From: Thiomicrospira sp. XS5
GTDB taxonomy: Bacteria; Pseudomonadota; Gammaproteobacteria; Thiomicrospirales; Thiomicrospiraceae
Direction of reading: 5' to 3'
Length of the DNA: 64,000 nt
NCBI RefSeq assembly: GCF_001507555.1
Contig: NZ_LQBO01000001.1
Span: 1,798,001-1,862,000 of the forward strand
Under the pieces are notes generated by a model, which had not been told where the DNA came from, searched no databases, and was given only the letters and a program-made list of their open reading frames with translations. Position numbers and translations under genes: made by a program. Below, one piece after another: positions 1-64,000 of this stretch. Each line of letters begins with the position of its first letter. The first letter of the stretch is position 1.

Positions 1-129
1 TTTGATAAGGCCTGCTTTTAATGCCAGGCAGTTACGCGCAATTTCTTTATTGGAACGTGGGAACCACACATCCAGTGTTGCACCTGTTTTTGCATCGCTA
101 TAACGATGGCCGATTCGTTTGATAGTCAT
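1..129 (-). CDS. dapD: Tetrahydrodipicolinate N-succinyltransferase, 5' end only
   Basis: Only the first 43 codons are in the window; the gene runs off the left edge. The ATG is at 127-129 on the minus strand, preceded by a GAGAAGA ribosome site. The peptide carries a GATLDVWFP segment, which matches the N-terminal domain of the longer DapD type. DapD succinylates tetrahydrodipicolinate in lysine/meso-diaminopimelate synthesis. The dapE gene of the same pathway lies just to the right in the opposite direction, with a yffB-like gene between, a common gammaproteobacterial grouping. The call rests on a short peptide plus context. Confidence 0.6.
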   Translation of the reverse strand, partial: MTIKRIGHRYSDAKTGATLDVWFPRSNKEIARNCLALKAGLIK

Positions 130-287
130 AACAGTCTTCTCATCTATTCAAAAGCAAAACGCGAATTATACCTTTTCTTAGCAAAACAGAGAAGCCGTAC
201 CAACCGAGAAAAGCACCATCTTCCAGCTCAAACAAGCGCAAAATGCTTTAAAATAACCGCCATTCAAGTACAATTTTTAGGAACGAT

Positions 288-650
288 ATGATGAACCCTA
301 TCATTTTATACGGCATTCCCAACTGCGATACCGTACGAAAAGCGCGTAAGTTCTTGGACGCACAACAAGTCGACTATCAATTTCACGATTTCCGCAAAAA
401 CAGCCTCACGGAAGACATTCTTCAAGACTGGCAACAACGGCAACCGATGGAAGTGATCGTCAATAAACGCAGCACAGGCTGGAAACAACTGAGCGATGAA
501 CAAAAACACCAATTAATGGCCGGCGACAACCTGCCATTACTCGCCGAGATTCCGACACTGATCAAGCGCCCAGTGCTGCAAACCGATGACGCCCTGCTGT
601 TTGGTTTTAAAGAAGCCGACTATCAAAAGGCGATTCAAAACGCGACATAA
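288..650 (+). CDS. yffB: ArsC/Spx-family (YffB-like) protein
   Basis: 120 residues, thioredoxin-fold ArsC-like family. The N-terminus reads YGIPNCDTVRKA, placing one conserved cysteine (Cys14) where arsenate reductases have the catalytic Cys; the RPVL segment near the C-terminus is also typical. Real arsenate reductase activity is not implied: YffB proteins next to dapE have no firmly assigned reaction. AGGAACG sits just before two possible start ATGs (288 and 291). The gene is followed after 84 bp by dapE on the same strand, the same pairing as in E. coli. Confidence 0.85.
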   Translation: MMNPIILYGIPNCDTVRKARKFLDAQQVDYQFHDFRKNSLTEDILQDWQQRQPMEVIVNKRSTGWKQLSDEQKHQLMAGDNLPLLAEIPTLIKRPVLQTDDALLFGFKEADYQKAIQNAT

Positions 651-692
651 GACGGTTCATACCTTCTAAAACGACCGAGCCCCCTAAAATAA

Positions 693-1870
<1,178 letters not shown>

Positions 1871-1871
<1 letters not shown>

Positions 1872-2080
1872 TGTTATCGATCATTCTTCAAATCCTGGCC
1901 TTGGTGATTTTCATCGCTTTAATCTGGCCCTATGCCAAACAGGAAAACTGGAAAGAAAAGTTCATTGATAACAAACAAGCCCGTTCAATCCTCATCGTCT
2001 TTGTGGTAATTTTATTGTTCACGTTTGGGTTATCGCTTTTGTTCGAAAGCTTTTATCCAATTGAACGACTTGACCAATAA
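1871..2080 (+). CDS. Small two-helix membrane protein, unknown function
   Basis: 69 residues. Two hydrophobic helices (about residues 2-20 and 40-60) flank a short charged loop (KQENWKEKF). The start codon overlaps the dapE stop, which supports real translation and an operon with dapE. I do not recognise the family. Small proteins of this kind often follow dapE, but no function is proposed. Confidence 0.7.
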
Positions 2081-2125
2081 TGGTAAAACCATATAAAAAT
2101 AAGAAAGAAGCTTAGGAGCCAAACC

Positions 2126-2614
2126 ATGCCAAAACCAGCCGAAACCCAGTTGATTGCCGAGTCCGTACTTGGCGCCGACTTAACGCAAGAAGATTGCGAA
2201 GCTTTATCCGAAATCGTCAAACAACGCACACTGACTAAAAGTGAAATCTTGTTCGAACCGGACACGCTGGACGGCAACTTGTACATCCTGGTGGACGGAA
2301 AACTGGAAATTCTCAAAGTCATCAGCCCGGAAAAAACCATCCACATCAATACCTTGAAAAAAGGCGCTTTGATTGGTGAATTGAGCTTCTTGGACGGCAT
2401 TGCGCATACCATGCGACTACAAGCCCGAGATGACGTAACGGTGCTGATTTTACATCGAGATGAATTCGAATCTCTGGTCGAGAAAAACCCAAAGCTCATG
2501 TTTAATGTCATGCGCTCCATCCTGCGTTTTTCCCACCACCTACAACGTAAAATGCTGCAAGAAAACCTGGAAATGCAAAAACACATTCAAAGCAGTTACA
2601 TGGCGCAATACTGA
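2126..2614 (+). CDS. Cyclic nucleotide-binding domain protein
   Basis: 162 residues, one CRP-like cNMP-binding beta-roll spanning about residues 20-130 (LFEPDTLDGNLYILVDGKLEI, then a KKGALIGELSFLDG phosphate-binding-cassette-like stretch). There is no helix-turn-helix after it; the C-terminus is a helix (HHLQRKMLQENLEMQKH) instead. It is therefore a stand-alone sensor or adaptor domain rather than a transcription factor. The cassette lacks the classical Arg-Ala pair of cAMP binders (it reads DGIAHTMRLQA), so the ligand is uncertain. A GCTTAGGAG ribosome site precedes the ATG. Confidence 0.8.
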   Translation: MPKPAETQLIAESVLGADLTQEDCEALSEIVKQRTLTKSEILFEPDTLDGNLYILVDGKLEILKVISPEKTIHINTLKKGALIGELSFLDGIAHTMRLQARDDVTVLILHRDEFESLVEKNPKLMFNVMRSILRFSHHLQRKMLQENLEMQKHIQSSYMAQY

Positions 2615-2637
2615 TGGCCACAAGTGTCATTCATAAT

Positions 2638-2667
2638 AAAAAAAGCGGCTTAAAAGCCGCTTTTTTT
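2638..2667. terminator. Bidirectional intrinsic terminator
   Basis: Perfect 11-bp stem AAAAGCGGCTT / AAGCCGCTTTT (2641-2651, 2654-2664) with A-run and T-run on both sides. It lies between the convergent cNMP-binding gene and the SNF transporter gene. Confidence 0.9.
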
Positions 2668-2715
2668 TATACCGAATGAAACCTGAAACCCGACAAATCG
2701 TACCAGCGTACAAGC

Positions 2716-4068
2716 CTAAGTCACACTCTCAAAAAACACGATGAATACCAAAATAGGTGCTACAAATTTCACCAATACACCGTAAATTCCGGACCAGGTC
2801 GGTGGCATACCGGATTGCTCGTCGCGTTGTTGTTGCGTCCAAACCCAGCCGACAAACAAGGCCGTGAACATTCCGCCCAGCGGCAACATCACATTCGAGG
2901 TCAAGAAATCCATGGTGCCGAAGAAAGTCTTACCCTGTAAGAAGTGGACGTTTTTCCAAAGGTTGAACGACAACACGCTGCCCAGGCCCAGTGTCCAGGA
3001 AAACAGCCCCAGTGACCAAGCCGCTTTACGGCGTGTAAAGCCCCAGTTCTGCTCCAACCAACTGATGGCCGGTTCAATCATGGAAATCGCGGAACTCAAG
3101 GCGGCAAACACCACCATGCCAAAAAATAAAGTCCCGAAAAACCAGCCACCGGTCATTTGCCCGAACGCAATTGGCAACGTCTGGAACAGCAAGCCAGGGC
3201 CGGAACCGGCTTCCAAGCCGTTACCAAAGACAATTGAAAAAATCACCAGGCCTGCAATCAACGCAATAATCGTATCCGCCGCCACGATCCACAAGCTGGC
3301 GCGCACAATAGAATAATCTTTCGGCATATAGGAGCCATAAACCATCATGGTCCCGAAGCCCAGACTCAGGGTGAAAAACGCATGCCCCAATGCGACCAAT
3401 ACTGAATCGGTCGTTAAAGCGGAAAAGTTGGGTTTAAACAGAAACTCAAAACTCTGCCCCAAAGCGCCGGTTGTGGTCGCGTAACCGAGCAACACCATCA
3501 AGATAATCAACAACCCCGGCATCATGATATTGATGGCGCGCTCAATCCCACTGCGCACCCCTTTCACCACAATCAAAATCGTTAACAGCATCACCACCGA
3601 ATGCCAGAAGGTCAAGCCGGACGGGCTGGCGACGAAATCATCAAAATGTTGCTGGGCCTGATCCGCATTCATGCCACTGAAAACACCGAACAGACTGTCC
3701 ACGAAATAAGCAATGCCCCAACCGGCAATGACCGAATAAAACGTCAGAATCAATAAACCGCCCATCACGGCATTGAACCCCAACAGCACCCAAAGCTTGT
3801 TGGAGCCGGTTTCCCGTACAATATTGGCAATGGCTTGTGGCGGACTGGCTTTGCCGGCTCGCCCTAGAGTGATTTCGGCGATGAGAATCGGCAGACCAAT
3901 GAGTAGAATACACAACAGGTAAACAATAACAAACGCACCACCACCGTTTTCGCCGGTAATGTAAGGAAACTTCCAAAGATTCCCGAGGCCAACTGCCGAA
4001 CCGATTGCTGCTAAAATAAAAATCGTTTGGGACGTCCAAGCCTGAGTTGAAAGTTTCAACTGCGCCAT
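2716..4068 (-). CDS. Sodium-dependent transporter, NSS/SNF family
   Basis: 450 residues with about eleven hydrophobic segments. The first helix reads GSAVGLGNLWKFPYI, the sodium/substrate-binding signature of the neurotransmitter:sodium symporter family (LeuT, TnaT). Bacterial members import amino acids or related amines with sodium; the substrate here cannot be told from sequence. AAGGAATATTT precedes the ATG. A near-match of the CCAGGCCTGG palindrome lies within it at 3246. Confidence 0.9.
   Translation of the reverse strand: MAQLKLSTQAWTSQTIFILAAIGSAVGLGNLWKFPYITGENGGGAFVIVYLLCILLIGLPILIAEITLGRAGKASPPQAIANIVRETGSNKLWVLLGFNAVMGGLLILTFYSVIAGWGIAYFVDSLFGVFSGMNADQAQQHFDDFVASPSGLTFWHSVVMLLTILIVVKGVRSGIERAINIMMPGLLIILMVLLGYATTTGALGQSFEFLFKPNFSALTTDSVLVALGHAFFTLSLGFGTMMVYGSYMPKDYSIVRASLWIVAADTIIALIAGLVIFSIVFGNGLEAGSGPGLLFQTLPIAFGQMTGGWFFGTLFFGMVVFAALSSAISMIEPAISWLEQNWGFTRRKAAWSLGLFSWTLGLGSVLSFNLWKNVHFLQGKTFFGTMDFLTSNVMLPLGGMFTALFVGWVWTQQQRDEQSGMPPTWSGIYGVLVKFVAPILVFIVFFESVT
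3246..3255. repeat. Near-match (9/10) of the CCAGGCCTGG palindrome
   Basis: Reads CCAGGCCTGC inside the SNF transporter gene, where it encodes the AGLVI stretch on the minus strand. Confidence 0.6.
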
Positions 4069-4118
4069 AAATATTCCTTTATAATAACCACACTCATTGT
4101 TACAAAATTATAGCAGAT

Positions 4119-5150
4119 ATGCATATTCACGCGAATTATTCCCTAAAAAGCCGGAATACGTTCAAAATAGACATCAAAACGCAGTATTTTGTCGAAATAA
4201 GCAAACAGTCTGACATCCCGGTTTTGCGCTCCGACATGAAACTGTCGGCGATTCCGTGGGTGATTATGGGCGGCGGCAGCAATATCCTGTTTACGCAGGA
4301 TTTGGAAAAGGTCATTGTGACCTGCCAGTACGATAAAATTCGCGTCATGAAAGAAGACGAAGACAGCATTTGGCTGTCGGTCGGTGCCGGCATGCCTTGG
4401 CATGATTTTGTAAAATACACAGTGGAACACGGTTATTGGGGCCTGGAAAACCTCGCCTTGATTCCGGGAACCGTCGGGGCCGCGCCGGTGCAAAACATCG
4501 GCGCTTACGGTGCCGAAGCGCGCGACACCATTACCCGCGTGCAAACCCTCAACCTCTTCACCGGTGAGCGCCGTGAATTCCGTAACAGCGACTGCCGGTT
4601 CGGTTATCGCACCAGCATCTTTAAAGAAGAACATGAAAACCGCTTGCTGGTGCACCGCGTCACCTTTCGCCTGAAAAAACTCGAATCCGGCCAACCCAAC
4701 TTGGTTTACGAGCCGTTAAAAGAAGCGATATTGTCGCATTATCCCAATAAAGATGGTTTGACACCGTTGGATATTTTCGAGGCCGTGGTGACCATTCGAG
4801 AACAAAAAATTCCCGATCCCCGCATCTACGGCAATGCTGGCAGTTTTTTCAAAAACCCGTTGATTACAGAAAAATATTACAACGAATTGAGCGCCATCCA
4901 TGGCGACATTCCCTACCACAAAACCATCACCAACGAATACAAAATTCCAGCGGCTTGGCTGATTGAGCAATCCGGTTGGAAAGGCCGAAAACTGCGCAAT
5001 GCAGGGGTTTCGGAAAAACATGCTTTGGTTCTGGTAAACCTAGGCGATGCCAAAGGCTGTGACATCGTCCGACTCGCGGAATGCATTCAAGAAGACGTCG
5101 ACCACAAATTCGGCATTCACCTGGAAAAAGAAGTCATCGTCATGAAATAA
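4119..5150 (+). CDS. murB: UDP-N-acetylenolpyruvoylglucosamine reductase
   Basis: 343 residues, type I MurB length (E. coli protein 342). It is an FAD enzyme that reduces enolpyruvyl-UDP-GlcNAc to UDP-MurNAc with NADPH in peptidoglycan synthesis. The FAD-binding GGGSNILF is near residue 51, PGTVGAAPVQNIGAYGAE near 126, and the proton-donor serine lies in GNAGSFFKNP; the C-terminal LEKEV carries the conserved glutamate. The start codon directly follows a 50-bp gap shared with the divergent SNF transporter; no strong ribosome site is seen. Confidence 0.95.
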   Translation: MHIHANYSLKSRNTFKIDIKTQYFVEISKQSDIPVLRSDMKLSAIPWVIMGGGSNILFTQDLEKVIVTCQYDKIRVMKEDEDSIWLSVGAGMPWHDFVKYTVEHGYWGLENLALIPGTVGAAPVQNIGAYGAEARDTITRVQTLNLFTGERREFRNSDCRFGYRTSIFKEEHENRLLVHRVTFRLKKLESGQPNLVYEPLKEAILSHYPNKDGLTPLDIFEAVVTIREQKIPDPRIYGNAGSFFKNPLITEKYYNELSAIHGDIPYHKTITNEYKIPAAWLIEQSGWKGRKLRNAGVSEKHALVLVNLGDAKGCDIVRLAECIQEDVDHKFGIHLEKEVIVMK

Positions 5151-5172
5151 GGGCGCCATTGCGCCCTTATTT
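5145..5172 (+). terminator. Intrinsic terminator of murB
   Basis: Perfect 12-bp stem AAATAAGGGCGC / GCGCCCTTATTT with a CATT loop, overlapping the murB stop codon. It probably also serves the convergent mscS-type gene. Confidence 0.9.
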
Positions 5173-5218
5173 TAGTCTAATCCATCTTTCTCTAACCCAT
5201 CGGGCCTGACATCCAACG

Positions 5219-6499
5219 CTACTTGCTAGTCGGCATTTCCACCTGGCCTGGCGATTCCAGCATTACGCTGTCCTCCACATACAAGGTACGAGTTGGGAAA
5301 GCCATTTCGGCGCCATGACTGGCCACCACCTCGGCAACCTTCAGCAACACATCTTCTTGAACCTCTTGATAATGCACCCATACAGTCGTTTTCGTAAAGG
5401 TGTAAATCATAATGTCCAAAGTGGAGTTGTTGTAGGCCACAAAGTTCACAAAAGTGGTCTGATTCTGATCAATCTCAGGATGGTTTTTCAGCATTTCTCT
5501 GATGTCTGACGTCACCGCAGCCACTTTATCGATATCGCCATACCGTAACCCAATGACCTGTTTGATTCGGCGATTCGTCATACGCGACGGATTCTCAATG
5601 GAAATGGTCGAGAAGATACCATTGGGAATATACAGCGGGCGCTTGTCAAACGTCCGCACGATGGTCAAACGCCAACCGATGCTTTCCACCGTCCCCTCAA
5701 TTTCCTTATCCGGTGAACGAATCCAATCGCCGGTACTGAAAGGCTTATCCCAATACAGCATCAAACCGCCCAACACATTACCGATAACATCCTTGGCGGC
5801 AAAACCGACGGCCATAGCACCGACACCACCAAAGGCGATCAGACCGGCAAGGTTGACCCCCAGTTCGCTCAACACAAACAAACCGGTAACTACAAATACC
5901 GTGAGCTTGAACACCTTGGCCCCCGCTTCCACCGTCACCGAATCCCAACGAGAATCTTTGTGTTCCAAGCGCTTGAGATGAATTTCAATGTGCCGCACCC
6001 AACGTACCGAGAACCAAGCTACAGCAATCACACCGAGAGTCGATTTAAATTCGGTGATATAGGGTTTCAGCTCAAGCAGCACCCTGAAGTGGTTCATCAT
6101 GGTGATGATAGCCAGCGTCAAGCCGGACAACCAGATGTAAAACGAAACCGGCGCTTTTAAAGACTTGGTAATGCTGCCCGCAAAACGTTTTTGGTGTTTG
6201 TTTAAATAGTGATCCACCCCACCGATGGCAATCCTAAACACCACATCCACCACCAAGGTGATGGCGAAGACAATCAATAATAATAGCAACCAAATCTGTC
6301 CGCCGAACAACTCGGCCATATAACGCCAGGCTTCCGGGAAGGCATCAATCGTACTGGTAAAGGTATTTTTCGCGAAATCCTCAAACAGCGTCTCGTCATC
6401 TTGATTCAAAGCTTTCTCGATGTTCGAATTCACGAAGACACCGCTAAATGACAATAACGCCTCATTCACAAAACCGACAATGGACATAAGAATATTCAT
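5219..6499 (-). CDS. MscS-family mechanosensitive channel
   Basis: 426 residues. Four to five hydrophobic helices occupy residues 60-240. The pore-lining helix is the glycine/alanine-rich GLIAFGGVGAMAVGFAAKDVIGN, followed by the beta domain (GDWIRSPDKEIEGTVESIGWR) and a C-terminal alpha/beta domain, the MscS architecture. These channels release solutes on hypo-osmotic shock. The extra N-terminal region (residues 1-60, hydrophobic then acidic) exceeds E. coli MscS. The ATG overlaps the TGA of nagZ (ATGA), so the two form one operon. Confidence 0.9.
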   Translation of the reverse strand: MNILMSIVGFVNEALLSFSGVFVNSNIEKALNQDDETLFEDFAKNTFTSTIDAFPEAWRYMAELFGGQIWLLLLLIVFAITLVVDVVFRIAIGGVDHYLNKHQKRFAGSITKSLKAPVSFYIWLSGLTLAIITMMNHFRVLLELKPYITEFKSTLGVIAVAWFSVRWVRHIEIHLKRLEHKDSRWDSVTVEAGAKVFKLTVFVVTGLFVLSELGVNLAGLIAFGGVGAMAVGFAAKDVIGNVLGGLMLYWDKPFSTGDWIRSPDKEIEGTVESIGWRLTIVRTFDKRPLYIPNGIFSTISIENPSRMTNRRIKQVIGLRYGDIDKVAAVTSDIREMLKNHPEIDQNQTTFVNFVAYNNSTLDIMIYTFTKTTVWVHYQEVQEDVLLKVAEVVASHGAEMAFPTRTLYVEDSVMLESPGQVEMPTSK

Positions 6500-7569
6500 A
6501 CTGTAAAGGCCTGTTGATTTTCTTTATTCAAAAGGTGTTCAATCTGCGCCGCGGCGGCTTGCCACAACGGGTTGGTCAACAATTGTTTCTGTTGCAGTTT
6601 ACCTTTGCCGTGCAATCGAATCAAACGCGCATGGGAAACCGGCCCGGTGTCCCAGGAAACATTCGCCAACACCTGATCGGCCGATACCGGGTCATTGCAG
6701 ACCAGCACCAAGTCGCACCCGGCCTCCAAAGCGGATTGCACTCGGGCCGGGGCATCTCCAAATTCGGTGGCGGCGTGCATCGACATATCATCACTGATAA
6801 TTGCACCCTCGAAATGACACTGGCGGCGCAGCACGTCTTGCAGCCAGGTTTTGGAGAACCCGGCCGGCAAGTCATCCACTTTTGGGTAACGCACATGCGC
6901 CGGCATCACGGCATCCACGCCGTATTCGATCAGCTTTAAAAAGGGCTGAATATCGGTTTGCAAAATGGTATTGAAATCACGCTCATCCACCGCCACCTCC
7001 AAATGGGTATCGGCCTGAATGTAACCGTGCCCCGGGAAATGCTTGGCCACTGATGCCATGCCCGCTTTTTTCATCCCAGTGACCAGATGTTGCGCCAAAA
7101 GCCCAACCACCAACGGGTCGGCATCAAAGGCGCGGTCACCGATGACGCGGCTGTCACCGTAATCCAAATCCACCACCGGCGCAAAACTGAAATCGATGCC
7201 CACGGCCAGTAATTCCGCCGCCATCAGCCAACCGACGCTCTCCGCCAGTTCCTGCGCTTTTCTGGGGTGCTGATGATACAGTGCGCCAATCAACCCCATC
7301 GGTGGCAGCCGCGTAAACCCTTCGCGGAAGCGTTGTACGCGCCCGCCTTCGTGGTCCACGCCAATCAACAGTTTCGGGTGACGCAATTGATGAATCTCTC
7401 GCGTCAAGTCCATCAACTGTTCCACCGATTCAAAATTACGGCTAAATAAAATCACGCCGCCCACTAAAGGGTCCATCAAACGTTCGCGCTCATGCGGTTG
7501 CATCTGCGTGCCTTCCAAATCAACCATCACGCAGCCCAGAGGCATGGACTCACCAAACAACTTTTCCAT
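6496..7569 (-). CDS. nagZ: Beta-N-acetylhexosaminidase, peptidoglycan recycling
   Basis: 357 residues, GH3 family. It removes GlcNAc from GlcNAc-anhydroMurNAc peptides in the cytoplasm during wall recycling. The signature KHFPGHG (176-182) followed by DTH (187-189) supplies the acid/base pair of NagZ enzymes; the nucleophile aspartate is in IISDDMSMH near 260. GVDHEGGRVQR (70-80) is also characteristic. It is slightly longer than E. coli NagZ (341). First gene of a two-gene operon with the mscS-type channel. Confidence 0.95.
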   Translation of the reverse strand: MEKLFGESMPLGCVMVDLEGTQMQPHERERLMDPLVGGVILFSRNFESVEQLMDLTREIHQLRHPKLLIGVDHEGGRVQRFREGFTRLPPMGLIGALYHQHPRKAQELAESVGWLMAAELLAVGIDFSFAPVVDLDYGDSRVIGDRAFDADPLVVGLLAQHLVTGMKKAGMASVAKHFPGHGYIQADTHLEVAVDERDFNTILQTDIQPFLKLIEYGVDAVMPAHVRYPKVDDLPAGFSKTWLQDVLRRQCHFEGAIISDDMSMHAATEFGDAPARVQSALEAGCDLVLVCNDPVSADQVLANVSWDTGPVSHARLIRLHGKGKLQQKQLLTNPLWQAAAAQIEHLLNKENQQAFTV

Positions 7570-7936
7570 AGGTTTCCGTGTTTACGTACAATACTTGCCA
7601 CGATTATAACGGTTTCACGCCAAAATGCAGTCTTCCAAAGCGGAAAAACTGGCGCACCCTCGATTCCTTCCGGCCATTGATTTGGGGTTTGTTGGATTTA
7701 AAAGCGTCTTTGTGACATTCACTCCACATTTCCACAAAATCTTCGCTATAATTTTGAAAAATGCTTGAAACAAATAGCGGATTCATCTCTTCTTACTTGA
7801 AAATAATATTGACCGGTTTCAAGCGCATAATAAGACCGAAAACGACCAGGCCTGGTCAATTCGACAGATTCAATAACCTCGACCCGAAACAGTCGACAAC
7901 CCTGAAGGCGTTTGAAAGGATTCAAACCGAATATTT
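7570..7936. promoter_or_regulatory. Divergent intergenic region, nagZ / GGDEF-EAL gene
   Basis: 367 bp without a convincing gene. It holds an exact TATAAT at 7747-7752 pointing right, without a good -35, and one exact CCAGGCCTGG palindrome. Short reading frames here lack ribosome sites and are not credible. Confidence 0.5.
7844..7857. repeat. CCAGGCCTGG palindrome, 14-bp form
   Basis: Perfect palindrome GACCAGGCCTGGTC, intergenic, about 80 bp before the GGDEF-EAL gene. No T-run follows, so it is not a terminator. Confidence 0.9.
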
Positions 7937-10639
7937 ATGCCCCAGAAACACCTCATTATTCCCACACTGTTTTCGTTACTGATTCTATCGATACTTCTCG
8001 CCAGCATCCATATCTATACCGAAAAACGGGCCGACGAAATTGCGCACGAAAAATACCGCAACAAAGCGCATGAAATCGAGAACCTGGTCAGCACGCTGAT
8101 TCAGAGCCAAAAAGACAAAATGACGTTCATCGCGCTTTCGCTGGCGCAGGATTCTCAATTAAAAGAAGCGTTGCTGAATCCGAATGTCCAACTCTCCTAT
8201 CGAGACTACTTAAAAACCTTGTCACAACACTCTGATTTAAAACATCTTTGGCTGCACATTGTGGATAAAACCGGTCACAGCATTTACCGAAGCTGGACCA
8301 ATAAACGTGGCGATAACGTTTTAGATAAGCGGCGTGACTTACAAAAAATGCTGCAAAACCCGACCATAATCGAAACCATTAGCGTCGGACTTTTCGACAT
8401 GACATTCAAGTCGAGCGTACCGATTCACGACGGCAATCGGTTCATCGGTGTATTTGAGGTCATCGGTAAATTTAACCCCATTGTCGAACAACTGAAAAAC
8501 CGCCATATCGAAAGCGTTTTACTGGCTGACAAACGCTACCGCCAACAAATCAAATTTCCTTTTTCAAAACGTTTTATGGGGGACTATTACCTCGTCAACG
8601 GCCAAGCTAACGAAGCCAACCTTCAGCAAGTGACCGGCCAATCCTTGCTGGCTTACAGTGAAAAGCATCGCTACTACATCGACGCCATCCAACAACAATT
8701 GATCACCTTCTATAAGCTCCCCAATATCAACGGCGAGCCGATGGGACATTTTTTCTTTTTTTACCCATTAGACCGAATTGAAACCGGTGCCCCGGAAATC
8801 AAACCGTTTAACCTCTACACCTACACCATCCTGGTCTACCTTTTTCTGCTCGGTGGCTATTTCTATTGGGCCAGTAAAAACCATACCCGAGAAATATCCG
8901 ACTTCAATCAACAGCTCGCGGAAAAAGTGGAACAAAAAACGCAACAACTGTCGATGCAAAAACAGTTCCTGCAAAACGTCATCGACGGCGTCTCCGATGC
9001 GGTCACCGTTTATGACGCAACCCTGTCCACGTCTTTAATGAACCAAGCGGCCAGCCGTTTGCCGGAACTGAAATTCAGTCAAAACCAGCTCAATAACAGT
9101 GAAGTCACCTTAGAAAATCATTCTGCTGCGCTGAAACTGGCCTCACAAAGCTTTGAATCCGGCCAAGCGCAAAAGACGGTTTTGTATTATCTCGACAACC
9201 AATTCAAAAAGCACTATGTTGAACTGACCACAACCCCTATAAAAAACCGTCAGGATGAAGTCACTTCCATTATTCAGCTCGGGCACGAAATCACCAATTA
9301 TCTGGACATTCAAGAGCAATTACAACAACAAAAAAACGACCTGGACTTTATCGCCTATCACGACCCTTTAACCGATTTACCCAATCGGATCTTATTTTTG
9401 GATCGTTTGAACCAAGCCATCAACCAGGCCCAGCGCAATAACGAAAAAATCGCCTTGCTGTTCATTGACCTGGACCGTTTCAAGGAAATCAACGACTCGT
9501 TCGGGCATAACAGCGGTGACGAAGTGCTCATAGTGTGTGCGGAACGTTTGCACAACTGCATCCGAAAAATCGATACCGTCGCCCGCCTCGGTGGCGATGA
9601 ATTCACCATTCTTCTGGATGCGTTGAAAAGCAACAACGTTATCATCAACATCGTCGAAAAAATCATCAACCGCTTATCGGCTCCGATTTATCTAGGCGAC
9701 GATGTGTTTCATGTGACCGCCAGTGTCGGTATCAGCCTCTTCCCGAACGACGGTCAAAACGCCGAACAGTTGCTCAAAAACGCCGACGCCGCCATGTATA
9801 AAGCCAAAGACGACGGCAAAAACACCTACCACTTTTACACCAAAGAAATGACCGAACAGGCTTTCGAACGCATTTTTATGGAAAACAACCTCCGGGAAGC
9901 GTTAAACCGCAACGAGTTCGAAATGTACTATCAACCGCAGTACGACTCCAGCACTAACGAAATCATCGGCTTTGAAGCCCTGGTACGCTGGAATCATCCA
10001 GAACATGGCGTGATCCCTCCCGAGCAATTTATCCCCGTGGCTGAAGAAACCGGTTTGATCGTGCCGCTGGGCCGCCAAATCCTCGACATGGCCACCGCCA
10101 CCATTGCCGAATGGCAGCGCAAGGGGCTGACTCAAGCCCGCATGGCGATCAATGTGTCTGCCAAACAATTGCGTGATGTCAGCTTCACACAAACGCTCAG
10201 TGCCATTTTGGATAAAAATCAGTGCCTGCCGGAATGGGTGGAGCTGGAAATTACCGAAAGCTCGGTCATGAAAAACACCGAACACACCATCAAGCTGTTG
10301 CATCAAATTCGGCGCCGCGGCATCACCATTTCCATCGACGATTTCGGCACCGGCTATTCGTCGCTTGCCTACCTGAAAAAACTGCCGATCAACAAAGTGA
10401 AAATTGACCGCTCCTTTATCTGCAATCTACCGGGCGACAAGGATGATGCGGAAATCACCAAAGCGATTATTTCCATGAGCCGTAGCTTAAATTTGGATAT
10501 TATTGCCGAGGGCATTGAAACGGACGAACAGCGGGCATTCGTCAATTCGGAAGGGTGTTATATGATTCAAGGCTACCTATACAGCAAGCCTGTCACCTAT
10601 GATGAAATGACCGCCAAATTGCAAGCCAACGCCTCGTGA
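7937..10639 (+). CDS. Membrane sensor diguanylate cyclase/phosphodiesterase (GGDEF-EAL)
   Basis: 900 residues. A transmembrane helix (about 8-26), a periplasmic Cache-like sensory region (27-290), a second helix (about 292-312), a coiled coil rich in Q and K (320-345), a PAS-like linker with a start near FLQNVIDGVSDAV, then GGDEF and EAL domains. GGDEF is intact at 552-556, preceded by the inhibitory-site motif RKID (543-546), five residues upstream. EAL is intact at 680-682, and the DDFGTGYSS loop needed for phosphodiesterase activity is present. The protein can therefore in principle both make and degrade cyclic di-GMP. The ribosome site is weak; GAAAGGAT lies somewhat far upstream. Confidence 0.92.
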   Translation: MPQKHLIIPTLFSLLILSILLASIHIYTEKRADEIAHEKYRNKAHEIENLVSTLIQSQKDKMTFIALSLAQDSQLKEALLNPNVQLSYRDYLKTLSQHSDLKHLWLHIVDKTGHSIYRSWTNKRGDNVLDKRRDLQKMLQNPTIIETISVGLFDMTFKSSVPIHDGNRFIGVFEVIGKFNPIVEQLKNRHIESVLLADKRYRQQIKFPFSKRFMGDYYLVNGQANEANLQQVTGQSLLAYSEKHRYYIDAIQQQLITFYKLPNINGEPMGHFFFFYPLDRIETGAPEIKPFNLYTYTILVYLFLLGGYFYWASKNHTREISDFNQQLAEKVEQKTQQLSMQKQFLQNVIDGVSDAVTVYDATLSTSLMNQAASRLPELKFSQNQLNNSEVTLENHSAALKLASQSFESGQAQKTVLYYLDNQFKKHYVELTTTPIKNRQDEVTSIIQLGHEITNYLDIQEQLQQQKNDLDFIAYHDPLTDLPNRILFLDRLNQAINQAQRNNEKIALLFIDLDRFKEINDSFGHNSGDEVLIVCAERLHNCIRKIDTVARLGGDEFTILLDALKSNNVIINIVEKIINRLSAPIYLGDDVFHVTASVGISLFPNDGQNAEQLLKNADAAMYKAKDDGKNTYHFYTKEMTEQAFERIFMENNLREALNRNEFEMYYQPQYDSSTNEIIGFEALVRWNHPEHGVIPPEQFIPVAEETGLIVPLGRQILDMATATIAEWQRKGLTQARMAINVSAKQLRDVSFTQTLSAILDKNQCLPEWVELEITESSVMKNTEHTIKLLHQIRRRGITISIDDFGTGYSSLAYLKKLPINKVKIDRSFICNLPGDKDDAEITKAIISMSRSLNLDIIAEGIETDEQRAFVNSEGCYMIQGYLYSKPVTYDEMTAKLQANAS

Positions 10640-10661
10640 TTCTCATCCATTGCAAAATGGC

Positions 10662-11477
10662 TTAAACTGTACGCGGACGTGACTTCACGTCCAAACGATC
10701 CCGCCACTGATCGCCCAACAGATTCACGCCCAACACCACCAGCATCAACGCGATGCCCGGCGCCCACACCAAATGCGGTGCAACCAGAAGATAACGTGTT
10801 CCCTCTCGAATCATGCTACCCCAGGAAGCATCCGGTGCCTGCACGCCCAACCCCAGGAAAGACAACCCAGCTTCAGAAATGACTGCTCCGGCAATGCCAA
10901 ACGTCGCTTCGACCCCCAAAGGAGCCAGCATCAATGGGATCAAATGTCGGAATAAAATCAAATGCGTCGGTACCGCCATCGCCTTCGCGGCCTGAATATG
11001 CTCACGCTGACGTAAACTCAACGTCTGCGCACGCGCCAAACGCGCATAACCAACCCAACCGACCGTCACCAAGGCAAATACGACATTTTCAATCCCCGGC
11101 CCTAAAATCGCCGCCAGCGCAATGGCCAACAGCAACCCCGGAAAGGCCAAAAACACATCAATTATTTTCAACACCACCTTATCGGTCCAACCGCCGATAT
11201 AGGCACTGTACACACCAATCGTCGTGCCAATCAGTGCCGAAAACACCACCACCGACACCGCGACCAATAAAGAGGTTTGTGCCCCCATCAGCAATCGGTC
11301 CCAAACCGGTCGGCCCAGTTCGTCATACCCCAACCAGCTCTGAGTATCCCCCAACGCCAGGAGTTTATCCAGTTGCACGTTAATGGCGGAATGGCCCACA
11401 GCATAGCCGCCCAGTGCCATCAGAATCCAGGCCAGGACAATGCCATAAGGCAACCACTTAATGATCGGATATTTCAT
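10662..11477 (-). CDS. Peptide ABC transporter permease, DppC/OppC type
   Basis: 271 residues, six hydrophobic helices. The EAA loop reads ARLARAQTLSLRQREHIQAAKAMAV in two blocks near residues 145-170, the contact site for the ATPase, and GLSFLGLGVQAPDASWGSMI is the usual DppC C-terminal signature. It is the last gene of an operon with a DppB-type permease and an L,D-transpeptidase. No ATPase subunits are in the window, so the complete transporter needs proteins encoded elsewhere. A convergent gene ends 22 bp away. Confidence 0.92.
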   Translation of the reverse strand: MKYPIIKWLPYGIVLAWILMALGGYAVGHSAINVQLDKLLALGDTQSWLGYDELGRPVWDRLLMGAQTSLLVAVSVVVFSALIGTTIGVYSAYIGGWTDKVVLKIIDVFLAFPGLLLAIALAAILGPGIENVVFALVTVGWVGYARLARAQTLSLRQREHIQAAKAMAVPTHLILFRHLIPLMLAPLGVEATFGIAGAVISEAGLSFLGLGVQAPDASWGSMIREGTRYLLVAPHLVWAPGIALMLVVLGVNLLGDQWRDRLDVKSRPRTV

Positions 11478-11500
11478 TCAACTTCGCCCTTACTTCATGC

Positions 11501-12424
11501 CTACTTCGCCAACCGAATTCGCGGGTCCAACCAAGCGTAAATGACCTCCGTCAACCCATTGACCGTAATATACGCCACACTGATGATTAAAATGCACGCC
11601 TGTACCACCGGATAGTCGCGGCGTTGAATCGAATCCACCAGCAATTGTCCCAGGCCTGGCCAATCAAACACCACTTCGGTAATCACCGCACCGCCCAGCA
11701 AGGTTCCAAGCTGTAATCCCAGAATCGTCACCACCGGCAGCAACGCATTGCGCAAGGCGTGTTTACCAAAAACCGCTCTTGGCGGCAGCCCTTTTGCCTG
11801 TGCGGTTCGAATAAAATCTTCATGAAACACTTCCAACAGAGAAGCGCGTAACATCCGCGCCAAAATCGCGGCCAAAGCCGTGCCCAAGGTGACCGCCGGT
11901 AAGACCCAAGACCCAGGCTGAGCCGCCCCACTGACCGGCAACCAGGCCAAGCCGATGGCGAAAATCAAAATCAACATCGGACCCAACCAAAAATTCGGAA
12001 TGGAAACCCCCAGCAACGACACCGTCATCGACAGATAATCCGGCCAATCCCCGGCACGGCGAGCGGCCCAGAACCCTAATGGAAAAGCGATTAACGCCGC
12101 AATCAAAAGCGCCATCACCGTGAGTTTTAATGTATAAGGAAAGCGTTCGGCAATCAGACTGGAAACCGGTTGTTGATAAAACAACGAATTGCCGAGATCG
12201 CCGTGCAGTAATCCGCCCATATATTGCAAATACTGCTGCCAAATGGGCAAATCCAGCCCAAGCTGCTTGCGCAACAAAGCTTCATCCGCCGGACTGGCCC
12301 AATCGCCCAGCATCACCGCTACCGGGTCGCCGGGAACCAGATGAATCAATAAAAACACCAACGAGCTGACCACCCAGGTAATCAACATCACCGAACCCAC
12401 CAGACGAACCAAATACTGAATCAT
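11501..12424 (-). CDS. Peptide ABC transporter permease, DppB/OppB type
   Basis: 307 residues with about six helices. HLVPGDPVAVMLGD near residue 28 and the EAA segment FIRTAQAKGLPPRAVFGKHALRN are diagnostic for DppB/OppB. The ATG overlaps the stop of the L,D-transpeptidase gene, and the DppC-type partner starts 23 bp after its stop. An exact CCAGGCCTGG at 11650 encodes WPGLGQ, a position where DppB proteins commonly have FxWPGLG, so here the palindrome coincides with a conserved motif. Confidence 0.92.
   Translation of the reverse strand: MIQYLVRLVGSVMLITWVVSSLVFLLIHLVPGDPVAVMLGDWASPADEALLRKQLGLDLPIWQQYLQYMGGLLHGDLGNSLFYQQPVSSLIAERFPYTLKLTVMALLIAALIAFPLGFWAARRAGDWPDYLSMTVSLLGVSIPNFWLGPMLILIFAIGLAWLPVSGAAQPGSWVLPAVTLGTALAAILARMLRASLLEVFHEDFIRTAQAKGLPPRAVFGKHALRNALLPVVTILGLQLGTLLGGAVITEVVFDWPGLGQLLVDSIQRRDYPVVQACILIISVAYITVNGLTEVIYAWLDPRIRLAK
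11650..11659. repeat. CCAGGCCTGG palindrome inside dppB-type gene
   Basis: Exact 10-mer, read as PGL on the coding strand. Confidence 0.9.
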
Positions 12425-12936
12425 GGCTCGATCACCATCTCCGTGCCCACCGGAATGCGATCAAACAAGTCCAGAATATCGGTGTTTCGCATACGCACAC
12501 AACCGTGAGACAAGGGTTCGCCCATCGGTTCGGAGTCAGGCGTGCCGTGGAGGTAAATATAACGTTGCATGGTGTCCACCTGCCCGAGACGATTAACGCC
12601 TTTTTCCAGCCCCGATAACCACAGAATTCGGGTCAAAATCCAATCGCGCTTCGGGTGCGCTTTGGCCAAGGCATCATTATAGATTTCTCCGGTCGGACGT
12701 CGGCCGACAAATACCGTATTCAATGGCTGGCCTGCGCCAATCTTGGCCCGAATCACATGGCGACCCAACGGCGTTTTACCGGAGTTTTTTTCGGCGCCAA
12801 TACCATTCAAAGCCGTGCTGACCGAATAGGTTTTTACGGACTCAAAAGCACTTTCTTCAGGGAGTAAGGCCAACTGTTGTTTGGAAATGGACAGGTGCAG
12901 AAACAAACGAAACACTCTAGTGGTTCTCAAAAACAC
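12421..12936 (-). CDS. L,D-transpeptidase (YkuD family)
   Basis: 171 residues from a GTG start; a second GTG seven codons in is equally possible. The catalytic signature is complete: HGTPDSEPMGEPLSHGCVRM holds the His and the nucleophile Cys of the SHGCVRM box. These enzymes cross-link peptidoglycan peptides or attach proteins to them, normally in the periplasm. No signal peptide or membrane helix is visible, which is odd for the role. It overlaps the DppB-type gene by four bases, so wall-peptide handling and peptide transport are physically coupled here. Confidence 0.88.
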   Translation of the reverse strand: MFLRTTRVFRLFLHLSISKQQLALLPEESAFESVKTYSVSTALNGIGAEKNSGKTPLGRHVIRAKIGAGQPLNTVFVGRRPTGEIYNDALAKAHPKRDWILTRILWLSGLEKGVNRLGQVDTMQRYIYLHGTPDSEPMGEPLSHGCVRMRNTDILDLFDRIPVGTEMVIEP

Positions 12937-12982
12937 TTATTTTAACGTGTCCGCACTGGGTTTGCTTGGAAAGAAACAAAAT

Positions 12983-12996
12983 GACCAGGCCTGGCC
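12983..12996. repeat. CCAGGCCTGG palindrome, intergenic
   Basis: Exact 10-mer at 12985-12994 between the TetR gene and the L,D-transpeptidase. Flanks are only partly symmetrical (GA..CC), so it is at best a weak hairpin. Confidence 0.85.
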
Positions 12997-13069
12997 AAAA
13001 TGGAAATCGAAATACAAAGGGGGAATAAAGCAGACTTGAGAATAAAGGGACGCTAAATCGATTGAGCCA

Positions 13070-13645
13070 TCAACTTGCCGTGCGCGCCTCTTGCAAGGCT
13101 TGCGGGTCGAAAATGGCGGATTGATAGGAATCCCAAAGCAAGTCGCCTAAATCCAAATCGTCTTCCCAGCCGCGTTGTCGCATACGGAAGGCCGATTTCA
13201 TCATACCTTCCAGCAAAGCGTTAGCCCATTTGGCATTGATTCCTGCCTTCACAACGCCCTGCGCAATCAAGCTATCGAAAAAGGCCGCGAACTTTTCCTC
13301 AAAGAAAGTAAACCGTTCGACCAAATCGTCTGGACGGCCTTTTTGTTCGAACAGATCGAATAAAAAATTATAATCTTCGCCCAACAGGTGGGTATTTTTG
13401 ACCAAATACTCCATCTGCTGAACCGGCTGTTGTGTTTCATTCATGGCATCATCCAACACCTTGGCAATTCGCTCGACAAACTCATCGGTAATCGCCAATA
13501 ATATCGCGTCGCGACCGCAGAAATGGCGATGCAATGTCATGCGGCTGATGCCAGCGTCACGCGCGATGTACTTCAACGGGGCGCCGTAGTCTTCATTCCA
13601 GACAGAGACGGCCGCACAGATGATTTTTTCACGCGTATTTTTCAA
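13070..13645 (-). CDS. TetR/AcrR-family transcriptional regulator
   Basis: 191 residues. The N-terminal helix-turn-helix spans about residues 6-50 (IARDAGISRMTLHRHFCGRDAILLAI), followed by an all-helical ligand domain. The start is a TTG at 13645 with AAGGATG ten bases upstream; no in-frame ATG is better. Its targets may be the neighbouring transport genes on the same strand, but no operator was identified. The role as an efflux or membrane-gene regulator is inference. Confidence 0.85.
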   Translation of the reverse strand: MKNTREKIICAAVSVWNEDYGAPLKYIARDAGISRMTLHRHFCGRDAILLAITDEFVERIAKVLDDAMNETQQPVQQMEYLVKNTHLLGEDYNFLFDLFEQKGRPDDLVERFTFFEEKFAAFFDSLIAQGVVKAGINAKWANALLEGMMKSAFRMRQRGWEDDLDLGDLLWDSYQSAIFDPQALQEARTAS

Positions 13646-13785
13646 AACAACATCCTTATTTTTTACTTAATTCTTAATGAGGGACTGGATTAAAATCGAA
13701 AAGAATGCGCTCACTGATCGACTCAGCTCCCTTCCGAAGCCTAATATGATACACCACCTGTCAAGTCAGCGGGGATTCAAAGCGC

Positions 13786-14382
13786 TTATCTCAGGGCTCG
13801 AATCTGCTTATCCTGCCAGCCCGACAACAGCGTGACGGCCACAAAAGCTCCCAACAAAGCAAAGCCCATATCGGACTGAGTATCCCAAACATATCCTTGT
13901 GTTCCGAGAAAGGCTTCCGCGGCCTGTTCACTCAACAACGCCACCCACCATTCGATCAATTCGTAAAAGGCACTCAACGCCAGCGCAAAACACACCACCA
14001 GGAAATTCAACCAGGCCTGACCATTCACAATGGCCTTTCGCAGCAGAATTTCACGTGCAATCAACGCCGGCACCAGCCCTTGCATGAAATGCCCCAGTTT
14101 GTCGAAGTTATTTCGATCCTGCCCCAATTCCTGCGCCAACCAGTCGAACAAGGGCACTTCCGCATAGGTGTAATGGGCGCCGACAAACAACACCACCATG
14201 TGCGCCAGAATCCACCCATACAACATGGGCGTTAAGCGAAACGATTGATATGTGAGCGCCAACACCAAAGCGCCGATCAAGGACGGCAACGCTTCCAACC
14301 ACCAAATAACGGTATCTTTTGCGCCAATGGCCGACCACAGCATCACGCCGATAAAGACCACCCACCATAAGGTTTTCCGCAT
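13786..14382 (-). CDS. DUF2238 (YjdF-like) membrane protein
   Basis: 198 residues, five to six hydrophobic helices. The stretch AHYTYAEVPLFDW and later ELIEWW and DTQSDM are hallmarks of the DUF2238 family (E. coli YjdF), whose function is not known. AGGAG precedes the ATG. It lies 35 bp after the peptide-binding lipoprotein gene on the same strand, so co-transcription is likely. Confidence 0.85.
   Translation of the reverse strand: MRKTLWWVVFIGVMLWSAIGAKDTVIWWLEALPSLIGALVLALTYQSFRLTPMLYGWILAHMVVLFVGAHYTYAEVPLFDWLAQELGQDRNNFDKLGHFMQGLVPALIAREILLRKAIVNGQAWLNFLVVCFALALSAFYELIEWWVALLSEQAAEAFLGTQGYVWDTQSDMGFALLGAFVAVTLLSGWQDKQIRALR
14011..14020. repeat. Near-match (9/10) of the CCAGGCCTGG palindrome
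   Basis: Reads CCAGGCCTGA inside the DUF2238 gene; encodes QAW on the coding strand. Confidence 0.6.
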
Positions 14383-14417
14383 GACTGAACTCCTAATTTA
14401 GGATACCTCAGCAATCG

Positions 14418-15935
14418 CTAGTCGCTGGTTGTTTTCGTCACATCCAATAAGCCGTCAAAACGACCGTCGGCATACATCCGATAACCGCTGATCGTCGAGC
14501 GCGTCACCGCATACTGATCTTCATACCACAATGGAATGACGGCCAGTGTTTCTTGCAAATGCACTTGCAGCTCGCGATACAACTTTGCCTGTTTGACCAA
14601 GGATTGCGTCTCGCCCGCTTCGCGGATCAAGCGGTCGGCCTCGGCATTACGGTAACGCCCGCGATTGGCACCCTTAGGCGGAATCGCATCGCTGTCGAAC
14701 ACATACTGAAAAATGTCCGGACTTTTCACCCCAACCCACGCCAGACTGTACAGCTGAAAACGGCCCTGTTTAATGTCGTTGTAGAAGGTGCCCCAGTCAT
14801 AGCTTTGCACCTTCAAATGAATCCCGACCTCCCGTAACTGCGACTGATAAATTGTCGCCAAGCGGATTCGGGTTGGATCGGAAGAAGTTTTATAGCTGAA
14901 CTCCAGCATACCATCGGAATTGACCAGGCCTGGGTGTTTTTGCTTCACCGCTTCCACCAACGCTCGCGCTTTATCGGGGCGGTAATCAAAGCCGTGCAAT
15001 CCCGGCACGCCACACCAGTGTTCCGGCACCAACAAACCACCCGCCAAACGGGCATGACCGCTGAAAACACTGTCGATAATCGCTTGGCGATCAATGCCAT
15101 AAGCCAAGGCCTGACGCACATCCAGTTGCGACAACAGCGGGTCTTCAAAATTGAAGCCCACATAGCCGAAACTGGTGCCGCTGTGCCACAACACCTTCAA
15201 ATCCTTGCGCGCATCACAGTAATGCACTAATTCCGGCGATAAATCGTTCTGAATGATGTCCAACTCGCCTTTTCGTAACTTCAACACTCGCACGGTCGCG
15301 TCTTTCACCGGCATAAACACCAATTGCGTGGCGTCCGGCCGTTGCAAAATCAGTTGTTGTTCGGTCATGGACACAAAACGACATGGGCCAGAACCGACCG
15401 GCGACAGTTGAAACGGGTGATCGGCTTCAATCAACGATTTCGGCAAAATACCAATCACCAAACGCCCGACAAACAAAGCATCCGGTCGCGCCAGCTTGAA
15501 ATCAACTTCCGATTCATTCAACACCTCAATGGATTGAATATGCTTGAGGGAACCACGGTGCGGCGAGCCAAATCCTTCATTCAAAACCGAACGGTAAGTG
15601 GCGGCGACGTCTTCAGCCGTCAGTCTTTCGCCGTTATGAAACGGAGGAAAGTCGGTTAAAGTAAAGCGATAATGAGTGGGTGAAAGCGCTTGCCAGCGGG
15701 CCAATTCCGGCACTGGTTCAAACGCTTGGTTGAAATCGATTAATTGACGGTAAATTAATCGGTTCACGCGGCTGGACAACGCGTCAGTGGCTTTGCGAGG
15801 GTCCAGCATGCGCGGTCGGCTAGTGACGCCGACTCGAATGGTTTCCGTTCCCGCTGAAGACGATGAACAGGCCGTTAAAAAAGGCGCACTCGCCGAAACG
15901 GCGGCCCATTGAAACAATTGACGGCGACTAAGCAT
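14418..15935 (-). CDS. Peptide ABC transporter substrate-binding lipoprotein (family 5)
   Basis: 505 residues, SBP_bac_5 family. The N-terminus SRRQLFQWAAVS carries a twin-arginine-like pair and ends in the lipobox LTAC, so the mature protein is probably a membrane-anchored lipoprotein exported by Tat or Sec. It then reads TIRVGVTSRPRMLDPRKATD, the usual start of DppA/OppA-like domains. It is a plausible binding protein for the DppB/DppC permeases about 2 kb further along on the same strand, although a DUF2238 gene, a TetR gene and the transpeptidase gene lie between. Confidence 0.9.
   Translation of the reverse strand: MLSRRQLFQWAAVSASAPFLTACSSSSAGTETIRVGVTSRPRMLDPRKATDALSSRVNRLIYRQLIDFNQAFEPVPELARWQALSPTHYRFTLTDFPPFHNGERLTAEDVAATYRSVLNEGFGSPHRGSLKHIQSIEVLNESEVDFKLARPDALFVGRLVIGILPKSLIEADHPFQLSPVGSGPCRFVSMTEQQLILQRPDATQLVFMPVKDATVRVLKLRKGELDIIQNDLSPELVHYCDARKDLKVLWHSGTSFGYVGFNFEDPLLSQLDVRQALAYGIDRQAIIDSVFSGHARLAGGLLVPEHWCGVPGLHGFDYRPDKARALVEAVKQKHPGLVNSDGMLEFSYKTSSDPTRIRLATIYQSQLREVGIHLKVQSYDWGTFYNDIKQGRFQLYSLAWVGVKSPDIFQYVFDSDAIPPKGANRGRYRNAEADRLIREAGETQSLVKQAKLYRELQVHLQETLAVIPLWYEDQYAVTRSTISGYRMYADGRFDGLLDVTKTTSD
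14924..14933. repeat. CCAGGCCTGG palindrome inside peptide-binding protein gene
   Basis: Exact 10-mer, read as HPGLVN on the coding strand. Confidence 0.9.
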
Positions 15936-15984
15936 TCCGTTGCCAGCCTGTCAAAAACCACGACTTGATCATCATAAAAACCAT

Positions 15985-17373
15985 TTACGGATCAAGCGGG
16001 TCCAACTTCGGCATTTTCTCATCGGTCGGGTTAGACAATACCTGGTCGTATTTCTCAAGCTTATCCGACGTTAAGCTACCGGCGGCGGCTTCCAGCTTCA
16101 AGCGGCTCAACACCACATTGTGCAGGGATTCCGCCAAATTACGTCGCGCCTGGAACATATTGGTTCGAGCCGTCAAGACTTCCAACAGGTTTCTCAAACC
16201 AACTTTATAACCTTCTTCCGCCGCTTCCAAAAAGGCGTCGTTGGACTGTACGGCGGCGCGGTTAGCGGTCACTAACTCTTGACCACGTTGTACATTTCGA
16301 ACCTGAATACGCGCATCGAGGCTCGCCGTTTCACGAGCGTCACGTAAACCGGCCGTTGCGGCTTTGTAGTTAGAGCGCGCTTGTGCGACCTGAGACATGG
16401 TACCACCACCGGAATAAAGCGGCATGCTGGCATAGACCCCGATGGACAGGTTATTACGGTCGGTATATTGAGCATCATATCCAGAAGCGGTATCGCTATA
16501 ACTCATATCGTTATAACCGGCCTGTAAATTGACATTAAACCAGTAACCGGACTTCTGCACTTCGATTTCTTCAGAGGCCACATTCGCGGCTTCTTCTTGT
16601 TGCAGTACCGTCAGGTTATTTTCTTGGGCTCTCATTTCCCAGTCATTGAGATTCAATGTTTGTGACGGCAACTTGGTATTCAATGAAATGACTTTCAATT
16701 CATGAACCTCTTTCCCGGTCAATTTCATCAACTCGTCATAAGCCACATCCAGATTATTCTGGGCGGTAATGCGATCAGATTTTGACAGGTCATAACTGGA
16801 TTTGGCCTGCAACACATCCGTCTTACTGGCCAGCCCCACTTCCGCAGACGCTTTGGCTCTTTCCCACTGGGTTTTATCGGCGGCTTCTTTTGCTTCGGCC
16901 AAGGTTACGTCTTCCTGGGCCAACACCACTTTAAAATACGCATCGGCCACACGCACAATGATGTCCTGCTCGGCAAATTTCATTTGATATTCGGACTGTT
17001 GCAGTTGGTATTTGGCTTGTGAATATTTCGCCCAATTATCGTGCTGATACAGCGACTGCGTCACGTTTAAACCCAATTCCTGAGTGGTGACGTCATAGGC
17101 ATCTTTATTACTATCGTTTTTCACATAACTGCCATCCGCGGTCAATTGCGGCAATAAAGGCGCTCGCGCAATGGAAACGACTTCCTGGTTGGCTTGATAG
17201 GTCGCACGTGCTTGGGCTAGTTTGGCATCGTGCAGTACCGCCATTTGATAAATATCCACCAGGCCTGGCGCGGACCAAGCCGTCGTAGAAGCCATCAAAA
17301 AGGCCGCTGCCAAAGGCTTCAGTAATACGTTTTTTCGCATTTTTCGAGCATGCGGTTCAGATGTTCTTTTCAT
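15985..17373 (-). CDS. tolC: TolC-family outer membrane efflux protein
   Basis: 462 residues from the ATG at 17373, which has GGAG five bases before it; a GTG two codons earlier is less likely. A signal peptide follows (LLKPLAAAFLMASTTAWSA). Two OEP repeats of long coiled-coil helices, with the second ending in NLLEVLTARTNMFQARRNLAESLHN, are typical of TolC trimers of type I secretion and RND efflux. The first codons overlap the end of the CYTH gene by about 17 bases, suggesting translational coupling. No partner pump gene is in the window. Confidence 0.9.
   Translation of the reverse strand: MKRTSEPHARKMRKNVLLKPLAAAFLMASTTAWSAPGLVDIYQMAVLHDAKLAQARATYQANQEVVSIARAPLLPQLTADGSYVKNDSNKDAYDVTTQELGLNVTQSLYQHDNWAKYSQAKYQLQQSEYQMKFAEQDIIVRVADAYFKVVLAQEDVTLAEAKEAADKTQWERAKASAEVGLASKTDVLQAKSSYDLSKSDRITAQNNLDVAYDELMKLTGKEVHELKVISLNTKLPSQTLNLNDWEMRAQENNLTVLQQEEAANVASEEIEVQKSGYWFNVNLQAGYNDMSYSDTASGYDAQYTDRNNLSIGVYASMPLYSGGGTMSQVAQARSNYKAATAGLRDARETASLDARIQVRNVQRGQELVTANRAAVQSNDAFLEAAEEGYKVGLRNLLEVLTARTNMFQARRNLAESLHNVVLSRLKLEAAAGSLTSDKLEKYDQVLSNPTDEKMPKLDPLDP
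17259..17268. repeat. CCAGGCCTGG palindrome inside tolC
   Basis: Exact 10-mer, read as APGLVD; it lies just after the predicted signal-peptide cleavage site. Confidence 0.9.
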
Positions 17374-17857
17374 TATCACTCCAGTTGCAATATGGCCGTT
17401 GGCTTAAACTAATATTGTAATATCGAGGGAGTTCGGTCACTTCTTTCCCGACCCACTCCGGCAGTTCCAAGGCTTCATCTTCCGATGACAGCTCAACTTC
17501 TGCCACAATCAAACCGTTATTATCGCCTAAAAAGCGATCGATTTCCCAAATATGTGACTTAAATGTAACATAATATCGAATTTTTTCAATCACCGGACCG
17601 ACACAAAGTGTCTTGAGCATCTTTTTCGCGTCATCCACATCAATGGGATACTCATATTCGTCACGACTGAGCCCGATTTCCAGACTCTTGATATTGATGT
17701 TCGCTTCCTGCCCTTCCAGACGAATCCGCACCGAACTTTTACTGCCCGCCTGTTGAATATCGTTCAAATAGCCTTGTGCAAAATGCACTTCCTTGTCGGC
17801 TTGCGCCATCCAGGCCTCGCCCTTCACCAAAAACTTACGTTCTATCTCTCTTGCCAT
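17357..17857 (-). CDS. CYTH-domain protein (triphosphate tunnel metalloenzyme)
   Basis: 166 residues. The N-terminus EIERKFLV is the defining ExExK motif of CYTH proteins, and SSVRIRLEGQEANINIKS and a C-terminal VEVELSSEDE supply the further charged strands of the tunnel. Single-domain bacterial members hydrolyse inorganic triphosphate; this one is of the right length. It overlaps tolC on the same strand, an arrangement without obvious functional meaning. Confidence 0.88.
   Translation of the reverse strand: MAREIERKFLVKGEAWMAQADKEVHFAQGYLNDIQQAGSKSSVRIRLEGQEANINIKSLEIGLSRDEYEYPIDVDDAKKMLKTLCVGPVIEKIRYYVTFKSHIWEIDRFLGDNNGLIVAEVELSSEDEALELPEWVGKEVTELPRYYNISLSQRPYCNWSDNEKNI
17810..17819. repeat. 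Near-match (9/10) of the CCAGGCCTGG palindrome
   Basis: Reads CCAGGCCTCG inside the CYTH gene. Confidence 0.5.
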
Positions 17858-17879
17858 GCTGTTTTATTCTGATTCTTTT

Positions 17880-18803
17880 TTAAGCGCTGGGCGCGTTATG
17901 ATGCGTCACTTTCCCTTCGGAAAACACATTAGTGGATAAATAACGATCGCCACGATCACATACAATCGTCACGATGGTCGCATTCTCGGTTTCACGGGCG
18001 ATTTGCAAAGCTGCCGCCATAGCGCCGCCCGAAGACACGCCAGCAAAAATCCCTTCCTGCACGGCCATGGCACGCATGGTCTCTTCCGCCAATGTCTGCG
18101 ACATATCGATTACCCGGTCGATGCGACGGTCATCGTAAATGTCCGGCAAATATTCTTTCGGCCAGCGACGAATCCCCGGAATGGATGAACCTTCAGTCGG
18201 TTGAACACCGACAATTTGTACCGCTTCGGACTGCTCTTTTAAATACATGGACGTGCCCATAATGGTCCCGGTAGTGCCCATGGCGCTGACAAAGTGCGTG
18301 ATTTCGCCACTGGTGCCATGCCAGATTTCCGGGCCGGTGGACTGGTAATGCGCCATTGGGTTGTCCGGGTTCGCAAACTGGTCCAACACAAAGCCCTCGC
18401 CCGACGCTTGCATGTTTTTCGCCAAATCCCGCGCGCCTTCCATGCCGGTTTCTTTCGACACCAGAATCAATTCCGCCCCGTAAGCGGCCATCGAAGCGCG
18501 GCGCTCCATCGACATATTATCCGGCATAATCAATTTCAAGCGGTAGCCCATCAAGGCGGCGGCCATGGCCAGCGCAATGCCGGTATTGCCGCTGGTGGCT
18601 TCAATCAACGTATCGCCGGGCTGAATCTCACCACGTTTTTCCGCCTGGCGGATCATATTGATGGCCGGACGATCCTTGACCGACCCCGCCGGATTATTTC
18701 CTTCCAGCTTCGCCAAAACCACACTGTTGGTGTCCGGATGCACCATGCGCTGCACTCGAACCAAAGGCGTATTGCCCACTGTATCCATTAAGGTCTTATA
18801 CAT
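17880..18803 (-). CDS. cysM: Cysteine synthase B
   Basis: 307 residues from the ATG at 18803, which has GGAAGAA upstream; an earlier in-frame start would add 14 residues with no homology. It makes cysteine from O-acetylserine (and can use thiosulfate to give S-sulfocysteine) with pyridoxal phosphate. The PLP lysine is in GSVKDRP and the phosphate-binding loop in TSGNTG. The substrate-loop and GxTG motifs (SAMGTTGTIMG) are as in CysM. In a sulfur-oxidising host the thiosulfate route would be useful (inference). Confidence 0.92.
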   Translation of the reverse strand: MYKTLMDTVGNTPLVRVQRMVHPDTNSVVLAKLEGNNPAGSVKDRPAINMIRQAEKRGEIQPGDTLIEATSGNTGIALAMAAALMGYRLKLIMPDNMSMERRASMAAYGAELILVSKETGMEGARDLAKNMQASGEGFVLDQFANPDNPMAHYQSTGPEIWHGTSGEITHFVSAMGTTGTIMGTSMYLKEQSEAVQIVGVQPTEGSSIPGIRRWPKEYLPDIYDDRRIDRVIDMSQTLAEETMRAMAVQEGIFAGVSSGGAMAAALQIARETENATIVTIVCDRGDRYLSTNVFSEGKVTHHNAPSA

Positions 18804-18813
18804 TGTTTCTTCC

Positions 18814-19725
18814 TTAAGACAAGCCTTGATAAAGGCCAATCGCAATCAAAACCGGCATCAACACCACCACCGCCACATTGATTCCCAATGCAGGCGTCAA
18901 TTGTATTAAATCCTGAGCGGGTGTGCGCAATTTCTGCCACAAAGGCACCACCAACAGCAGCGACAAAAAGCCGAAGGCGGCTTGATACGGCAACCAGCCG
19001 TCAATAATCAGATACGCCAGCGCCAGATAACTCAGTACCAGAAAGCTTTTAAAGACCCGTAAGCCGCCTTCCCGGCCCAGTCGCATGATGATATTGAAAC
19101 GCCCCAGGCGCCGGTCCGCCGCTTCGTCTGGGAACTGGTTCAACAATAACAGATTATTGACCAACAAAAATGGAATCCACGACACCCAAAATGCCAGCCA
19201 ACTGAATTCACCGGTCAGCACCATAAAACCGCCCACCACCATAAACGGGCCAAACGCCAGGCCTGGCGCAATCAAGCACAACCAAGGGTACCGTGTGATG
19301 CGCGAGGTATAAGTCACAATCAACACTACGCCGAGCAACCCCAGCGGCAAAATCGACCAATCGCGCAAGTACACGAAAAAACCGCCAAGACTGATCACCA
19401 TTCCTAAAAAGAAATACCCGGCCGCCGCCACCGATTCCGCGGCGGCGGGGTTCGCCGGAAGCCCGCCACTGCCGCCACTGAACGGCGTTTTATCGGTCTG
19501 CAAATCCAAACCGGACTCAAAATCCTCGAATTCGTTAAGCAGATTCACGCTCAAATGCGCCGCCAGCGCCGCCACACAAATCAAGAAAAACAACGGCAAA
19601 GACCACTCGAACCCTTCGTAGGTGGCAATGGCCGACACCAACAGCATCATCGCCAGAGTCAGCTGCAAAAACGGCAGGCGCATGGCTTGCAGAACGGTAC
19701 CCGCTTGCTTGAACATGGATGTCAC
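18814..19725 (-). CDS. UbiA-family prenyltransferase
   Basis: 303 residues with about nine hydrophobic helices. Both Asp-rich motifs of the family are visible: NLLNEFEDFESGLD near residue 61 (modified NxxxDxxxD) and NQFPDEAADRRLG near 192. These enzymes attach polyprenyl chains to aromatic rings for quinones or haem O. The DKTPFSGGSGGLP stretch resembles MenA-like branches more than UbiA, but the acceptor is not settled. Start uncertain: GTG at 19725 or ATG at 19716. It is followed within 11 bp by cysM. Confidence 0.85.
   Translation of the reverse strand: MTSMFKQAGTVLQAMRLPFLQLTLAMMLLVSAIATYEGFEWSLPLFFLICVAALAAHLSVNLLNEFEDFESGLDLQTDKTPFSGGSGGLPANPAAAESVAAAGYFFLGMVISLGGFFVYLRDWSILPLGLLGVVLIVTYTSRITRYPWLCLIAPGLAFGPFMVVGGFMVLTGEFSWLAFWVSWIPFLLVNNLLLLNQFPDEAADRRLGRFNIIMRLGREGGLRVFKSFLVLSYLALAYLIIDGWLPYQAAFGFLSLLLVVPLWQKLRTPAQDLIQLTPALGINVAVVVLMPVLIAIGLYQGLS
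19255..19268. repeat. CCAGGCCTGG palindrome, 14-bp form, inside prenyltransferase gene
   Basis: Perfect palindrome CGCCAGGCCTGGCG, read as APGLAF. Confidence 0.9.
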
Positions 19726-19747
19726 GGAACGATTGGCCTCATATTGT

Positions 19748-20563
19748 TTAAGAGAGAGTTAGATAACGGTTCAAACGCTTTTCCCAGCCGGGCAACCAGC
19801 GTTTTTCGTTTTTGTCCAACGGCGACAATTTCACCCGCAATTGCAATCGCGCTTTGGCCGATGCGACAAAATCCGGTAACGCTGTGGCTTCGGTGGTTTC
19901 CGGCATGGCGAGCAACACATCCACCAACCCCCACCCTTCGCCCAGATAACGTTCTTTAGCATTATGACCGATGCCTTTAAAATTGGCATAATCAATCATC
20001 GCAAACACGCCCTGCGGAGTGTGCGTTAATTGCTGAACATTATACGACAAATGCTGCTGTTGAGCGGAAGTCAGCGTTGGCCACAGCCGATCCAATTCCG
20101 ACACCAAGCGCTGAAAAACAAACTCGGCTTGCTCGGATTTGGTGGCCGCCAGCCATTGGCGTAATTCGGTTAACTTCGGTTTTGACCAGGCCTGGTCAAA
20201 AGCGGCACGATTCGGCCAGGGCGGCTCGAACGGTGAGAGACGCTGCAACCATTCCGGCGCGGGCTGACGAGCGGAAACAAACACCACCATTTGCGGAAAG
20301 GTTTGTTCAAACGGAACCGTAACATCTTTCGGGATCCAAATAAAATGACCGATGCCGAACGAGGGAAACGGCTCGTTACGGCTCCAGTAAGTGAGATATT
20401 TTTCATGACCGCCGGTTTCGTTTTGCTCAATGTGCTTGGCGACCCATTGATAGTCGATGCTTTGGTTTGACAACAGCAAACCGGCGGCCTGCACGGCCGC
20501 CAACCAAAACAAGGCAACACCGGCACCCAACAACGGAATGATGTTTTTCATAAATCGTTTCAC
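19748..20563 (-). CDS. Exported protein of unknown function with GIGHFIW motif
   Basis: 271 residues (or 267 from an ATG at 20551). A signal peptide or anchor occupies about residues 9-27. The mature part opens with NETGGHEKYLTYW, then FPSFGIGHFIWIP, an arrangement of an acidic residue before a glycine-rich GIGH motif that recalls lysozyme-like folds, but I cannot assign it to a named family. A later GHNAKERYLGEGWGL is also likely conserved. It lies 22 bp upstream of the prenyltransferase gene on the same strand. Confidence 0.75.
   Translation of the reverse strand: MKRFMKNIIPLLGAGVALFWLAAVQAAGLLLSNQSIDYQWVAKHIEQNETGGHEKYLTYWSRNEPFPSFGIGHFIWIPKDVTVPFEQTFPQMVVFVSARQPAPEWLQRLSPFEPPWPNRAAFDQAWSKPKLTELRQWLAATKSEQAEFVFQRLVSELDRLWPTLTSAQQQHLSYNVQQLTHTPQGVFAMIDYANFKGIGHNAKERYLGEGWGLVDVLLAMPETTEATALPDFVASAKARLQLRVKLSPLDKNEKRWLPGWEKRLNRYLTLS
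20181..20200. repeat. CCAGGCCTGG palindrome, 20-bp form, inside exported-protein gene
   Basis: Perfect 20-bp palindrome around the core at 20186-20195, read as FDQAWSK on the coding strand. Confidence 0.92.
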
Positions 20564-20617
20564 GGCATTACGGCCATCGGCTTTGGCATCTCATTTATGG
20601 GCGTTCGACAATGGATT

Positions 20618-21292
20618 TTATGCGATTGACGCCAAATAACCATCTTCAACATTGCGAATCATGTTTTGGTACATGCTCGACAACTCCGGCACCACCGACT
20701 CGGTCACACAGTCCTGCGATAACAACGCTTTCGACCAGGCCTGCATCTTCGGAAAACCGTCTAGAAAATCAATGGAACAGACATTTTTCATCAACGATAA
20801 TCGCATAAAGAACGGCGCATAAGCGGCATCAATCAAACAGAAATCTTCACCATTAAAAAACGACTGACCACTGTGAACGCTTTCCAGGCGCGCCAACTTT
20901 CCATTGATTTCATCCCGGAAAGATTCAAACGCCGCTTGATCGGTGGCATGTGCCATTTTGAATTGTAAGATATTCAAATCGTCGCCAAATGTCATCCAGG
21001 CTCGGTTCATGGCTTTTTTCAGCGGATCTTTCGGGTGTAAGGATGGTGGCGTCACTTCGTCCACATACTCCTGGATCACCATGGACTCGAACAACACCTC
21101 TTTCCCGACCTTGAGCACCGGCACTTTTCCTAACGGTGACAGGCTTTCAAACCATTCCGGAGGATTGCTCAGGTCGATAAACGTCAACTCAAAATCGACT
21201 TGTTTCTTTTTCAAAACAATCACTGCTCTTTGTACGAATGGGCAAAGTTTGAAACTGATTAACTCCATTTTTTCCGGTGTCGCGTTCGCCAT
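20618..21292 (-). CDS. Glutathione S-transferase family protein
   Basis: 224 residues. A thioredoxin-fold N-terminal domain with KLCPFVQRA puts a cysteine (Cys17) at the active site, as in omega/lambda-type GSTs rather than the serine or tyrosine classes; such proteins usually act as glutathione-dependent reductases. The cis-proline (GKVPVL) and ES pair (LFESMVIQEY) of the glutathione site follow. The C-terminal part is the all-helical domain. AGGAGG lies seven bases before the ATG. Confidence 0.9.
   Translation of the reverse strand: MANATPEKMELISFKLCPFVQRAVIVLKKKQVDFELTFIDLSNPPEWFESLSPLGKVPVLKVGKEVLFESMVIQEYVDEVTPPSLHPKDPLKKAMNRAWMTFGDDLNILQFKMAHATDQAAFESFRDEINGKLARLESVHSGQSFFNGEDFCLIDAAYAPFFMRLSLMKNVCSIDFLDGFPKMQAWSKALLSQDCVTESVVPELSSMYQNMIRNVEDGYLASIA
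20735..20744. repeat. Near-match (9/10) of the CCAGGCCTGG palindrome
   Basis: Reads CCAGGCCTGC inside the GST gene; encodes MQAWSK. Confidence 0.6.
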
Positions 21293-21388
21293 GTTGCCTC
21301 CTGTGAAGAAAATAATGATTTCCCATCATACAATTTCATCGCCACAGGTCAAGCCACCGGCCGGAGTTTCAAAGAAATCAAAGGGCCG

Positions 21389-21421
21389 AAAAAAAGCGCT
21401 TAAATTGATACTTAAGCGCTT
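21389..21421 (-). terminator. Intrinsic terminator of the DsrE-like gene
   Basis: 10-bp stem AAGCGCTTAA / TTAAGCGCTT with an 8-nt loop (21394-21421), followed on the minus strand by a run of T. Confidence 0.85.
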
Positions 21422-21472
21422 ATCCTAAAGTGGAGGAGGATAAAAATCGGTAACGCCAACGTGCCGGGCGCC

Positions 21473-22048
21473 TTATGGATGAATGAACCTTTTCGGAGTA
21501 TCGAATAACGATTTACGCTCCGAATCGGATAACTGACGAATGGTAATGACCTGATACCCCAGCGCCTTGTAATCATTGAGTTGTGCCATGCCGGATTCGG
21601 AATAGCTGACAAAATCGGGAAAATCTTCCCGCGTCAGCCCTTTTAAACCACCAACCGCACCGCAAACATGAACGGAAACGCCGTCGGATGCGGTGAGTTG
21701 ACGAAAGGTCTCATGCAAGGCCGCATTGTTGGATTGCGCCTGTTTTTGCAAGGCAAACTCTTCCGCACCGTGGCTGACCACCGCAATATCCACCGCCGGG
21801 AAGCGTTCCCGAATCAAGCGAATTTGTTTGCGCACGTAAGGGGCCAAGTTGGTTAAGGCATTGGCGTCTAGGGTTTCAATGTCGAACACCACGCCATCTG
21901 GCGCAGAAGGTTGAGCCAAAAGGGTTTCGACTTGCGGATGCACGTCAGGGGGCGGTTCCGCTTGAACGGCTTGAACACCTTGGACGCTGATGGTCCAAAC
22001 CAGGGAAAGCCAGAGAGCTCGAAACAGGTACATGGTTGAATTCCGCAT
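21473..22048 (-). CDS. Exported DsrE-family protein
   Basis: 191 residues. A signal peptide covers about residues 6-30 (ending near AVQAEP), then a DsrE/DsrF-like fold: VVFDIETLDANAL, then a helix and DIAVVSHGAEEFAL, and later VSVHVCGAVGGLKGL with a cysteine at the position where DsrE-type proteins carry sulfur. DsrE proteins are typically cytoplasmic; periplasmic versions are common in sulfur-oxidising bacteria but poorly understood. It is a single-gene transcript with its own terminator. Confidence 0.8.
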   Translation of the reverse strand: MRNSTMYLFRALWLSLVWTISVQGVQAVQAEPPPDVHPQVETLLAQPSAPDGVVFDIETLDANALTNLAPYVRKQIRLIRERFPAVDIAVVSHGAEEFALQKQAQSNNAALHETFRQLTASDGVSVHVCGAVGGLKGLTREDFPDFVSYSESGMAQLNDYKALGYQVITIRQLSDSERKSLFDTPKRFIHP

Positions 22049-22184
22049 TGAATACCCTACCTTTTAACTCAAGTTTTACAGGCATTTTACTCCGCCCAAA
22101 AATCAAAAACCAGCCTTATTAAAACCCTCTAATATAGAAGCTTTTTTAGCTGTTATTTCATAAGCTTATAATAAATACAACTTC

Positions 22185-22198
22185 CACCAGGCCTGGTG
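22185..22198. repeat. CCAGGCCTGG palindrome, 14-bp form, intergenic
   Basis: Perfect palindrome CACCAGGCCTGGTG between the ferredoxin and DsrE-like genes; no T-run on either side. Confidence 0.9.
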
Positions 22199-22293
22199 AA
22201 TCTATGGACAGGCCACACCGTTTAGAAACGGCAAAGGCCAGCAAGAGAAATGCTCACTGAGCGAGTTCAAAAGTCACTCGCCCAGCCGCATAA

Positions 22294-22320
22294 AGGAATA
22301 TTAAATGAGGAATATTAAAT
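22294..22320. repeat. Tandem direct repeat of 13-14 bp
   Basis: AGGAATATTAAATG is repeated head to tail (22294-22307, 22308-22320). The second copy covers the last codon and stop of the ferredoxin gene. Confidence 0.85.
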
Positions 22321-22572
22321 TTTGTCGCTTAAGACTAGGTGTTCGAATTTCTTCATTAAGGTGTCTTGATCCTCGACCCGTTCTGGATCGGTGATAATAC
22401 AATCCACCGGGCAGACGCTGACGCACGTCGGGGTATCGTAATACCCCACACATTCCGTACACAAATCAGGATTGATTTCGTAGATTTTTTCGCCGTAATA
22501 AATCGCTTGGTTCGGGCATTCCGGTTCGCACATATCGCAATTGGTGCACCCTTCCAGTATTTTCAAGGCCAT
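22315..22572 (-). CDS. yfhL: 2[4Fe-4S] ferredoxin, YfhL type
   Basis: 85 residues with two cysteine clusters: CTNCDMCEPECP near residue 9 and CTECVGYYDTPTCVSVCP near 38. The second has the insertion between its second and third cysteines seen in Allochromatium-type and YfhL ferredoxins. AAGGAA precedes the ATG. It directly follows trhP (33 bp gap). In E. coli the YfhL ferredoxin and the TrhP protein are both linked to tRNA 5-hydroxyuridine formation, so the pairing suggests electron supply to that reaction (inference). Confidence 0.9.
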   Translation of the reverse strand: MALKILEGCTNCDMCEPECPNQAIYYGEKIYEINPDLCTECVGYYDTPTCVSVCPVDCIITDPERVEDQDTLMKKFEHLVLSDKI

Positions 22573-22605
22573 AAGTATTCCTTCAATATCCTGACCAGCA
22601 CGCCT

Positions 22606-24096
22606 TTAAACCGAAGCGTCGGCTGCATCTTTTACCGCCTTCGCTTCACGTGCCGCCGCATCCCGCTTCAAGTCCCCGCCCCAGGCTTCGTTGCGCATCA
22701 CCAAACCGAAACGCAAGGTTTCCAAATCCAAATTTTTAAACGGATTCGGAATGCGCACGCGCCAACCGGAGCCCAACGCACATTCAACCGGCTTATCGTG
22801 ATGATCCTGCATGTCCGCCAGGTTCAGTGTCACGTTGCCGGCCGGCGTCATGATTTCCAGCGAATCGCCCAGGCAGAATTTGTTCTTCACGTCAATTTCC
22901 AGCAAGCTCTTACCGTCACGCTCAACGACATCGACCACTTCCCCAACAAAACGCTGACGGTCGGATTTGGACACGCCATATTCGTAGTTTTGATATTCGG
23001 AATGCACATGACGACGCAAGAAACCTTCGGTATACCCACGGCTTGCCAGGCTTTCCAGATCGCTCAATAAGTTTTGATCAAAGGGCTTGCCGGCCGCCGC
23101 ATCGTCGATGGCTTTACGATAAACCTGCGCGGTGCGCGCCACATAATAATGCGACTTAGTGCGTCCTTCGATCTTCAACGAATCCACGCCCATATCGACC
23201 AATTCCGGAATCAATTCCACCGCACGCAGGTCCTTGGAATTCATGATATAAGTGCCGTGCTCATCTTCGTACGCCGGCATATATTCGCCCGGGCGCCCTT
23301 CCTCTTCCAACAACATCATTTGGTCGGTCGGTTTCCCGGCCCCAATGGTCACATCCGGCATCTCTGTTTCAGCGCCGGTCAGATCGGTGATATTCGCCAC
23401 CTGCTCAATGGGAACCCCCACTACGTCGCCCGTTTCATCTTCCTGGCCTTCGTAAGTGTTATAGTTCCAACGACAGGCATTGGTGCAAGTGCCTTGGTTG
23501 GCATCACGCTTGTTGATATAACCGGACAGCAAACAACGCCCGGAATAAGCGATGCACAAAGCGCCATGCACGAACACTTCCAGCTCCATGCCCGGCACCG
23601 CTTCGCCGATTTCACGGATTTCCTGAATCGACAATTCGCGCGATAGCACCACTCGACTGATGCCTTGGTCGTGCCAAAACTTCACCGTGGCCCAGTTAAC
23701 CGCATTGGACTGCACCGATAAATGGATTTCCTGTTCCGGATATTCCGCCCGCACCATCGCAATCAAGCCCGGGTCGGACATAATCAAGGCGTCCGGTTTC
23801 ATGGCGATGATCGGAGCGATATCGCGCATATAGGTTTTGATTTTGGCGTTATGCGCCGCGATATTACTGACCACATAGAATTTTTTACCTAATTCGTGCG
23901 CACGCTTGATGCCCTTATCCAGGGTTTCTTCGTCGAATTCATTATTACGCACGCGCAGGCTGTAACGCGGCTGACCGGCGTAAACCGCATCCGCGCCATA
24001 AGCAAAGGCGTATTCCATGTTTTTGTAGGTCCCGGCAGGCGAGAGTAATTCCGGTTTAAAGTTGTCTGCTTTCAAGGCAAATCCTTTATCGTTCAT
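22606..24096 (-). CDS. trhP: tRNA uridine-34 hydroxylation protein, peptidase U32 family
   Basis: 496 residues, U32/YegQ family. The start LLSPAGTYKNMEYAFAYGADAVYAGQPRYSLR matches in shorter blocks, and the U32 signature lies in ELEVFVHGALCIAYSGRCLLSGYINKRDANQGTC (two blocks) with four conserved cysteines that likely bind an iron-sulfur cluster. E. coli YegQ (TrhP) is required for 5-hydroxyuridine at the wobble base and uses prephenate as precursor. It is somewhat longer than E. coli YegQ (453), with an added acidic loop near 215-280. Confidence 0.9.
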   Translation of the reverse strand: MNDKGFALKADNFKPELLSPAGTYKNMEYAFAYGADAVYAGQPRYSLRVRNNEFDEETLDKGIKRAHELGKKFYVVSNIAAHNAKIKTYMRDIAPIIAMKPDALIMSDPGLIAMVRAEYPEQEIHLSVQSNAVNWATVKFWHDQGISRVVLSRELSIQEIREIGEAVPGMELEVFVHGALCIAYSGRCLLSGYINKRDANQGTCTNACRWNYNTYEGQEDETGDVVGVPIEQVANITDLTGAETEMPDVTIGAGKPTDQMMLLEEEGRPGEYMPAYEDEHGTYIMNSKDLRAVELIPELVDMGVDSLKIEGRTKSHYYVARTAQVYRKAIDDAAAGKPFDQNLLSDLESLASRGYTEGFLRRHVHSEYQNYEYGVSKSDRQRFVGEVVDVVERDGKSLLEIDVKNKFCLGDSLEIMTPAGNVTLNLADMQDHHDKPVECALGSGWRVRIPNPFKNLDLETLRFGLVMRNEAWGGDLKRDAAAREAKAVKDAADASV

Positions 24097-24124
24097 TTCC
24101 GAGTTGTGAACCGGGTATTTTACT

Positions 24125-24631
24125 CTATTTTACTCCGGTTTGTTCAAGTGTTTGATGCCATAAAACCCTTTTATTTTCAAAGGATAATTGCGCATTGGCC
24201 GGACTGGTGGAGGGAAGCGAATGAAACACCAAGTCGTCCGGTAAGGATTGTTTTTTCATCACCTGCTTTTCAAACAGGTTTTGGGCGGCTTTGCCGTTAA
24301 ACAGCACCGTTTTCAAATCGGGAAAGCGCTTAAAAAGCGATTCGAAATCATTGGCTTCCGGCTGTTTGATGGCCGAATCCAAACTGCCGGACCGCTCGCA
24401 AAACGCCAACACATCCCAAAGCAAAATCGCGTGCTGTCGGCACAAGACGATTTTCTGCTCGACCGTTTCAATCGGTTGTTGGAAGGCTTCCGCCAGAATC
24501 GGCCAGAAGGCATTGCGCGGATGGGCGTAATAAAACGCTTCTTCCAAGGACGCCACACTGGGCATGGTGCCCAGAATCATGATTGTCGGGTTTTCAGGCA
24601 GAATGGGCGCAAAGCCGGAACAACTGGACAT
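24125..24631 (-). CDS. DNA-deoxyinosine/hypoxanthine glycosylase, UDG superfamily
   Basis: 168 residues. The motif MILGTMPS near residue 19 and HPRNAFWPIL near 37 are those of UDG family 6 (hypoxanthine-DNA glycosylases); the C-terminal motif HSLPSTSPAN matches too. The family removes deaminated bases (hypoxanthine) from DNA; assignment to this exact family rather than Mug is probable. It lies 28 bp upstream of trhP on the same strand. Confidence 0.85.
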   Translation of the reverse strand: MSSCSGFAPILPENPTIMILGTMPSVASLEEAFYYAHPRNAFWPILAEAFQQPIETVEQKIVLCRQHAILLWDVLAFCERSGSLDSAIKQPEANDFESLFKRFPDLKTVLFNGKAAQNLFEKQVMKKQSLPDDLVFHSLPSTSPANAQLSFENKRVLWHQTLEQTGVK

Positions 24632-24697
24632 AAATGCGAGTAACCGTTTACAAAGGTAAGGTCTTTTATATTAAACGCATGAGCGTATGAATACCAA

Positions 24698-24721
24698 AAA
24701 ACCGCCAGGCCTGGCGGTTTT
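24698..24721 (-). terminator. Terminator built on CCAGGCCTGG
   Basis: Perfect 24-bp palindrome AAAACCGCCAGG / its complement, ending in TTTT, between the peroxiredoxin-side gene at 24748 and the glycosylase gene. On the minus strand it follows the gene at 24748-25227. The core CCAGGCCTGG is at 24705-24714. Confidence 0.85.
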
Positions 24722-24747
24722 GTCATGTGTTAACGCCGCATCAAACG

Positions 24748-25227
24748 TCATTGAATCGACTTTAAGAACGCTTGCAAATCGGCTTGATTTGAAAAGTATT
24801 CCACGTCTTTAATCACCAGATTATACAGCTTATAAACCGAAACCGTTTCCGGCTGTTGCGGCCAGGTCGCCGTCATTTGCTCGTCATAAGACAGCGCAAT
24901 CGGAAAAGCATAATCTTTCATTTTTGGGATCGCAAACAAACTGGTAATCAGGCTCGGCATTTGCGACACATCCGCGACATATAACCACTGATGCGCTTTC
25001 GGATCGGTGATTTTCAAATTATCGAAACTCTCTTTCACCCATTGACCGCCGTCTTTGTGGTGCGAAAAAATCACCCATTCGGTCCCCGCCGTTAAGCGAA
25101 TCGGCTTATCCCATTGGTCCTTGAATTCATGCGCGGGCAACGCCTGCAATTTGGCCGGGGCCTGTGCATACGCGGCGAGCTGAATGCCAACCAACAACAT
25201 CATGGTCATCATGATTTTCTTTAACAT
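24748..25227 (-). CDS. Periplasmic thioredoxin-fold-like protein, unknown function
   Basis: 159 residues, signal peptide about residues 5-22 (ending AYAQA). After it come the strands and helices of a thioredoxin-like layout (EWVIFSHHKDGGQWVKESF, then YVADVSQMPSLI and FPIALSYDEQ), but with no CxxC active site. Exact family not recognised. It sits next to the peroxiredoxin gene on the same strand, 106 bp after its stop, with a terminator between, so it is probably a separate transcript. Confidence 0.7.
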   Translation of the reverse strand: MLKKIMMTMMLLVGIQLAAYAQAPAKLQALPAHEFKDQWDKPIRLTAGTEWVIFSHHKDGGQWVKESFDNLKITDPKAHQWLYVADVSQMPSLITSLFAIPKMKDYAFPIALSYDEQMTATWPQQPETVSVYKLYNLVIKDVEYFSNQADLQAFLKSIQ

Positions 25228-25269
25228 TTTTGAGCTCCAAAATCGTTGTTAAAACAAACCTTCAGATAC

Positions 25270-25296
25270 AAAAACTGCCTGTAAAAACAGGCAGTT
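25270..25296 (-). terminator. Intrinsic terminator of the peroxiredoxin gene
   Basis: 10-bp stem AACTGCCTGT / ACAGGCAGTT with an AAAA loop (25273-25296), followed on the minus strand by TTTT. Confidence 0.85.
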
Positions 25297-25332
25297 ATCG
25301 ATTTTTATTCTACGTTTTGTATTTAAATCCAA

Positions 25333-25986
25333 TTAGATGGATTTTTTACAGAAGTAGAAATCGACACACTCGTACTCACCAGAGGCCATGCGCTCTTTCG
25401 CTTCTTCCGTTGTGGAAGGCGGTGGAACGATGACTTTATCGCCTGGCTGCCAAGCTTCCGGCGTCGCACAGGCATTCGCGTCAGAGGTTTGCATGGCTTT
25501 CACGATGCGCACGAATTCGTCCATAGAACGACCGTTGCTCATCGGATAATACATCATAGCACGCAAAACTCCTTCCGGATCGATGATGAAGGTAGCACGT
25601 ACAGCAGACGTATCAGCCGCACCCGGGTGAATCATCCCGTAAGATGTCGCGACTTTCATATCCAGGTCAGCGATGATTGGGAATTCAATGTCCACACCGA
25701 ATTTTTCTTTGATGTTCAACACCCAAGCGTTATGCGAATGGTGTGAGTCAATGGAAAGACCCAAAAGTTCGCAGTTCAATTCGTCAAACTGTGGCTTACG
25801 CGCTTGGAACGCCATAAACTCAGTGGTACAAACCGGCGTGAAATCCGCTGGGTGAGAGAAAAGGATCAACCATTTCCCTTTGTAGTCTTCAAGCGTTTTA
25901 CGGCCAGCCGTTGTAACCGCATCAAAAGCCGGAGCGGGTTCATTCAAACGAGGTAGAGAAATAACTTGTGCTTCTTGGTTTTCCAT
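25333..25986 (-). CDS. Peroxiredoxin, Prx6/AhpC-TSA family
   Basis: 217 residues. The peroxidatic cysteine is in PADFTPVCTTEF (Cys53) with the matching Arg near 128 (SAVRATFIIDPEG). The C-terminal half matches the Prx6 type and ends YECVDFYFCKK, giving two further cysteines that may act in resolution. Strong GGAG ribosome site. Probably an abundant peroxide-reducing enzyme, single-gene transcript. The promoter is described separately. Confidence 0.92.
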   Translation of the reverse strand: MENQEAQVISLPRLNEPAPAFDAVTTAGRKTLEDYKGKWLILFSHPADFTPVCTTEFMAFQARKPQFDELNCELLGLSIDSHHSHNAWVLNIKEKFGVDIEFPIIADLDMKVATSYGMIHPGAADTSAVRATFIIDPEGVLRAMMYYPMSNGRSMDEFVRIVKAMQTSDANACATPEAWQPGDKVIVPPPSTTEEAKERMASGEYECVDFYFCKKSI

Positions 25987-26009
25987 TTTGGAATCTCCTA
26001 TAGTTGTTA

Positions 26010-26047
26010 TTTATACCTAAGTATAAAATATATTTTTGCATTCACAA
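26010..26047 (-). promoter_or_regulatory. Promoter of the peroxiredoxin gene with inverted repeat
   Basis: On the minus strand TTGTGA and TATACT are 16 bp apart (26042-26047 and 26020-26025), a near-consensus sigma-70 pair. An inverted repeat TTTATAC-N4-GTATAAA (26010-26027) overlaps the -10 box, a plausible repressor site. Confidence 0.6.
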
Positions 26048-26172
26048 GCATATTTAATGCTTGGAACAAACTATAGCAATGCAGACAAATTTAATCTAAT
26101 TAATTATTTATTAAAACTTCATAGCAAAAAACTATCAAAAGAATTTTTGTCATTAAAATCAATCAAGCAGGA

Positions 26173-27537
26173 TCACCCCAATTCGACATAAGAGGCTTCT
26201 TGAAGCGTAAACTCACCCACAGGGCTACCCCATAAATCATACTCGTCGGCCGCAAAGATTTCCACATCTATAAAGTCACCGGGGTTCAGGTGATGTCCTT
26301 CTGGAATAAACACCAGGCCGTCAATTTCTGGCGCATCCGCTTGCGAGCGTGCAATCGCACCCTCTTCATCCACCTCGTCCACCAACACCTGCATGGTCCG
26401 GCCGATTTTGGCTTGCATCTTCTCGGCACTGATTTGCTGCTGCAGTTGCATGAAACGATCGAACCGCTCCTGCTTGACCTCGTCCGGCACCGGTTCCGCC
26501 AATTCATTGGCCACGGCACCTTCCACCGGCGAATACTGGAAACAACCCACACGGTCCAAACGTGCTTCGGCAATGAAATCCAGTAGGTTCTGAAACTGCT
26601 CCTCGGTTTCTCCGGGGAACCCGACGATAAAGGTGGAACGAATGGTCAAGTCCGGGACCTGTTCACGCCACTTCTGAATACGCTCCAGAGTTTTATCGAC
26701 GTTCCCCGGACGTTTCATGGCTTTCAGAATCTCTGGATCGGCATGCTGTAACGGCATGTCGAGATACGGCAAGATTTTGCCCTGAGCCATCAGCGGAATC
26801 ACCTCTTCGACATTCGGGTATGGATAAACATAATGCAAACGCACCCAAATCCCTAATTCACCCAGCGCTTCGGCCAAGCCAAGCATGGAAGTTTTGGTCG
26901 GGCGGCCGTCGGCGAAATCGGTTTTATATTTGACGTCCACGCCATAAGCCGCCGTGTCTTGTGACACCACCAGTAACTCCTTGACGCCAGCCTCTTTCAA
27001 ACGTTTGGCTTCCGCCACCACGTCCGACGCTGGGCGGCTGACCAAATCACCGCGCATTGACGGGATAATGCAAAAGGTACAACGGTGATTACAGCCTTCG
27101 GAAATCTTCAGATAGGCGAAATGCTTCGGCGTCAACTTAATGCCCTGCGGCGGCACCAAATCCACAAACGGATCGTGTGCCGGAGGCGCAATCACATCAT
27201 GCACGGCTGTCAAAACGTCTTCATAAGCCGCCGGACCGGAAACCGCCAAAACTTTCGGGTGAACTTCCTTGATTTGGTTATCGTCTTTTCCACCCAAACA
27301 GCCGGTAACGATGACTTTACCGTTTTCCTCCAAGGCTTCCCCAATGGTGTCCAGCGATTCCTGCACAGCGCTGTCGATAAACCCACAAGTATTGACGATG
27401 ACCGTATCCGCCTCGTCATAAGCGTTGGTTAGATGATAGCCTTCCGCCTTTAGTTGGGTGAGAATCCGCTCCGAATCAACGGTAGCCTTCGGACACCCCA
27501 AACTCACGATGCCAACGGTTGGGTTCTGTTGCGACAT
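26173..27537 (-). CDS. rimO: Ribosomal protein S12 methylthiotransferase
   Basis: 454 residues from the ATG at 27537, which has AAGGAA eight bases upstream; a longer frame starts 36 codons earlier without a ribosome site. Radical-SAM enzyme that methylthiolates Asp88 of ribosomal protein S12. The N-terminal UPF0004 domain starts [16 protein letters not shown], the radical SAM cluster is [15 protein letters not shown], and a TRAM domain closes the protein. RimO rather than MiaB by the SLGCPKxxVDSE motif. Confidence 0.93.
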
Positions 27538-27683
27538 AATTCGATTCCTTGTTCTTTTGCGTGCTGTTCCAGCATTCATGCTTTGACGTTGCGGGTATTT
27601 TATTCCATTCCATAACCGATACACAAAGAAACCAGCCAACATCACCTCATAAAATTTAACTATGCCTTACCAGAAATAAAAAC

Positions 27684-27702
27684 CATTATCATTAGCATTG
27701 AC
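27684..27702. promoter_or_regulatory. Possible Fur box before the first TonB receptor
   Basis: Three hexamers in a row, ATTATC ATTAGC ATTGAC, resemble the GATAAT repeat array of Fur sites, about 90 bp before the start codon. Moderate match only. Confidence 0.4.
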
Positions 27703-27792
27703 TAATACATTTGCTTTTACTAAAATTCCCTCTCAAAAATAAGTTAATTAAAACATTCTTACTTCTACTACGCTTCTATAAAGGCTCCTTCA

Positions 27793-29925
27793 ATGATGAA
27801 ACTTAAGCCATTACCCGCCGCTCTTTTAAGCGCGCTTTTCATGACCTCTGCCCCTTCTACGGTCTTTGCCGATAAGACCGTTAATTTAGATGCCATTACC
27901 GTTTCCGGAAACCAGACGAACGACCGGGAAAACAAAATCGTTCAAATCAAAGACGACATCGTTCAAACCGAAGTGATCAGTGCCAAAAGGATACAGCAGA
28001 AACAAGCCGGTAACCTAGCCGAAGCCATCCGAGACGAGCCTGGAGTTCGCGTCAGTACCGAATGCTCCATGTGTGGTGTTAAACGCATCCAGTTAAATGG
28101 TTTGAAAGGCGAACACACTACCCTGATGATTAATGACGTTCCCAACAGTTCTATCGTTGAAGGGTTTTACGGATTTGATGCCATTCCCATGGCAGGTGTA
28201 ACTTCCATTGAAATCGCGCGCGGAGCCGGCGCATCACTCATTGCCCCTGGTGCAATCGGCGGTGTGATCAATGTGGTCACCGCCAAGCCGAATAAAGACA
28301 GCTTATCGGCGGACTTTTCATGGGGAAACCAGGACTACCATAAATATCAAGTGGTCGGTACCAAGGTCAGTAGCGATAATGACACGCAAATACTTGTGGC
28401 GGCTCAGTCCGACAACATCGACCAATATGACGAAGACAATAACGATGTCAACGAATCGCCGAGCCTGACAAATCAAAGTCTCGTTGCACAAGTCTGGCAC
28501 CAATTCACCGCTAAGGACCAAATCAGTTTTAGAATCACCGATTTGCAATCCGAAGTCTTTGGTGGCCCAATGGTGGGCTCTTACCTGGCCACCTCACGAC
28601 AAGATGCTCGCAGCCAGCAGCCTGGCACCAGCCCGGGATTTGTCGACAATAACGTCAACAACAAGCCTTCGGCGACCTCCACGGCCCGAGACTTTCTTGA
28701 AAACATCGAACTCACGAAGCAAGCTTATACCGGCAAATGGTTTCATGACTTCTCCGCCGACACCCAAAGCCGTGTGACCGCTTCCTATGTGGATTCCTCA
28801 ATGGACGCGATTTACGAACCTACCACCTATAAAGCCGACCAGGACATCTACTATTTCGATGCGCGTGTGGATCATTTCATTAATGCCGAGCACGCTTTGA
28901 CCGTTGGTATGGACTCCAAACAGGATAAGATGAAATCCAAATCCACCGGCGGCACCCAACCGGCGAATGACTCCTATAACCAAAACAACTACGGCTTGTA
29001 TATTCGAGACATCTGGACACCGACCAACCGCTTGGAAATCTCCCTGGCACTTCGAGCCGACCAGATTAATGTGAAATTCACCGACCAAGATCGCAAGTTC
29101 AATGACACGGTCCTCGCACCCCGTGTTCATATCCAGTATGACCACAATTTCAACTGGACATCACGCCTGTCGGCCGGACAAGGTTACCGTGTACCGCTGC
29201 AGTTCTTCGAAGCCGACCACGGCATCTTGGACGATGGGTTTGCGGTTGACGTCGATAAACTGGAAAAATCCAACTCCGTTCGTTATGCCCTGGCATTCGA
29301 AAGCGCTCAAACCATCTTTGAAACCAGTTATTCCTGGACAGAAGTCAGCAACCTGACGACGATTGACACCGAAAATTACGCCCAGCCGACCTTGGTGAAT
29401 ACCTCCGGGGAAGGCGTTGTGCAACATGCTGACATCTCGGCGTCCTACCAAATTGACGGCCACTGGTCGGTCGGGGCGACGTTGGAAGGCTTCTTTTACG
29501 ATAAAAAATACCGCAGCACCTTCGGCGTCATTCCAATCGAAGAACGTCTACGCCTGATGGTGGATTACATCGGCCACGGCTGGGAAGCGAATGTCACCGC
29601 AACCGGAATCGGCGAACGAAACTACAAAGACTATACCGGTGCCGCCTATTACGACCACTACAACCAAGCTGGCGGAGTTGACTCGAAAGGCACCCATTCA
29701 CCGGCTTTTATGACCGTTGACATGCAAATCAGCAAAGACATCACCCGCCACTGGACCGTATATGCCGGTGCCAATAACCTATTCGACTACACGCAAACCA
29801 GTGACGGCGATTCACCGCTCTTCTATGACGGCGCCAATGCCGGCAGTGAAGATTGGGACGTAGGCCACATCTGGGGGCCACTGCGCGGCCGACTGGTTTA
29901 CGGCGGGGTTCGAGCGAACTTCTAA
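27793..29925 (+). CDS. TonB-dependent outer membrane receptor (tandem copy 1)
   Basis: 710 residues. Signal peptide ends near FADK. The plug domain begins with LDAITVSG, a TonB-box-like segment, and contains CSMCGVKR (Cys91, Cys94) followed by the strongly conserved LNGLKGEHTTLMI. The C-terminus is a 22-strand barrel type ending in a phenylalanine (VRANF). AAGGCTCC precedes the start. Closely similar in sequence and order of motifs to the next gene, so a tandem duplication. The substrate is unknown; a Fur-like site upstream points to iron. Confidence 0.9.
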   Translation: MMKLKPLPAALLSALFMTSAPSTVFADKTVNLDAITVSGNQTNDRENKIVQIKDDIVQTEVISAKRIQQKQAGNLAEAIRDEPGVRVSTECSMCGVKRIQLNGLKGEHTTLMINDVPNSSIVEGFYGFDAIPMAGVTSIEIARGAGASLIAPGAIGGVINVVTAKPNKDSLSADFSWGNQDYHKYQVVGTKVSSDNDTQILVAAQSDNIDQYDEDNNDVNESPSLTNQSLVAQVWHQFTAKDQISFRITDLQSEVFGGPMVGSYLATSRQDARSQQPGTSPGFVDNNVNNKPSATSTARDFLENIELTKQAYTGKWFHDFSADTQSRVTASYVDSSMDAIYEPTTYKADQDIYYFDARVDHFINAEHALTVGMDSKQDKMKSKSTGGTQPANDSYNQNNYGLYIRDIWTPTNRLEISLALRADQINVKFTDQDRKFNDTVLAPRVHIQYDHNFNWTSRLSAGQGYRVPLQFFEADHGILDDGFAVDVDKLEKSNSVRYALAFESAQTIFETSYSWTEVSNLTTIDTENYAQPTLVNTSGEGVVQHADISASYQIDGHWSVGATLEGFFYDKKYRSTFGVIPIEERLRLMVDYIGHGWEANVTATGIGERNYKDYTGAAYYDHYNQAGGVDSKGTHSPAFMTVDMQISKDITRHWTVYAGANNLFDYTQTSDGDSPLFYDGANAGSEDWDVGHIWGPLRGRLVYGGVRANF

Positions 29926-29947
29926 TTTAACCCTATTTTCAATCAGC

Positions 29948-29980
29948 AAGGCCGTCGATTAAGACGGCCTTTTTATTTTT
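29948..29980 (+). terminator. Intrinsic terminator of TonB receptor 1
   Basis: 9-bp stem AAGGCCGTC / GACGGCCTT with a six-base loop, then TTTTATTTTT. Confidence 0.9.
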
Positions 29981-30217
29981 GGGTAATCAATTCCAACCTA
30001 TTTTTAAGCCAATCTCCATTCATCCACTCCAATTCAAAGCCGCGTCTGATAAGGTTTCTAAACTTTTTTACTTTGAAATTAACGCCTATTCAAATCAAAT
30101 TCTATTTATTTTTAGACTTGACTAAACTTTTTGTTGCCTTTTAAAAAATTATTTTATAGCATACAACAAACTTAATGATTTTGATTCTTATTTATTTTTT
30201 TAAAGGTTATTTTTTCC
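29981..30217. promoter_or_regulatory. Spacer before TonB receptor 2
   Basis: AT-rich, no gene. AATGATTTTGATTCTTATT (30172-30190) resembles a weak Fur-type repeat. A terminator precedes it, so the second receptor has its own promoter. Confidence 0.3.
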
Positions 30218-32338
30218 ATGGATAAAACTCGATTTTTTGCAATGACACCACTCGCATTAGCGATGTTCAGTACCTACAATGTGGCGTTAGCCGCACCTGA
30301 AAAAACGACGCTGGCGCCGATCACCGTTCAGTCCGAATCCAAAAAACAAAAGCGCGACAAAATGCTGAAACTGAAAGATTCCATCGTTCATACCGAAGTG
30401 ATCACTCAGGAAAAAATTGAAAATAAGCAAGCCGGCAGCCTAACTCAAGCCATTGAGAATGAGCCAGGGGTTAAAGTCAGTACCGACTGCTCACTGTGCG
30501 GGGTCAAACGCGTTATGTTGAATGGGTTGAAAGGCGAACACACCACCTTAATGATTAACGGCGTACCGAACAGTTCCATTATGGAAGGTTTTTATGGTTA
30601 CGACGCCATCCCGATGGCGGGTGTCACCTCCGTGGAAATTGCTCGGGGTGCCGGCGCCTCACTCATCGCACCGGAAGCCATTGGCGGCGTCATTAACGTC
30701 GTCACCGCCAAACCGACCGATGACCGTTTGGAATTCGACCTTTCTCAAGGCAACCAGGATTACCACAAATATCAGATCGTCGGCACCAAAGTCAGTGAAG
30801 ACAAAGACACCGCCCTTTTCGTTTCCGCTCAATCCGACAATCGCGGGCAGGTTGATGAAGATGACAACTGGGTGAACGAGTCCCCCTCTTTGGAAAACCG
30901 CGCCCTGGTCGCCCAGGTCTGGTTAAAAGCGTCGGAAGCCGACAATTTGGATTTCCGCCTGACCGACCAGCGCTCGGAAGTCTTCGGCGGCCCCATGGTC
31001 GACACGCCATTTGCCACCTCACAAAAAGCGGCGGAAACCTCTCAACCCGGTACAGCCGCTTTTGTAGACAATAACATCAATAATCGCCCGGATATGGCCG
31101 CCGGCGCCTCGCCAAGGGATTTTTTGGAAAACATCGTCACCACCAAACAAGCCTATACCGGCAAATGGCAACATGACTTTTCACCCGACCTGCAAACACA
31201 AGTCACCGGCTCCTATGTCGACATTACCATGGACTCCATTTACGAAGGCATCACCTACAAAGCCGATCAGGACATTTATTATGCCGATGCACGGGCCGAC
31301 TATTTCTTAAACGACACCAACGCCTTAACGTTTGGTGTGGACTTGAAAGACGACACCTACCGTTCCGAATCCACCGGCGGCACTCTGCCCGCCAACGATT
31401 CCTACGATCTGAATACCTATGGCGCTTATATTCGTGATATCTGGACGGCGTCTTCTAAACTGGAAGTGTCTCTGGCTTTACGAGCCGATAACGTCAATGT
31501 GGATTTTGTTGATCAGGATCGACACTTTAATGAAACGGTTGTCGCCCCGCGTCTGTATATCCGTTACGATCACAACTTCAACTGGACATCTCGCTTTTCC
31601 GCCGGACAGGGTTATCGTGTTCCTCTGGCGTTTTTTGAAACCGATCACGGCATCGTCGACGACGGCTTTTCCGTCGGTGTCGATCAACTGGAAAAATCCA
31701 ACTCAGCGCAATACAGTCTAGCCTATAACAGCGCCCGAACCACTTTCGAAACCAGTTATACCTGGACGGCGGTCGAAAACCTGGCCATGCTGGAAACCAT
31801 TAATAACATTCCGACACTGGTTAACAGCCCGGATACCGGAACGGTACAGCATGCCGACATGTCTGCCACTTACCAACTGACCGGGCACTGGTCGGTCGGC
31901 GGTACGGTGGAAGGTTTCTTCTACGACAAAAACTACCGTGATACCTTCACCATTATTCCGGTGGAACAGCGTGTCCGCCTGATGGCCGACTATGAAGGGC
32001 ACGGTTGGGAATTTAACGCCACGGCTACCTGGATCGGTGAACGCGATTATAAAGATTACAGCAACGCCGCTTACGATCAACATTACGACGATAAAGCCAA
32101 CACCGAAAGCAAAGGCGATCACTCCCCGGCTTACTACACGGTGGACGTCAGAATCGCCAAGTCGCTCGGCAAGCATTGGAAAGTCTACGCCGGTGCCAAC
32201 AACCTATTGGACTACACTCAAACCGGAGAAGGCGATTCGCCACTCTTCTATGATACGGACGGCAATGTGGACGTCACCCATATTTGGGGCCCTCTACGCG
32301 GTCGTTTAGTCTACGGCGGTATTAACGCTAAATTTTAG
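30218..32338 (+). CDS. TonB-dependent outer membrane receptor (tandem copy 2)
   Basis: 706 residues with signal peptide ending near ALAAP. CSLCGVKR occupies exactly the same residues (91, 94) as in copy 1, followed by the same LNGLKGEHTTLMING stretch, and most of the barrel aligns by eye. The C-terminus NAKF ends in phenylalanine as expected for BamA recognition. Differences between copies cluster in the putative extracellular loops, as expected for divergence in ligand. No Fur box is convincing upstream. Confidence 0.9.
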   Translation: MDKTRFFAMTPLALAMFSTYNVALAAPEKTTLAPITVQSESKKQKRDKMLKLKDSIVHTEVITQEKIENKQAGSLTQAIENEPGVKVSTDCSLCGVKRVMLNGLKGEHTTLMINGVPNSSIMEGFYGYDAIPMAGVTSVEIARGAGASLIAPEAIGGVINVVTAKPTDDRLEFDLSQGNQDYHKYQIVGTKVSEDKDTALFVSAQSDNRGQVDEDDNWVNESPSLENRALVAQVWLKASEADNLDFRLTDQRSEVFGGPMVDTPFATSQKAAETSQPGTAAFVDNNINNRPDMAAGASPRDFLENIVTTKQAYTGKWQHDFSPDLQTQVTGSYVDITMDSIYEGITYKADQDIYYADARADYFLNDTNALTFGVDLKDDTYRSESTGGTLPANDSYDLNTYGAYIRDIWTASSKLEVSLALRADNVNVDFVDQDRHFNETVVAPRLYIRYDHNFNWTSRFSAGQGYRVPLAFFETDHGIVDDGFSVGVDQLEKSNSAQYSLAYNSARTTFETSYTWTAVENLAMLETINNIPTLVNSPDTGTVQHADMSATYQLTGHWSVGGTVEGFFYDKNYRDTFTIIPVEQRVRLMADYEGHGWEFNATATWIGERDYKDYSNAAYDQHYDDKANTESKGDHSPAYYTVDVRIAKSLGKHWKVYAGANNLLDYTQTGEGDSPLFYDTDGNVDVTHIWGPLRGRLVYGGINAKF

Positions 32339-32362
32339 AATATCAAATGGACTCAACAGGTT

Positions 32363-33133
32363 TTACTTAAAACGCCAGGTAAAGCCTGTAAAGATCAATT
32401 GATCATTGCCAGTTTCCGTTAATGCAAATTGGCCACCGACATCCCATTGAAAGTTAGGCGTCGCTAACCAAGTCATGCCAAGGCTGCCGTATGGGTTGTA
32501 ATCGTCCTTAATCGTATAGTCGCCTATGTACTCCAGATAACCACTGATATTTCCCCATAAAGAGCGCCCCAGCACCAAAGTGTGGCTCCAAGCCCAATCG
32601 TGTTGTTTGGACTCGTCGTCATATACACTGTCCAGCTCGATCTGAGCGCCCAAGTTAAACGACGTAAAATCCATCGCGTAAGTGGCAATCAAACCACCTT
32701 CGTATTCATTATTACTGAACTCACCGGAGGGCACTTTGACATACGGCAACAACCCGAAAGCCGTCTTACCGCCATCATTGCCCCACAGGTTAATTTTCGC
32801 CCGCACTTCAATATCACTATGTGAAGCCAATTGTTTGCCATGCCCCACTTTTTGGGTCATGTAGGGCGTCATCACAAACTGAAGGTCAACGTTATTGGCG
32901 ATCCCATACTTGAAATTCGTTTCAGCAAAAGACCAATCGGTGGTGGTTTGATGGTTTTCACGGTTCTTCTTGTAAGAAACCACGCTGGTTTCCAGTTGAA
33001 AATACCCCTTATCGACGGTTTGCGGACTTTCAGTGGCATCCGGTCGGTCCGCCGCTAATGGCCTGAGTTCGGCTTGCGCCGTGTGTAATTGAGCCGCCAT
33101 TAAAATGGCTATCATCGAAGACATATATTTCAT
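32363..33133 (-). CDS. Outer membrane transporter of the phenol MetA-pathway family
   Basis: 256 residues with a signal peptide ending AQAE. The mature N-terminus LAADRPDATESPQTVDKGYFQLE and C-terminal FTGFTWRFK match the PF13557 family, beta-barrel proteins annotated as putative transporters in aromatic-degradation regions. No catabolic genes are nearby here. AAGGAATAAGTT precedes the ATG. It ends 25 bp from the convergent TonB receptor 2 gene. Confidence 0.85.
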   Translation of the reverse strand: MKYMSSMIAILMAAQLHTAQAELRPLAADRPDATESPQTVDKGYFQLETSVVSYKKNRENHQTTTDWSFAETNFKYGIANNVDLQFVMTPYMTQKVGHGKQLASHSDIEVRAKINLWGNDGGKTAFGLLPYVKVPSGEFSNNEYEGGLIATYAMDFTSFNLGAQIELDSVYDDESKQHDWAWSHTLVLGRSLWGNISGYLEYIGDYTIKDDYNPYGSLGMTWLATPNFQWDVGGQFALTETGNDQLIFTGFTWRFK

Positions 33134-33275
33134 AACTTATTCCTTTTTTACTTTAAGCTCTATATTTTTTTAGCCAAAGCTAATAATTAAGTTACAAATT
33201 ATACAAAAACGCGATCAAAAGACATCATAAAAATAATTGCCCGCCAGAAAAGCCGGGCACTTGAGGGATTATGGG

Positions 33276-34343
33276 TTACCCAAGGTCCTGTTCACGAAAC
33301 TCGATCTTCAAATGACTTTGCATCGTGGTTAACCAAATTTCACCAGGCCTGGCTTCAAAGAGATAACAATAAGACAACCAAGCGCCATCACATTGCGCGA
33401 GCACTTTGGGTTTTGACCAGGTCTGGCCGTCATCGTCCGACCAAATCAAACACAATTCGGCCCGATACCACGAAGCGGCGACTTCGGAGAACAATCCGGC
33501 CACTCGCGGCGCCGTACTATCTTGCGTGTTCGCCAGCGGGTTGTAAGCCAACAACAGCCGACCACTTTGCAAACGGCACAACATGCCCGGCGAACTACTG
33601 GCTTCTAGGCCGGGTGATAAATGTGCCCAAGTTCGCCCTTGATCGTCGGAATAGGCATTCCAGAACCAATCGAGATTGGTGCGAATCAAATACCAAACCC
33701 GCCCGTCTTTCAGTTCAACCAAACTGCCTTCAAAGCAACCCGCATGATGCCCTTGCCCACCGATATCGAGCTTATTACTGGCTTGCCAAGTCTGGCCTTC
33801 GTCTTCCGAGCGATAGGTCAAACTGTAATGACGACCGGCCTCATAATCCAGATTTTGTGCAGCCATCAACAGCTCGCCACTGTCAAGGTGAATCATCGTG
33901 GTGGTCGCCCCGCAATATCCTTCTGACACCTGTACTGGCGCCTCCCAAGAATAACCGCCATCCAAACTGCGAACCGTCCACAAGGCTAAAAAGGTATTTT
34001 TGGTCGGCTTATTGGCTTTACGATGCCAGTTGAAATGCACCTTTGCCATGTTCAAGAACCCCAACACAATGACGCCTGACTCGGTCACACATAAACTTTG
34101 GGTGTCTTGCACCTCAAAGTCATCACTATCAAACAAGGAAACCGACAGCCAGTTTTTACCCTCATCCTTAGAAATCAAAGCATGGCGTGTATCGATACAG
34201 ACAAGGTCACCTTGCTGATTGCGAACAAACGGTCCCGTTTGCTCAATATTCAGCGGTTGAATATCTTCGTTTAAATAAACGCTCGCTTCAGTTTTCGGCG
34301 CCAGTTTGAAATCGAGCTGAATGTCTGAATAGGCTTTCATCAT
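33276..34343 (-). CDS. BNR-repeat (sialidase-like) protein
   Basis: 355 residues, no signal peptide. Five Asp-boxes (S-x-D-x-G-x-x-W) are seen: 58-65, 126-133, 179-186, 232-239 and 302-309, i.e. a five- or six-bladed propeller of the BNR/sialidase type. The arginine triad of true sialidases cannot be confirmed by eye, so enzyme activity is not claimed. A cytoplasmic location is suggested by the lack of a leader. ATGATG gives two possible starts. Confidence 0.85.
   Translation of the reverse strand: MMKAYSDIQLDFKLAPKTEASVYLNEDIQPLNIEQTGPFVRNQQGDLVCIDTRHALISKDEGKNWLSVSLFDSDDFEVQDTQSLCVTESGVIVLGFLNMAKVHFNWHRKANKPTKNTFLALWTVRSLDGGYSWEAPVQVSEGYCGATTTMIHLDSGELLMAAQNLDYEAGRHYSLTYRSEDEGQTWQASNKLDIGGQGHHAGCFEGSLVELKDGRVWYLIRTNLDWFWNAYSDDQGRTWAHLSPGLEASSSPGMLCRLQSGRLLLAYNPLANTQDSTAPRVAGLFSEVAASWYRAELCLIWSDDDGQTWSKPKVLAQCDGAWLSYCYLFEARPGEIWLTTMQSHLKIEFREQDLG
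33343..33352. repeat. CCAGGCCTGG palindrome inside BNR-protein gene
   Basis: Exact 10-mer, read as ARPGEI. A related CCAGGTCTGG lies 65 bp away at 33417. Confidence 0.9.
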
Positions 34344-34361
34344 ATCAATCCAATTCGGTCA

Positions 34362-34823
34362 TTAAAACGGTTTAACGACGACCAAAATCAAGATCACAAT
34401 GGTCAACAATAGTGGAATTTCATTGGCCCAACGATAATACACGCCGCTGTGGTCCAAATGCCCTTCTTGCATTTCATCGGTGCGCTTTTTCGTCCAGTAA
34501 TGATAGGCCAGCAATAGAATCACAAAGACGATTTTAGCGTGCAACCATCCCATGCCTTGCGCCAGCGGCCAATACGCCAACCACAACCAGATGCCCGTCC
34601 CGATCGCCAGCACCATCATAATGGTCATAAACTTATACAGTTTTTTCGCCATTATCGCTAAACGGTCCACTTGCTGCCCGGCCGCTTGGCCTTCAACAAA
34701 ATGCACAAAAATACGCGGTAAATAAAAGATTCCCGCCATCCAAGACATCATAAACAGAATATGAAAAGTTTTTAACCACAACACGTCTATTTTCTCCAAT
34801 ACGGTTTTCAGAATCTGTATCAT
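34362..34823 (-). CDS. hemJ: Protoporphyrinogen oxidase, HemJ family
   Basis: 153 residues with four hydrophobic helices. WLKTFHILFMMSWMAGIFYLPRIFV and LHAKIVFV (blocks) are the conserved first-helix and third-helix features of HemJ, with a histidine in each that probably binds haem. HemJ oxidises protoporphyrinogen IX in bacteria lacking HemG/HemY. CopD-family copper proteins are related, but the FYLPR motif favours HemJ. It starts 45 bp from the divergent slyD-like gene. Confidence 0.8.
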   Translation of the reverse strand: MIQILKTVLEKIDVLWLKTFHILFMMSWMAGIFYLPRIFVHFVEGQAAGQQVDRLAIMAKKLYKFMTIMMVLAIGTGIWLWLAYWPLAQGMGWLHAKIVFVILLLAYHYWTKKRTDEMQEGHLDHSGVYYRWANEIPLLLTIVILILVVVKPF

Positions 34824-34867
34824 ACAGTTTCTAATGATTCAAAACACGAACAAAACAGGACTTTAAG

Positions 34868-35350
34868 ATGAAAATTGAACAAAATAAAGTTGGCATGATC
34901 AACTACTCTTTGACGGATTCCGAAGGCAATTTAATCGATTCTTCAAATGGTCAGGCGCTGGCTTATTTGCATGGTCATTCCAATCTTATTCCTGGTTTGG
35001 AAAAAGAGCTTGAAGGTAAAACCACCGGTGATAAGTTCAACGCGAACATTCCGGCTGGCGAAGCCTATGGTGAAGTGGAGCCGAACCTGGTTCAAGAAGG
35101 CGTTCCAAAAAGCATGTTCCAAGGCGTTGATAACCTGGAAGTCGGCATGCGTTTCGAAGCCCAATCCGAACAAGGCGTTCACTCAGTTGAAATCACCGAC
35201 ATTCAAGACGAAACGGTCACCGTGGACGGTAACCACCCGTTGGCAGGTAAAGATTTGAACTTCGACATCGAAGTCATGGGCGTACGTGATGCCACCGAAG
35301 AAGAGCTAGAGCACGGCCATGCACACGGAGACGGCGGTCACCAGCACTAA
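34868..35350 (+). CDS. slyD: FKBP-type peptidyl-prolyl isomerase, SlyD-like
   Basis: 160 residues. FKBP domain of SlyD type (ALAYLHGHSNLIPGLEKELEGK, in blocks) with the inserted chaperone flap around residues 70-120 (ANIPAGEAYGEVEPNLVQ) and a histidine-rich tail, HGHAHGDGGHQH, which suits nickel binding. Folding helper and metallochaperone in the cytoplasm. The tail is shorter than in E. coli SlyD. No ribosome site better than AGGACTTTAAG is visible. It ends in a strong terminator. Confidence 0.88.
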   Translation: MKIEQNKVGMINYSLTDSEGNLIDSSNGQALAYLHGHSNLIPGLEKELEGKTTGDKFNANIPAGEAYGEVEPNLVQEGVPKSMFQGVDNLEVGMRFEAQSEQGVHSVEITDIQDETVTVDGNHPLAGKDLNFDIEVMGVRDATEEELEHGHAHGDGGHQH

Positions 35351-35371
35351 ACGCTGACCAAAAGCTTCAAC

Positions 35372-35412
35372 AAAAAAGCGCTGAGAATGATGACATTCCA
35401 GCGCTTTTTTTG
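35372..35412. terminator. Bidirectional intrinsic terminator
   Basis: 12-bp stem AAAAAAGCGCTG / CAGCGCTTTTTT (35372-35383, 35399-35410) with inner GAATG/CATTC pairing. It separates the convergent slyD-like and YcgN-like genes. Confidence 0.92.
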
Positions 35413-35461
35413 TATCGATTATCTGCGTTCAACCCGTATTGAATATGGCTTACGGCATAAC

Positions 35462-35911
35462 TTACGGCTTTTCCATTAAATACTCTTCATAATCCAATCC
35501 CGGTCGATCCACAACCACCGGAATCGCCAGCAACCCGACGCCCGCTTTTCGCACCGAGTCTTTATTGCCCGACACCAAAGGGTGCCAGTCTGGTAACGGA
35601 TCGCCACGCAATAATACCCGATAACCGCAGGTGTCCGGCAACCAATCAAATTCCGCCACTCGGTCCACCGTCAAGTTCACACAGGTCGGGACATTGACCG
35701 AACGATTGGCATAATCGGAACACGCGGCCGTTTGGGTATCCGAGTACGGACAGACCACGCGAGTGTAGACAATTTCGTCAGTCTCATCGTCCTGCAATTT
35801 GGTCAAACAGCACAAACCACAGCCATCGCAAACCGCCTCCCACTCGTCCGGCGTCATTTCCGCCAAAGTTTTGATTTCCCAAAAAAGTTTTTCAGGCGTT
35901 TTATCGGTCAT
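35462..35911 (-). CDS. YcgN-family cysteine-cluster protein (UPF0260)
   Basis: 149 residues. The cysteine cluster CDGCGLCCLTKL near residue 29 and further cysteines (VVCPYSDT, AACSDY, PTCVNLT) match UPF0260/YcgN, a zinc/iron-sulfur binding family of unknown role (CxxCxxxCC-type). It starts inside the end of the RluA-type gene (11-bp overlap), so is co-transcribed with it. Confidence 0.88.
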   Translation of the reverse strand: MTDKTPEKLFWEIKTLAEMTPDEWEAVCDGCGLCCLTKLQDDETDEIVYTRVVCPYSDTQTAACSDYANRSVNVPTCVNLTVDRVAEFDWLPDTCGYRVLLRGDPLPDWHPLVSGNKDSVRKAGVGLLAIPVVVDRPGLDYEEYLMEKP

Positions 35912-36626
35912 CTTGCTTCTCTTTCGTCTTAAAAAACCGCCAAGGCCATTGCCATTCGCTCAGGCAAGCGCCGGCGGCGTCACTTAAAAAGCGCTCGCCC
36001 TGCTCTGGTTTCAGAGCAAACTCATAGTCTTCGCCATCGTACTCAAAGCGCAACGCATAGGCATGTAAATAACCTCGGTCCTCATGTTGCGCCTTTTCCA
36101 CCGCATCGTAGCGACAGTCCCCCACAATCGGTGCGCCAAGGCTTTTCAAGGCCACCCGCAGCTGATGGGTTTTGCCGGTATGCGGTTTCAACAGAAACCA
36201 GCGCTCATTGGGCCGACTGCTCTGGCTGATAAACTGCGTCACGGCCGGGTTGGTTTGTGTGTTGGCCAACTTCCAACTGCCCCGCCGCGCCGGAAGCATA
36301 TCGCCTTTGACCCAGCCTTGCTTTTTCTTCGGCTTGTGCGTGGAAATCGCCAGATAATATTTCTCCACTTCACGCTGCTCAAACAACGTTTGAAAACGCT
36401 GCGCGGCCGATAAGTTAAGGGCAAAAACCACCAGGCCTGACGTCATCTTATCCAAACGATGCACCGGATACAGCTCGGGCAGTTCATATTGCTGTTGCAA
36501 CAAAACAGCCAGGCCTGGCTGTTTTTCACCCGTCTCATCCGCTTCGCTGTGAAAGTCCAAACCGGCCGGTTTATCTACCACCCAGAAGTCCTGTCCCCGA
36601 AATATCGTTGAAATCCGTTGTGCCAT
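35901..36626 (-). CDS. RluA-family pseudouridine synthase
   Basis: 241 residues from the ATG at 36626. The catalytic motif HRLDKMTSGLVVF holds the essential aspartate, and KPHTGKTHQLRVAL is the RluA-specific arginine/histidine block. Substrate is a rRNA or tRNA uridine; the compact size and absence of an S4 domain fit RluA/TruC-like enzymes, not RluB/E/F. The gene contains a 24-bp perfect palindrome (see repeats). Confidence 0.88.
   Translation of the reverse strand: MAQRISTIFRGQDFWVVDKPAGLDFHSEADETGEKQPGLAVLLQQQYELPELYPVHRLDKMTSGLVVFALNLSAAQRFQTLFEQREVEKYYLAISTHKPKKKQGWVKGDMLPARRGSWKLANTQTNPAVTQFISQSSRPNERWFLLKPHTGKTHQLRVALKSLGAPIVGDCRYDAVEKAQHEDRGYLHAYALRFEYDGEDYEFALKPEQGERFLSDAAGACLSEWQWPWRFFKTKEKQDDR
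36431..36440. repeat. Near-match (9/10) of the CCAGGCCTGG palindrome
   Basis: Reads CCAGGCCTGA within the SGLVV codons of the RluA-family active-site region. Confidence 0.6.
36502..36525. repeat. CCAGGCCTGG palindrome, 24-bp form, inside RluA-family gene
   Basis: Perfect palindrome with arms AAAACAGCCAGG, ending in TTTTT on the plus strand; read as KQPGLAVL. It has the shape of a terminator although it is inside a coding region. Confidence 0.92.
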
Positions 36627-36679
36627 TTGCAACCGTTATGGTCTAAAAAAGCGAAAGTTTACCGAATTCAAAGCCTTAA

Positions 36680-36729
36680 GTGTCATTTAATTCAATATGC
36701 CCCACCCAAAAATAACAATTAAATGACAC
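36680..36729. promoter_or_regulatory. 13-bp inverted repeat upstream of the CheZ-like gene
   Basis: Perfect arms GTGTCATTTAATT (36680-36692) and AATTAAATGACAC (36717-36729), 24 bp apart. It lies 55-100 bp upstream of a sigma-54-like promoter, where an activator would bind. It could equally control the divergent RluA-family gene. Confidence 0.55.
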
Positions 36730-36782
36730 CCAAATTTTACAAAAAACATCCAACTTTCAACCACTTAACTACAATCATATTC

Positions 36783-36798
36783 TGGCATGCTTCTTGTA
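36783..36798 (+). promoter_or_regulatory. Sigma-54-type promoter
   Basis: TGGCATGCTTCTTGTA matches TGGCAYRNNNNTTGCW at all but one position of the -12 element (TTGTA for TTGCA). It is about 75 bp upstream of the CheZ-like ATG. Confidence 0.6.
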
Positions 36799-36873
36799 AT
36801 AGTTCTGTTTGAATAAAACCAACAGGCGTTAAAACGTCAACAAATTGACAATCAAACACTGGGGAACATCATT

Positions 36874-37332
36874 ATGGCGAGTAAAATGAATACATCACAA
36901 AAAGTCAGCACCTGTTTGGATTACATTGATCGACGCTTGGAAACCACGTCCGAACAGACCATCCAAATTGCAGAAATGATCATTAATGATATCAAGGAAC
37001 TGACGGCGGCTTACCCGGAAGCCTTAAAAAATAATCAACTTAGAGAGCATGCCGAACGCGTGCGCACCACTCAGATGAAATGGGTTAATCAATTGCATGA
37101 TATTATTTTGGAACAAACCAACCGTGATTTGAACGGTCAAGTGATTCAGGCGTTACAAAACTTCATCAACACCATGAATAAAAAGCAGTTGAAACACTTG
37201 GATTTTGATATGCCCAGCGCCGTGAAACGCGACCACCCTGAACACGAACATGAATATCTAACACAAGAACAGATCGAAGCCTTAATGGCCTCCGACATCA
37301 AACAATTACCGGTGTCGTCCACGCACCATTAA
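36874..37332 (+). CDS. CheZ-like protein, possible chemotaxis phosphatase
   Basis: 152 residues, mostly helical. The block RDLNGQVIQALQNF (residues 84-97) resembles the CheZ core QDLTGQVIKR, with the pair Asp85 and Gln89 matching the spacing of the catalytic Asp143 and Gln147 of E. coli CheZ. The C-terminal LTQEQIEALM looks like the CheZ/FliM-type C-terminal helix. It is shorter than CheZ (214 residues). GGGGAAC precedes the ATG. A sigma-54-type promoter and an inverted repeat lie upstream, a usual setting for polar flagellar/chemotaxis genes. The call is by motif, not confirmed. Confidence 0.5.
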   Translation: MASKMNTSQKVSTCLDYIDRRLETTSEQTIQIAEMIINDIKELTAAYPEALKNNQLREHAERVRTTQMKWVNQLHDIILEQTNRDLNGQVIQALQNFINTMNKKQLKHLDFDMPSAVKRDHPEHEHEYLTQEQIEALMASDIKQLPVSSTHH

Positions 37333-37370
37333 CCTCAATCGGTTCCATGTCGTTCTCTGAACGGCAGACA

Positions 37371-37400
37371 TAAAAAAAGACCAGGCCTGGTCTTTTTTTA
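37371..37400. terminator. Bidirectional terminator built on CCAGGCCTGG
   Basis: Perfect 30-bp palindrome with core at 37381-37390 and arms TAAAAAAAGACCAGG; A-run and T-run on both sides. It separates the convergent CheZ-like gene and secF. Confidence 0.92.
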
Positions 37401-37429
37401 TATTGCCAATTTGCTGTTTTGAAATTGGG

Positions 37430-38446
37430 CTATTTTTTGCGCTTGGTCTGCTTGGCCGCATCGCGCGCTTCACGCTCCGCTTCCTGCTCCAGGAAAATAC
37501 GGTTCAACTCTTCTTCCTGCGCCGTGGCATCCGCACCTTCTTTCACCGGCTTCATCAAGTCTTCTTTCGATACGCCCAAGGCCAAGGCAATAGAACTGGC
37601 GACAAAAGTGGATGAATAGGTCCCGACCACGACACCCACAATCAAGGCCAGTGCGAAGTTGTGAATGATTTCCCCGCCGAGAACGAATAACGCAATCAAC
37701 ACCAACAAGGTGGTCAAAGAGGTCATTAAGGTTCGTGCCAACATCTGGTTCACGGCCAAGTTTGTGACCTCCTCGGGTGTACCGTCTCGCACGGTTCGAA
37801 AATTCTCCCGCACCCGGTCGAACACCACGATGGTATCGTTCAAGGAGTAACCGATGACCGCCAGCAAGGCCGCCAGCACCGTTAAATCGAACTGGGCCTG
37901 CGTCCAGGCGAACACACCCAGCGTAATGACCACGTCATGCACCAAGGCCGCCACGGAACCGATGGAGAAGCGGAACTCGAAACGTAAGGCCACGTAAATC
38001 AAAATCCCGATCAGGGCATAAATCACCGATAAGGCCCCATCTTCGGTCAATTCATCCCCAACCTGCGGGCCGACAAACTCCACACGACGCAACTCAAAAC
38101 CATCGGAATGGTTATCCCGTAAGCCGTCCATCGCCATATTGCTGATTTGCGCCGAATTCACGCCATCACGTGGCGCAATACGAATCAAAACGTCTTCCGC
38201 CGAACCGAAGTTCTGCACCACCGCTTCGTCAAACCCGCTGACCTGTAAGGCACCACGAATATCGTCCACATCGGCCGGTTCTTCATACGACAGCTCGATA
38301 ATCGTCCCACCGGTAAAATCGATGCCGAGATTCAGGCCTTTTACAAACAGTCCCACAACCGACAGTATGACAAAAGCCAACGAAACACCCATCGCCAACT
38401 TGCGATGGCCCATAAAGTTATATTGTTTTTCTACTTGTGCGCTCAT
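37430..38446 (-). CDS. secF: Protein-export membrane protein SecF
   Basis: 338 residues, six hydrophobic helices. The first periplasmic domain starts NLGIDFTGGTIIELSYE, and YSLNDTIVVFDRVRENFR is the conserved fourth-helix motif shared with SecD. Works with SecD and YajC to drive preprotein translocation by proton flux. It follows secD with a 14-bp gap. The C-terminus has a charged tail (EQEAEREARDAAKQTKRKK) longer than E. coli SecF. Confidence 0.95.
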   Translation of the reverse strand: MSAQVEKQYNFMGHRKLAMGVSLAFVILSVVGLFVKGLNLGIDFTGGTIIELSYEEPADVDDIRGALQVSGFDEAVVQNFGSAEDVLIRIAPRDGVNSAQISNMAMDGLRDNHSDGFELRRVEFVGPQVGDELTEDGALSVIYALIGILIYVALRFEFRFSIGSVAALVHDVVITLGVFAWTQAQFDLTVLAALLAVIGYSLNDTIVVFDRVRENFRTVRDGTPEEVTNLAVNQMLARTLMTSLTTLLVLIALFVLGGEIIHNFALALIVGVVVGTYSSTFVASSIALALGVSKEDLMKPVKEGADATAQEEELNRIFLEQEAEREARDAAKQTKRKK

Positions 38447-38460
38447 AGTGTTTCTCCTGA

Positions 38461-40338
38461 CTAAACCGATAACTTCTCTACCGGCTTATTGCCGTATAGC
38501 GCGTTCACCACAGCTCTTGTGCCCAAGATGGCCGTGAACATGGAGGTAATAATCCCGATGGACAGCGTAATTGCAAAGCCTTTAATCGGCCCGGTGCCGA
38601 AGCTGAACAAGACAATCGCCGCCAACAAGGTCGTGATATTGGCATCCGCAATGGTCACAAAAGCTTTTTCATAACCGGCATGAATGGCGGATTGCACCGA
38701 CGAATTACGCAGCTCTTCGCGAATCCGCTCAAAAATCAGTACATTGGCGTCCACTGCCATCCCGACGGTCAAGACAATGCCCGCAATCCCCGGCAAGGTC
38801 AAAGTGGCTTGCAACAACGACAACACAGCCACAATCAATACCAAGTTTAACGTCAACGCCACATTGGCGATCATGCCGAACACTTTATAACGCCAAACCA
38901 TAATGACCAAGACCAATAGGAAACCAACAATCACGGACATCATGCCCTGGTTGATATTATCCTGCCCCAAGCTTGGGCCCACCGTCCGTTCTTCGACAAT
39001 TTCCATCGGCGCGGCCAGCGCACCGGCTCGCAACAGCAGCGCTAAGTCCTGTGCTTCTTGCGGGCTATCCAGACCGGTGATTTGGAAACGGTTCGCGAAC
39101 TGACCGCGAATTACCGCCGCATTGATCACGTCTTTGGTGGTGACGCGTTTTTTAATGGTTTCATCGCCTTTCTCGATGGTGTCGATGCGATTTTCAATGA
39201 ACACCACCGCCATGCGGTTACCAATGTTTTCCTTCGTCGTCGCCAGCATTTTACGCCCGCCGACCCCGTCCAAGGTCACGGTCACTTCCGGCGAACCGGC
39301 TTCGGCATCAATGCCGGATTGCGCGTTAATGACATTGTCACCGGTCACGATCACACTGCGTTTCAGCAAAATCGGACGCCCATTTCGGAAGTGGTATAAA
39401 CGTGAACCGTTCGGCGCATAGCCGGTTTTTTCAGCACGCGCCGCGTCGCCTTTTTCTTCCACCAGACGGAATTCCAACGTGGCGGTTGCTCCAAGAATTT
39501 CCTTCGCTTTGGCGGTATCTTGCACGCCGGGCAGTTGCACGACGATACGGCGATCACCTTGCTGTTGAATCACCGGTTCAGCGACCCCCAGTTCGTTGAT
39601 ACGGTTACGCAAAGTGGTGATGTTTTGCTTCAGCGCATAGGTACGCGCCTCTTCCAATGTTTTTGGAAGCAAGCGGATTTCCAATGCATGCTCGTCCGGT
39701 TTTTGAATCAGATTGAACTGAGCCGGATAGGCCTCCTGAAGCGCTTTGTCAGCGGCTTCCACGCTGGCCGCATCGCGGAACTTCGCCATCAAGTGATCTT
39801 GCTGGTATTCCACGCCCAGGTAACGAATGCGCTCTTTTCGGAAAGTGGCTTTGATTTCATCCACATAACGGTTGTAGTTTTTCTCAATGGCCGCTTCCAT
39901 GTCGACATCCATCAGGAAATGCACCCCACCGCGCAAATCCAGCCCAAGGTACATTGGCTGTGCACCGAGTGCTCTCAGAAACTCCGGTGTGGCCGGTGCC
40001 AAGTTCAAAGCCACCACAGCCTGACGCCCTAACACCTCTTTCAGCACACTTTTCGCTTTTAACTGATCGTCGGCATTATGAAAGCGAATCAGAAACTGTC
40101 CGTTTTGATATTTTAAGGATTTCGGGTCCAGGTCGGCTTTCGCCAAAGTGGATTCAATGGTTTTTTCGGTACTGGCATCAAACTGCACCGACTTTGCCGG
40201 CGATACCTGCACCGCTGGATCGTCCCCGAACAGGTTCGGAGCGGCATAAATCAACCCGAGCACGATGACAACGAGCAAGAGTAGATATTTCCAGGCAGGG
40301 TAGTGATTACTGATGACTTTTTGTCTTGATTCAAACAT
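38461..40338 (-). CDS. secD: Protein-export membrane protein SecD
   Basis: 625 residues from the ATG at 40338, with GGAAAA eight bases before; a TTG five codons earlier is less likely. Six helices. DLRGGVHFLMDVD and the helix-4 motif GMAVDANVLIFERIREEL are diagnostic. The large periplasmic P1 domain occupies about residues 100-430. Together with SecF it forms the proton-driven SecDF motor. The upstream 60 bp hold a terminator of yajC, so secDF may be expressed from its own promoter. Confidence 0.95.
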   Translation of the reverse strand: MFESRQKVISNHYPAWKYLLLLVVIVLGLIYAAPNLFGDDPAVQVSPAKSVQFDASTEKTIESTLAKADLDPKSLKYQNGQFLIRFHNADDQLKAKSVLKEVLGRQAVVALNLAPATPEFLRALGAQPMYLGLDLRGGVHFLMDVDMEAAIEKNYNRYVDEIKATFRKERIRYLGVEYQQDHLMAKFRDAASVEAADKALQEAYPAQFNLIQKPDEHALEIRLLPKTLEEARTYALKQNITTLRNRINELGVAEPVIQQQGDRRIVVQLPGVQDTAKAKEILGATATLEFRLVEEKGDAARAEKTGYAPNGSRLYHFRNGRPILLKRSVIVTGDNVINAQSGIDAEAGSPEVTVTLDGVGGRKMLATTKENIGNRMAVVFIENRIDTIEKGDETIKKRVTTKDVINAAVIRGQFANRFQITGLDSPQEAQDLALLLRAGALAAPMEIVEERTVGPSLGQDNINQGMMSVIVGFLLVLVIMVWRYKVFGMIANVALTLNLVLIVAVLSLLQATLTLPGIAGIVLTVGMAVDANVLIFERIREELRNSSVQSAIHAGYEKAFVTIADANITTLLAAIVLFSFGTGPIKGFAITLSIGIITSMFTAILGTRAVVNALYGNKPVEKLSV

Positions 40339-40420
40339 GGTCGTATTTTCCAAAAAACGGCTAAGGCTTTAGCCTAGGTGGCACTTATCGTAGATTCCGA
40401 TTCGTGCAAATGCTTCCCAT

Positions 40421-40456
40421 AAAACAACAAAAGGGGCCAATCAGCCCCTTGTTGTT
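40421..40456 (-). terminator. Intrinsic terminator of yajC
   Basis: Stem AAGGGGC / GCCCCTT (40431-40450) with a six-base loop, then TTGTTGTTTT on the minus strand; the outer AACAAC/GTTGTT pairs with a two-base bulge. Confidence 0.8.
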
Positions 40457-40467
40457 TTGGTGTCTGC

Positions 40468-40800
40468 TTATTCCGCAGTCCCTTTCAATGTTCCTTTCGG
40501 CAATTCACGGGCAACGTTTTGACGTTCAACTTTGACGGTCACGTTGTCGGCGATTTCCAAATCGACGAAGTTTTCATCCAATTCGCGGATTTTACCAGCC
40601 AAACCGCCGTAAGTAACGACTTCGGCACCTTTCCCCAGCGCTTGAACCAGTTTCTTATGCTCTTTGACTTTCTTTTGCTGTGGACGAATCAACAAAAAGT
40701 AAAACACCACAAACAATAGAACCAACGGAAGCAACGCTTCAAAACCACTTCCTTGTGCGGCCGCGCCGCCTTCTGCCATGGCATCAGAAATCAAAATCAT
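40468..40800 (-). CDS. yajC: Preprotein translocase subunit YajC
   Basis: 110 residues from the ATG at 40800, which has AAGGAG. An upstream extension of 21 codons lacks a ribosome site. One transmembrane helix (ALLPLVLLFVVFYFLLIRPQQKK in two blocks), then a small cytoplasmic domain. Accessory subunit of SecDF. It lies between tgt and secD in the standard queA-tgt-yajC-secD-secF order. Confidence 0.93.
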   Translation of the reverse strand: MILISDAMAEGGAAAQGSGFEALLPLVLLFVVFYFLLIRPQQKKVKEHKKLVQALGKGAEVVTYGGLAGKIRELDENFVDLEIADNVTVKVERQNVARELPKGTLKGTAE

Positions 40801-40883
40801 ATTTTTCTCCTTAAAATTAACTGCGTTATTGTTGCATAAAAAATTTGAAAATTCTATTAACAAAATCTGACATCATACGATTG

Positions 40884-41996
<1,113 letters not shown>

Positions 41997-42029
41997 TCAA
42001 TATCTGTCCATTCATTATCTATTTTGGCA

Positions 42030-43094
42030 TCATTCAGGCTTCGCAGCCGTTTTCTGAGCCGGATGCACCAGCATGGCATCCCCGTAACTGAAAAAGCGGT
42101 AACCTTGCGCCACGGCATGCGCATAAGCCTGCATGGTGCGTTCATACCCCGCCAGCGCCGACACCAACATAATCAAGGTGGATTCCGGCAGGTGAAAATT
42201 GGTCAAAAGCACATCCACCACTTGGAATTCGTACCCCGGGGTAATGAAAATATCGGTTTCACCTTGATAAGGTTGCAATGGCCCGTCACCGGAAAAGCGC
42301 GCGGCGCTTTCCAAACAGCGAACCGACGTGGTGCCCACGGCAATCACCCGCCCGCCTTTGCGTTTGGTTTCTTCAATCAACGCCACGGTTTCCGGCAACA
42401 CTTCAATGACTTCAGAATGCATGACGTGCTCCGCAATGTCATCCACCTGCACCGGCTTAAAGGTGCCGGCGCCAACGTGCAGCGTTACAAACCCGGTCGA
42501 TACGCCTTTGTCGCGAATGCGTTCCAACAGGGCCTCATCAAAATGCAGCCCCGCCGTCGGAGCGGCAACCGCCCCCGGTTTGGCGGAATACACAGTTTGA
42601 TAGCGTTCTTTATCTTCCAGTTCGTCTTCGCGCTCGATATATGGCGGCAACGGCATATGGCCATGCGCTTCAATCAATTCCAACGCCGACAAATCCGACT
42701 CTTTTTGCGAAAGCTTCAGTTCGAACAACGCGCCTTCACGCCCCAACACTTCAGCTTCGAACGCATCGGCGATGTGCAGAACGGCACCGGCCTTCGGGGC
42801 CCGACTGGAACGCACATGCGATAAGACCCGTTCATTATCCAGCACCCGTTCAATCAACAGTTCCACTTGACCACCGGTCGATTTTTGCCCGAACAGTCTG
42901 GCCGGAATCACTTTGGTATCGTTGAAAATCAAACAATCGTTTTCATTCAGATACGACAATAAACCCGGGAAATGTTTATCGGATACGCCACCGTCCGTTT
43001 CCATCACCAACAATCGGCTTTGAGTACGCTCTTCCGTCGGTTGCTGTGCAATCAGTTCTTCGGGCAGGTCAAAGTAAAAATCTTGTCGTCGCAT
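42030..43094 (-). CDS. queA: S-adenosylmethionine:tRNA ribosyltransferase-isomerase
   Basis: 354 residues from the ATG at 43094, the family start being [17 protein letters not shown]; a long upstream extension has no support. Builds epoxyqueuosine on tRNA from SAM. Motifs include [27 protein letters not shown] and NFHLPESTL near the C-terminus. Followed by tgt. Confidence 0.95.
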
Positions 43095-43351
43095 AGTTTC
43101 GCTGACCGGGCGCTGAGCGCCGGTTCGGTTTTGGACTCTGTTTTCGAGTAATGTTTTTCGGTAACGGCTTAAAAACGCAAGATTATACCGTGATTTCACT
43201 CCCCCGTCAGATGGAAAATCAAAATTCACCAGGCCTAGCCATTTCCGAAAAAGCGATGGGTTTGACTCGCAACCCCGCAACGGTCATGCTAAGATTTTGC
43301 CATTACCAGAATCGCGCCCGACTTGTCGGGAATCACACTGAGGAATTGGTT
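43095..43351. promoter_or_regulatory. Divergent spacer, queA / DUF3087 gene
   Basis: 257 bp, no gene accepted. It holds a two-base variant of the palindrome, CCAGGCCTAG (43229-43238); a longer plus-strand reading frame covers it but lacks a ribosome site. Confidence 0.4.
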
Positions 43352-43882
43352 ATGTTCGAAATCAAAGACATCGACCCGGCGTTTTATCGCAAGCAAACCC
43401 GTAATGCGACCTTGAAAATCATGGCGATTTTCATTGTCATCGGCATGATTACCGCCACCAGTTTCGTGGAATACCTCGGCCCCTACAGCTCGAACCACAT
43501 CGTCTTGAATTTGTTGGGCGCATTTGTCGGCCTGGTGATTACCGGCTTGATTGTGCGCTTTTTCTTTAAGGACAGCGCCTGGATGAACGAAGCCATGTAC
43601 GGCTGGCGCCTGAAACGCAGCCTCATGCACATCACCAATGTCATCGACAAGGTTAAGGCCAAAGCCAATCATGACGACGAAAAAGCGTTGAAAATATTAC
43701 GTTTCTATCACTTGGGGCTCACCCAAATGTATCAGTTGGAAGAAAACAGCCACGAACTGATTGAGATCAAGTCCGAAAAAGAACAACTGGTACAACGTCT
43801 GGTCAATCTTGGCATCGACATCAACCAAACCCGGTTCGACCCCAGTATGGTCGAAGAATACAAGGATCATGAGGCGTCATAA
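43352..43882 (+). CDS. DUF3087-family membrane protein
   Basis: 176 residues from the ATG at 43352, with GAGGAATT upstream; the frame could start earlier but without a ribosome site. Two helices at about residues 20-42 and 50-74. The N-terminal MFEIKDIDPAFYRKQTR and the middle FFFKDSAWMNEAMYGWRLKR are consistent with DUF3087. The remainder is a charged helical cytoplasmic domain. No function is known. Confidence 0.75.
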   Translation: MFEIKDIDPAFYRKQTRNATLKIMAIFIVIGMITATSFVEYLGPYSSNHIVLNLLGAFVGLVITGLIVRFFFKDSAWMNEAMYGWRLKRSLMHITNVIDKVKAKANHDDEKALKILRFYHLGLTQMYQLEENSHELIEIKSEKEQLVQRLVNLGIDINQTRFDPSMVEEYKDHEAS

Positions 43883-43892
43883 CCCTAAAACG

Positions 43893-43918
43893 AAAAACCA
43901 CCAGGCCTGGTGGTTTTT
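43893..43918. terminator. Bidirectional terminator built on CCAGGCCTGG
   Basis: Perfect 26-bp palindrome with core at 43901-43910 and arms AAAAACCACCAGG. Convergent position between the DUF3087 gene and TonB receptor 3. Confidence 0.92.
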
Positions 43919-43932
43919 GATAGAACGCTTCC

Positions 43933-46461
43933 CTACCAGTCGTAAGCAGCCCCCAACCAGATTTGACGTCCCAATACATAATCATAAGAACCACTGCTCT
44001 TATTGAACTGTTTCTGGTAATTATCGAACACGTTGGTGACATCCATCGTCAAACTCAAGAAGGTTTCCGAGATTTTAAAGCGGTAAGTCGCGGATAAGTC
44101 CATCTGGAAATACGGCTCATAGTCAATGTAGTCGTATTCATTCATAATATCAAAAGACGATAGTCTATCCGTTCCATCATCCTGAACGAACTCGACATGC
44201 TCCGCTCCCGTTTGTTCAAAGCGAGTATAGCCGTCTTTGTAGAAGGCATATACTCCCAGCTGTAGGTTTTCCTGTGGCAAATAACTGTAATACAACTTCA
44301 CGGTTCCGGGGTTTGGGTCTTTAATTTTCCCCATTTGAGAAATCGGAATGGTCTCACCGTTGTAATAAATTTCTGCAGTATTCACACCGTCATCAACTTC
44401 ATCATCGTAATTGTCCAAGAAATTCTTCTCGCCTTCACCGATGAAGAAACTCAGTTGCAGCAGGTGTCGAGTCCATTCTCGGCGCCATTCCAGCTTCCAG
44501 CTATCGTACTTACTCCAACCATCATTGGTCATTTCTTCATATTGATGGCCGTCATCCGCCACCGGGCTGGTGGTACGGACGAACTGGTCGTAACTGTTTC
44601 TGAACACCCGTTCGGCGACAAACACGCCCCCCAAAACATTAATTTCCACCCCGAGGGATTTCTCGTCGGTATAAGGCGTATTCAATTCCGAGTAACGGGT
44701 AATGTCTTCATTGGTTCCAGTTCCAAGACTCCAGGCATCCGGCGTAATGACCTTTTGACCGTAAGCATCATAACCCGCCGTTGCGCCACGGGTGTATTGC
44801 TGATAATCCAGTCCGGCTTGTCGCAACTTGTAGGTCAAAAACGTATTGGCGTAATAACGGTTCATCCCACCGGTTAAAAACACTTTTTTACCGCCGAACA
44901 AATCGAACTTACCAAACGTACGATAAGCCACATCATGGTTTTCCATGAAATCGTTATAGTCGTATCGCAGCCCTAAACGTAGCATTAAACGTTCATACTC
45001 CAGAATGTCTTCTAAATAGGTTCCTACATTCATAATGTCCGCATTGGCCTGGCCGGCGCCATAGTTGATATCCCCAACGGCATATTGCTCGCCTTCCACG
45101 CAGGCATCGGTCCCATTACATCGTAAGTTCGACAACCCCGCTTCCGGCAGGCCACTGGCATCGTTACCCACCACATAATTATGGGTATCGTTAGGCCGTT
45201 TTTTATAAGCCGACACATAGTCCAATTCCGCTCCGGCATTGAATTGACTTAGCCAGTTACCAATCGAATACTCTTTGCCTTCAAAGTCCGACTTCAAATA
45301 GGTTCGATTTTGCTGGCTATCCAGGTCGCCATAACCGCCTTCTTTCGAATAGACCCCATCGGAATAGACACGCCCCCAGGGAAAGGTATCCGTTGGCGCC
45401 CAACGATAATAATCATCTGGCGCAAAACGGCGATTGTAACTTTGGTTATAAGACGCGGTGGTTTTAAACACCCCGACATCAAATCGATCTTCAAAATCCA
45501 GGTTGAACTTATAGCCGCCGCCTTCGATGTCGTATTGACTGTTGGCCGTTGTGGTCAAGTACCGGGTTTCCGTATAAGGCGCATAGGTGAATGACGCGTC
45601 GACAACGTGATCATCGTTAAAATAGTGGGTGACTTTCGCCAAAATATTATCGAGCTCCCGTTTTTCATTGACCGTTTCACCAAGATGCAAAACCGGAATA
45701 TTGGACGAGGTTCGGTCATAATTGATATAAAACGCGGTATCTTCGTTAATCGGCGTATTGATAAACAGATTATAGTTTTGCTTATCAAACTTCGGTTGCG
45801 CTTGCGAGGCACTATTCGAAAGCTCAAAATCCGTTTCTTCCGGGACATGAAACTGTGTCATCGCATCCGAGGTATAACGCCCGCTGATGCGGCCGGTAAA
45901 GTCAAACTTAGCACGCTTGGTTTTGGCATCAATCACCCCGCCACCAAATCGGCCATATTTGGCTGGTACATTACTGCTGTACACATCAATACTTTCAATC
46001 AAATCCAAATTCAGAAACATTTCTTGAGAATGCCCCGCCACACTCCCAATGCCGTTACTGTCGGATGCCGGATCCAAAATCGAGTTGTTTGGCGAGCCAT
46101 CCACAATAAAATTATTCTGGTACGCTCGCCCGCCCAAAATCGACACTTCCCCCGGTTTGATCTCCCCGGCTTGCGTGGAGGTCATTGAAGAGTCGTTCAA
46201 TTCCACTTCCGGTACAATTCTCAGGGCTTCGTTCATATTGCCGTTACCCTTTGGCATGGCCTTCAAAACCTCTTCGGATAAAACGCTTTTCCCTGACTGA
46301 CTGGTCGAGTCGTTGGAGAGCGAATGCTCTTCCGTTTCGCCTTGCACCACAACCGTCGGCAGCTCATCCGCTATAACGTCATAAACCGGCAGGACCCATA
46401 AGCTACTACCAAGTAAAATTCTTTGATAATGTGTCACTTTTTCTTGCTCAATTACGTTCAA
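43933..46461 (-). CDS. TonB-dependent outer membrane receptor (copy 3, large type)
   Basis: 842 residues, unrelated to the tandem pair except for the fold. A leader of about 30 residues precedes LPTVVVQGE, a TonB-box-like segment. The plug motif reads SILGGRAYQNNFIVDGSPNNSILDP. The barrel ends VLGRQIWLGAAYDW. The start is a TTG at 46461, the only option in this frame, and has no good ribosome site. It is the last gene in a cluster with a repeat lipoprotein and a dihaem peroxidase that has Fur-like sites upstream. Confidence 0.85.
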   Translation of the reverse strand: MNVIEQEKVTHYQRILLGSSLWVLPVYDVIADELPTVVVQGETEEHSLSNDSTSQSGKSVLSEEVLKAMPKGNGNMNEALRIVPEVELNDSSMTSTQAGEIKPGEVSILGGRAYQNNFIVDGSPNNSILDPASDSNGIGSVAGHSQEMFLNLDLIESIDVYSSNVPAKYGRFGGGVIDAKTKRAKFDFTGRISGRYTSDAMTQFHVPEETDFELSNSASQAQPKFDKQNYNLFINTPINEDTAFYINYDRTSSNIPVLHLGETVNEKRELDNILAKVTHYFNDDHVVDASFTYAPYTETRYLTTTANSQYDIEGGGYKFNLDFEDRFDVGVFKTTASYNQSYNRRFAPDDYYRWAPTDTFPWGRVYSDGVYSKEGGYGDLDSQQNRTYLKSDFEGKEYSIGNWLSQFNAGAELDYVSAYKKRPNDTHNYVVGNDASGLPEAGLSNLRCNGTDACVEGEQYAVGDINYGAGQANADIMNVGTYLEDILEYERLMLRLGLRYDYNDFMENHDVAYRTFGKFDLFGGKKVFLTGGMNRYYANTFLTYKLRQAGLDYQQYTRGATAGYDAYGQKVITPDAWSLGTGTNEDITRYSELNTPYTDEKSLGVEINVLGGVFVAERVFRNSYDQFVRTTSPVADDGHQYEEMTNDGWSKYDSWKLEWRREWTRHLLQLSFFIGEGEKNFLDNYDDEVDDGVNTAEIYYNGETIPISQMGKIKDPNPGTVKLYYSYLPQENLQLGVYAFYKDGYTRFEQTGAEHVEFVQDDGTDRLSSFDIMNEYDYIDYEPYFQMDLSATYRFKISETFLSLTMDVTNVFDNYQKQFNKSSGSYDYVLGRQIWLGAAYDW

Positions 46462-46520
46462 CGCAAAAAAGGGCGGAAGCTGTTCGCCCCCACCCTATGG
46501 TTTGGTTAAAATTGGATTAT

Positions 46521-49500
46521 TTAATAAGAACCGGCATAGAACGGCGTTAAGTCATTCGAATCGATAACACCGTCTCCATCGCTGTCGTCATCCAGCGTCA
46601 GGCCACACGCGGCAATCTGGTCATTGGTCGCACCATAGTCGTAAAAATCAGGCTTACCGTCTTCATCAAAATCCACCGTCGCTACCTCGCACGTTTCAAA
46701 AGCATCGTAGTCGGCCAAAGCGGTAGATAAAATGACTAAACTGTCTAAATAATGTGCATTATGCACAGCCTTAGGAATATTTGTAACGGCGAAGCTTTTT
46801 GCCAATTCCACTTGATTAAGCAGTGCATAACCATAAACCACCGCTTTATAAAACTTGATCCGGTCATCTTCGTTGGCGATGTTGCCAGCCACACCAATTA
46901 AAGCATTTACCGCGTTTTGCGCTTTAGCTGGATTATTTACTTCAACATAGTTATAAGCCAGGTTACTGGTAAAAGCGTGCAAGGATGAGTTATAGCTTCC
47001 CCCTAAAATTTCCGCTCGAGCAACATAATCTTCTTGAGCCGAATCGGAAACGACCATGGCCGTACCTGTTGCCAAAGCATAGATTGCATCCGTCACTTTT
47101 GTGGAAACCGCTAAGGTTGAATAGCCTTCGTCATTCAGAATGGTCGCTAAGGTGGCTAATCGTTTTTCACGGTTGGCCAAATCCTCAATTTTTTCAGCAT
47201 ACTCTAGGGCCATTTCAGCATACTCAATACCCTTATCTGTCATTCCCATTTGCAGATAATGACGAGCGATATAGGTTAAAGCATAAGCCTGATGATATGG
47301 TTCAGACACTTTAGCGTTTTCAGGTGCGTTATCCGCGTTTGTGGCTATAGCCACGGCTAAATCCATCGTCTCATTAACGGTTGATTCAGGCGCTCCCGCA
47401 AAATAATACAAATTGGCTAATTTTGCGTAACCATAATTCACATAGTACCTGGCTCTGTCTGAGTAAGACGTACTGGCAGTGGCCGCACTTTCAATCCCTT
47501 CTGATACGGCTTGGTCTAAAGCCACTTTTGCGGCATCAATCGCCTTAAGGGCCGAGGCATTGTAGCCTCCATCAATCAAATATTGAGCCATGTAATCGGT
47601 ATCTTTTGCAACGCCGTTGTAGGTCAACGCTTTAACAACATCCCGGGAATAGTCCGAACCGAACACCGATGCCGTCATTTCATCCGAAATAATTTGCAAG
47701 GCGCCATCGATATCCGTTTTAGCATAGGCCTTTGCATAATTTGCCCAACCGTTTGCAATATAAGTGTCTCGTCCAATGGTTCCGATAACTTCGGAAATAT
47801 CCGCTTTTGAATAACCGTAGTCGGCTAGAATTGGAATAATATTATTGGAAACCTTACTGTCTGTATAATAAACAGTGGCATCGTAATCAATCCCTCCGGA
47901 TGTTTTGATATTCCCAGCAATACCATCATTAGCACGAATACTTTTAATCTCGTCAGCAAGAGAAAGTGCTTGGCCGGCATCATTTAAGTGCCAGTAATAA
48001 ACATCCATAATAGCGGCCATACTGTAAATTTTAATTTGGTAATACCATTTACTTGGCGTATCTGGATAGGTCGCTTTTTTATTGGGTGGCGTTTGTAACG
48101 CAATATCATAAGCGGTTTGTAGTGTTGAACGCGCCAAGGCTATTTGGCCATTATCAGCGTATGCTTCCGCGGCCTCTGTCAAGCCGAAAACATAGGCCAT
48201 AAACGGTGTTGAATTGTCTCCAAAACCGTCTACCATAGAGAGCATATAAGCTGTAACAGCCTCTGCTTTAGCGGTTGCCCCCAATTTCGTATAGTCAACA
48301 TAATAGTTTCGAAACAGCACCATATCGGATGACTTAACACTGGCATACCCTTTCGACTCCAGATAACTTTTTAGCAATTCCAAGCCTTTATCCAAAAGTG
48401 CTTCGGCTGTTTCCAGTTCCTCGTTGTTGTCAATGTAATGGCTGGCGATGGCCTCCGAAATTTCCGCCTCACTGATGGGTTTGAATAATTTTCGGTTAGC
48501 ATATTGCAGAGCCAGTTCCGGTTCCCCATTTTTAAGATAGGCTTCTGCCAGCGCAACATAAACATCTTCCATGGTGTCGACATCGGTGACATCCGCCACA
48601 ATGGTTTCCGACTGGGCCAGATAAGACGCAGAAGAGGCAAAATAGTAGGCCCGTTTTGAATCACTGTCACCAGACAAGGCTTCCGCCAACGGCTGCTCAT
48701 TATTCAATAAATTATCGACCACCACGGCGGCCAAATTCACGCCGCTTAGATCCGGTTCGGGAATCGTCATGCCAGCGTCGGTGACGTCCAAAGAACTGTC
48801 CAGCTTAGAAAGGATTAATTGCGCTTGCGCTCTATTCGCCTGGGAAACACCGTTATCACTTAAAATCTGAAGCACTTTTTCGGTAATTTTTTCAGCGTTG
48901 CTCGACGTCGTCGCGTCGGATAAATCCGCACTGTTCAAAAACGCACTCTCTAAAACCGCTTTATGCACCACAAAAGCGTTCACGGCCCCGCTAACGGTTG
49001 TGGCCGCTTGAATGTAACGATTGGTTTCTTTCAATTTAGCGCGTACCGTCGCGTCGGAGACCTGAGAATCAATTAAGGCATCCAAATCGCCATTATTGAC
49101 CGTTAAACCAGAAAGCCCTTCTGTTCGATTCAAACCAACTTGCGTCAACATCAAACCGGTTTTCATTAAGCTAGCTGAGCTCTCGGTGGAATCATCGAGA
49201 ATGCTTTCCGATAAATTGAGTTGAGAGGCGATGGCCGCTCTGGCGGTTTCAACATCAACCGATTGGGACATCATGTAATTGGAAACCAGTGTCGTCACCG
49301 GCGTGACGTAAAGCATGCCATTTTCAGAAAACGCCAAAGGCGAACTCAACGCCATGCGACCTAAGCTTTCACCGGTTTCGGTATCCGAACCACCAATACT
49401 GACAATGGAATGTGCTGTCAAATCGGTATCCCCTGGCACCTGAAGTGAATATCCCCCGACCGCATTCGTGAGCGTTTTTTGCGTAAGGCACATGGATGGT

Positions 49501-49709
49501 GAATCGATTCGGCACATTTTGACAATGGCATTTTCAATGGCTGGATCCACCACCTTCCCCAGCACAGTTTGAGTCGATGTATCAGGGTCTGAAGGCGTTG
49601 GTAAAGTACTACCGGAACTGGAAGAACCGCCGCCTCCACCACAGGCAGAGAGCAATAAAGAAAAAGAAGCGGTGACAACCAACGCTTTACAACGACTTCT
49701 CAAAAACAT
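46521..49709 (-). CDS. Large lipoprotein with helical repeats and calcium-binding end
   Basis: 1062 residues from the ATG at 49709. Lipobox LSAC is followed by a GGGGGSSSSG linker. The body is built of alpha-helical, TPR-like repeats rich in A, L, Y and D (for example LALQYANRKL, LARSTLQTAYDIAL, GIEYAEMALEYAEKI). The C-terminus, DFDEDGKPDFYDY and DDDSDGDGVIDSNDLTPF, matches calcium-binding repeats of thrombospondin type. By analogy with SusD, a TPR surface lipoprotein beside a TonB receptor may capture its ligand (inference). Named family not recognised. Confidence 0.75.
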   Translation of the reverse strand: MFLRSRCKALVVTASFSLLLSACGGGGGSSSSGSTLPTPSDPDTSTQTVLGKVVDPAIENAIVKMCRIDSPSMCLTQKTLTNAVGGYSLQVPGDTDLTAHSIVSIGGSDTETGESLGRMALSSPLAFSENGMLYVTPVTTLVSNYMMSQSVDVETARAAIASQLNLSESILDDSTESSASLMKTGLMLTQVGLNRTEGLSGLTVNNGDLDALIDSQVSDATVRAKLKETNRYIQAATTVSGAVNAFVVHKAVLESAFLNSADLSDATTSSNAEKITEKVLQILSDNGVSQANRAQAQLILSKLDSSLDVTDAGMTIPEPDLSGVNLAAVVVDNLLNNEQPLAEALSGDSDSKRAYYFASSASYLAQSETIVADVTDVDTMEDVYVALAEAYLKNGEPELALQYANRKLFKPISEAEISEAIASHYIDNNEELETAEALLDKGLELLKSYLESKGYASVKSSDMVLFRNYYVDYTKLGATAKAEAVTAYMLSMVDGFGDNSTPFMAYVFGLTEAAEAYADNGQIALARSTLQTAYDIALQTPPNKKATYPDTPSKWYYQIKIYSMAAIMDVYYWHLNDAGQALSLADEIKSIRANDGIAGNIKTSGGIDYDATVYYTDSKVSNNIIPILADYGYSKADISEVIGTIGRDTYIANGWANYAKAYAKTDIDGALQIISDEMTASVFGSDYSRDVVKALTYNGVAKDTDYMAQYLIDGGYNASALKAIDAAKVALDQAVSEGIESAATASTSYSDRARYYVNYGYAKLANLYYFAGAPESTVNETMDLAVAIATNADNAPENAKVSEPYHQAYALTYIARHYLQMGMTDKGIEYAEMALEYAEKIEDLANREKRLATLATILNDEGYSTLAVSTKVTDAIYALATGTAMVVSDSAQEDYVARAEILGGSYNSSLHAFTSNLAYNYVEVNNPAKAQNAVNALIGVAGNIANEDDRIKFYKAVVYGYALLNQVELAKSFAVTNIPKAVHNAHYLDSLVILSTALADYDAFETCEVATVDFDEDGKPDFYDYGATNDQIAACGLTLDDDSDGDGVIDSNDLTPFYAGSY

Positions 49710-49756
49710 AAAAAACCCCGAAAAAATAAAATATGGAAAAATGAACATAAAATAAA

Positions 49757-49776
49757 TGATAGTTATTATTATTTAC
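49757..49776. promoter_or_regulatory. Fur-like site between peroxidase and lipoprotein genes
   Basis: TGATAGTTATTATTA (49757-49771) matches the 7-1-7 Fur pattern TGATAATnATTATCA at 12 of 14 positions. Confidence 0.5.
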
Positions 49777-49825
49777 ATTTAATTGAAAATTACAACCGTC
49801 GGTCGCCAATTAATTTAGGAAAAGT

Positions 49826-50929
49826 TTAAAAATTAGGCGGAGAGACATAACCACTACTCTCCGAGGAAATGGCTTCCAGGAAAGATTCAAGGGCCTCCAA
49901 CTCTTTTCTGGTCAGCTTTAAAGGCCTTATTAAAGATGTAACTGCGGGCTCCCCAGGTTTGAGCTTTTTATTGACGGTCATCCCATGGTTATACATATTG
50001 AGCACCCCTCTCAAGTGCGGGAACAGACCGTTGTGCATATAAGGACTAGAAAGCGTGATATTTCGTAACGAAGGCGTTTTGAATTTTCCTTTATCCGCCT
50101 CAAGCTGTGTCGCTTCATAGCGCCCCAAGTCTTGATATTTGCGGCCAAAGTAACTCAAGCCGGTGTTATGGTATTTTTGGTCCGAAAATAAAGCGCCACT
50201 GTGACAATTCAAACAGCGCCCTTTTGTACGGAATAAATGCAGCCCCTGAATCTCCTGATCCGATAATTGCTTATAGTCTCCTTCCACAAACCGGTCAAAC
50301 CGTGTTTTTCTGGAACGAATGGTCATTTCAAACCCGGCCAACGCTTGCCCAAGCATCTCGGCCGTAATGTGAGGCTCTTGCGGAAACACGGTTTGAAACG
50401 CACTTTGATAAAAGGCTGTCGCATTCAGTTTCTCCAGCACCTCGGATAACTTGGCATTCATTTCGATGGGATTTTCAATCGGCACCAGTGCTTGTTTCGC
50501 CAAGCCCGACACTCGGCCATCCCAGAAAAATTCATTGAACAGGCCGATATTGAACAAACTCATGGTGTTACGGTTACCCTGTGCCCGGTCATGGCCAAAG
50601 GCAAACCGCCGACCATCCGCCCAGGCCAATTGCGGATCATGACAGGACGCACAGGAAATCTGCCCTGACTTGGACAGTCTAGGGTCAAAAAAGAGGTGTT
50701 TTCCCAAATTGGCCAACTCATCGTCCACCGTTTGCATTGGTGGCAAGGCGCCGAGTTCATTCAGCTCAACCCCTGCGTCCAACGTCGGTTGGGGCCAGTT
50801 TTCCGGTTGCGTGGCATAAAGAGAGCGTAAATGCGAAGCGCTTGTACCCAAGCTGACAAACCACCAAGAAACACCGACCACCGAGACGATCAAGACCAAC
50901 ACCCAGAAAAAAAAGGATACCCTTTTCAT
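49826..50929 (-). CDS. Dihaem cytochrome c peroxidase, CCP/MauG superfamily
   Basis: 367 residues from the ATG at 50929, which has GAAGAG eight bases upstream. An uncleaved N-terminal helix (VLVLIVSVVGVSWWF) anchors it to the membrane. Two haem c sites: CASCH (93-97) and CLNCH (239-243). MHNGLFPHLRGVLNMY is the C-terminal haem-ligand region. It may reduce peroxide or modify a substrate protein as MauG does; context with a TonB receptor and a lipoprotein under Fur-like control does not decide. Confidence 0.9.
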   Translation of the reverse strand: MKRVSFFFWVLVLIVSVVGVSWWFVSLGTSASHLRSLYATQPENWPQPTLDAGVELNELGALPPMQTVDDELANLGKHLFFDPRLSKSGQISCASCHDPQLAWADGRRFAFGHDRAQGNRNTMSLFNIGLFNEFFWDGRVSGLAKQALVPIENPIEMNAKLSEVLEKLNATAFYQSAFQTVFPQEPHITAEMLGQALAGFEMTIRSRKTRFDRFVEGDYKQLSDQEIQGLHLFRTKGRCLNCHSGALFSDQKYHNTGLSYFGRKYQDLGRYEATQLEADKGKFKTPSLRNITLSSPYMHNGLFPHLRGVLNMYNHGMTVNKKLKPGEPAVTSLIRPLKLTRKELEALESFLEAISSESSGYVSPPNF

Positions 50930-50962
50930 TAAAACGCTCTTCAATACAACAAAAAAACAAAT

Positions 50963-50981
50963 GATAATTCTTTTTATTATC
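50963..50981. promoter_or_regulatory. Fur box upstream of the peroxidase gene
   Basis: GATAAT-N7-ATTATC with both outer hexamers perfect (14 of 19 positions of the Fur consensus match), 34 bp before the start codon. Confidence 0.65.
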
Positions 50982-51014
50982 TTATAAAACCCTTTTTATA
51001 TTTTTTAGACATAA

Positions 51015-51040
51015 AAAAACCACCAGGCCTGGTGGTTTTT
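51015..51040 (-). terminator. Terminator built on CCAGGCCTGG
   Basis: Perfect 26-bp palindrome with core at 51023-51032 and arms AAAAACCACCAGG, the same as at 43893. It follows the SpoIIAA-like gene on the minus strand. Confidence 0.92.
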
Positions 51041-51074
51041 GAGATTAAGACACGTTAAACACCACGTTAAACCC

Positions 51075-51458
51075 TTAGGGTTCCTGCAACCAATCCAGCG
51101 CCGCTTGCTCGTCTTCAAAATATTTAATATCGCCGGATACAAACCATTTACCCACTTTCGCCGAATACTCCTGCCACTTTTTATTGCCTAAAATGGCGAT
51201 TTTTTCAAATTGATTACGATGCTTCATGCCCAGCTGAAAATCGTCCCAGGCAGCACGCATTTCCCAACCTTCCATTTCGGTTAAATCGGCTAAGGCATGA
51301 ATCTTCGCTTCCTTAACCCCTTCCAGAGCCGAATCGATCATAGGGGTCATCACCTCATAATCGTTATGCGTCAGCTTCCCCACTGCTGTCAACGCCAGAA
51401 AAAATTGCGCGCCGACGCGCTGAATACCCAACGAAATACCGTGTTTTTGAACTGCCAT
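51075..51458 (-). CDS. SpoIIAA-like STAS/SEC14 protein
   Basis: 127 residues. The pattern FFLALTAVGKLTHNDYEVMTP and IHALADLTEMEGWEMRAAWDDF (in parts), with a C-terminal YFEDEQAALDWLQ, matches the SpoIIAA-like family of small cytoplasmic proteins (PF11964 type). Its role is not known. AGGAGG lies eight bases before the ATG. It forms a single-gene transcript ended by the palindromic terminator. Confidence 0.85.
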   Translation of the reverse strand: MAVQKHGISLGIQRVGAQFFLALTAVGKLTHNDYEVMTPMIDSALEGVKEAKIHALADLTEMEGWEMRAAWDDFQLGMKHRNQFEKIAILGNKKWQEYSAKVGKWFVSGDIKYFEDEQAALDWLQEP

Positions 51459-51751
51459 CTTTGCCTCCTAAACACTGCTTTGAAATGCCTCTAACGAGGC
51501 GTCTAAACAACCCTTCAAATCATACGCCTAATCACGCAAAATGAAAATCCCATTTCACGCCAAATTTGCCATCCCGGAAACGGTTTGTTAGGATGAATGG
51601 CAATTTAAACACCCTGGAAAAGGCCTTATTATCGACAGCTTAATGGCTTCGCACGATCGGACGGCGACTCTCGCCCAACCCTCTTCACCGGTCACCCGGT
51701 CAATCAGCCTTTTTCCAACAACACTCCTTTTTACTTTTGCCACCCTTTCGG
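51459..51751. other. Gene-free spacer between SpoIIAA-like and symporter genes
   Basis: About 290 bp with divergent promoters presumed. No convincing gene or RNA seen. Confidence 0.4.
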
Positions 51752-53173
51752 ATGTCTATGATTTTATATACCTTTCTGTTTTTTCTATCCCTGTTCTTTT
51801 TCATTGGCGTCGCCAGTTATTTCTTCTCGCGAAAAACCACCGAGGACTACCTTGTGGCCGGCAAAAGTGTCCATCCGGCTTTAGTGGGGCTGTCCGCCGT
51901 GGCCACCAATAACAGCGGCTTCATGTTCATCGGCATGATCGGCGCCACCTACTTTATGGGGTTGTCATCCATCTGGCTGATGGTCGGCTGGATTTTCGGC
52001 GATTGGCTGGTACAACGCCAAGCGGTTAAAGCCATTCAAACCCAAGCACAAAACGATGAAGTCCATTCGTTCGGCGGGCTGATTCTGCACTGGATGAAAG
52101 CCCCCAGCGCACACCGGCTTCGCCAGTTGATTGGTCTATTAACCATTTTATTCCTCACCATCTACGCGGCGGCGCAATTGAAAGCCGGCACCAAAGCCAC
52201 CGAAGCCTTATTGGACTGGCCAAGGGAAACCGGTATCTTGTTGGCCGCGGTCATTATCTTTGTCTACAGTTTGGTTGGCGGCTTGCGCGCCTCTATTTGG
52301 ACGGACGTGGCGCAATCCATTGTCATGCTGGCTGGGATGCTGCTAATGGTGTATTTCGGCGTGGCATCACTGGGCAGTTTTGGCGACATCAATCATTTAT
52401 TGCATGAGGTATCCAGCGACTATATGTTCTGGTTCCCGTCCGATTTGAATCCCTTTTCCGCCCTCTTGTTCATTATCGGCTGGGTGTTCGGCGGCATGGG
52501 CGTCATCGGTCAACCGCATGTGGTCATCCGCTTTATGACGCTGCACCCGGATCGCACGCCCAGAGAAATGCAATTTTATTACTACGGTTGGTTTACGGTG
52601 TTTTATGGCCTGACCATCATTGTCGGGTTACTGAGCCGACTGCTGATTCCTTCCACCGATAACTTCGATGCCGAGATGGCCCTGCCGTTATTAGCGAATC
52701 AACTGATGCCGGACATGTTCGCCGGCTTGATGCTGGCCGCGCTGTTTGCCGCCACCATGTCAACCGTCGACTCCCTGATTCTATCCTGCTCCGCATCTCT
52801 GACACGGGATTTACGTAACACACCGACCAACAGTCTGATGCTGACCAAGCTCGCCACCTTCACCATCCTGGTTGTCGCCGTTTCCATCGCTTTATCCAAC
52901 AACCAGACCGTGTTTAGCTTGGTCTTGGATGCCTGGGGGCTACTCGGCTCAGCGTTCGGTCCATTGATTATCTGGCTGGCGTTAAAACAACGAATCAACC
53001 AGGCCTGGGCGATTTTAACCATTCTGGTCGGTATGCTGAGCTTTACGCTCATCAGTTATTTCGGCTGGTTGTCGTTTGTGTACACCATTACCTTCGGCTT
53101 CCTGTTTGGGCTTGGAACCGCCTTCTTGGGATCACGTTTTATTCCGGTGGCCGCAAACAAAAATCCCGGCTAA
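51752..53173 (+). CDS. Sodium:solute symporter (SSS family)
   Basis: 473 residues from the ATG at 51752; TTG five codons earlier or ATG two codons later are alternatives, and no ribosome site decides. About twelve to thirteen hydrophobic helices. SRKTTEDYLVAGKSVHP is the SSS N-terminal motif, GLMLAALFAATMSTVDSLILSCSASLTRDL (in parts) the sodium site of PutP-like members. Proline or a related amino acid is possible but not shown. Confidence 0.9.
   Translation: MSMILYTFLFFLSLFFFIGVASYFFSRKTTEDYLVAGKSVHPALVGLSAVATNNSGFMFIGMIGATYFMGLSSIWLMVGWIFGDWLVQRQAVKAIQTQAQNDEVHSFGGLILHWMKAPSAHRLRQLIGLLTILFLTIYAAAQLKAGTKATEALLDWPRETGILLAAVIIFVYSLVGGLRASIWTDVAQSIVMLAGMLLMVYFGVASLGSFGDINHLLHEVSSDYMFWFPSDLNPFSALLFIIGWVFGGMGVIGQPHVVIRFMTLHPDRTPREMQFYYYGWFTVFYGLTIIVGLLSRLLIPSTDNFDAEMALPLLANQLMPDMFAGLMLAALFAATMSTVDSLILSCSASLTRDLRNTPTNSLMLTKLATFTILVVAVSIALSNNQTVFSLVLDAWGLLGSAFGPLIIWLALKQRINQAWAILTILVGMLSFTLISYFGWLSFVYTITFGFLFGLGTAFLGSRFIPVAANKNPG
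52999..53008. repeat. CCAGGCCTGG palindrome inside symporter gene
   Basis: Exact 10-mer, read as NQAWAI on the coding strand. Confidence 0.9.
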
Positions 53174-53183
53174 AGCCGGGATT
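53162..53183. terminator. Hairpin at the stop of the symporter gene
   Basis: 10-bp stem AATCCCGGCT / AGCCGGGATT overlapping the TAA. A T-run is missing, so termination is uncertain. Confidence 0.5.
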
Positions 53184-53210
53184 CAATCAGGTCAATAAAA
53201 GCGTCGTCCT

Positions 53211-55460
53211 TTAGAAGGTGGACCACTCACCCTCATTTTCCAACGCTTTTTCCGAGTTAGAGGCCGGTTTGCTGAGAGCCGGCTTCTCGGTATTGTTCGC
53301 CGGTTTACTTTCCAAAGCGGCCGGGTTAGAAGCTTTGGATGCATTCAACGCGGTTTCCGCTTCAAGTGCCTTAGGCGTATAGCCCCCGACCACTTTAAAG
53401 AAGGCCACCGCTTCACGCATTTCATTCGCCTGCTCGTTCAACTCTTCCGAAGCCGAAGCGGACTCTTCCACCAACGCCGCATTCTGCTGCGTCATTTGGT
53501 CAATATCCGTCACCACACGGTTTACTTGCTCCACGCCAGTGGTTTGCTCCTGTGACGCTTTGGAAATTTCATTAATCATGCCATTCACTTGGCGAATCAC
53601 ATCGGTGATTGATTCCAGGGATTGCCCGGAATCTTCCGCCAGACGACTGCCGTTTTCGACACGGCTAACACTTTCTTCGATCAAGTCTTTAATTTCCTTA
53701 GCCGCTTCTGCTGACTTTTGCGCCAAGGCACGCACTTCACCGGCCACTACCGCGAAACCACGCCCGTGGTCACCGGCACGCGCCGCTTCCACCGCCGCAT
53801 TCAAGGCCAGCAAGTTGGTCTGGAAAGCGATACCGTCAATCAAGGTCACGATATCGGCAATACGATGACTGGAATCCTTAATGCCATTCATGGCTTCAAT
53901 GGTTTGCTTCATCACCGTCATGCCTTGCCCGGCTTCTTCACTCGCTTGCTGCGACATGTCCGCGACCTGAATGGCATTGTCGGTGTTTTGTTTCACGGTC
54001 GAGGCCATTTGGTCCATGGTGGCCGAGGTTTCTTCCAACGCCGCTGCCTGCTGCTGAACACGAGACGACAAATCACTGGAGCCTTGCGCCAATTCATTTG
54101 CGGCCGACGCCACCACTTCATTACTGTGACTGATTTGCGCAATCACCTCACTCACTTTCGTAGAGGAGAAGTGAATGGCATCTTTCAGTTCTTTCAACTG
54201 ACCGTGGCATTCCGTGGTGATTTCTTTGGTGAAATCACCCTGTGCTTGCGCCTGCAATACTTCGCCGATATTACGCATCACACTTTCCAGGTTATTCAGT
54301 GTTTCATTAATGGATGTCTTCAACTTGGCTAGGTCGCCTTCTGCATCGGCTTTAACTCGTCCTGAGAACTGTCCATCCACCACTTGCGCCATCACCTCGT
54401 TGATTTCCGAAATCACACGATCCAAGCCTTTCACCGTGGCCATCGCACTGCTGGCGATTTCGGCAAACTCACCTTTTACATCGGCTTCAAAGTTGGCTTT
54501 AAAGTCACCATACGACATAGCCTGCATCAGTTGATTCAATTCGCTCATGGTACTCGAAACCTGTTCCACCGAAGTATTGACCCCCTGTTTGACGTCATTC
54601 AAGCTGCCGACAAACTCGCCGGTAATGCGCTTGGAGAAATCCCCTTCCGACAACGCCACGACGACCACACCGGTTTGCTCAATGGCTTCATCCAGGTTCT
54701 TCAACAACTGGTTAAACGCGACCAATGCCAAGCCGATTTCATCTTTATTATTCACCGGTACCTGACGTTTGAAATTACCGTCTTGCGCCACGGCTTGCAT
54801 CACGCTTTGCATTTCCTTAATCGGCTTAACGGCACTTCTTAAAATATATATCACCATCAAGACACCGAAAATCAACCCGGCAATCAAAATCGCCGTCACC
54901 ACCATGCGAGTTTCATTGGCGATTTGGACGCCCTCATCACCACTTTGGGTGGCCAAGGCATCCTGATAATCAGCAATGGCCTGCAAGGCTTCCCTCAGGG
55001 CAATGCGTTTCTCACGCGCCGTGTTGTCCAATATGGTTTGTTTGGCCTGTTCTTCATAGCCATTTTTAACCCACTCCACGGCCAGGTTGTTCACTTCAAC
55101 CATATCCGTATTTTTAGCCGCGAGATCTGCCAGTAGAGCCTTACCCTTTTCCGATTTGATTGTCTGCTTCAGATACTCAAATTGCTGAGCGACGGTTTGA
55201 CGGTATTGGGAAATACGTTCCATTAATAATTTTCGGTCCGCCTCATCAGACACCAATAAATATTCGCGGAAATTCTGCTGAATGCGAGGATTCAGCGATT
55301 TAATGACATTCACCGCCGCCAGTTTGGGCATTCGGTCGTTGACAATCAAATCCTGCGAAGTGGAAAGCCGTTGCGTTTCCCATAGAGTGGTCAGCCCGAG
55401 AATGGCTGTGAGAAGCAGCATCGCTGCAAAAGACAAAATTAATTTTGTTCGAATGGTCAT
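53211..55460 (-). CDS. Methyl-accepting chemotaxis protein with poly-HAMP region
   Basis: 749 residues. Transmembrane helix 7-27, a periplasmic helical-bundle sensor (four-helix type) to about 185, second helix about 190-210. Then several HAMP-like units in tandem, each with a GDF or GQF box ([36 protein letters not shown]). The signalling tip [21 protein letters not shown] is intact. The C-terminus GEWSTF has the W-x-x-F form of the CheR/CheB docking pentapeptide after a flexible linker. Ligand unknown. GAGGA precedes the start. Confidence 0.93.
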
Positions 55461-55773
55461 AGTATCCTCAGCCTCAAAACGAGGGTTTCAAAATATTTAA
55501 AGACAAACATTCAGAGTGACGATGGCACAGTGTGACACCACTGTTGCATTATGTTTGGCCGAGGATTATATAAGAATTTAATAATAAATTAATGACGATT
55601 CATTAAAAAAATAAATAAAAATGCTTAAAAATTTACTTTGTACTCAAAGATCAACAAAGACCGACGTAAAAACCTTTAAAACAGCGGCTTTTGGCTACAT
55701 TTCGACCTGAAAAACATCCATAAAAAAAGCGCTGTTGTCAGCGCTTTTTTAAACAAATTTCGGCTTAAGTGTC
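55461..55773. other. Gene-free AT-rich spacer upstream of the chemoreceptor
   Basis: 313 bp between the chemoreceptor start and the Rossmann-protein stop. Only the terminator at 55723-55750 is recognisable. Confidence 0.5.
55723..55750 (-). terminator. Intrinsic terminator of the Rossmann-protein gene
   Basis: 12-bp stem AAAAAAGCGCTG / CAGCGCTTTTTT with a TTGT loop, identical in both arms to the terminator at 35372. Confidence 0.92.
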
Positions 55774-56163
55774 TCAGTAACCGATATTTTTATGATGCGA
55801 CTGTGGAATGGCTTCCGCACCCGGTAACAAATACCACATCAAGTAATCCACCACCATCGGCACAACCACACTGTGCTGATTGCCGCTATCCACCAACTTC
55901 TGACGAATCGCTTGCTTCAGCTCCGGCCGATTCGAGGTATCCATAATAATATCGATCCCCTCGCCAAAACGGTCAATGGCTTCTTCAAATTGCGGATAAT
56001 TCGGAATCCCTTTCTTTTCTGCATCGTCCACCAAAGGGTTTTCAAAATTCGGCTCGCTAATCGCGATGATTTCCACTTGATCCGAACTCATATCGCTGAA
56101 CTGCTCATAAAACTTGCCACCAATACGGCCTAGACCGATCATTAATATCGTGATTTTTCTCAC
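55774..56163 (-). CDS. Small Rossmann-fold NAD(P)-binding protein
   Basis: 129 residues from a GTG at 56163, which has a perfect GGAGGAG eight bases upstream; the longer frame above it is not needed. The motif MIGLGRIGGKFYEQF (GxGxxG) plus the acidic end of strand 2 (IIAISEPNFENPL) define an NAD(P) site. The protein stops after a short partner domain (VVDYLMWYLLPGAEAIP), so it is too short to be a complete dehydrogenase. Function unknown. Confidence 0.7.
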   Translation of the reverse strand: MRKITILMIGLGRIGGKFYEQFSDMSSDQVEIIAISEPNFENPLVDDAEKKGIPNYPQFEEAIDRFGEGIDIIMDTSNRPELKQAIRQKLVDSGNQHSVVVPMVVDYLMWYLLPGAEAIPQSHHKNIGY

Positions 56164-56369
56164 TGAATACGCTCCTCCATGCTTTATTAAAACCGGTACC
56201 CTACAAACTCCATTAATTACCTTATAAAAATAAAGGTTAGGTACCATCTTTAAAGTATACGACATCCTACTTATCCAATCTACGCCCTAAAGGCGGTTTC
56301 TGGATACGGATTTTTTATGGCTATCAACGAGGGAATTATGAGGATGCAAATGATAAATTCTGCACATAA

Positions 56370-56393
56370 AAAACGCCCAGGCCTGGGCGTTTT
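56370..56393 (-). terminator. Terminator built on CCAGGCCTGG
   Basis: Perfect 24-bp palindrome, arms AAAACGCCCAGG and core 56377-56386, immediately after the 680-residue lipoprotein gene. Confidence 0.9.
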
Positions 56394-56422
56394 GATGGAT
56401 AAACTCTACGTTGGATTTCGAG

Positions 56423-58465
56423 TTAATGAATTTTCAACGTAATCGGTAACGCTCTGGGTAAATTACAGAATTGGCTATCCTCATTTGCAGTACAAGCAGA
56501 GAGAAGCGTATTGCCCTCAAATGCGTTTCGAGAATAGGTCATGGTGGCATCCATTCCCAAGAAGTCGCCATAGCTGTATGTATAGGCTTGAACGTATTTT
56601 GACAACTCTTTGGTATACAAATTGTACACGGGCTTAGTGTCACTCAGCCCCGTCAAACAACTCGGATTTTGGAACGCATTCCCTGTCGCCACGGCTGCAC
56701 GACTGTTGGTTTGATTCATCGGACTGGACTCACTGATTGGCGTCATCCCCGAACCGGAGCAAATCGGCAATAATCCAGCCGCTTGATAAGAAGCAATCGC
56801 ACGCCCCACAATCGCTCTAAAAGTGCCATTTGGCCCCCAAAGCGTTGTATTGGTTGCAAAGGTTGATTCATCGATTGGTGTGCCAGTACAGGAATCCGAA
56901 CCGGCCGCCGTTACAAAATCGCAGGTATCGAATTGGGTAAACGTTAGATCGGGTGTATCGGCGCAATTAGTGCCATCTTGAGTCGCCGCTCCCGTTCCGG
57001 GACAGTTTGAAAAATCCCCAACCAAAGCTTGAACCACATACGCCTCACTTGGACAATCATTACCAGAAATGGCTGAAAACACTAAATTATCGGAACCATC
57101 CACTTGCCCTTCAAGAATGCAGTTACTTTTGGCCGGACTCGTAACGGAGTTGGCATCGACATAGATAGGGTTAGTCTTTAAGTGATCCCATAACGCATTA
57201 ATATAGTCGTCGTAATAATCGTTTGCCATCGGCGTATTAGTTGGTTCACCGGCTTCAAAAAGCTGAATCGGCGCATAAAGCATGGTGGTATCGGCTGGGA
57301 TAGTTCCACCGGTCTTGGACGTCGCAAAATAATTGGCTGTCATATCCGGCGTAGCAGGTTCGACATATTTCCATGGGACAACAAATGTTTCATAAACATC
57401 GTAAATGGCTTTGTAAACGGCGGCTGTTCCTTGTGATATGGCTTCTTCCGTCGCCCCGGCATACCCTTTACCAGTCAAAACAGAATCCGGTAAATAGCTG
57501 GACGTGCCTAATGTGCTGGCCGAACCAAAATACTGTATATAGTTGACATAAGTCGTATCCAAAGTGAGCTGTTCACAAGTCACCTCGCCCGCCGCCACAC
57601 ACCGGTTCGATGCCGGCAACCCCGGGATAGTTTGTAAATAAGTTAGCTCAGCGGTAAAAAAGCCCGGCGTTCCAGGCGCATTCGGGTTGGGGGCCGCCGA
57701 ATCTGTAAATGGCTCAAACGAAAGGTAAAGTGTTCCTGATTCCCCATAGGGCAAATACACGACACCACCGTCTTGGCTTGGAAAGGCGAAGTCATCTGTC
57801 GCAAACTCTGTCCCCGGTGACCGTGTCGTCCCGACATAAAGACCATTGTTTAACGCAAAATGCGTCGTATTTCCGCCGTAAGCCGCGGCTAAATACAAAG
57901 CCGTTGCATCCGCGTTTTCATTAATGGTGCGAACAGCGATATGCTTAGCTAAATATTTAACGAACTGCGTCGTCATTTCATACTGGCCAATAGTCTCATT
58001 GCTGGTATCTTTAAACGTTAAAGAAAGCGTTTTGGAATTGTTCGCTTCACTGAAACCGGCCAGCGTTCCATTCACACTCAAGGTTTCATCGGCATCTAAT
58101 GAACATGGCAACGCCTGCGACACACCATTACACTGATACGACACATTGGTCAGATAGGACGCATCGTTGACATCCACAGTATTGACGGTAACAGAATCAC
58201 CGGATGTGTTTTTAAAGACGAAAACGGGCTTATAAGTAAACTGAGCACTGCTACTGGCATCATTGTAATAAAGCGTCTCGGCGATATTCTCTTCATAGGA
58301 CAATTCAAGTTTTGTTGATGAAGGCGTTGGAGATGGCGTAGGAGTGGGAGCCGGTTCAACAACAGTGTCGTCCGAAGAGCTTGATGAGCCACCGCCACCA
58401 CAAGCGGATATAAATAAAGAGAGAGTGAAAACAACGAAAAACTTCAATCCATGAATGACCTTCAT
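56423..58465 (-). CDS. Large cysteine-containing lipoprotein, unknown function
   Basis: 680 residues. AAAGGA ribosome site; lipobox ISAC, then a GGGGSSSSSDD linker and a Pro/Thr-rich segment (PAPTPTPSPTPSS). The rest is a beta-rich extracellular domain with many paired cysteines. The AYTYSYGDF segment and the C-terminal LPITLKI vaguely recall thaumatin/glucanase-like proteins, but this is not enough to assign a family. It is a single-gene transcript with a palindromic terminator and no functional partners nearby. Confidence 0.7.
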   Translation of the reverse strand: MKVIHGLKFFVVFTLSLFISACGGGGSSSSSDDTVVEPAPTPTPSPTPSSTKLELSYEENIAETLYYNDASSSAQFTYKPVFVFKNTSGDSVTVNTVDVNDASYLTNVSYQCNGVSQALPCSLDADETLSVNGTLAGFSEANNSKTLSLTFKDTSNETIGQYEMTTQFVKYLAKHIAVRTINENADATALYLAAAYGGNTTHFALNNGLYVGTTRSPGTEFATDDFAFPSQDGGVVYLPYGESGTLYLSFEPFTDSAAPNPNAPGTPGFFTAELTYLQTIPGLPASNRCVAAGEVTCEQLTLDTTYVNYIQYFGSASTLGTSSYLPDSVLTGKGYAGATEEAISQGTAAVYKAIYDVYETFVVPWKYVEPATPDMTANYFATSKTGGTIPADTTMLYAPIQLFEAGEPTNTPMANDYYDDYINALWDHLKTNPIYVDANSVTSPAKSNCILEGQVDGSDNLVFSAISGNDCPSEAYVVQALVGDFSNCPGTGAATQDGTNCADTPDLTFTQFDTCDFVTAAGSDSCTGTPIDESTFATNTTLWGPNGTFRAIVGRAIASYQAAGLLPICSGSGMTPISESSPMNQTNSRAAVATGNAFQNPSCLTGLSDTKPVYNLYTKELSKYVQAYTYSYGDFLGMDATMTYSRNAFEGNTLLSACTANEDSQFCNLPRALPITLKIH

Positions 58466-58667
58466 ACCGTTATCCTTTCCGAGAACTGAGTGCTTACTGA
58501 CAAAACCGGTTAAGCACCTCTTTGCGCATTATCCGAATATTGAATTTTCCACGAGTATAAAACACTTACACTGCAAAAGGAAATAATATATGACGCAACA
58601 GAAAGCCACTGAAATAGCATCGACTGAATGGAAAGAATTTAGAAAAAATCGAGAAGTAAGAAGAATT

Positions 58668-58744
58668 TGGTACGACCGAGTGGATTCGAACCACCGACCC
58701 CCACCATGTCAAGGTGGTGCTCTAACCAGCTGAGCTACGGTCGT
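58668..58744 (-). tRNA. tRNA-Val (GAC)
   Basis: 77 nt with CCA encoded. Acceptor ACGACCG/CGGTCGT, D-arm GCTCAGCTGGTTAGAGC, anticodon stem CCACC/GGTGG with loop TTGACAT (anticodon GAC, 58708-58710), T-loop GGTTCGAATCC. All arms pair. Confidence 0.95.
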
Positions 58745-58769
58745 ATATAGAGAATATACGAAAAGTAAA

Positions 58770-58856
58770 TGGTACCAGTGGGCGGACTCGAACCGCCACG
58801 GTGTTGCCACCAACGGATTTTGAATCCGTCATGTCTACCAATTTCATCACACTGGC
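58770..58856 (-). tRNA. tRNA-Leu (CAA)
   Basis: 87 nt with CCA encoded and a long variable arm (TTGGTGGCAACACC region). Acceptor GCCAGTG/CACTGGT, anticodon stem ACGGA/TCCGT with loop TTCAAAA (anticodon CAA, 58820-58822). It lies 25 bp upstream of tRNA-Val; the two are probably one transcript. Confidence 0.95.
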
Positions 58857-58916
58857 GCTGTGAAAAGATGTGCGAATTATAGAGAGATTCCCGGGGCAAG
58901 TCAAACGTTTTTCCAC

Positions 58917-58940
58917 GAAAAATCGCTTAAAAAGCGCCTT
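58917..58940 (-). terminator. Probable terminator of the SPOR-protein gene
   Basis: Short stem CGCTT/AAGCG with AAA loop, then TTTTT on the minus strand. Confidence 0.6.
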
Positions 58941-58950
58941 TTTTCGCGCA

Positions 58951-60093
58951 TCAATCGAGTTTGTTGCTTAAGTCTTTGATTTTACGTACCCAAGGCGAAA
59001 TGCCGAAGTTTTGCTTGTAACGTTTTGCGGCTTTATCCGCTTCCGTACGAGAGGCATAACTGCCGGTCAGCAAAACGTAATAGGCCTCGCCTTTTCGTTC
59101 CAATGGAATGATTTTGGCCCCGTCCAGACCTTTTTCACGAATCATTTTTTCAACCGAGCCGCGCTCTTGCATACTGGCCAACTGCAAGGTGTAATTAAAA
59201 GCGGGCTCTTCCAACAGCCATTTCACGTCAGCCGTGTAGTTTTTCACCGGAGCTTCGGTGGTCGGTTCGGTTGGTTTTTCTACCTTTTTCACCAAACGCA
59301 CCACCGGTTGATCCAGCGGTTTCACTTTCGGTTGAGCCGGTTCGGCGACGGACGGTTCATCAACGGTTTCTTCCTTAATAGACACATTCGCGGCTCCCTG
59401 CTCCTGAGCTCCCGCTTCCATTTCGGCCGGATTAATATGCAAGTGCTTCAGAATCACTTCCAGCTTTTTATCAATGCCTTGCGTGTACTCTTGCAGCTTC
59501 TGTTCCAGAATATCGGTGGTCACCACATTCGGTGCCAAAGTATCGGCAGATTGAACCGTTTCGGTGACGGTTTGGCTTTCAACCGTTTCCGCCGCAACCA
59601 ATGGTTGCTTTTTCAAGGCCGCCAACTCGCTTTCCAGGGATGCGACACGTTTCTGGAGCTGATCGAACAATTCGCTTTTACCGCCGGTGGCCACCGATTT
59701 CTGTAGCTCAGCCACCGACTCTTTCAACAAGGTGACTTCCCGCATGGAATCTTCTTTGACCGCCAAGACTTTTTGCAATTCGTTATGAATACTGGTGTAG
59801 GCAATGTATACCACACCAAGAATCGTCAGCAGCAGTGACAACATAATCACCACGCCAAAGAAAGAGGCTTTACTGGATTTTGGTTTGGGTGGTTTGGTGT
59901 TATTGGATGATGTCGGTCTTTTCGGGGTACTGGGCATAACTTCCTCTGCGGCATTGAGCCAATCGTTCAAGGTATGTTCGGAGCTGTGGGGATCGCGGCT
60001 TTGGCGCGATGAAGACATTTGCTGAGCCTGGCTTTCAATTGCTTCCAGCAACTCGGCTCTTTCTTTTTCCAATTCTGAGATGGTTTGGGCCAT
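58951..60093 (-). CDS. SPOR-domain membrane protein
   Basis: 380 residues from the ATG at 60093; an earlier TTG is less likely. One transmembrane helix about 66-88 (FFGVVIMLSLLLTILGVVYI), a coiled coil (about 90-160), a Pro/Lys/Thr-rich linker, then a C-terminal SPOR domain (NYTLQLASMQERGSVEKMI onward, GEAYYVLLTGSYASRTEADKAAKRY in parts). SPOR domains bind denuded glycan strands at the septum, so a role near division or wall is likely. The topology is N-in, C-out. Confidence 0.85.
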   Translation of the reverse strand: MAQTISELEKERAELLEAIESQAQQMSSSRQSRDPHSSEHTLNDWLNAAEEVMPSTPKRPTSSNNTKPPKPKSSKASFFGVVIMLSLLLTILGVVYIAYTSIHNELQKVLAVKEDSMREVTLLKESVAELQKSVATGGKSELFDQLQKRVASLESELAALKKQPLVAAETVESQTVTETVQSADTLAPNVVTTDILEQKLQEYTQGIDKKLEVILKHLHINPAEMEAGAQEQGAANVSIKEETVDEPSVAEPAQPKVKPLDQPVVRLVKKVEKPTEPTTEAPVKNYTADVKWLLEEPAFNYTLQLASMQERGSVEKMIREKGLDGAKIIPLERKGEAYYVLLTGSYASRTEADKAAKRYKQNFGISPWVRKIKDLSNKLD

Positions 60094-60243
60094 TCGACAA
60101 ACACTTCGTAACGGATTAATGGGAGCGATTAATTTCACTTTCAACCGCTTCTGTATTGTAGAATGTTACATGACCTTTGCAAAGGGAAATTTTACGGATT
60201 CCTGCTAACGCCGGCGGGAAGTAATAAGGATAGAAAAAAGACT

Positions 60244-60423
60244 ATGCACAGTATCGGTTTGGATGATGTCGGTTCCGCTTTATTGATTACCTTAATAATG
60301 TTGGTAATCAGCCTCACCGTGGTGGGACTGGCCATGTGGTGGCTGTATCGCGTTTTTAAAAACAAAGATGAAACCGCTCAAAAAACCAACAATAACCCTT
60401 CTGATACCCCCAAATCCGAGTAG
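60244..60423 (+). CDS. Small single-helix membrane protein
   Basis: 59 residues from the ATG at 60244, with AAGGATAGAAA upstream; a longer frame starting at 60163 lacks support. One helix (about 11-37) followed by a charged cytoplasmic tail (VFKNKDETAQKTNNN). It lies divergently from the SPOR gene and ends 12 bp from YchJ, convergent. Function unknown. Confidence 0.6.
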   Translation: MHSIGLDDVGSALLITLIMLVISLTVVGLAMWWLYRVFKNKDETAQKTNNNPSDTPKSE

Positions 60424-60434
60424 GAACGCCTGGT

Positions 60435-60833
60435 TTAGGAAACCTCGCCACTGACATACACCCAGTGCCCATCCGCATCACGCTTAAACCAGCTTTTTTC
60501 AGACATCACGCCTTTCTCAATGCCGGACTCACCGTCCAACTCATATTCCGCCCGGAACACCACCATGCCTTTTGCATCCTTTTCAGTGCCCTGCTTGGTT
60601 TTCACAATGCGCAACTTACGCCATTGCAAGCCGGATTCGAATGAAAAATTACCAGGCCTGGTGGTTTTATCCCAGGTTTGCAATAAATAGTCTTTCAGCT
60701 GTAATGCATAAGCACTGTAACGTGAACGCATTAACTGCTCGGCGGAGGCCGGGAAAGCCGCCCCAAGATGAAACGGTTCACAACAAGCGGCATACGGTTT
60801 TTTTGAACCACACAAACAAAGCGCCTTATTCAT
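60435..60833 (-). CDS. ychJ: YchJ-family SEC-C zinc-binding protein (UPF0225)
   Basis: 132 residues. The N-terminal CLCGSKKPYAACCEPFH is a SEC-C type zinc site, and SAEQLMRSRYSAYALQLKDYLLQTW and a C-terminal conserved tail match the UPF0225/YchJ family. Function unknown. The start overlaps the stop of the MATE gene (ATGA). Confidence 0.9.
   Translation of the reverse strand: MNKALCLCGSKKPYAACCEPFHLGAAFPASAEQLMRSRYSAYALQLKDYLLQTWDKTTRPGNFSFESGLQWRKLRIVKTKQGTEKDAKGMVVFRAEYELDGESGIEKGVMSEKSWFKRDADGHWVYVSGEVS
60652..60661. repeat. CCAGGCCTGG palindrome inside ychJ
   Basis: Exact 10-mer, read as TRPGN. Confidence 0.9.
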
Positions 60834-62227
60834 TGTAATTCCCCTGTTGTCACCAAATAACGAATCCGTTGACGCAAGTTAAGCGACAAGAGAATCGCCG
60901 CCAGCGTCAATCCCAGCAAAATACCGATCCAAAACCCCACAACGCCTTGCGGGGCCCAAAACCAATCGCCAAAGGCCAATGCATAACCCAATCCAAGCCC
61001 GATTAACCAATAACTGACAAAAGTCACCACCATAATAATGCGCGTGCTGTGTAAACCGCGCAGCGCCCCGGCGCACGCCACTTGAACCGCATCGAAAAAT
61101 TGATATAACGCCGCCAACCCCAACAGGCTGGCCGCCAAAGCGATGACTTCTGCGTCCGGCGAATACAGCGATGCAATTTGATACGCCAACCCATAGGTCA
61201 AACTCGCCGTCAGCAAACTGACCAGGCCTGAAAACCCGATTCCGGTCGTCAACGTTTGCTTTAAGGCTTGTAAACTTCCCTGCCCATACGCCAAGCCGGT
61301 ACGGACCGTAATCGCCATGGAGGCGCTCAACGGAATCATAAACACCATGGACGTGAAACTGATGGCGACCTGGTGCGCCGCAATGACCACCGCGCCTAAT
61401 TTAGCAATAAACAACGCAATGAAACTGAACAGGCTGATTTCAAATAATAACGCCAACGTATTGGGGACACCCAGCGCCAGCAAATCTCGAATCCCATTTT
61501 GCCAGCTTGGTAAGCCAAACTGCCGCCAACGCAATGCGACCAAATGCGAGGTATGACGCGATGCCAATACATACAGCACCGCCATCAATAACATCGTCCA
61601 CATCACAATGGCGGAAGCGATGCCGCACCCCGCGGCGCCATAAGCTTCGATTGGACCCCAGCCATAAATAAATAGCGCATTCAACGGAATATTCATCACC
61701 AAGGCCAAGCCGCTGATAATCATGGTTGGAACGGTCAACCCGAGCCCTTCCCAGAAAAACCGAAACGCTTGATACAGTGCGATTCCCGGCAACCCAAAAG
61801 CTATGTAAAACAGGTAATCATCGGTCAAATGGTAAACCGCTGGTGGTAGTGTCAACCAATCCAGCACCCATTGCAGGTGCATTAAAACAAATAACGAAAA
61901 CAGCCCTAATGGAATGGATAGCCAAATTGCCTGATGCAGAAACTGCGTCACATCGCCCCAGGCTTCGCGGCCTTTTTGGCGAGCAATAATGGGCGTCAAT
62001 GCCAACAGCACACCGGTCGCGATCATAAACACCGGCAGTAACAAGCTGGAACCCAAGCCGATGGCCGCTAAATCGTCGGTGCCCACTTGGCCGGACATAA
62101 TCGTGTCCACCACGCCCAGCCCGGTTAAGGCCAGTTGCGCCAATAAAATTGGCACAGACAAGCGCACCAGCTGTTTCAATTCCAACCAAGAGACCCTACC
62201 GGTTTTCGAAGTGGGACTATTTGTCAT
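60830..62227 (-). CDS. MATE-family multidrug efflux transporter
   Basis: 465 residues from the ATG at 62227; the frame continues 42 codons upstream, but that part overlaps the previous gene and is rejected. Twelve helices in two repeats, with LVRLSVPILLAQLALTG and GLGVVDTIMSGQVG at the start and a matching GVPNTLALLFEISLFSFIAL in the second half. Sodium- or proton-coupled drug exporter. It overlaps the previous gene by 11 bp (translational coupling). A near-match palindrome (CCAGGCCTGA, 61222) lies within. Confidence 0.9.
   Translation of the reverse strand: MTNSPTSKTGRVSWLELKQLVRLSVPILLAQLALTGLGVVDTIMSGQVGTDDLAAIGLGSSLLLPVFMIATGVLLALTPIIARQKGREAWGDVTQFLHQAIWLSIPLGLFSLFVLMHLQWVLDWLTLPPAVYHLTDDYLFYIAFGLPGIALYQAFRFFWEGLGLTVPTMIISGLALVMNIPLNALFIYGWGPIEAYGAAGCGIASAIVMWTMLLMAVLYVLASRHTSHLVALRWRQFGLPSWQNGIRDLLALGVPNTLALLFEISLFSFIALFIAKLGAVVIAAHQVAISFTSMVFMIPLSASMAITVRTGLAYGQGSLQALKQTLTTGIGFSGLVSLLTASLTYGLAYQIASLYSPDAEVIALAASLLGLAALYQFFDAVQVACAGALRGLHSTRIIMVVTFVSYWLIGLGLGYALAFGDWFWAPQGVVGFWIGILLGLTLAAILLSLNLRQRIRYLVTTGELQ
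61222..61231. repeat. Near-match (9/10) of the CCAGGCCTGG palindrome
   Basis: Reads CCAGGCCTGA inside the MATE gene. Confidence 0.6.
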
Positions 62228-62648
62228 GCGGCGTGTTTGTTTCGGACTCAGAGGTTGTTTTTTTTGAAGCGGAAGGCGAATCCGGCTGACGGTCGCTTGG
62301 AACGTCTTCTTCGCGTTCCCAATAGCGATCTTCCAAGTTCGGATCCAGTTCATCGCTCAGCTCAGAGGCATCACTCGGCAGCTGAATGATTTTGTCCGAC
62401 CAGAACAGAATAATTAAGACTTTCAGCCCCCAGAAAATCATGGCGTACACCACCAGCGCGAACACCAGCACCACCGGCAACCCGAGCAATAAATCAACAA
62501 ACAAAGCCTGCCCGGCAAAAACTTTCTGTAAAAACGCTTTTTCAATAAACGCGAAGTACAACCAATACCCCGTCCCGCCCAAACTGGCTAGCCAAACCAG
62601 CCAATTCAACGGGTAGGCGATACGGGAATTTTTAAATAAACAAAACAT
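62217..62648 (-). CDS. Membrane protein of unknown function
   Basis: 143 residues. Three hydrophobic helices (about 14-32, 45-66, 68-82), then a long acidic tail with Asp, Glu and Ser (ELSDELDPNLEDRYWEREEDV). No family recognised. It lies between nudF (15 bp before) and the MATE gene (overlapping), so belongs to an alr-nudF-X-MATE-ychJ operon. Confidence 0.65.
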   Translation of the reverse strand: MFCLFKNSRIAYPLNWLVWLASLGGTGYWLYFAFIEKAFLQKVFAGQALFVDLLLGLPVVLVFALVVYAMIFWGLKVLIILFWSDKIIQLPSDASELSDELDPNLEDRYWEREEDVPSDRQPDSPSASKKTTSESETNTPHDK

Positions 62649-62663
62649 CAGACAACGTTATCC

Positions 62664-63275
62664 TCAAGGCATTTGGAGCGTTTGGAGCTTTTGAAAAAAC
62701 AACCATTGTAAAGCAATAATGGTACTGGCGACATTGAATTCGGCCTGCCCGAGCTTGGCTTTCGCCGTCTCAAAATCCATTTTCAACAAACGGATGTCTT
62801 CCACTTCATGGGCTTGGCCCGCATGATCTGGCAAAACCGTCGAATCGACTTCCGCCGCGTACAAATGCAGTATTTCATCGCTGCCACCGGGGCTGGGATA
62901 AAATTCGCAGATGAATTCAAAGGCCGCGTTCGTCACACCGGCTTCTTCATACGCTTCCCGTGCACAAGCGTCCAACTTGGTTTCGCCTTCATCGATCATA
63001 CCCGCGACCGGTTCAATCAACCAGGCCTGGGCGTTTTGCTCACTAGCATGCGTTAAGGCTCCGGCCCGGCACTGTTCAACCAACACCACTTTCTCCGACA
63101 CCAAGTCGTACAACAAAACCACCACCGCCTGGCCACGACCAAACAATTCCCGATCAATCCAAGGCGTCCAGCCACCTTGAAACAAGGTATGGCGGAAAGT
63201 CAGACGGTCAATCTTGAAAAAACCGTCGTAGCCACGTTGTTTTTCTTTCAGCTCAATGCGTTTATCGTCGGCCAT
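62664..63275 (-). CDS. nudF: ADP-ribose pyrophosphatase (Nudix)
   Basis: 203 residues from the ATG at 63275. The Nudix box is complete: GMIDEGETKLDACAREAYEEAGV (G-x5-E-x7-REUxEExGU, given in two parts). The pattern beyond it, YPSPGGSDEILHLY, identifies the ADP-ribose hydrolase branch. The ATG overlaps the alr stop by one base (TGATG), so the two are coupled. Confidence 0.92.
   Translation of the reverse strand: MADDKRIELKEKQRGYDGFFKIDRLTFRHTLFQGGWTPWIDRELFGRGQAVVVLLYDLVSEKVVLVEQCRAGALTHASEQNAQAWLIEPVAGMIDEGETKLDACAREAYEEAGVTNAAFEFICEFYPSPGGSDEILHLYAAEVDSTVLPDHAGQAHEVEDIRLLKMDFETAKAKLGQAEFNVASTIIALQWLFFQKLQTLQMP
63021..63030. repeat. CCAGGCCTGG palindrome inside nudF
   Basis: Exact 10-mer, read as AQAWLI. 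Confidence 0.9.
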
Positions 63276-64000
63276 CAATTCTTCACCTCAACTCTCGGCA
63301 CTCGCTGGGTGACATCACACAACAATTCGTACCCAATGGTGCCACACGCTTGCGCAATAACGTCCACCGGTAAACCTTGTCCCCAAAGGATCGCTTCATC
63401 ACCCAACGCAACCTGGTCGGCGATTTCGGTCACATCCACCGTTAACATATCCATCGACACCCGTCCCGCCATCGGCAAACGCTGTCCATGAATCAGCACC
63501 GGTGTTCCCGCTGGCGCACAGCGCGGGTAACCATCGCCATAACCGGCGGCGACCACGGCGATCAAACTCCGGCGTTCCGCCCGCCAGGTTTGACCGTATC
63601 CGACGGTTTCACCCGCTTCAATCCATTTCAAACTGGTGATTTCCGATGCCAAGGTCATGGCCGATTGCAAGCCGGGGACCGTTTCGTCGGTGGCGCAAGC
63701 ACCGTACAGCATAATGCCCGGACGCACCCATTCAAAATGACTTTGCGGATAGCGCTGCACACCGGCTGAATTGGCCAGGCTTCTCGGACAATTCAGTGTT
63801 TGGGCCACGCGATTGAAAATACTCAATTGCTTCTGGGTAAAGTCGTCGGACGTATCCGCGGAGGCGAAATGGGACATTAAGTTCAAATGCACCGACATGG
63901 GCAAACGTTTGATGGCCGCTAGCACTCGTTCCATATCACTTTCATCAAAGCCCAGACGATGCATGCCGGTGTCCAATTTCAGCCAGATCGTCAGCGGCGT
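63275..64000 (-). CDS. alr: Alanine racemase, C-terminal two thirds
   Basis: The gene runs off the right edge; the visible part continues to LTIWLKLDTGMHRLG at the window end. It racemises L- and D-alanine for peptidoglycan with PLP. VRPGIMLYG and the catalytic tyrosine in ETVGYGQTW near the domain junction are clear, as is VSMDMLTVDVTEI. Missing 5' end only; no disruption seen. Confidence 0.93.
   Translation of the reverse strand, partial: TPLTIWLKLDTGMHRLGFDESDMERVLAAIKRLPMSVHLNLMSHFASADTSDDFTQKQLSIFNRVAQTLNCPRSLANSAGVQRYPQSHFEWVRPGIMLYGACATDETVPGLQSAMTLASEITSLKWIEAGETVGYGQTWRAERRSLIAVVAAGYGDGYPRCAPAGTPVLIHGQRLPMAGRVSMDMLTVDVTEIADQVALGDEAILWGQGLPVDVIAQACGTIGYELLCDVTQRVPRVEVKN

Follow-up and report, generated by a model that had tools for sequence, protein, structure and literature searches.

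A predicted Fur-controlled gene cluster combining a FusA-like TonB receptor, a large lipoprotein and a MauG-type di-haem peroxidase

The DNA analysed here, a stretch of 64 kb referred to as the window, belongs to a relative of the sulphur bacterium Thiomicrorhabdus. On its minus strand it carried a trio of genes transcribed in the order di-haem peroxidase, lipoprotein and TonB receptor (Table 1). The start of the peroxidase gene was likelier to be the ATG at 50929 than the TTG at 50944, and the lipoprotein started at the ATG at 49709 and had the lipobox LLSAC. The start codon of the receptor gene was unsure, with TTG and GTG as the two candidates. A preliminary description of this DNA had pointed out the three genes in a row together with two Fur-type boxes, and all of these were found to be real by ORF prediction, Pfam and a box scan (15/19 and 14/19). 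Pfam assigned the neighbour upstream of the trio to a SpoIIAA-like protein and the downstream neighbour, on the other strand, to DUF3087, neither of which hints at iron uptake. No TonB, ABC or protease gene adjoined the cluster among the neighbouring ORFs and their Pfam matches.

Table 1. Genes and sequence elements of the cluster, with positions in the window
Feature	Position	Strand	Evidence
TonB-dependent receptor, FusA/YddB family by sequence, 842 residues	43933-46461	-	phmmer to FusA 4zgv, E 3.4e-85; profile E 1.4e-147
Lipoprotein, 1062 residues	46521-49709	-	ORF, lipobox, AlphaFold pLDDT 81; beside FusA-type receptors in 15/24 loci including the window
Di-haem peroxidase, MauG type	49826-50944	-	ORF; CCP_MauG 1.6e-53; Tyr318; one clade with other FusA-linked peroxidases
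Fur-type box 5' of peroxidase gene	50963-50981	.	15/19 to consensus; best in window; 0/400 Markov copies
Sigma-70-like promoter overlapping the Fur box	50961-50988	-	consensus scan 9/12
Overlapping Fur-type boxes 5' of lipoprotein gene	49752-49776	.	up to 14/19; 1.25% of Markov copies
Terminator-like hairpin between lipoprotein and receptor genes	46470-46496	-	scan, 11-bp stem
Palindromic terminator-like element 3' of receptor gene	43894-43917	.	exact match
Copy of the same palindromic element, after the gene upstream of the trio	51016-51039	.	exact match; hairpin in scan

The box preceding the peroxidase gene was the single best Fur-type site of the window, and ten first-order Markov copies of the window held on average 0.2 sites scoring at least 15. 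Each gene was also evaluated separately by comparing its 200 upstream bases with 400 Markov copies. The best 19-mer before the lipoprotein gene lay at 49758-49776 (14/19), and no box of such a score was found in the 200 bases upstream of the receptor gene (best 10/19). The TonB receptor gene at the genome's HemS locus served as a positive control and had a Fur-like site of 15/19, equalled in 0.25% of Markov copies. The window cluster has the mark of a Fur regulon, a Fur-type box at a promoter; sigma-70-like sites at the level of this promoter numbered 20 in the stretch against 13.8 expected and are no functional proof alone. When twelve gene sets were compared, with start codons chosen by eye, a Fur-like site above Markov chance (P ≤ 0.03, single test) preceded the first gene in seven: the window, one G032 copy, G057, G079, G181, G199 and the Mucispirillum locus L089. 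Fur-type sites recur in relatives. No Fur-like site above chance preceded the first gene of the remaining five sets (the other G032 copy, G060, L085, L086 and G231).

The receptor contained a Plug domain (Pfam). A single-sequence search of the PDB (phmmer, E ≤ 1) returned two distinct PDB sequences, the ferredoxin receptor FusA (4zgv), aligned over receptor residues 50-842, and E. coli YddB (E 2.5e-52). With a profile of six members, the E-values reached 1.4e-147 for FusA and 5e-94 for YddB, and the other PDB receptors gave plug-only matches of about 1e-7. PDB entry 6ofr is taken here to be E. coli YddB. This assumption fits the account in PMC6793856. The SusC-type models of Pfam and NCBIfam did not match the receptor. 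Given the PDB matches to FusA and YddB and the lack of a SusC-type match, the receptor is, as judged from its sequence, a member of the FusA family, the archetype of which imports whole ferredoxin (PMC6793856). The appearance of an uptake cluster was borne out in this respect. The parallel with SusC/SusD drawn in the preliminary description did not hold: a lipoprotein with TPR-like helices does adjoin a TonB receptor, but no SusC or SusD family (Pfam, NCBIfam) was matched by either gene.

The lipoprotein showed a weak TPR match under the Pfam cut-off and an Asp-rich, TSP3-like C-terminal end. No Pfam family exceeded its cut-off for the lipoproteins of the window, the two G032 copies and L089, and no NCBIfam family did so for those of the window, G060 and L089. 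An AlphaFold model built from 15 relatives revealed a beta-rich N-terminal domain, followed by a long TPR-like helical solenoid and an Asp-rich end modelled with low confidence. A fold search with this model matched generic helical-repeat proteins, among them retromer VPS35, LGN and PPR proteins; SusD was absent among the matches listed, which has no bearing on a SusD fold. The alignment of 15 members contained 18 invariant columns, 13 of them within the last ~55 residues. A lipobox could be detected by a simple pattern in 13 of the 15 members; inspection by eye indicated that one of the other two frames starts downstream and that the other has a box of a form outside the pattern. None of the 13 members with a pattern-found lipobox had Asp at position +2, so that, by the +2 rule for lipoprotein sorting, the protein is likely sorted to the outer membrane. 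Elsewhere in the window, the ORF 56423-58465 resembled the N-terminal stretch of the lipoprotein over 49 residues (window 58289-58435; 39%, E 6.4e-4) and gave a weak glucanase match under the Pfam cut-off.

Scanning genome contigs with the single lipoprotein sequence found no relatives. An alignment scan of named genomes found 11 lipoprotein loci, nine of which had a FusA-type receptor gene next after: two Thiomicrorhabdus (the same as G057 and G060), one Desulfobacterales MAG, three Deferribacteraceae MAGs and three Mucispirillum. The two Microbulbifer loci without a FusA-type receptor were discarded as, by eye, unrelated proteins sharing a common Asp-rich repeat. A lipoprotein profile searched across the class at 0.001 matched 36 of 369 genomes, and beyond G000, G181 and G199 the matches listed were partial, mostly to the N-terminal domain. 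A TPR-like protein preceding the G283 receptor was likewise rejected as a relative, having no profile match. In all 15 loci having the lipoprotein, its gene lay immediately 5' of the receptor gene on the same strand, with gaps of up to 1.1 kb.

Comparison within the order revealed receptor profile matches (at 0.001) in 8 of 62 genomes; three were weak and partial, and the other five genomes held six strong copies. Two of these lay in G032, and the window, G057, G060 and G079 contributed one apiece. Lipoprotein and peroxidase genes were present alongside every one of these six, and the three-gene order of the window is thus kept in other genomes with no scattering in relatives. Within the window's own genus, one of 11 genomes gave a strong receptor match. 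In G057, G060 and G079 two further genes came after the set, one for a trypsin-like PDZ protease and one for another TonB receptor, with Pfam assignments made on the copies of G057 and G060.

The lipoprotein also occurred beside FusA-type receptors in Desulfobacterota and Deferribacterota, mostly together with an M16 protease of the FusC/PqqL type. At the Mucispirillum locus L089 the lipoprotein and receptor genes were followed by genes for an ABC ATPase, an unassigned protein, a DUF4857 protein, ExbB, ExbD, TonB and a 949-residue M16 peptidase (Pfam), and at L085 an M16 gene adjoined the lipoprotein gene divergently. By their gene content, these loci look like Fus-type systems plus a lipoprotein. 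No full-length M16 protease was found in the window's own genome, where a PqqL search gave only two M16 frames, 458 and 486 aa long. The DUF4857 protein of L089 (17196-18452), which lies with the ABC ATPase between the receptor and ExbB, is possibly part of a carrier for the released product.

The peroxidase had two CXXCH motifs and a hydrophobic N-terminus. Its position 318 was Tyr in all ten receptor-linked peroxidases and in MauG; the same column was Met in the classical PDB enzymes aligned, and in 20 comparison rows it was Met in 15 and Tyr in 5. A classical cytochrome c peroxidase has Met as ligand of the high-potential haem, for which the window enzyme has Tyr318. The features of MauG, a Tyr ligand, a Trp between the haems and an acidic residue, were all present, at the Y318, W141 and E161 columns. 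All three residues have roles in MauG, in which Tyr294 is the haem ligand, and MauG and MbnH oxidise proteins. Position 118 was His in 9 of 10 receptor-linked peroxidases versus 1 of 20 others. The likeness to MauG and MbnH in the Tyr replacing Met and, for MauG, in the conserved Trp and Glu was countered by scores far under the curated NCBIfam cut-offs (MbnH 216/363 bits, MauG 215/444 bits).

Phylogenetic analysis of 30 peroxidase rows, with one duplicate (L018) dropped, grouped the ten receptor-linked enzymes in one clade (100/98). After the tree was extended with MauG and five more rows, the peroxidases of G181, a Novosphingobium plasmid and G167 joined this clade (13 rows, 100/99), and the claim of a clade for FusA-linked peroxidases became weaker; the stretches read at the Novosphingobium and G167 peroxidases (L125, L123) were free of FusA-type genes. 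Among 369 genomes sampled from the class, the peroxidase profile matched 129 at 1e-50 and five below 1e-100 (G000, G181, G199, G231 and G283), the next best being 6e-89; this search may miss copies, because few candidates per genome were scored. The same five were all of the 369 genomes with a receptor match below 1e-20. In four of them the peroxidase gene adjoined, or lay one gene from, the receptor or lipoprotein gene, that of G181 being on another contig, and in three (G000, G181 and G199) the lipoprotein gene stood beside the receptor gene.

The distribution of the two enzymes was then compared over 24 receptor loci, in stretches of 5 to 23 kb. These were the window, seven loci with the lipoprotein from the searched genomes, seven from the scan of named genomes, G231 and G283 from the search of the class, and seven plasmid loci (7 of the 13 records with a receptor match). 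Ten loci had the peroxidase only, 12 the M16 protease only, two neither (G181, and L088, whose contig ends) and none both, though the 24 are not independent because they include close copies (three Mucispirillum, three Deferribacteraceae and two Rhizobium). The lipoprotein was present at 15 loci and missing from nine, a share that is overstated because seven of the 15 were fetched by the lipoprotein itself. A receptor tree was constructed from 20 rows after four close copies had been set aside; the branches of G231, G199 and G283 were long, the Desulfobacterales row was partial, and G181 was labelled as having the peroxidase, its gene being on another contig. On this tree the lipoprotein label required 2 changes, 1 of them forced by well-supported branches (shuffled mean 6.5; 0/500 as low), and the peroxidase/M16 label required 5, 4 of them forced in this way (shuffled mean 6.8; 68/500 as low). 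Two close pairs carried different enzymes, Shinella with the peroxidase and Rhizobium with M16 (100/99), and G283, a long branch with the peroxidase, and YddB with M16 (96/95). These label changes suggest that the lipoprotein goes with the receptor lineage and that the processing gene has been exchanged.

Genes for HemS, a periplasmic-binding protein, FecCD and an ATPase were found near the set in two of four related genomes. G032 had one HemS-domain gene over the Pfam cut-off, two weaker ones and a ChaN-family gene in the region of its double cluster, with the periplasmic-binding, FecCD and ATPase set ~13 kb upstream. In G060 such a set and a clear HemS gene lay directly upstream on the same strand. 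No haem genes were seen by eye in the 20 kb listed for G057 and G079. In the window's own genome, HemS, periplasmic-binding, FecCD and ATPase genes together with a TonB receptor gene lay at C1:588-608 kb, far from the cluster. Since haem genes occur near the set in relatives, haem is the best guess for the cofactor of the predicted cargo.

Two known systems resemble the window cluster closely. The Fus system (FusA-B-C-D) of Pectobacterium and YddA-YddB-PqqL of E. coli have been described as 'protease-associated import systems' (PMC6793856). The window cluster shares with them a FusA-family receptor and iron-type control but differs in having a MauG-type peroxidase and a large lipoprotein instead of an M16 protease. 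The adjoining FusC/PqqL-type M16 protease that characterises Fus is absent from the window cluster and present in relatives with the same lipoprotein, and FusB-type TonB and FusD-type ABC genes, lacking here, are present at the Mucispirillum locus L089. The other is a variant noted by Grinter and colleagues in 2019, in which FusA homologues stand beside cytochrome c peroxidases, in an Achromobacter cluster and others, with FusC absent; these authors suggested that the peroxidase releases the cofactor reductively (PMC6793856). The window cluster likewise has a FusA homologue, a di-haem peroxidase and no FusC; it differs in the added lipoprotein partner and in the haem genes of two relatives. 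The main text of that paper contains no word beginning 'lipoprotein' or 'TPR', and no description of the present lipoprotein was found in the literature searched, which consisted mostly of titles and beginnings of abstracts with few subscription papers. The earlier view of the cluster as an uptake system of a new type therefore stands in part: the pairing of FusA with a peroxidase was in print in 2019, and the cluster is a variant of this known kind, its new parts being the lipoprotein partner and the repeated exchange of the enzyme.

The reading that we favour, and hold to be rather probable, is that of a Fus-like system for protein import under Fur control, with a MauG-like enzyme in place of the M16 protease and the lipoprotein as a partner. 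By analogy with FusA, the receptor would bind, on the outside of the cell, a small protein that carries iron or haem, and TonB energy would drive the entry of this protein through the outer membrane. The adjacent TPR lipoprotein, presumably in the outer membrane, would work with the receptor, either outside, where it would help to capture the cargo, or inside, where it would accept the incoming chain. In the periplasm the MauG-type enzyme, which alternates with M16 among the loci compared, would replace the FusC/PqqL protease and may release iron or haem from the cargo by redox chemistry. Because MauG and MbnH oxidise proteins, this chemistry may be oxidative and not reductive. The freed haem or iron could then pass to ordinary carriers, here probably those encoded by the distant HemS and ABC genes at C1:588-608 kb. 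We put forward only tentatively a narrower version, a haemoprotein importer of three parts. Across several phyla the TPR lipoprotein would serve one lineage of FusA receptors as a permanent co-receptor, and oxidation by the MauG-type enzyme would strip haem or iron from the imported protein, so that the task of FusC is done without proteolysis. The trypsin-like protease gene at 3 of 10 peroxidase loci weakens the non-proteolytic part, and cutting may still occur without M16 at G057, G060 and G079.

TbpA/TbpB and HpuA/HpuB are two-part receptors in which a lipoprotein serves in uptake from a host iron protein. A bipartite receptor of this type, in which the surface lipoprotein captures haem or a haemoprotein, haem alone is stripped off outside and enters, and the peroxidase protects against or uses peroxide, would share the two-part layout with a lipoprotein, and it would account for the proximity of haem genes in G032 and G060, for the constant place of the lipoprotein gene before the receptor gene and for the probable outer-membrane sorting. 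The receptor, however, falls in a family of whole-protein importers, the M16 proteases of the sister systems imply that protein enters there, and the lipoprotein matched no TbpB- or HpuA-type Pfam family; this arrangement is therefore considered improbable, though a real contender. An ordinary receptor for a small iron ligand, with neighbours present by chance or as general iron-stress genes, is less likely again. Such a receptor would agree with the Fur-like sites and with the additional TonB receptor gene that adjoins the set in three relatives, the G057 copy of which (L049) was nearest to the colicin I receptor, but it does not explain a gene order kept across phyla or the alternation of peroxidase and M16.

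The preliminary description had also pointed to the modification of partner proteins by some MauG-like peroxidases. In a further reading, the peroxidase would act on the lipoprotein (or the receptor) as MauG and MbnH do on their partners, and the binding site would be built in this way. The MauG-type Tyr at the haem-ligand position and the place of MauG in the same half of the extended peroxidase tree (21 rows, 100/100) agree with this. Each gene occurs without the other, however: at seven loci from two further phyla, two of these loci being on short contigs, the stretch around the lipoprotein gene contained no peroxidase, and G231, G283 and Shinella had peroxidase and receptor with no lipoprotein. 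Modification of the lipoprotein is for this reason very unlikely. A role in iron oxidation was set aside as well; a Hydrogenovibrio study reported an unnamed TonB receptor raised on Fe(II), the word peroxidase being absent from the text available (PMC11439405), and that receptor could not be attributed to the receptor gene of the window.

To our knowledge, whole-protein import via TonB receptors is well known only for ferredoxin. PMC6793856 presents ferredoxin as the well-known case in the same way. Against this background, a lipoprotein that accompanies one section of the FusA family across Gammaproteobacteria, Desulfobacterota and Deferribacterota, including Mucispirillum, would be a new part of the machinery, with SusD or TbpB as functional parallels. 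With M16 and MauG-type enzymes alternating on related receptors, what was briefly suggested in print becomes a claim that can be tested, namely that the two enzymes perform one job by different chemistry, and the present counts and receptor tree extend the pattern noted by Grinter et al. (PMC6793856).

Some further observations concern the surroundings of these loci. An uncharacterised lipoprotein-like protein stood beside a HemS gene in two genera (L050 18052-19179 and L104 7707-8900); the two proteins were alike by eye, and that of L050 had no Pfam family. The haem region of G032 also contained a TonB receptor remnant split over two short frames (L039 5904-6996), which by eye resembled the second receptor of L049. 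The terminator-like palindrome AAAACCACCAGGCCTGGTGGTTTT, found at both ends of the trio (Table 1), had two other copies in the window at 24698-24721 and 60645-60668, and 75 dispersed copies were present in the genome at up to 2 mismatches, the reversed control giving 0. In the copies listed, the outer stem varied in a paired way and the core CCAGGCCTGG was nearly constant, a constancy that is favoured by the mismatch limit and that hints at a second role, for example as an uptake signal.
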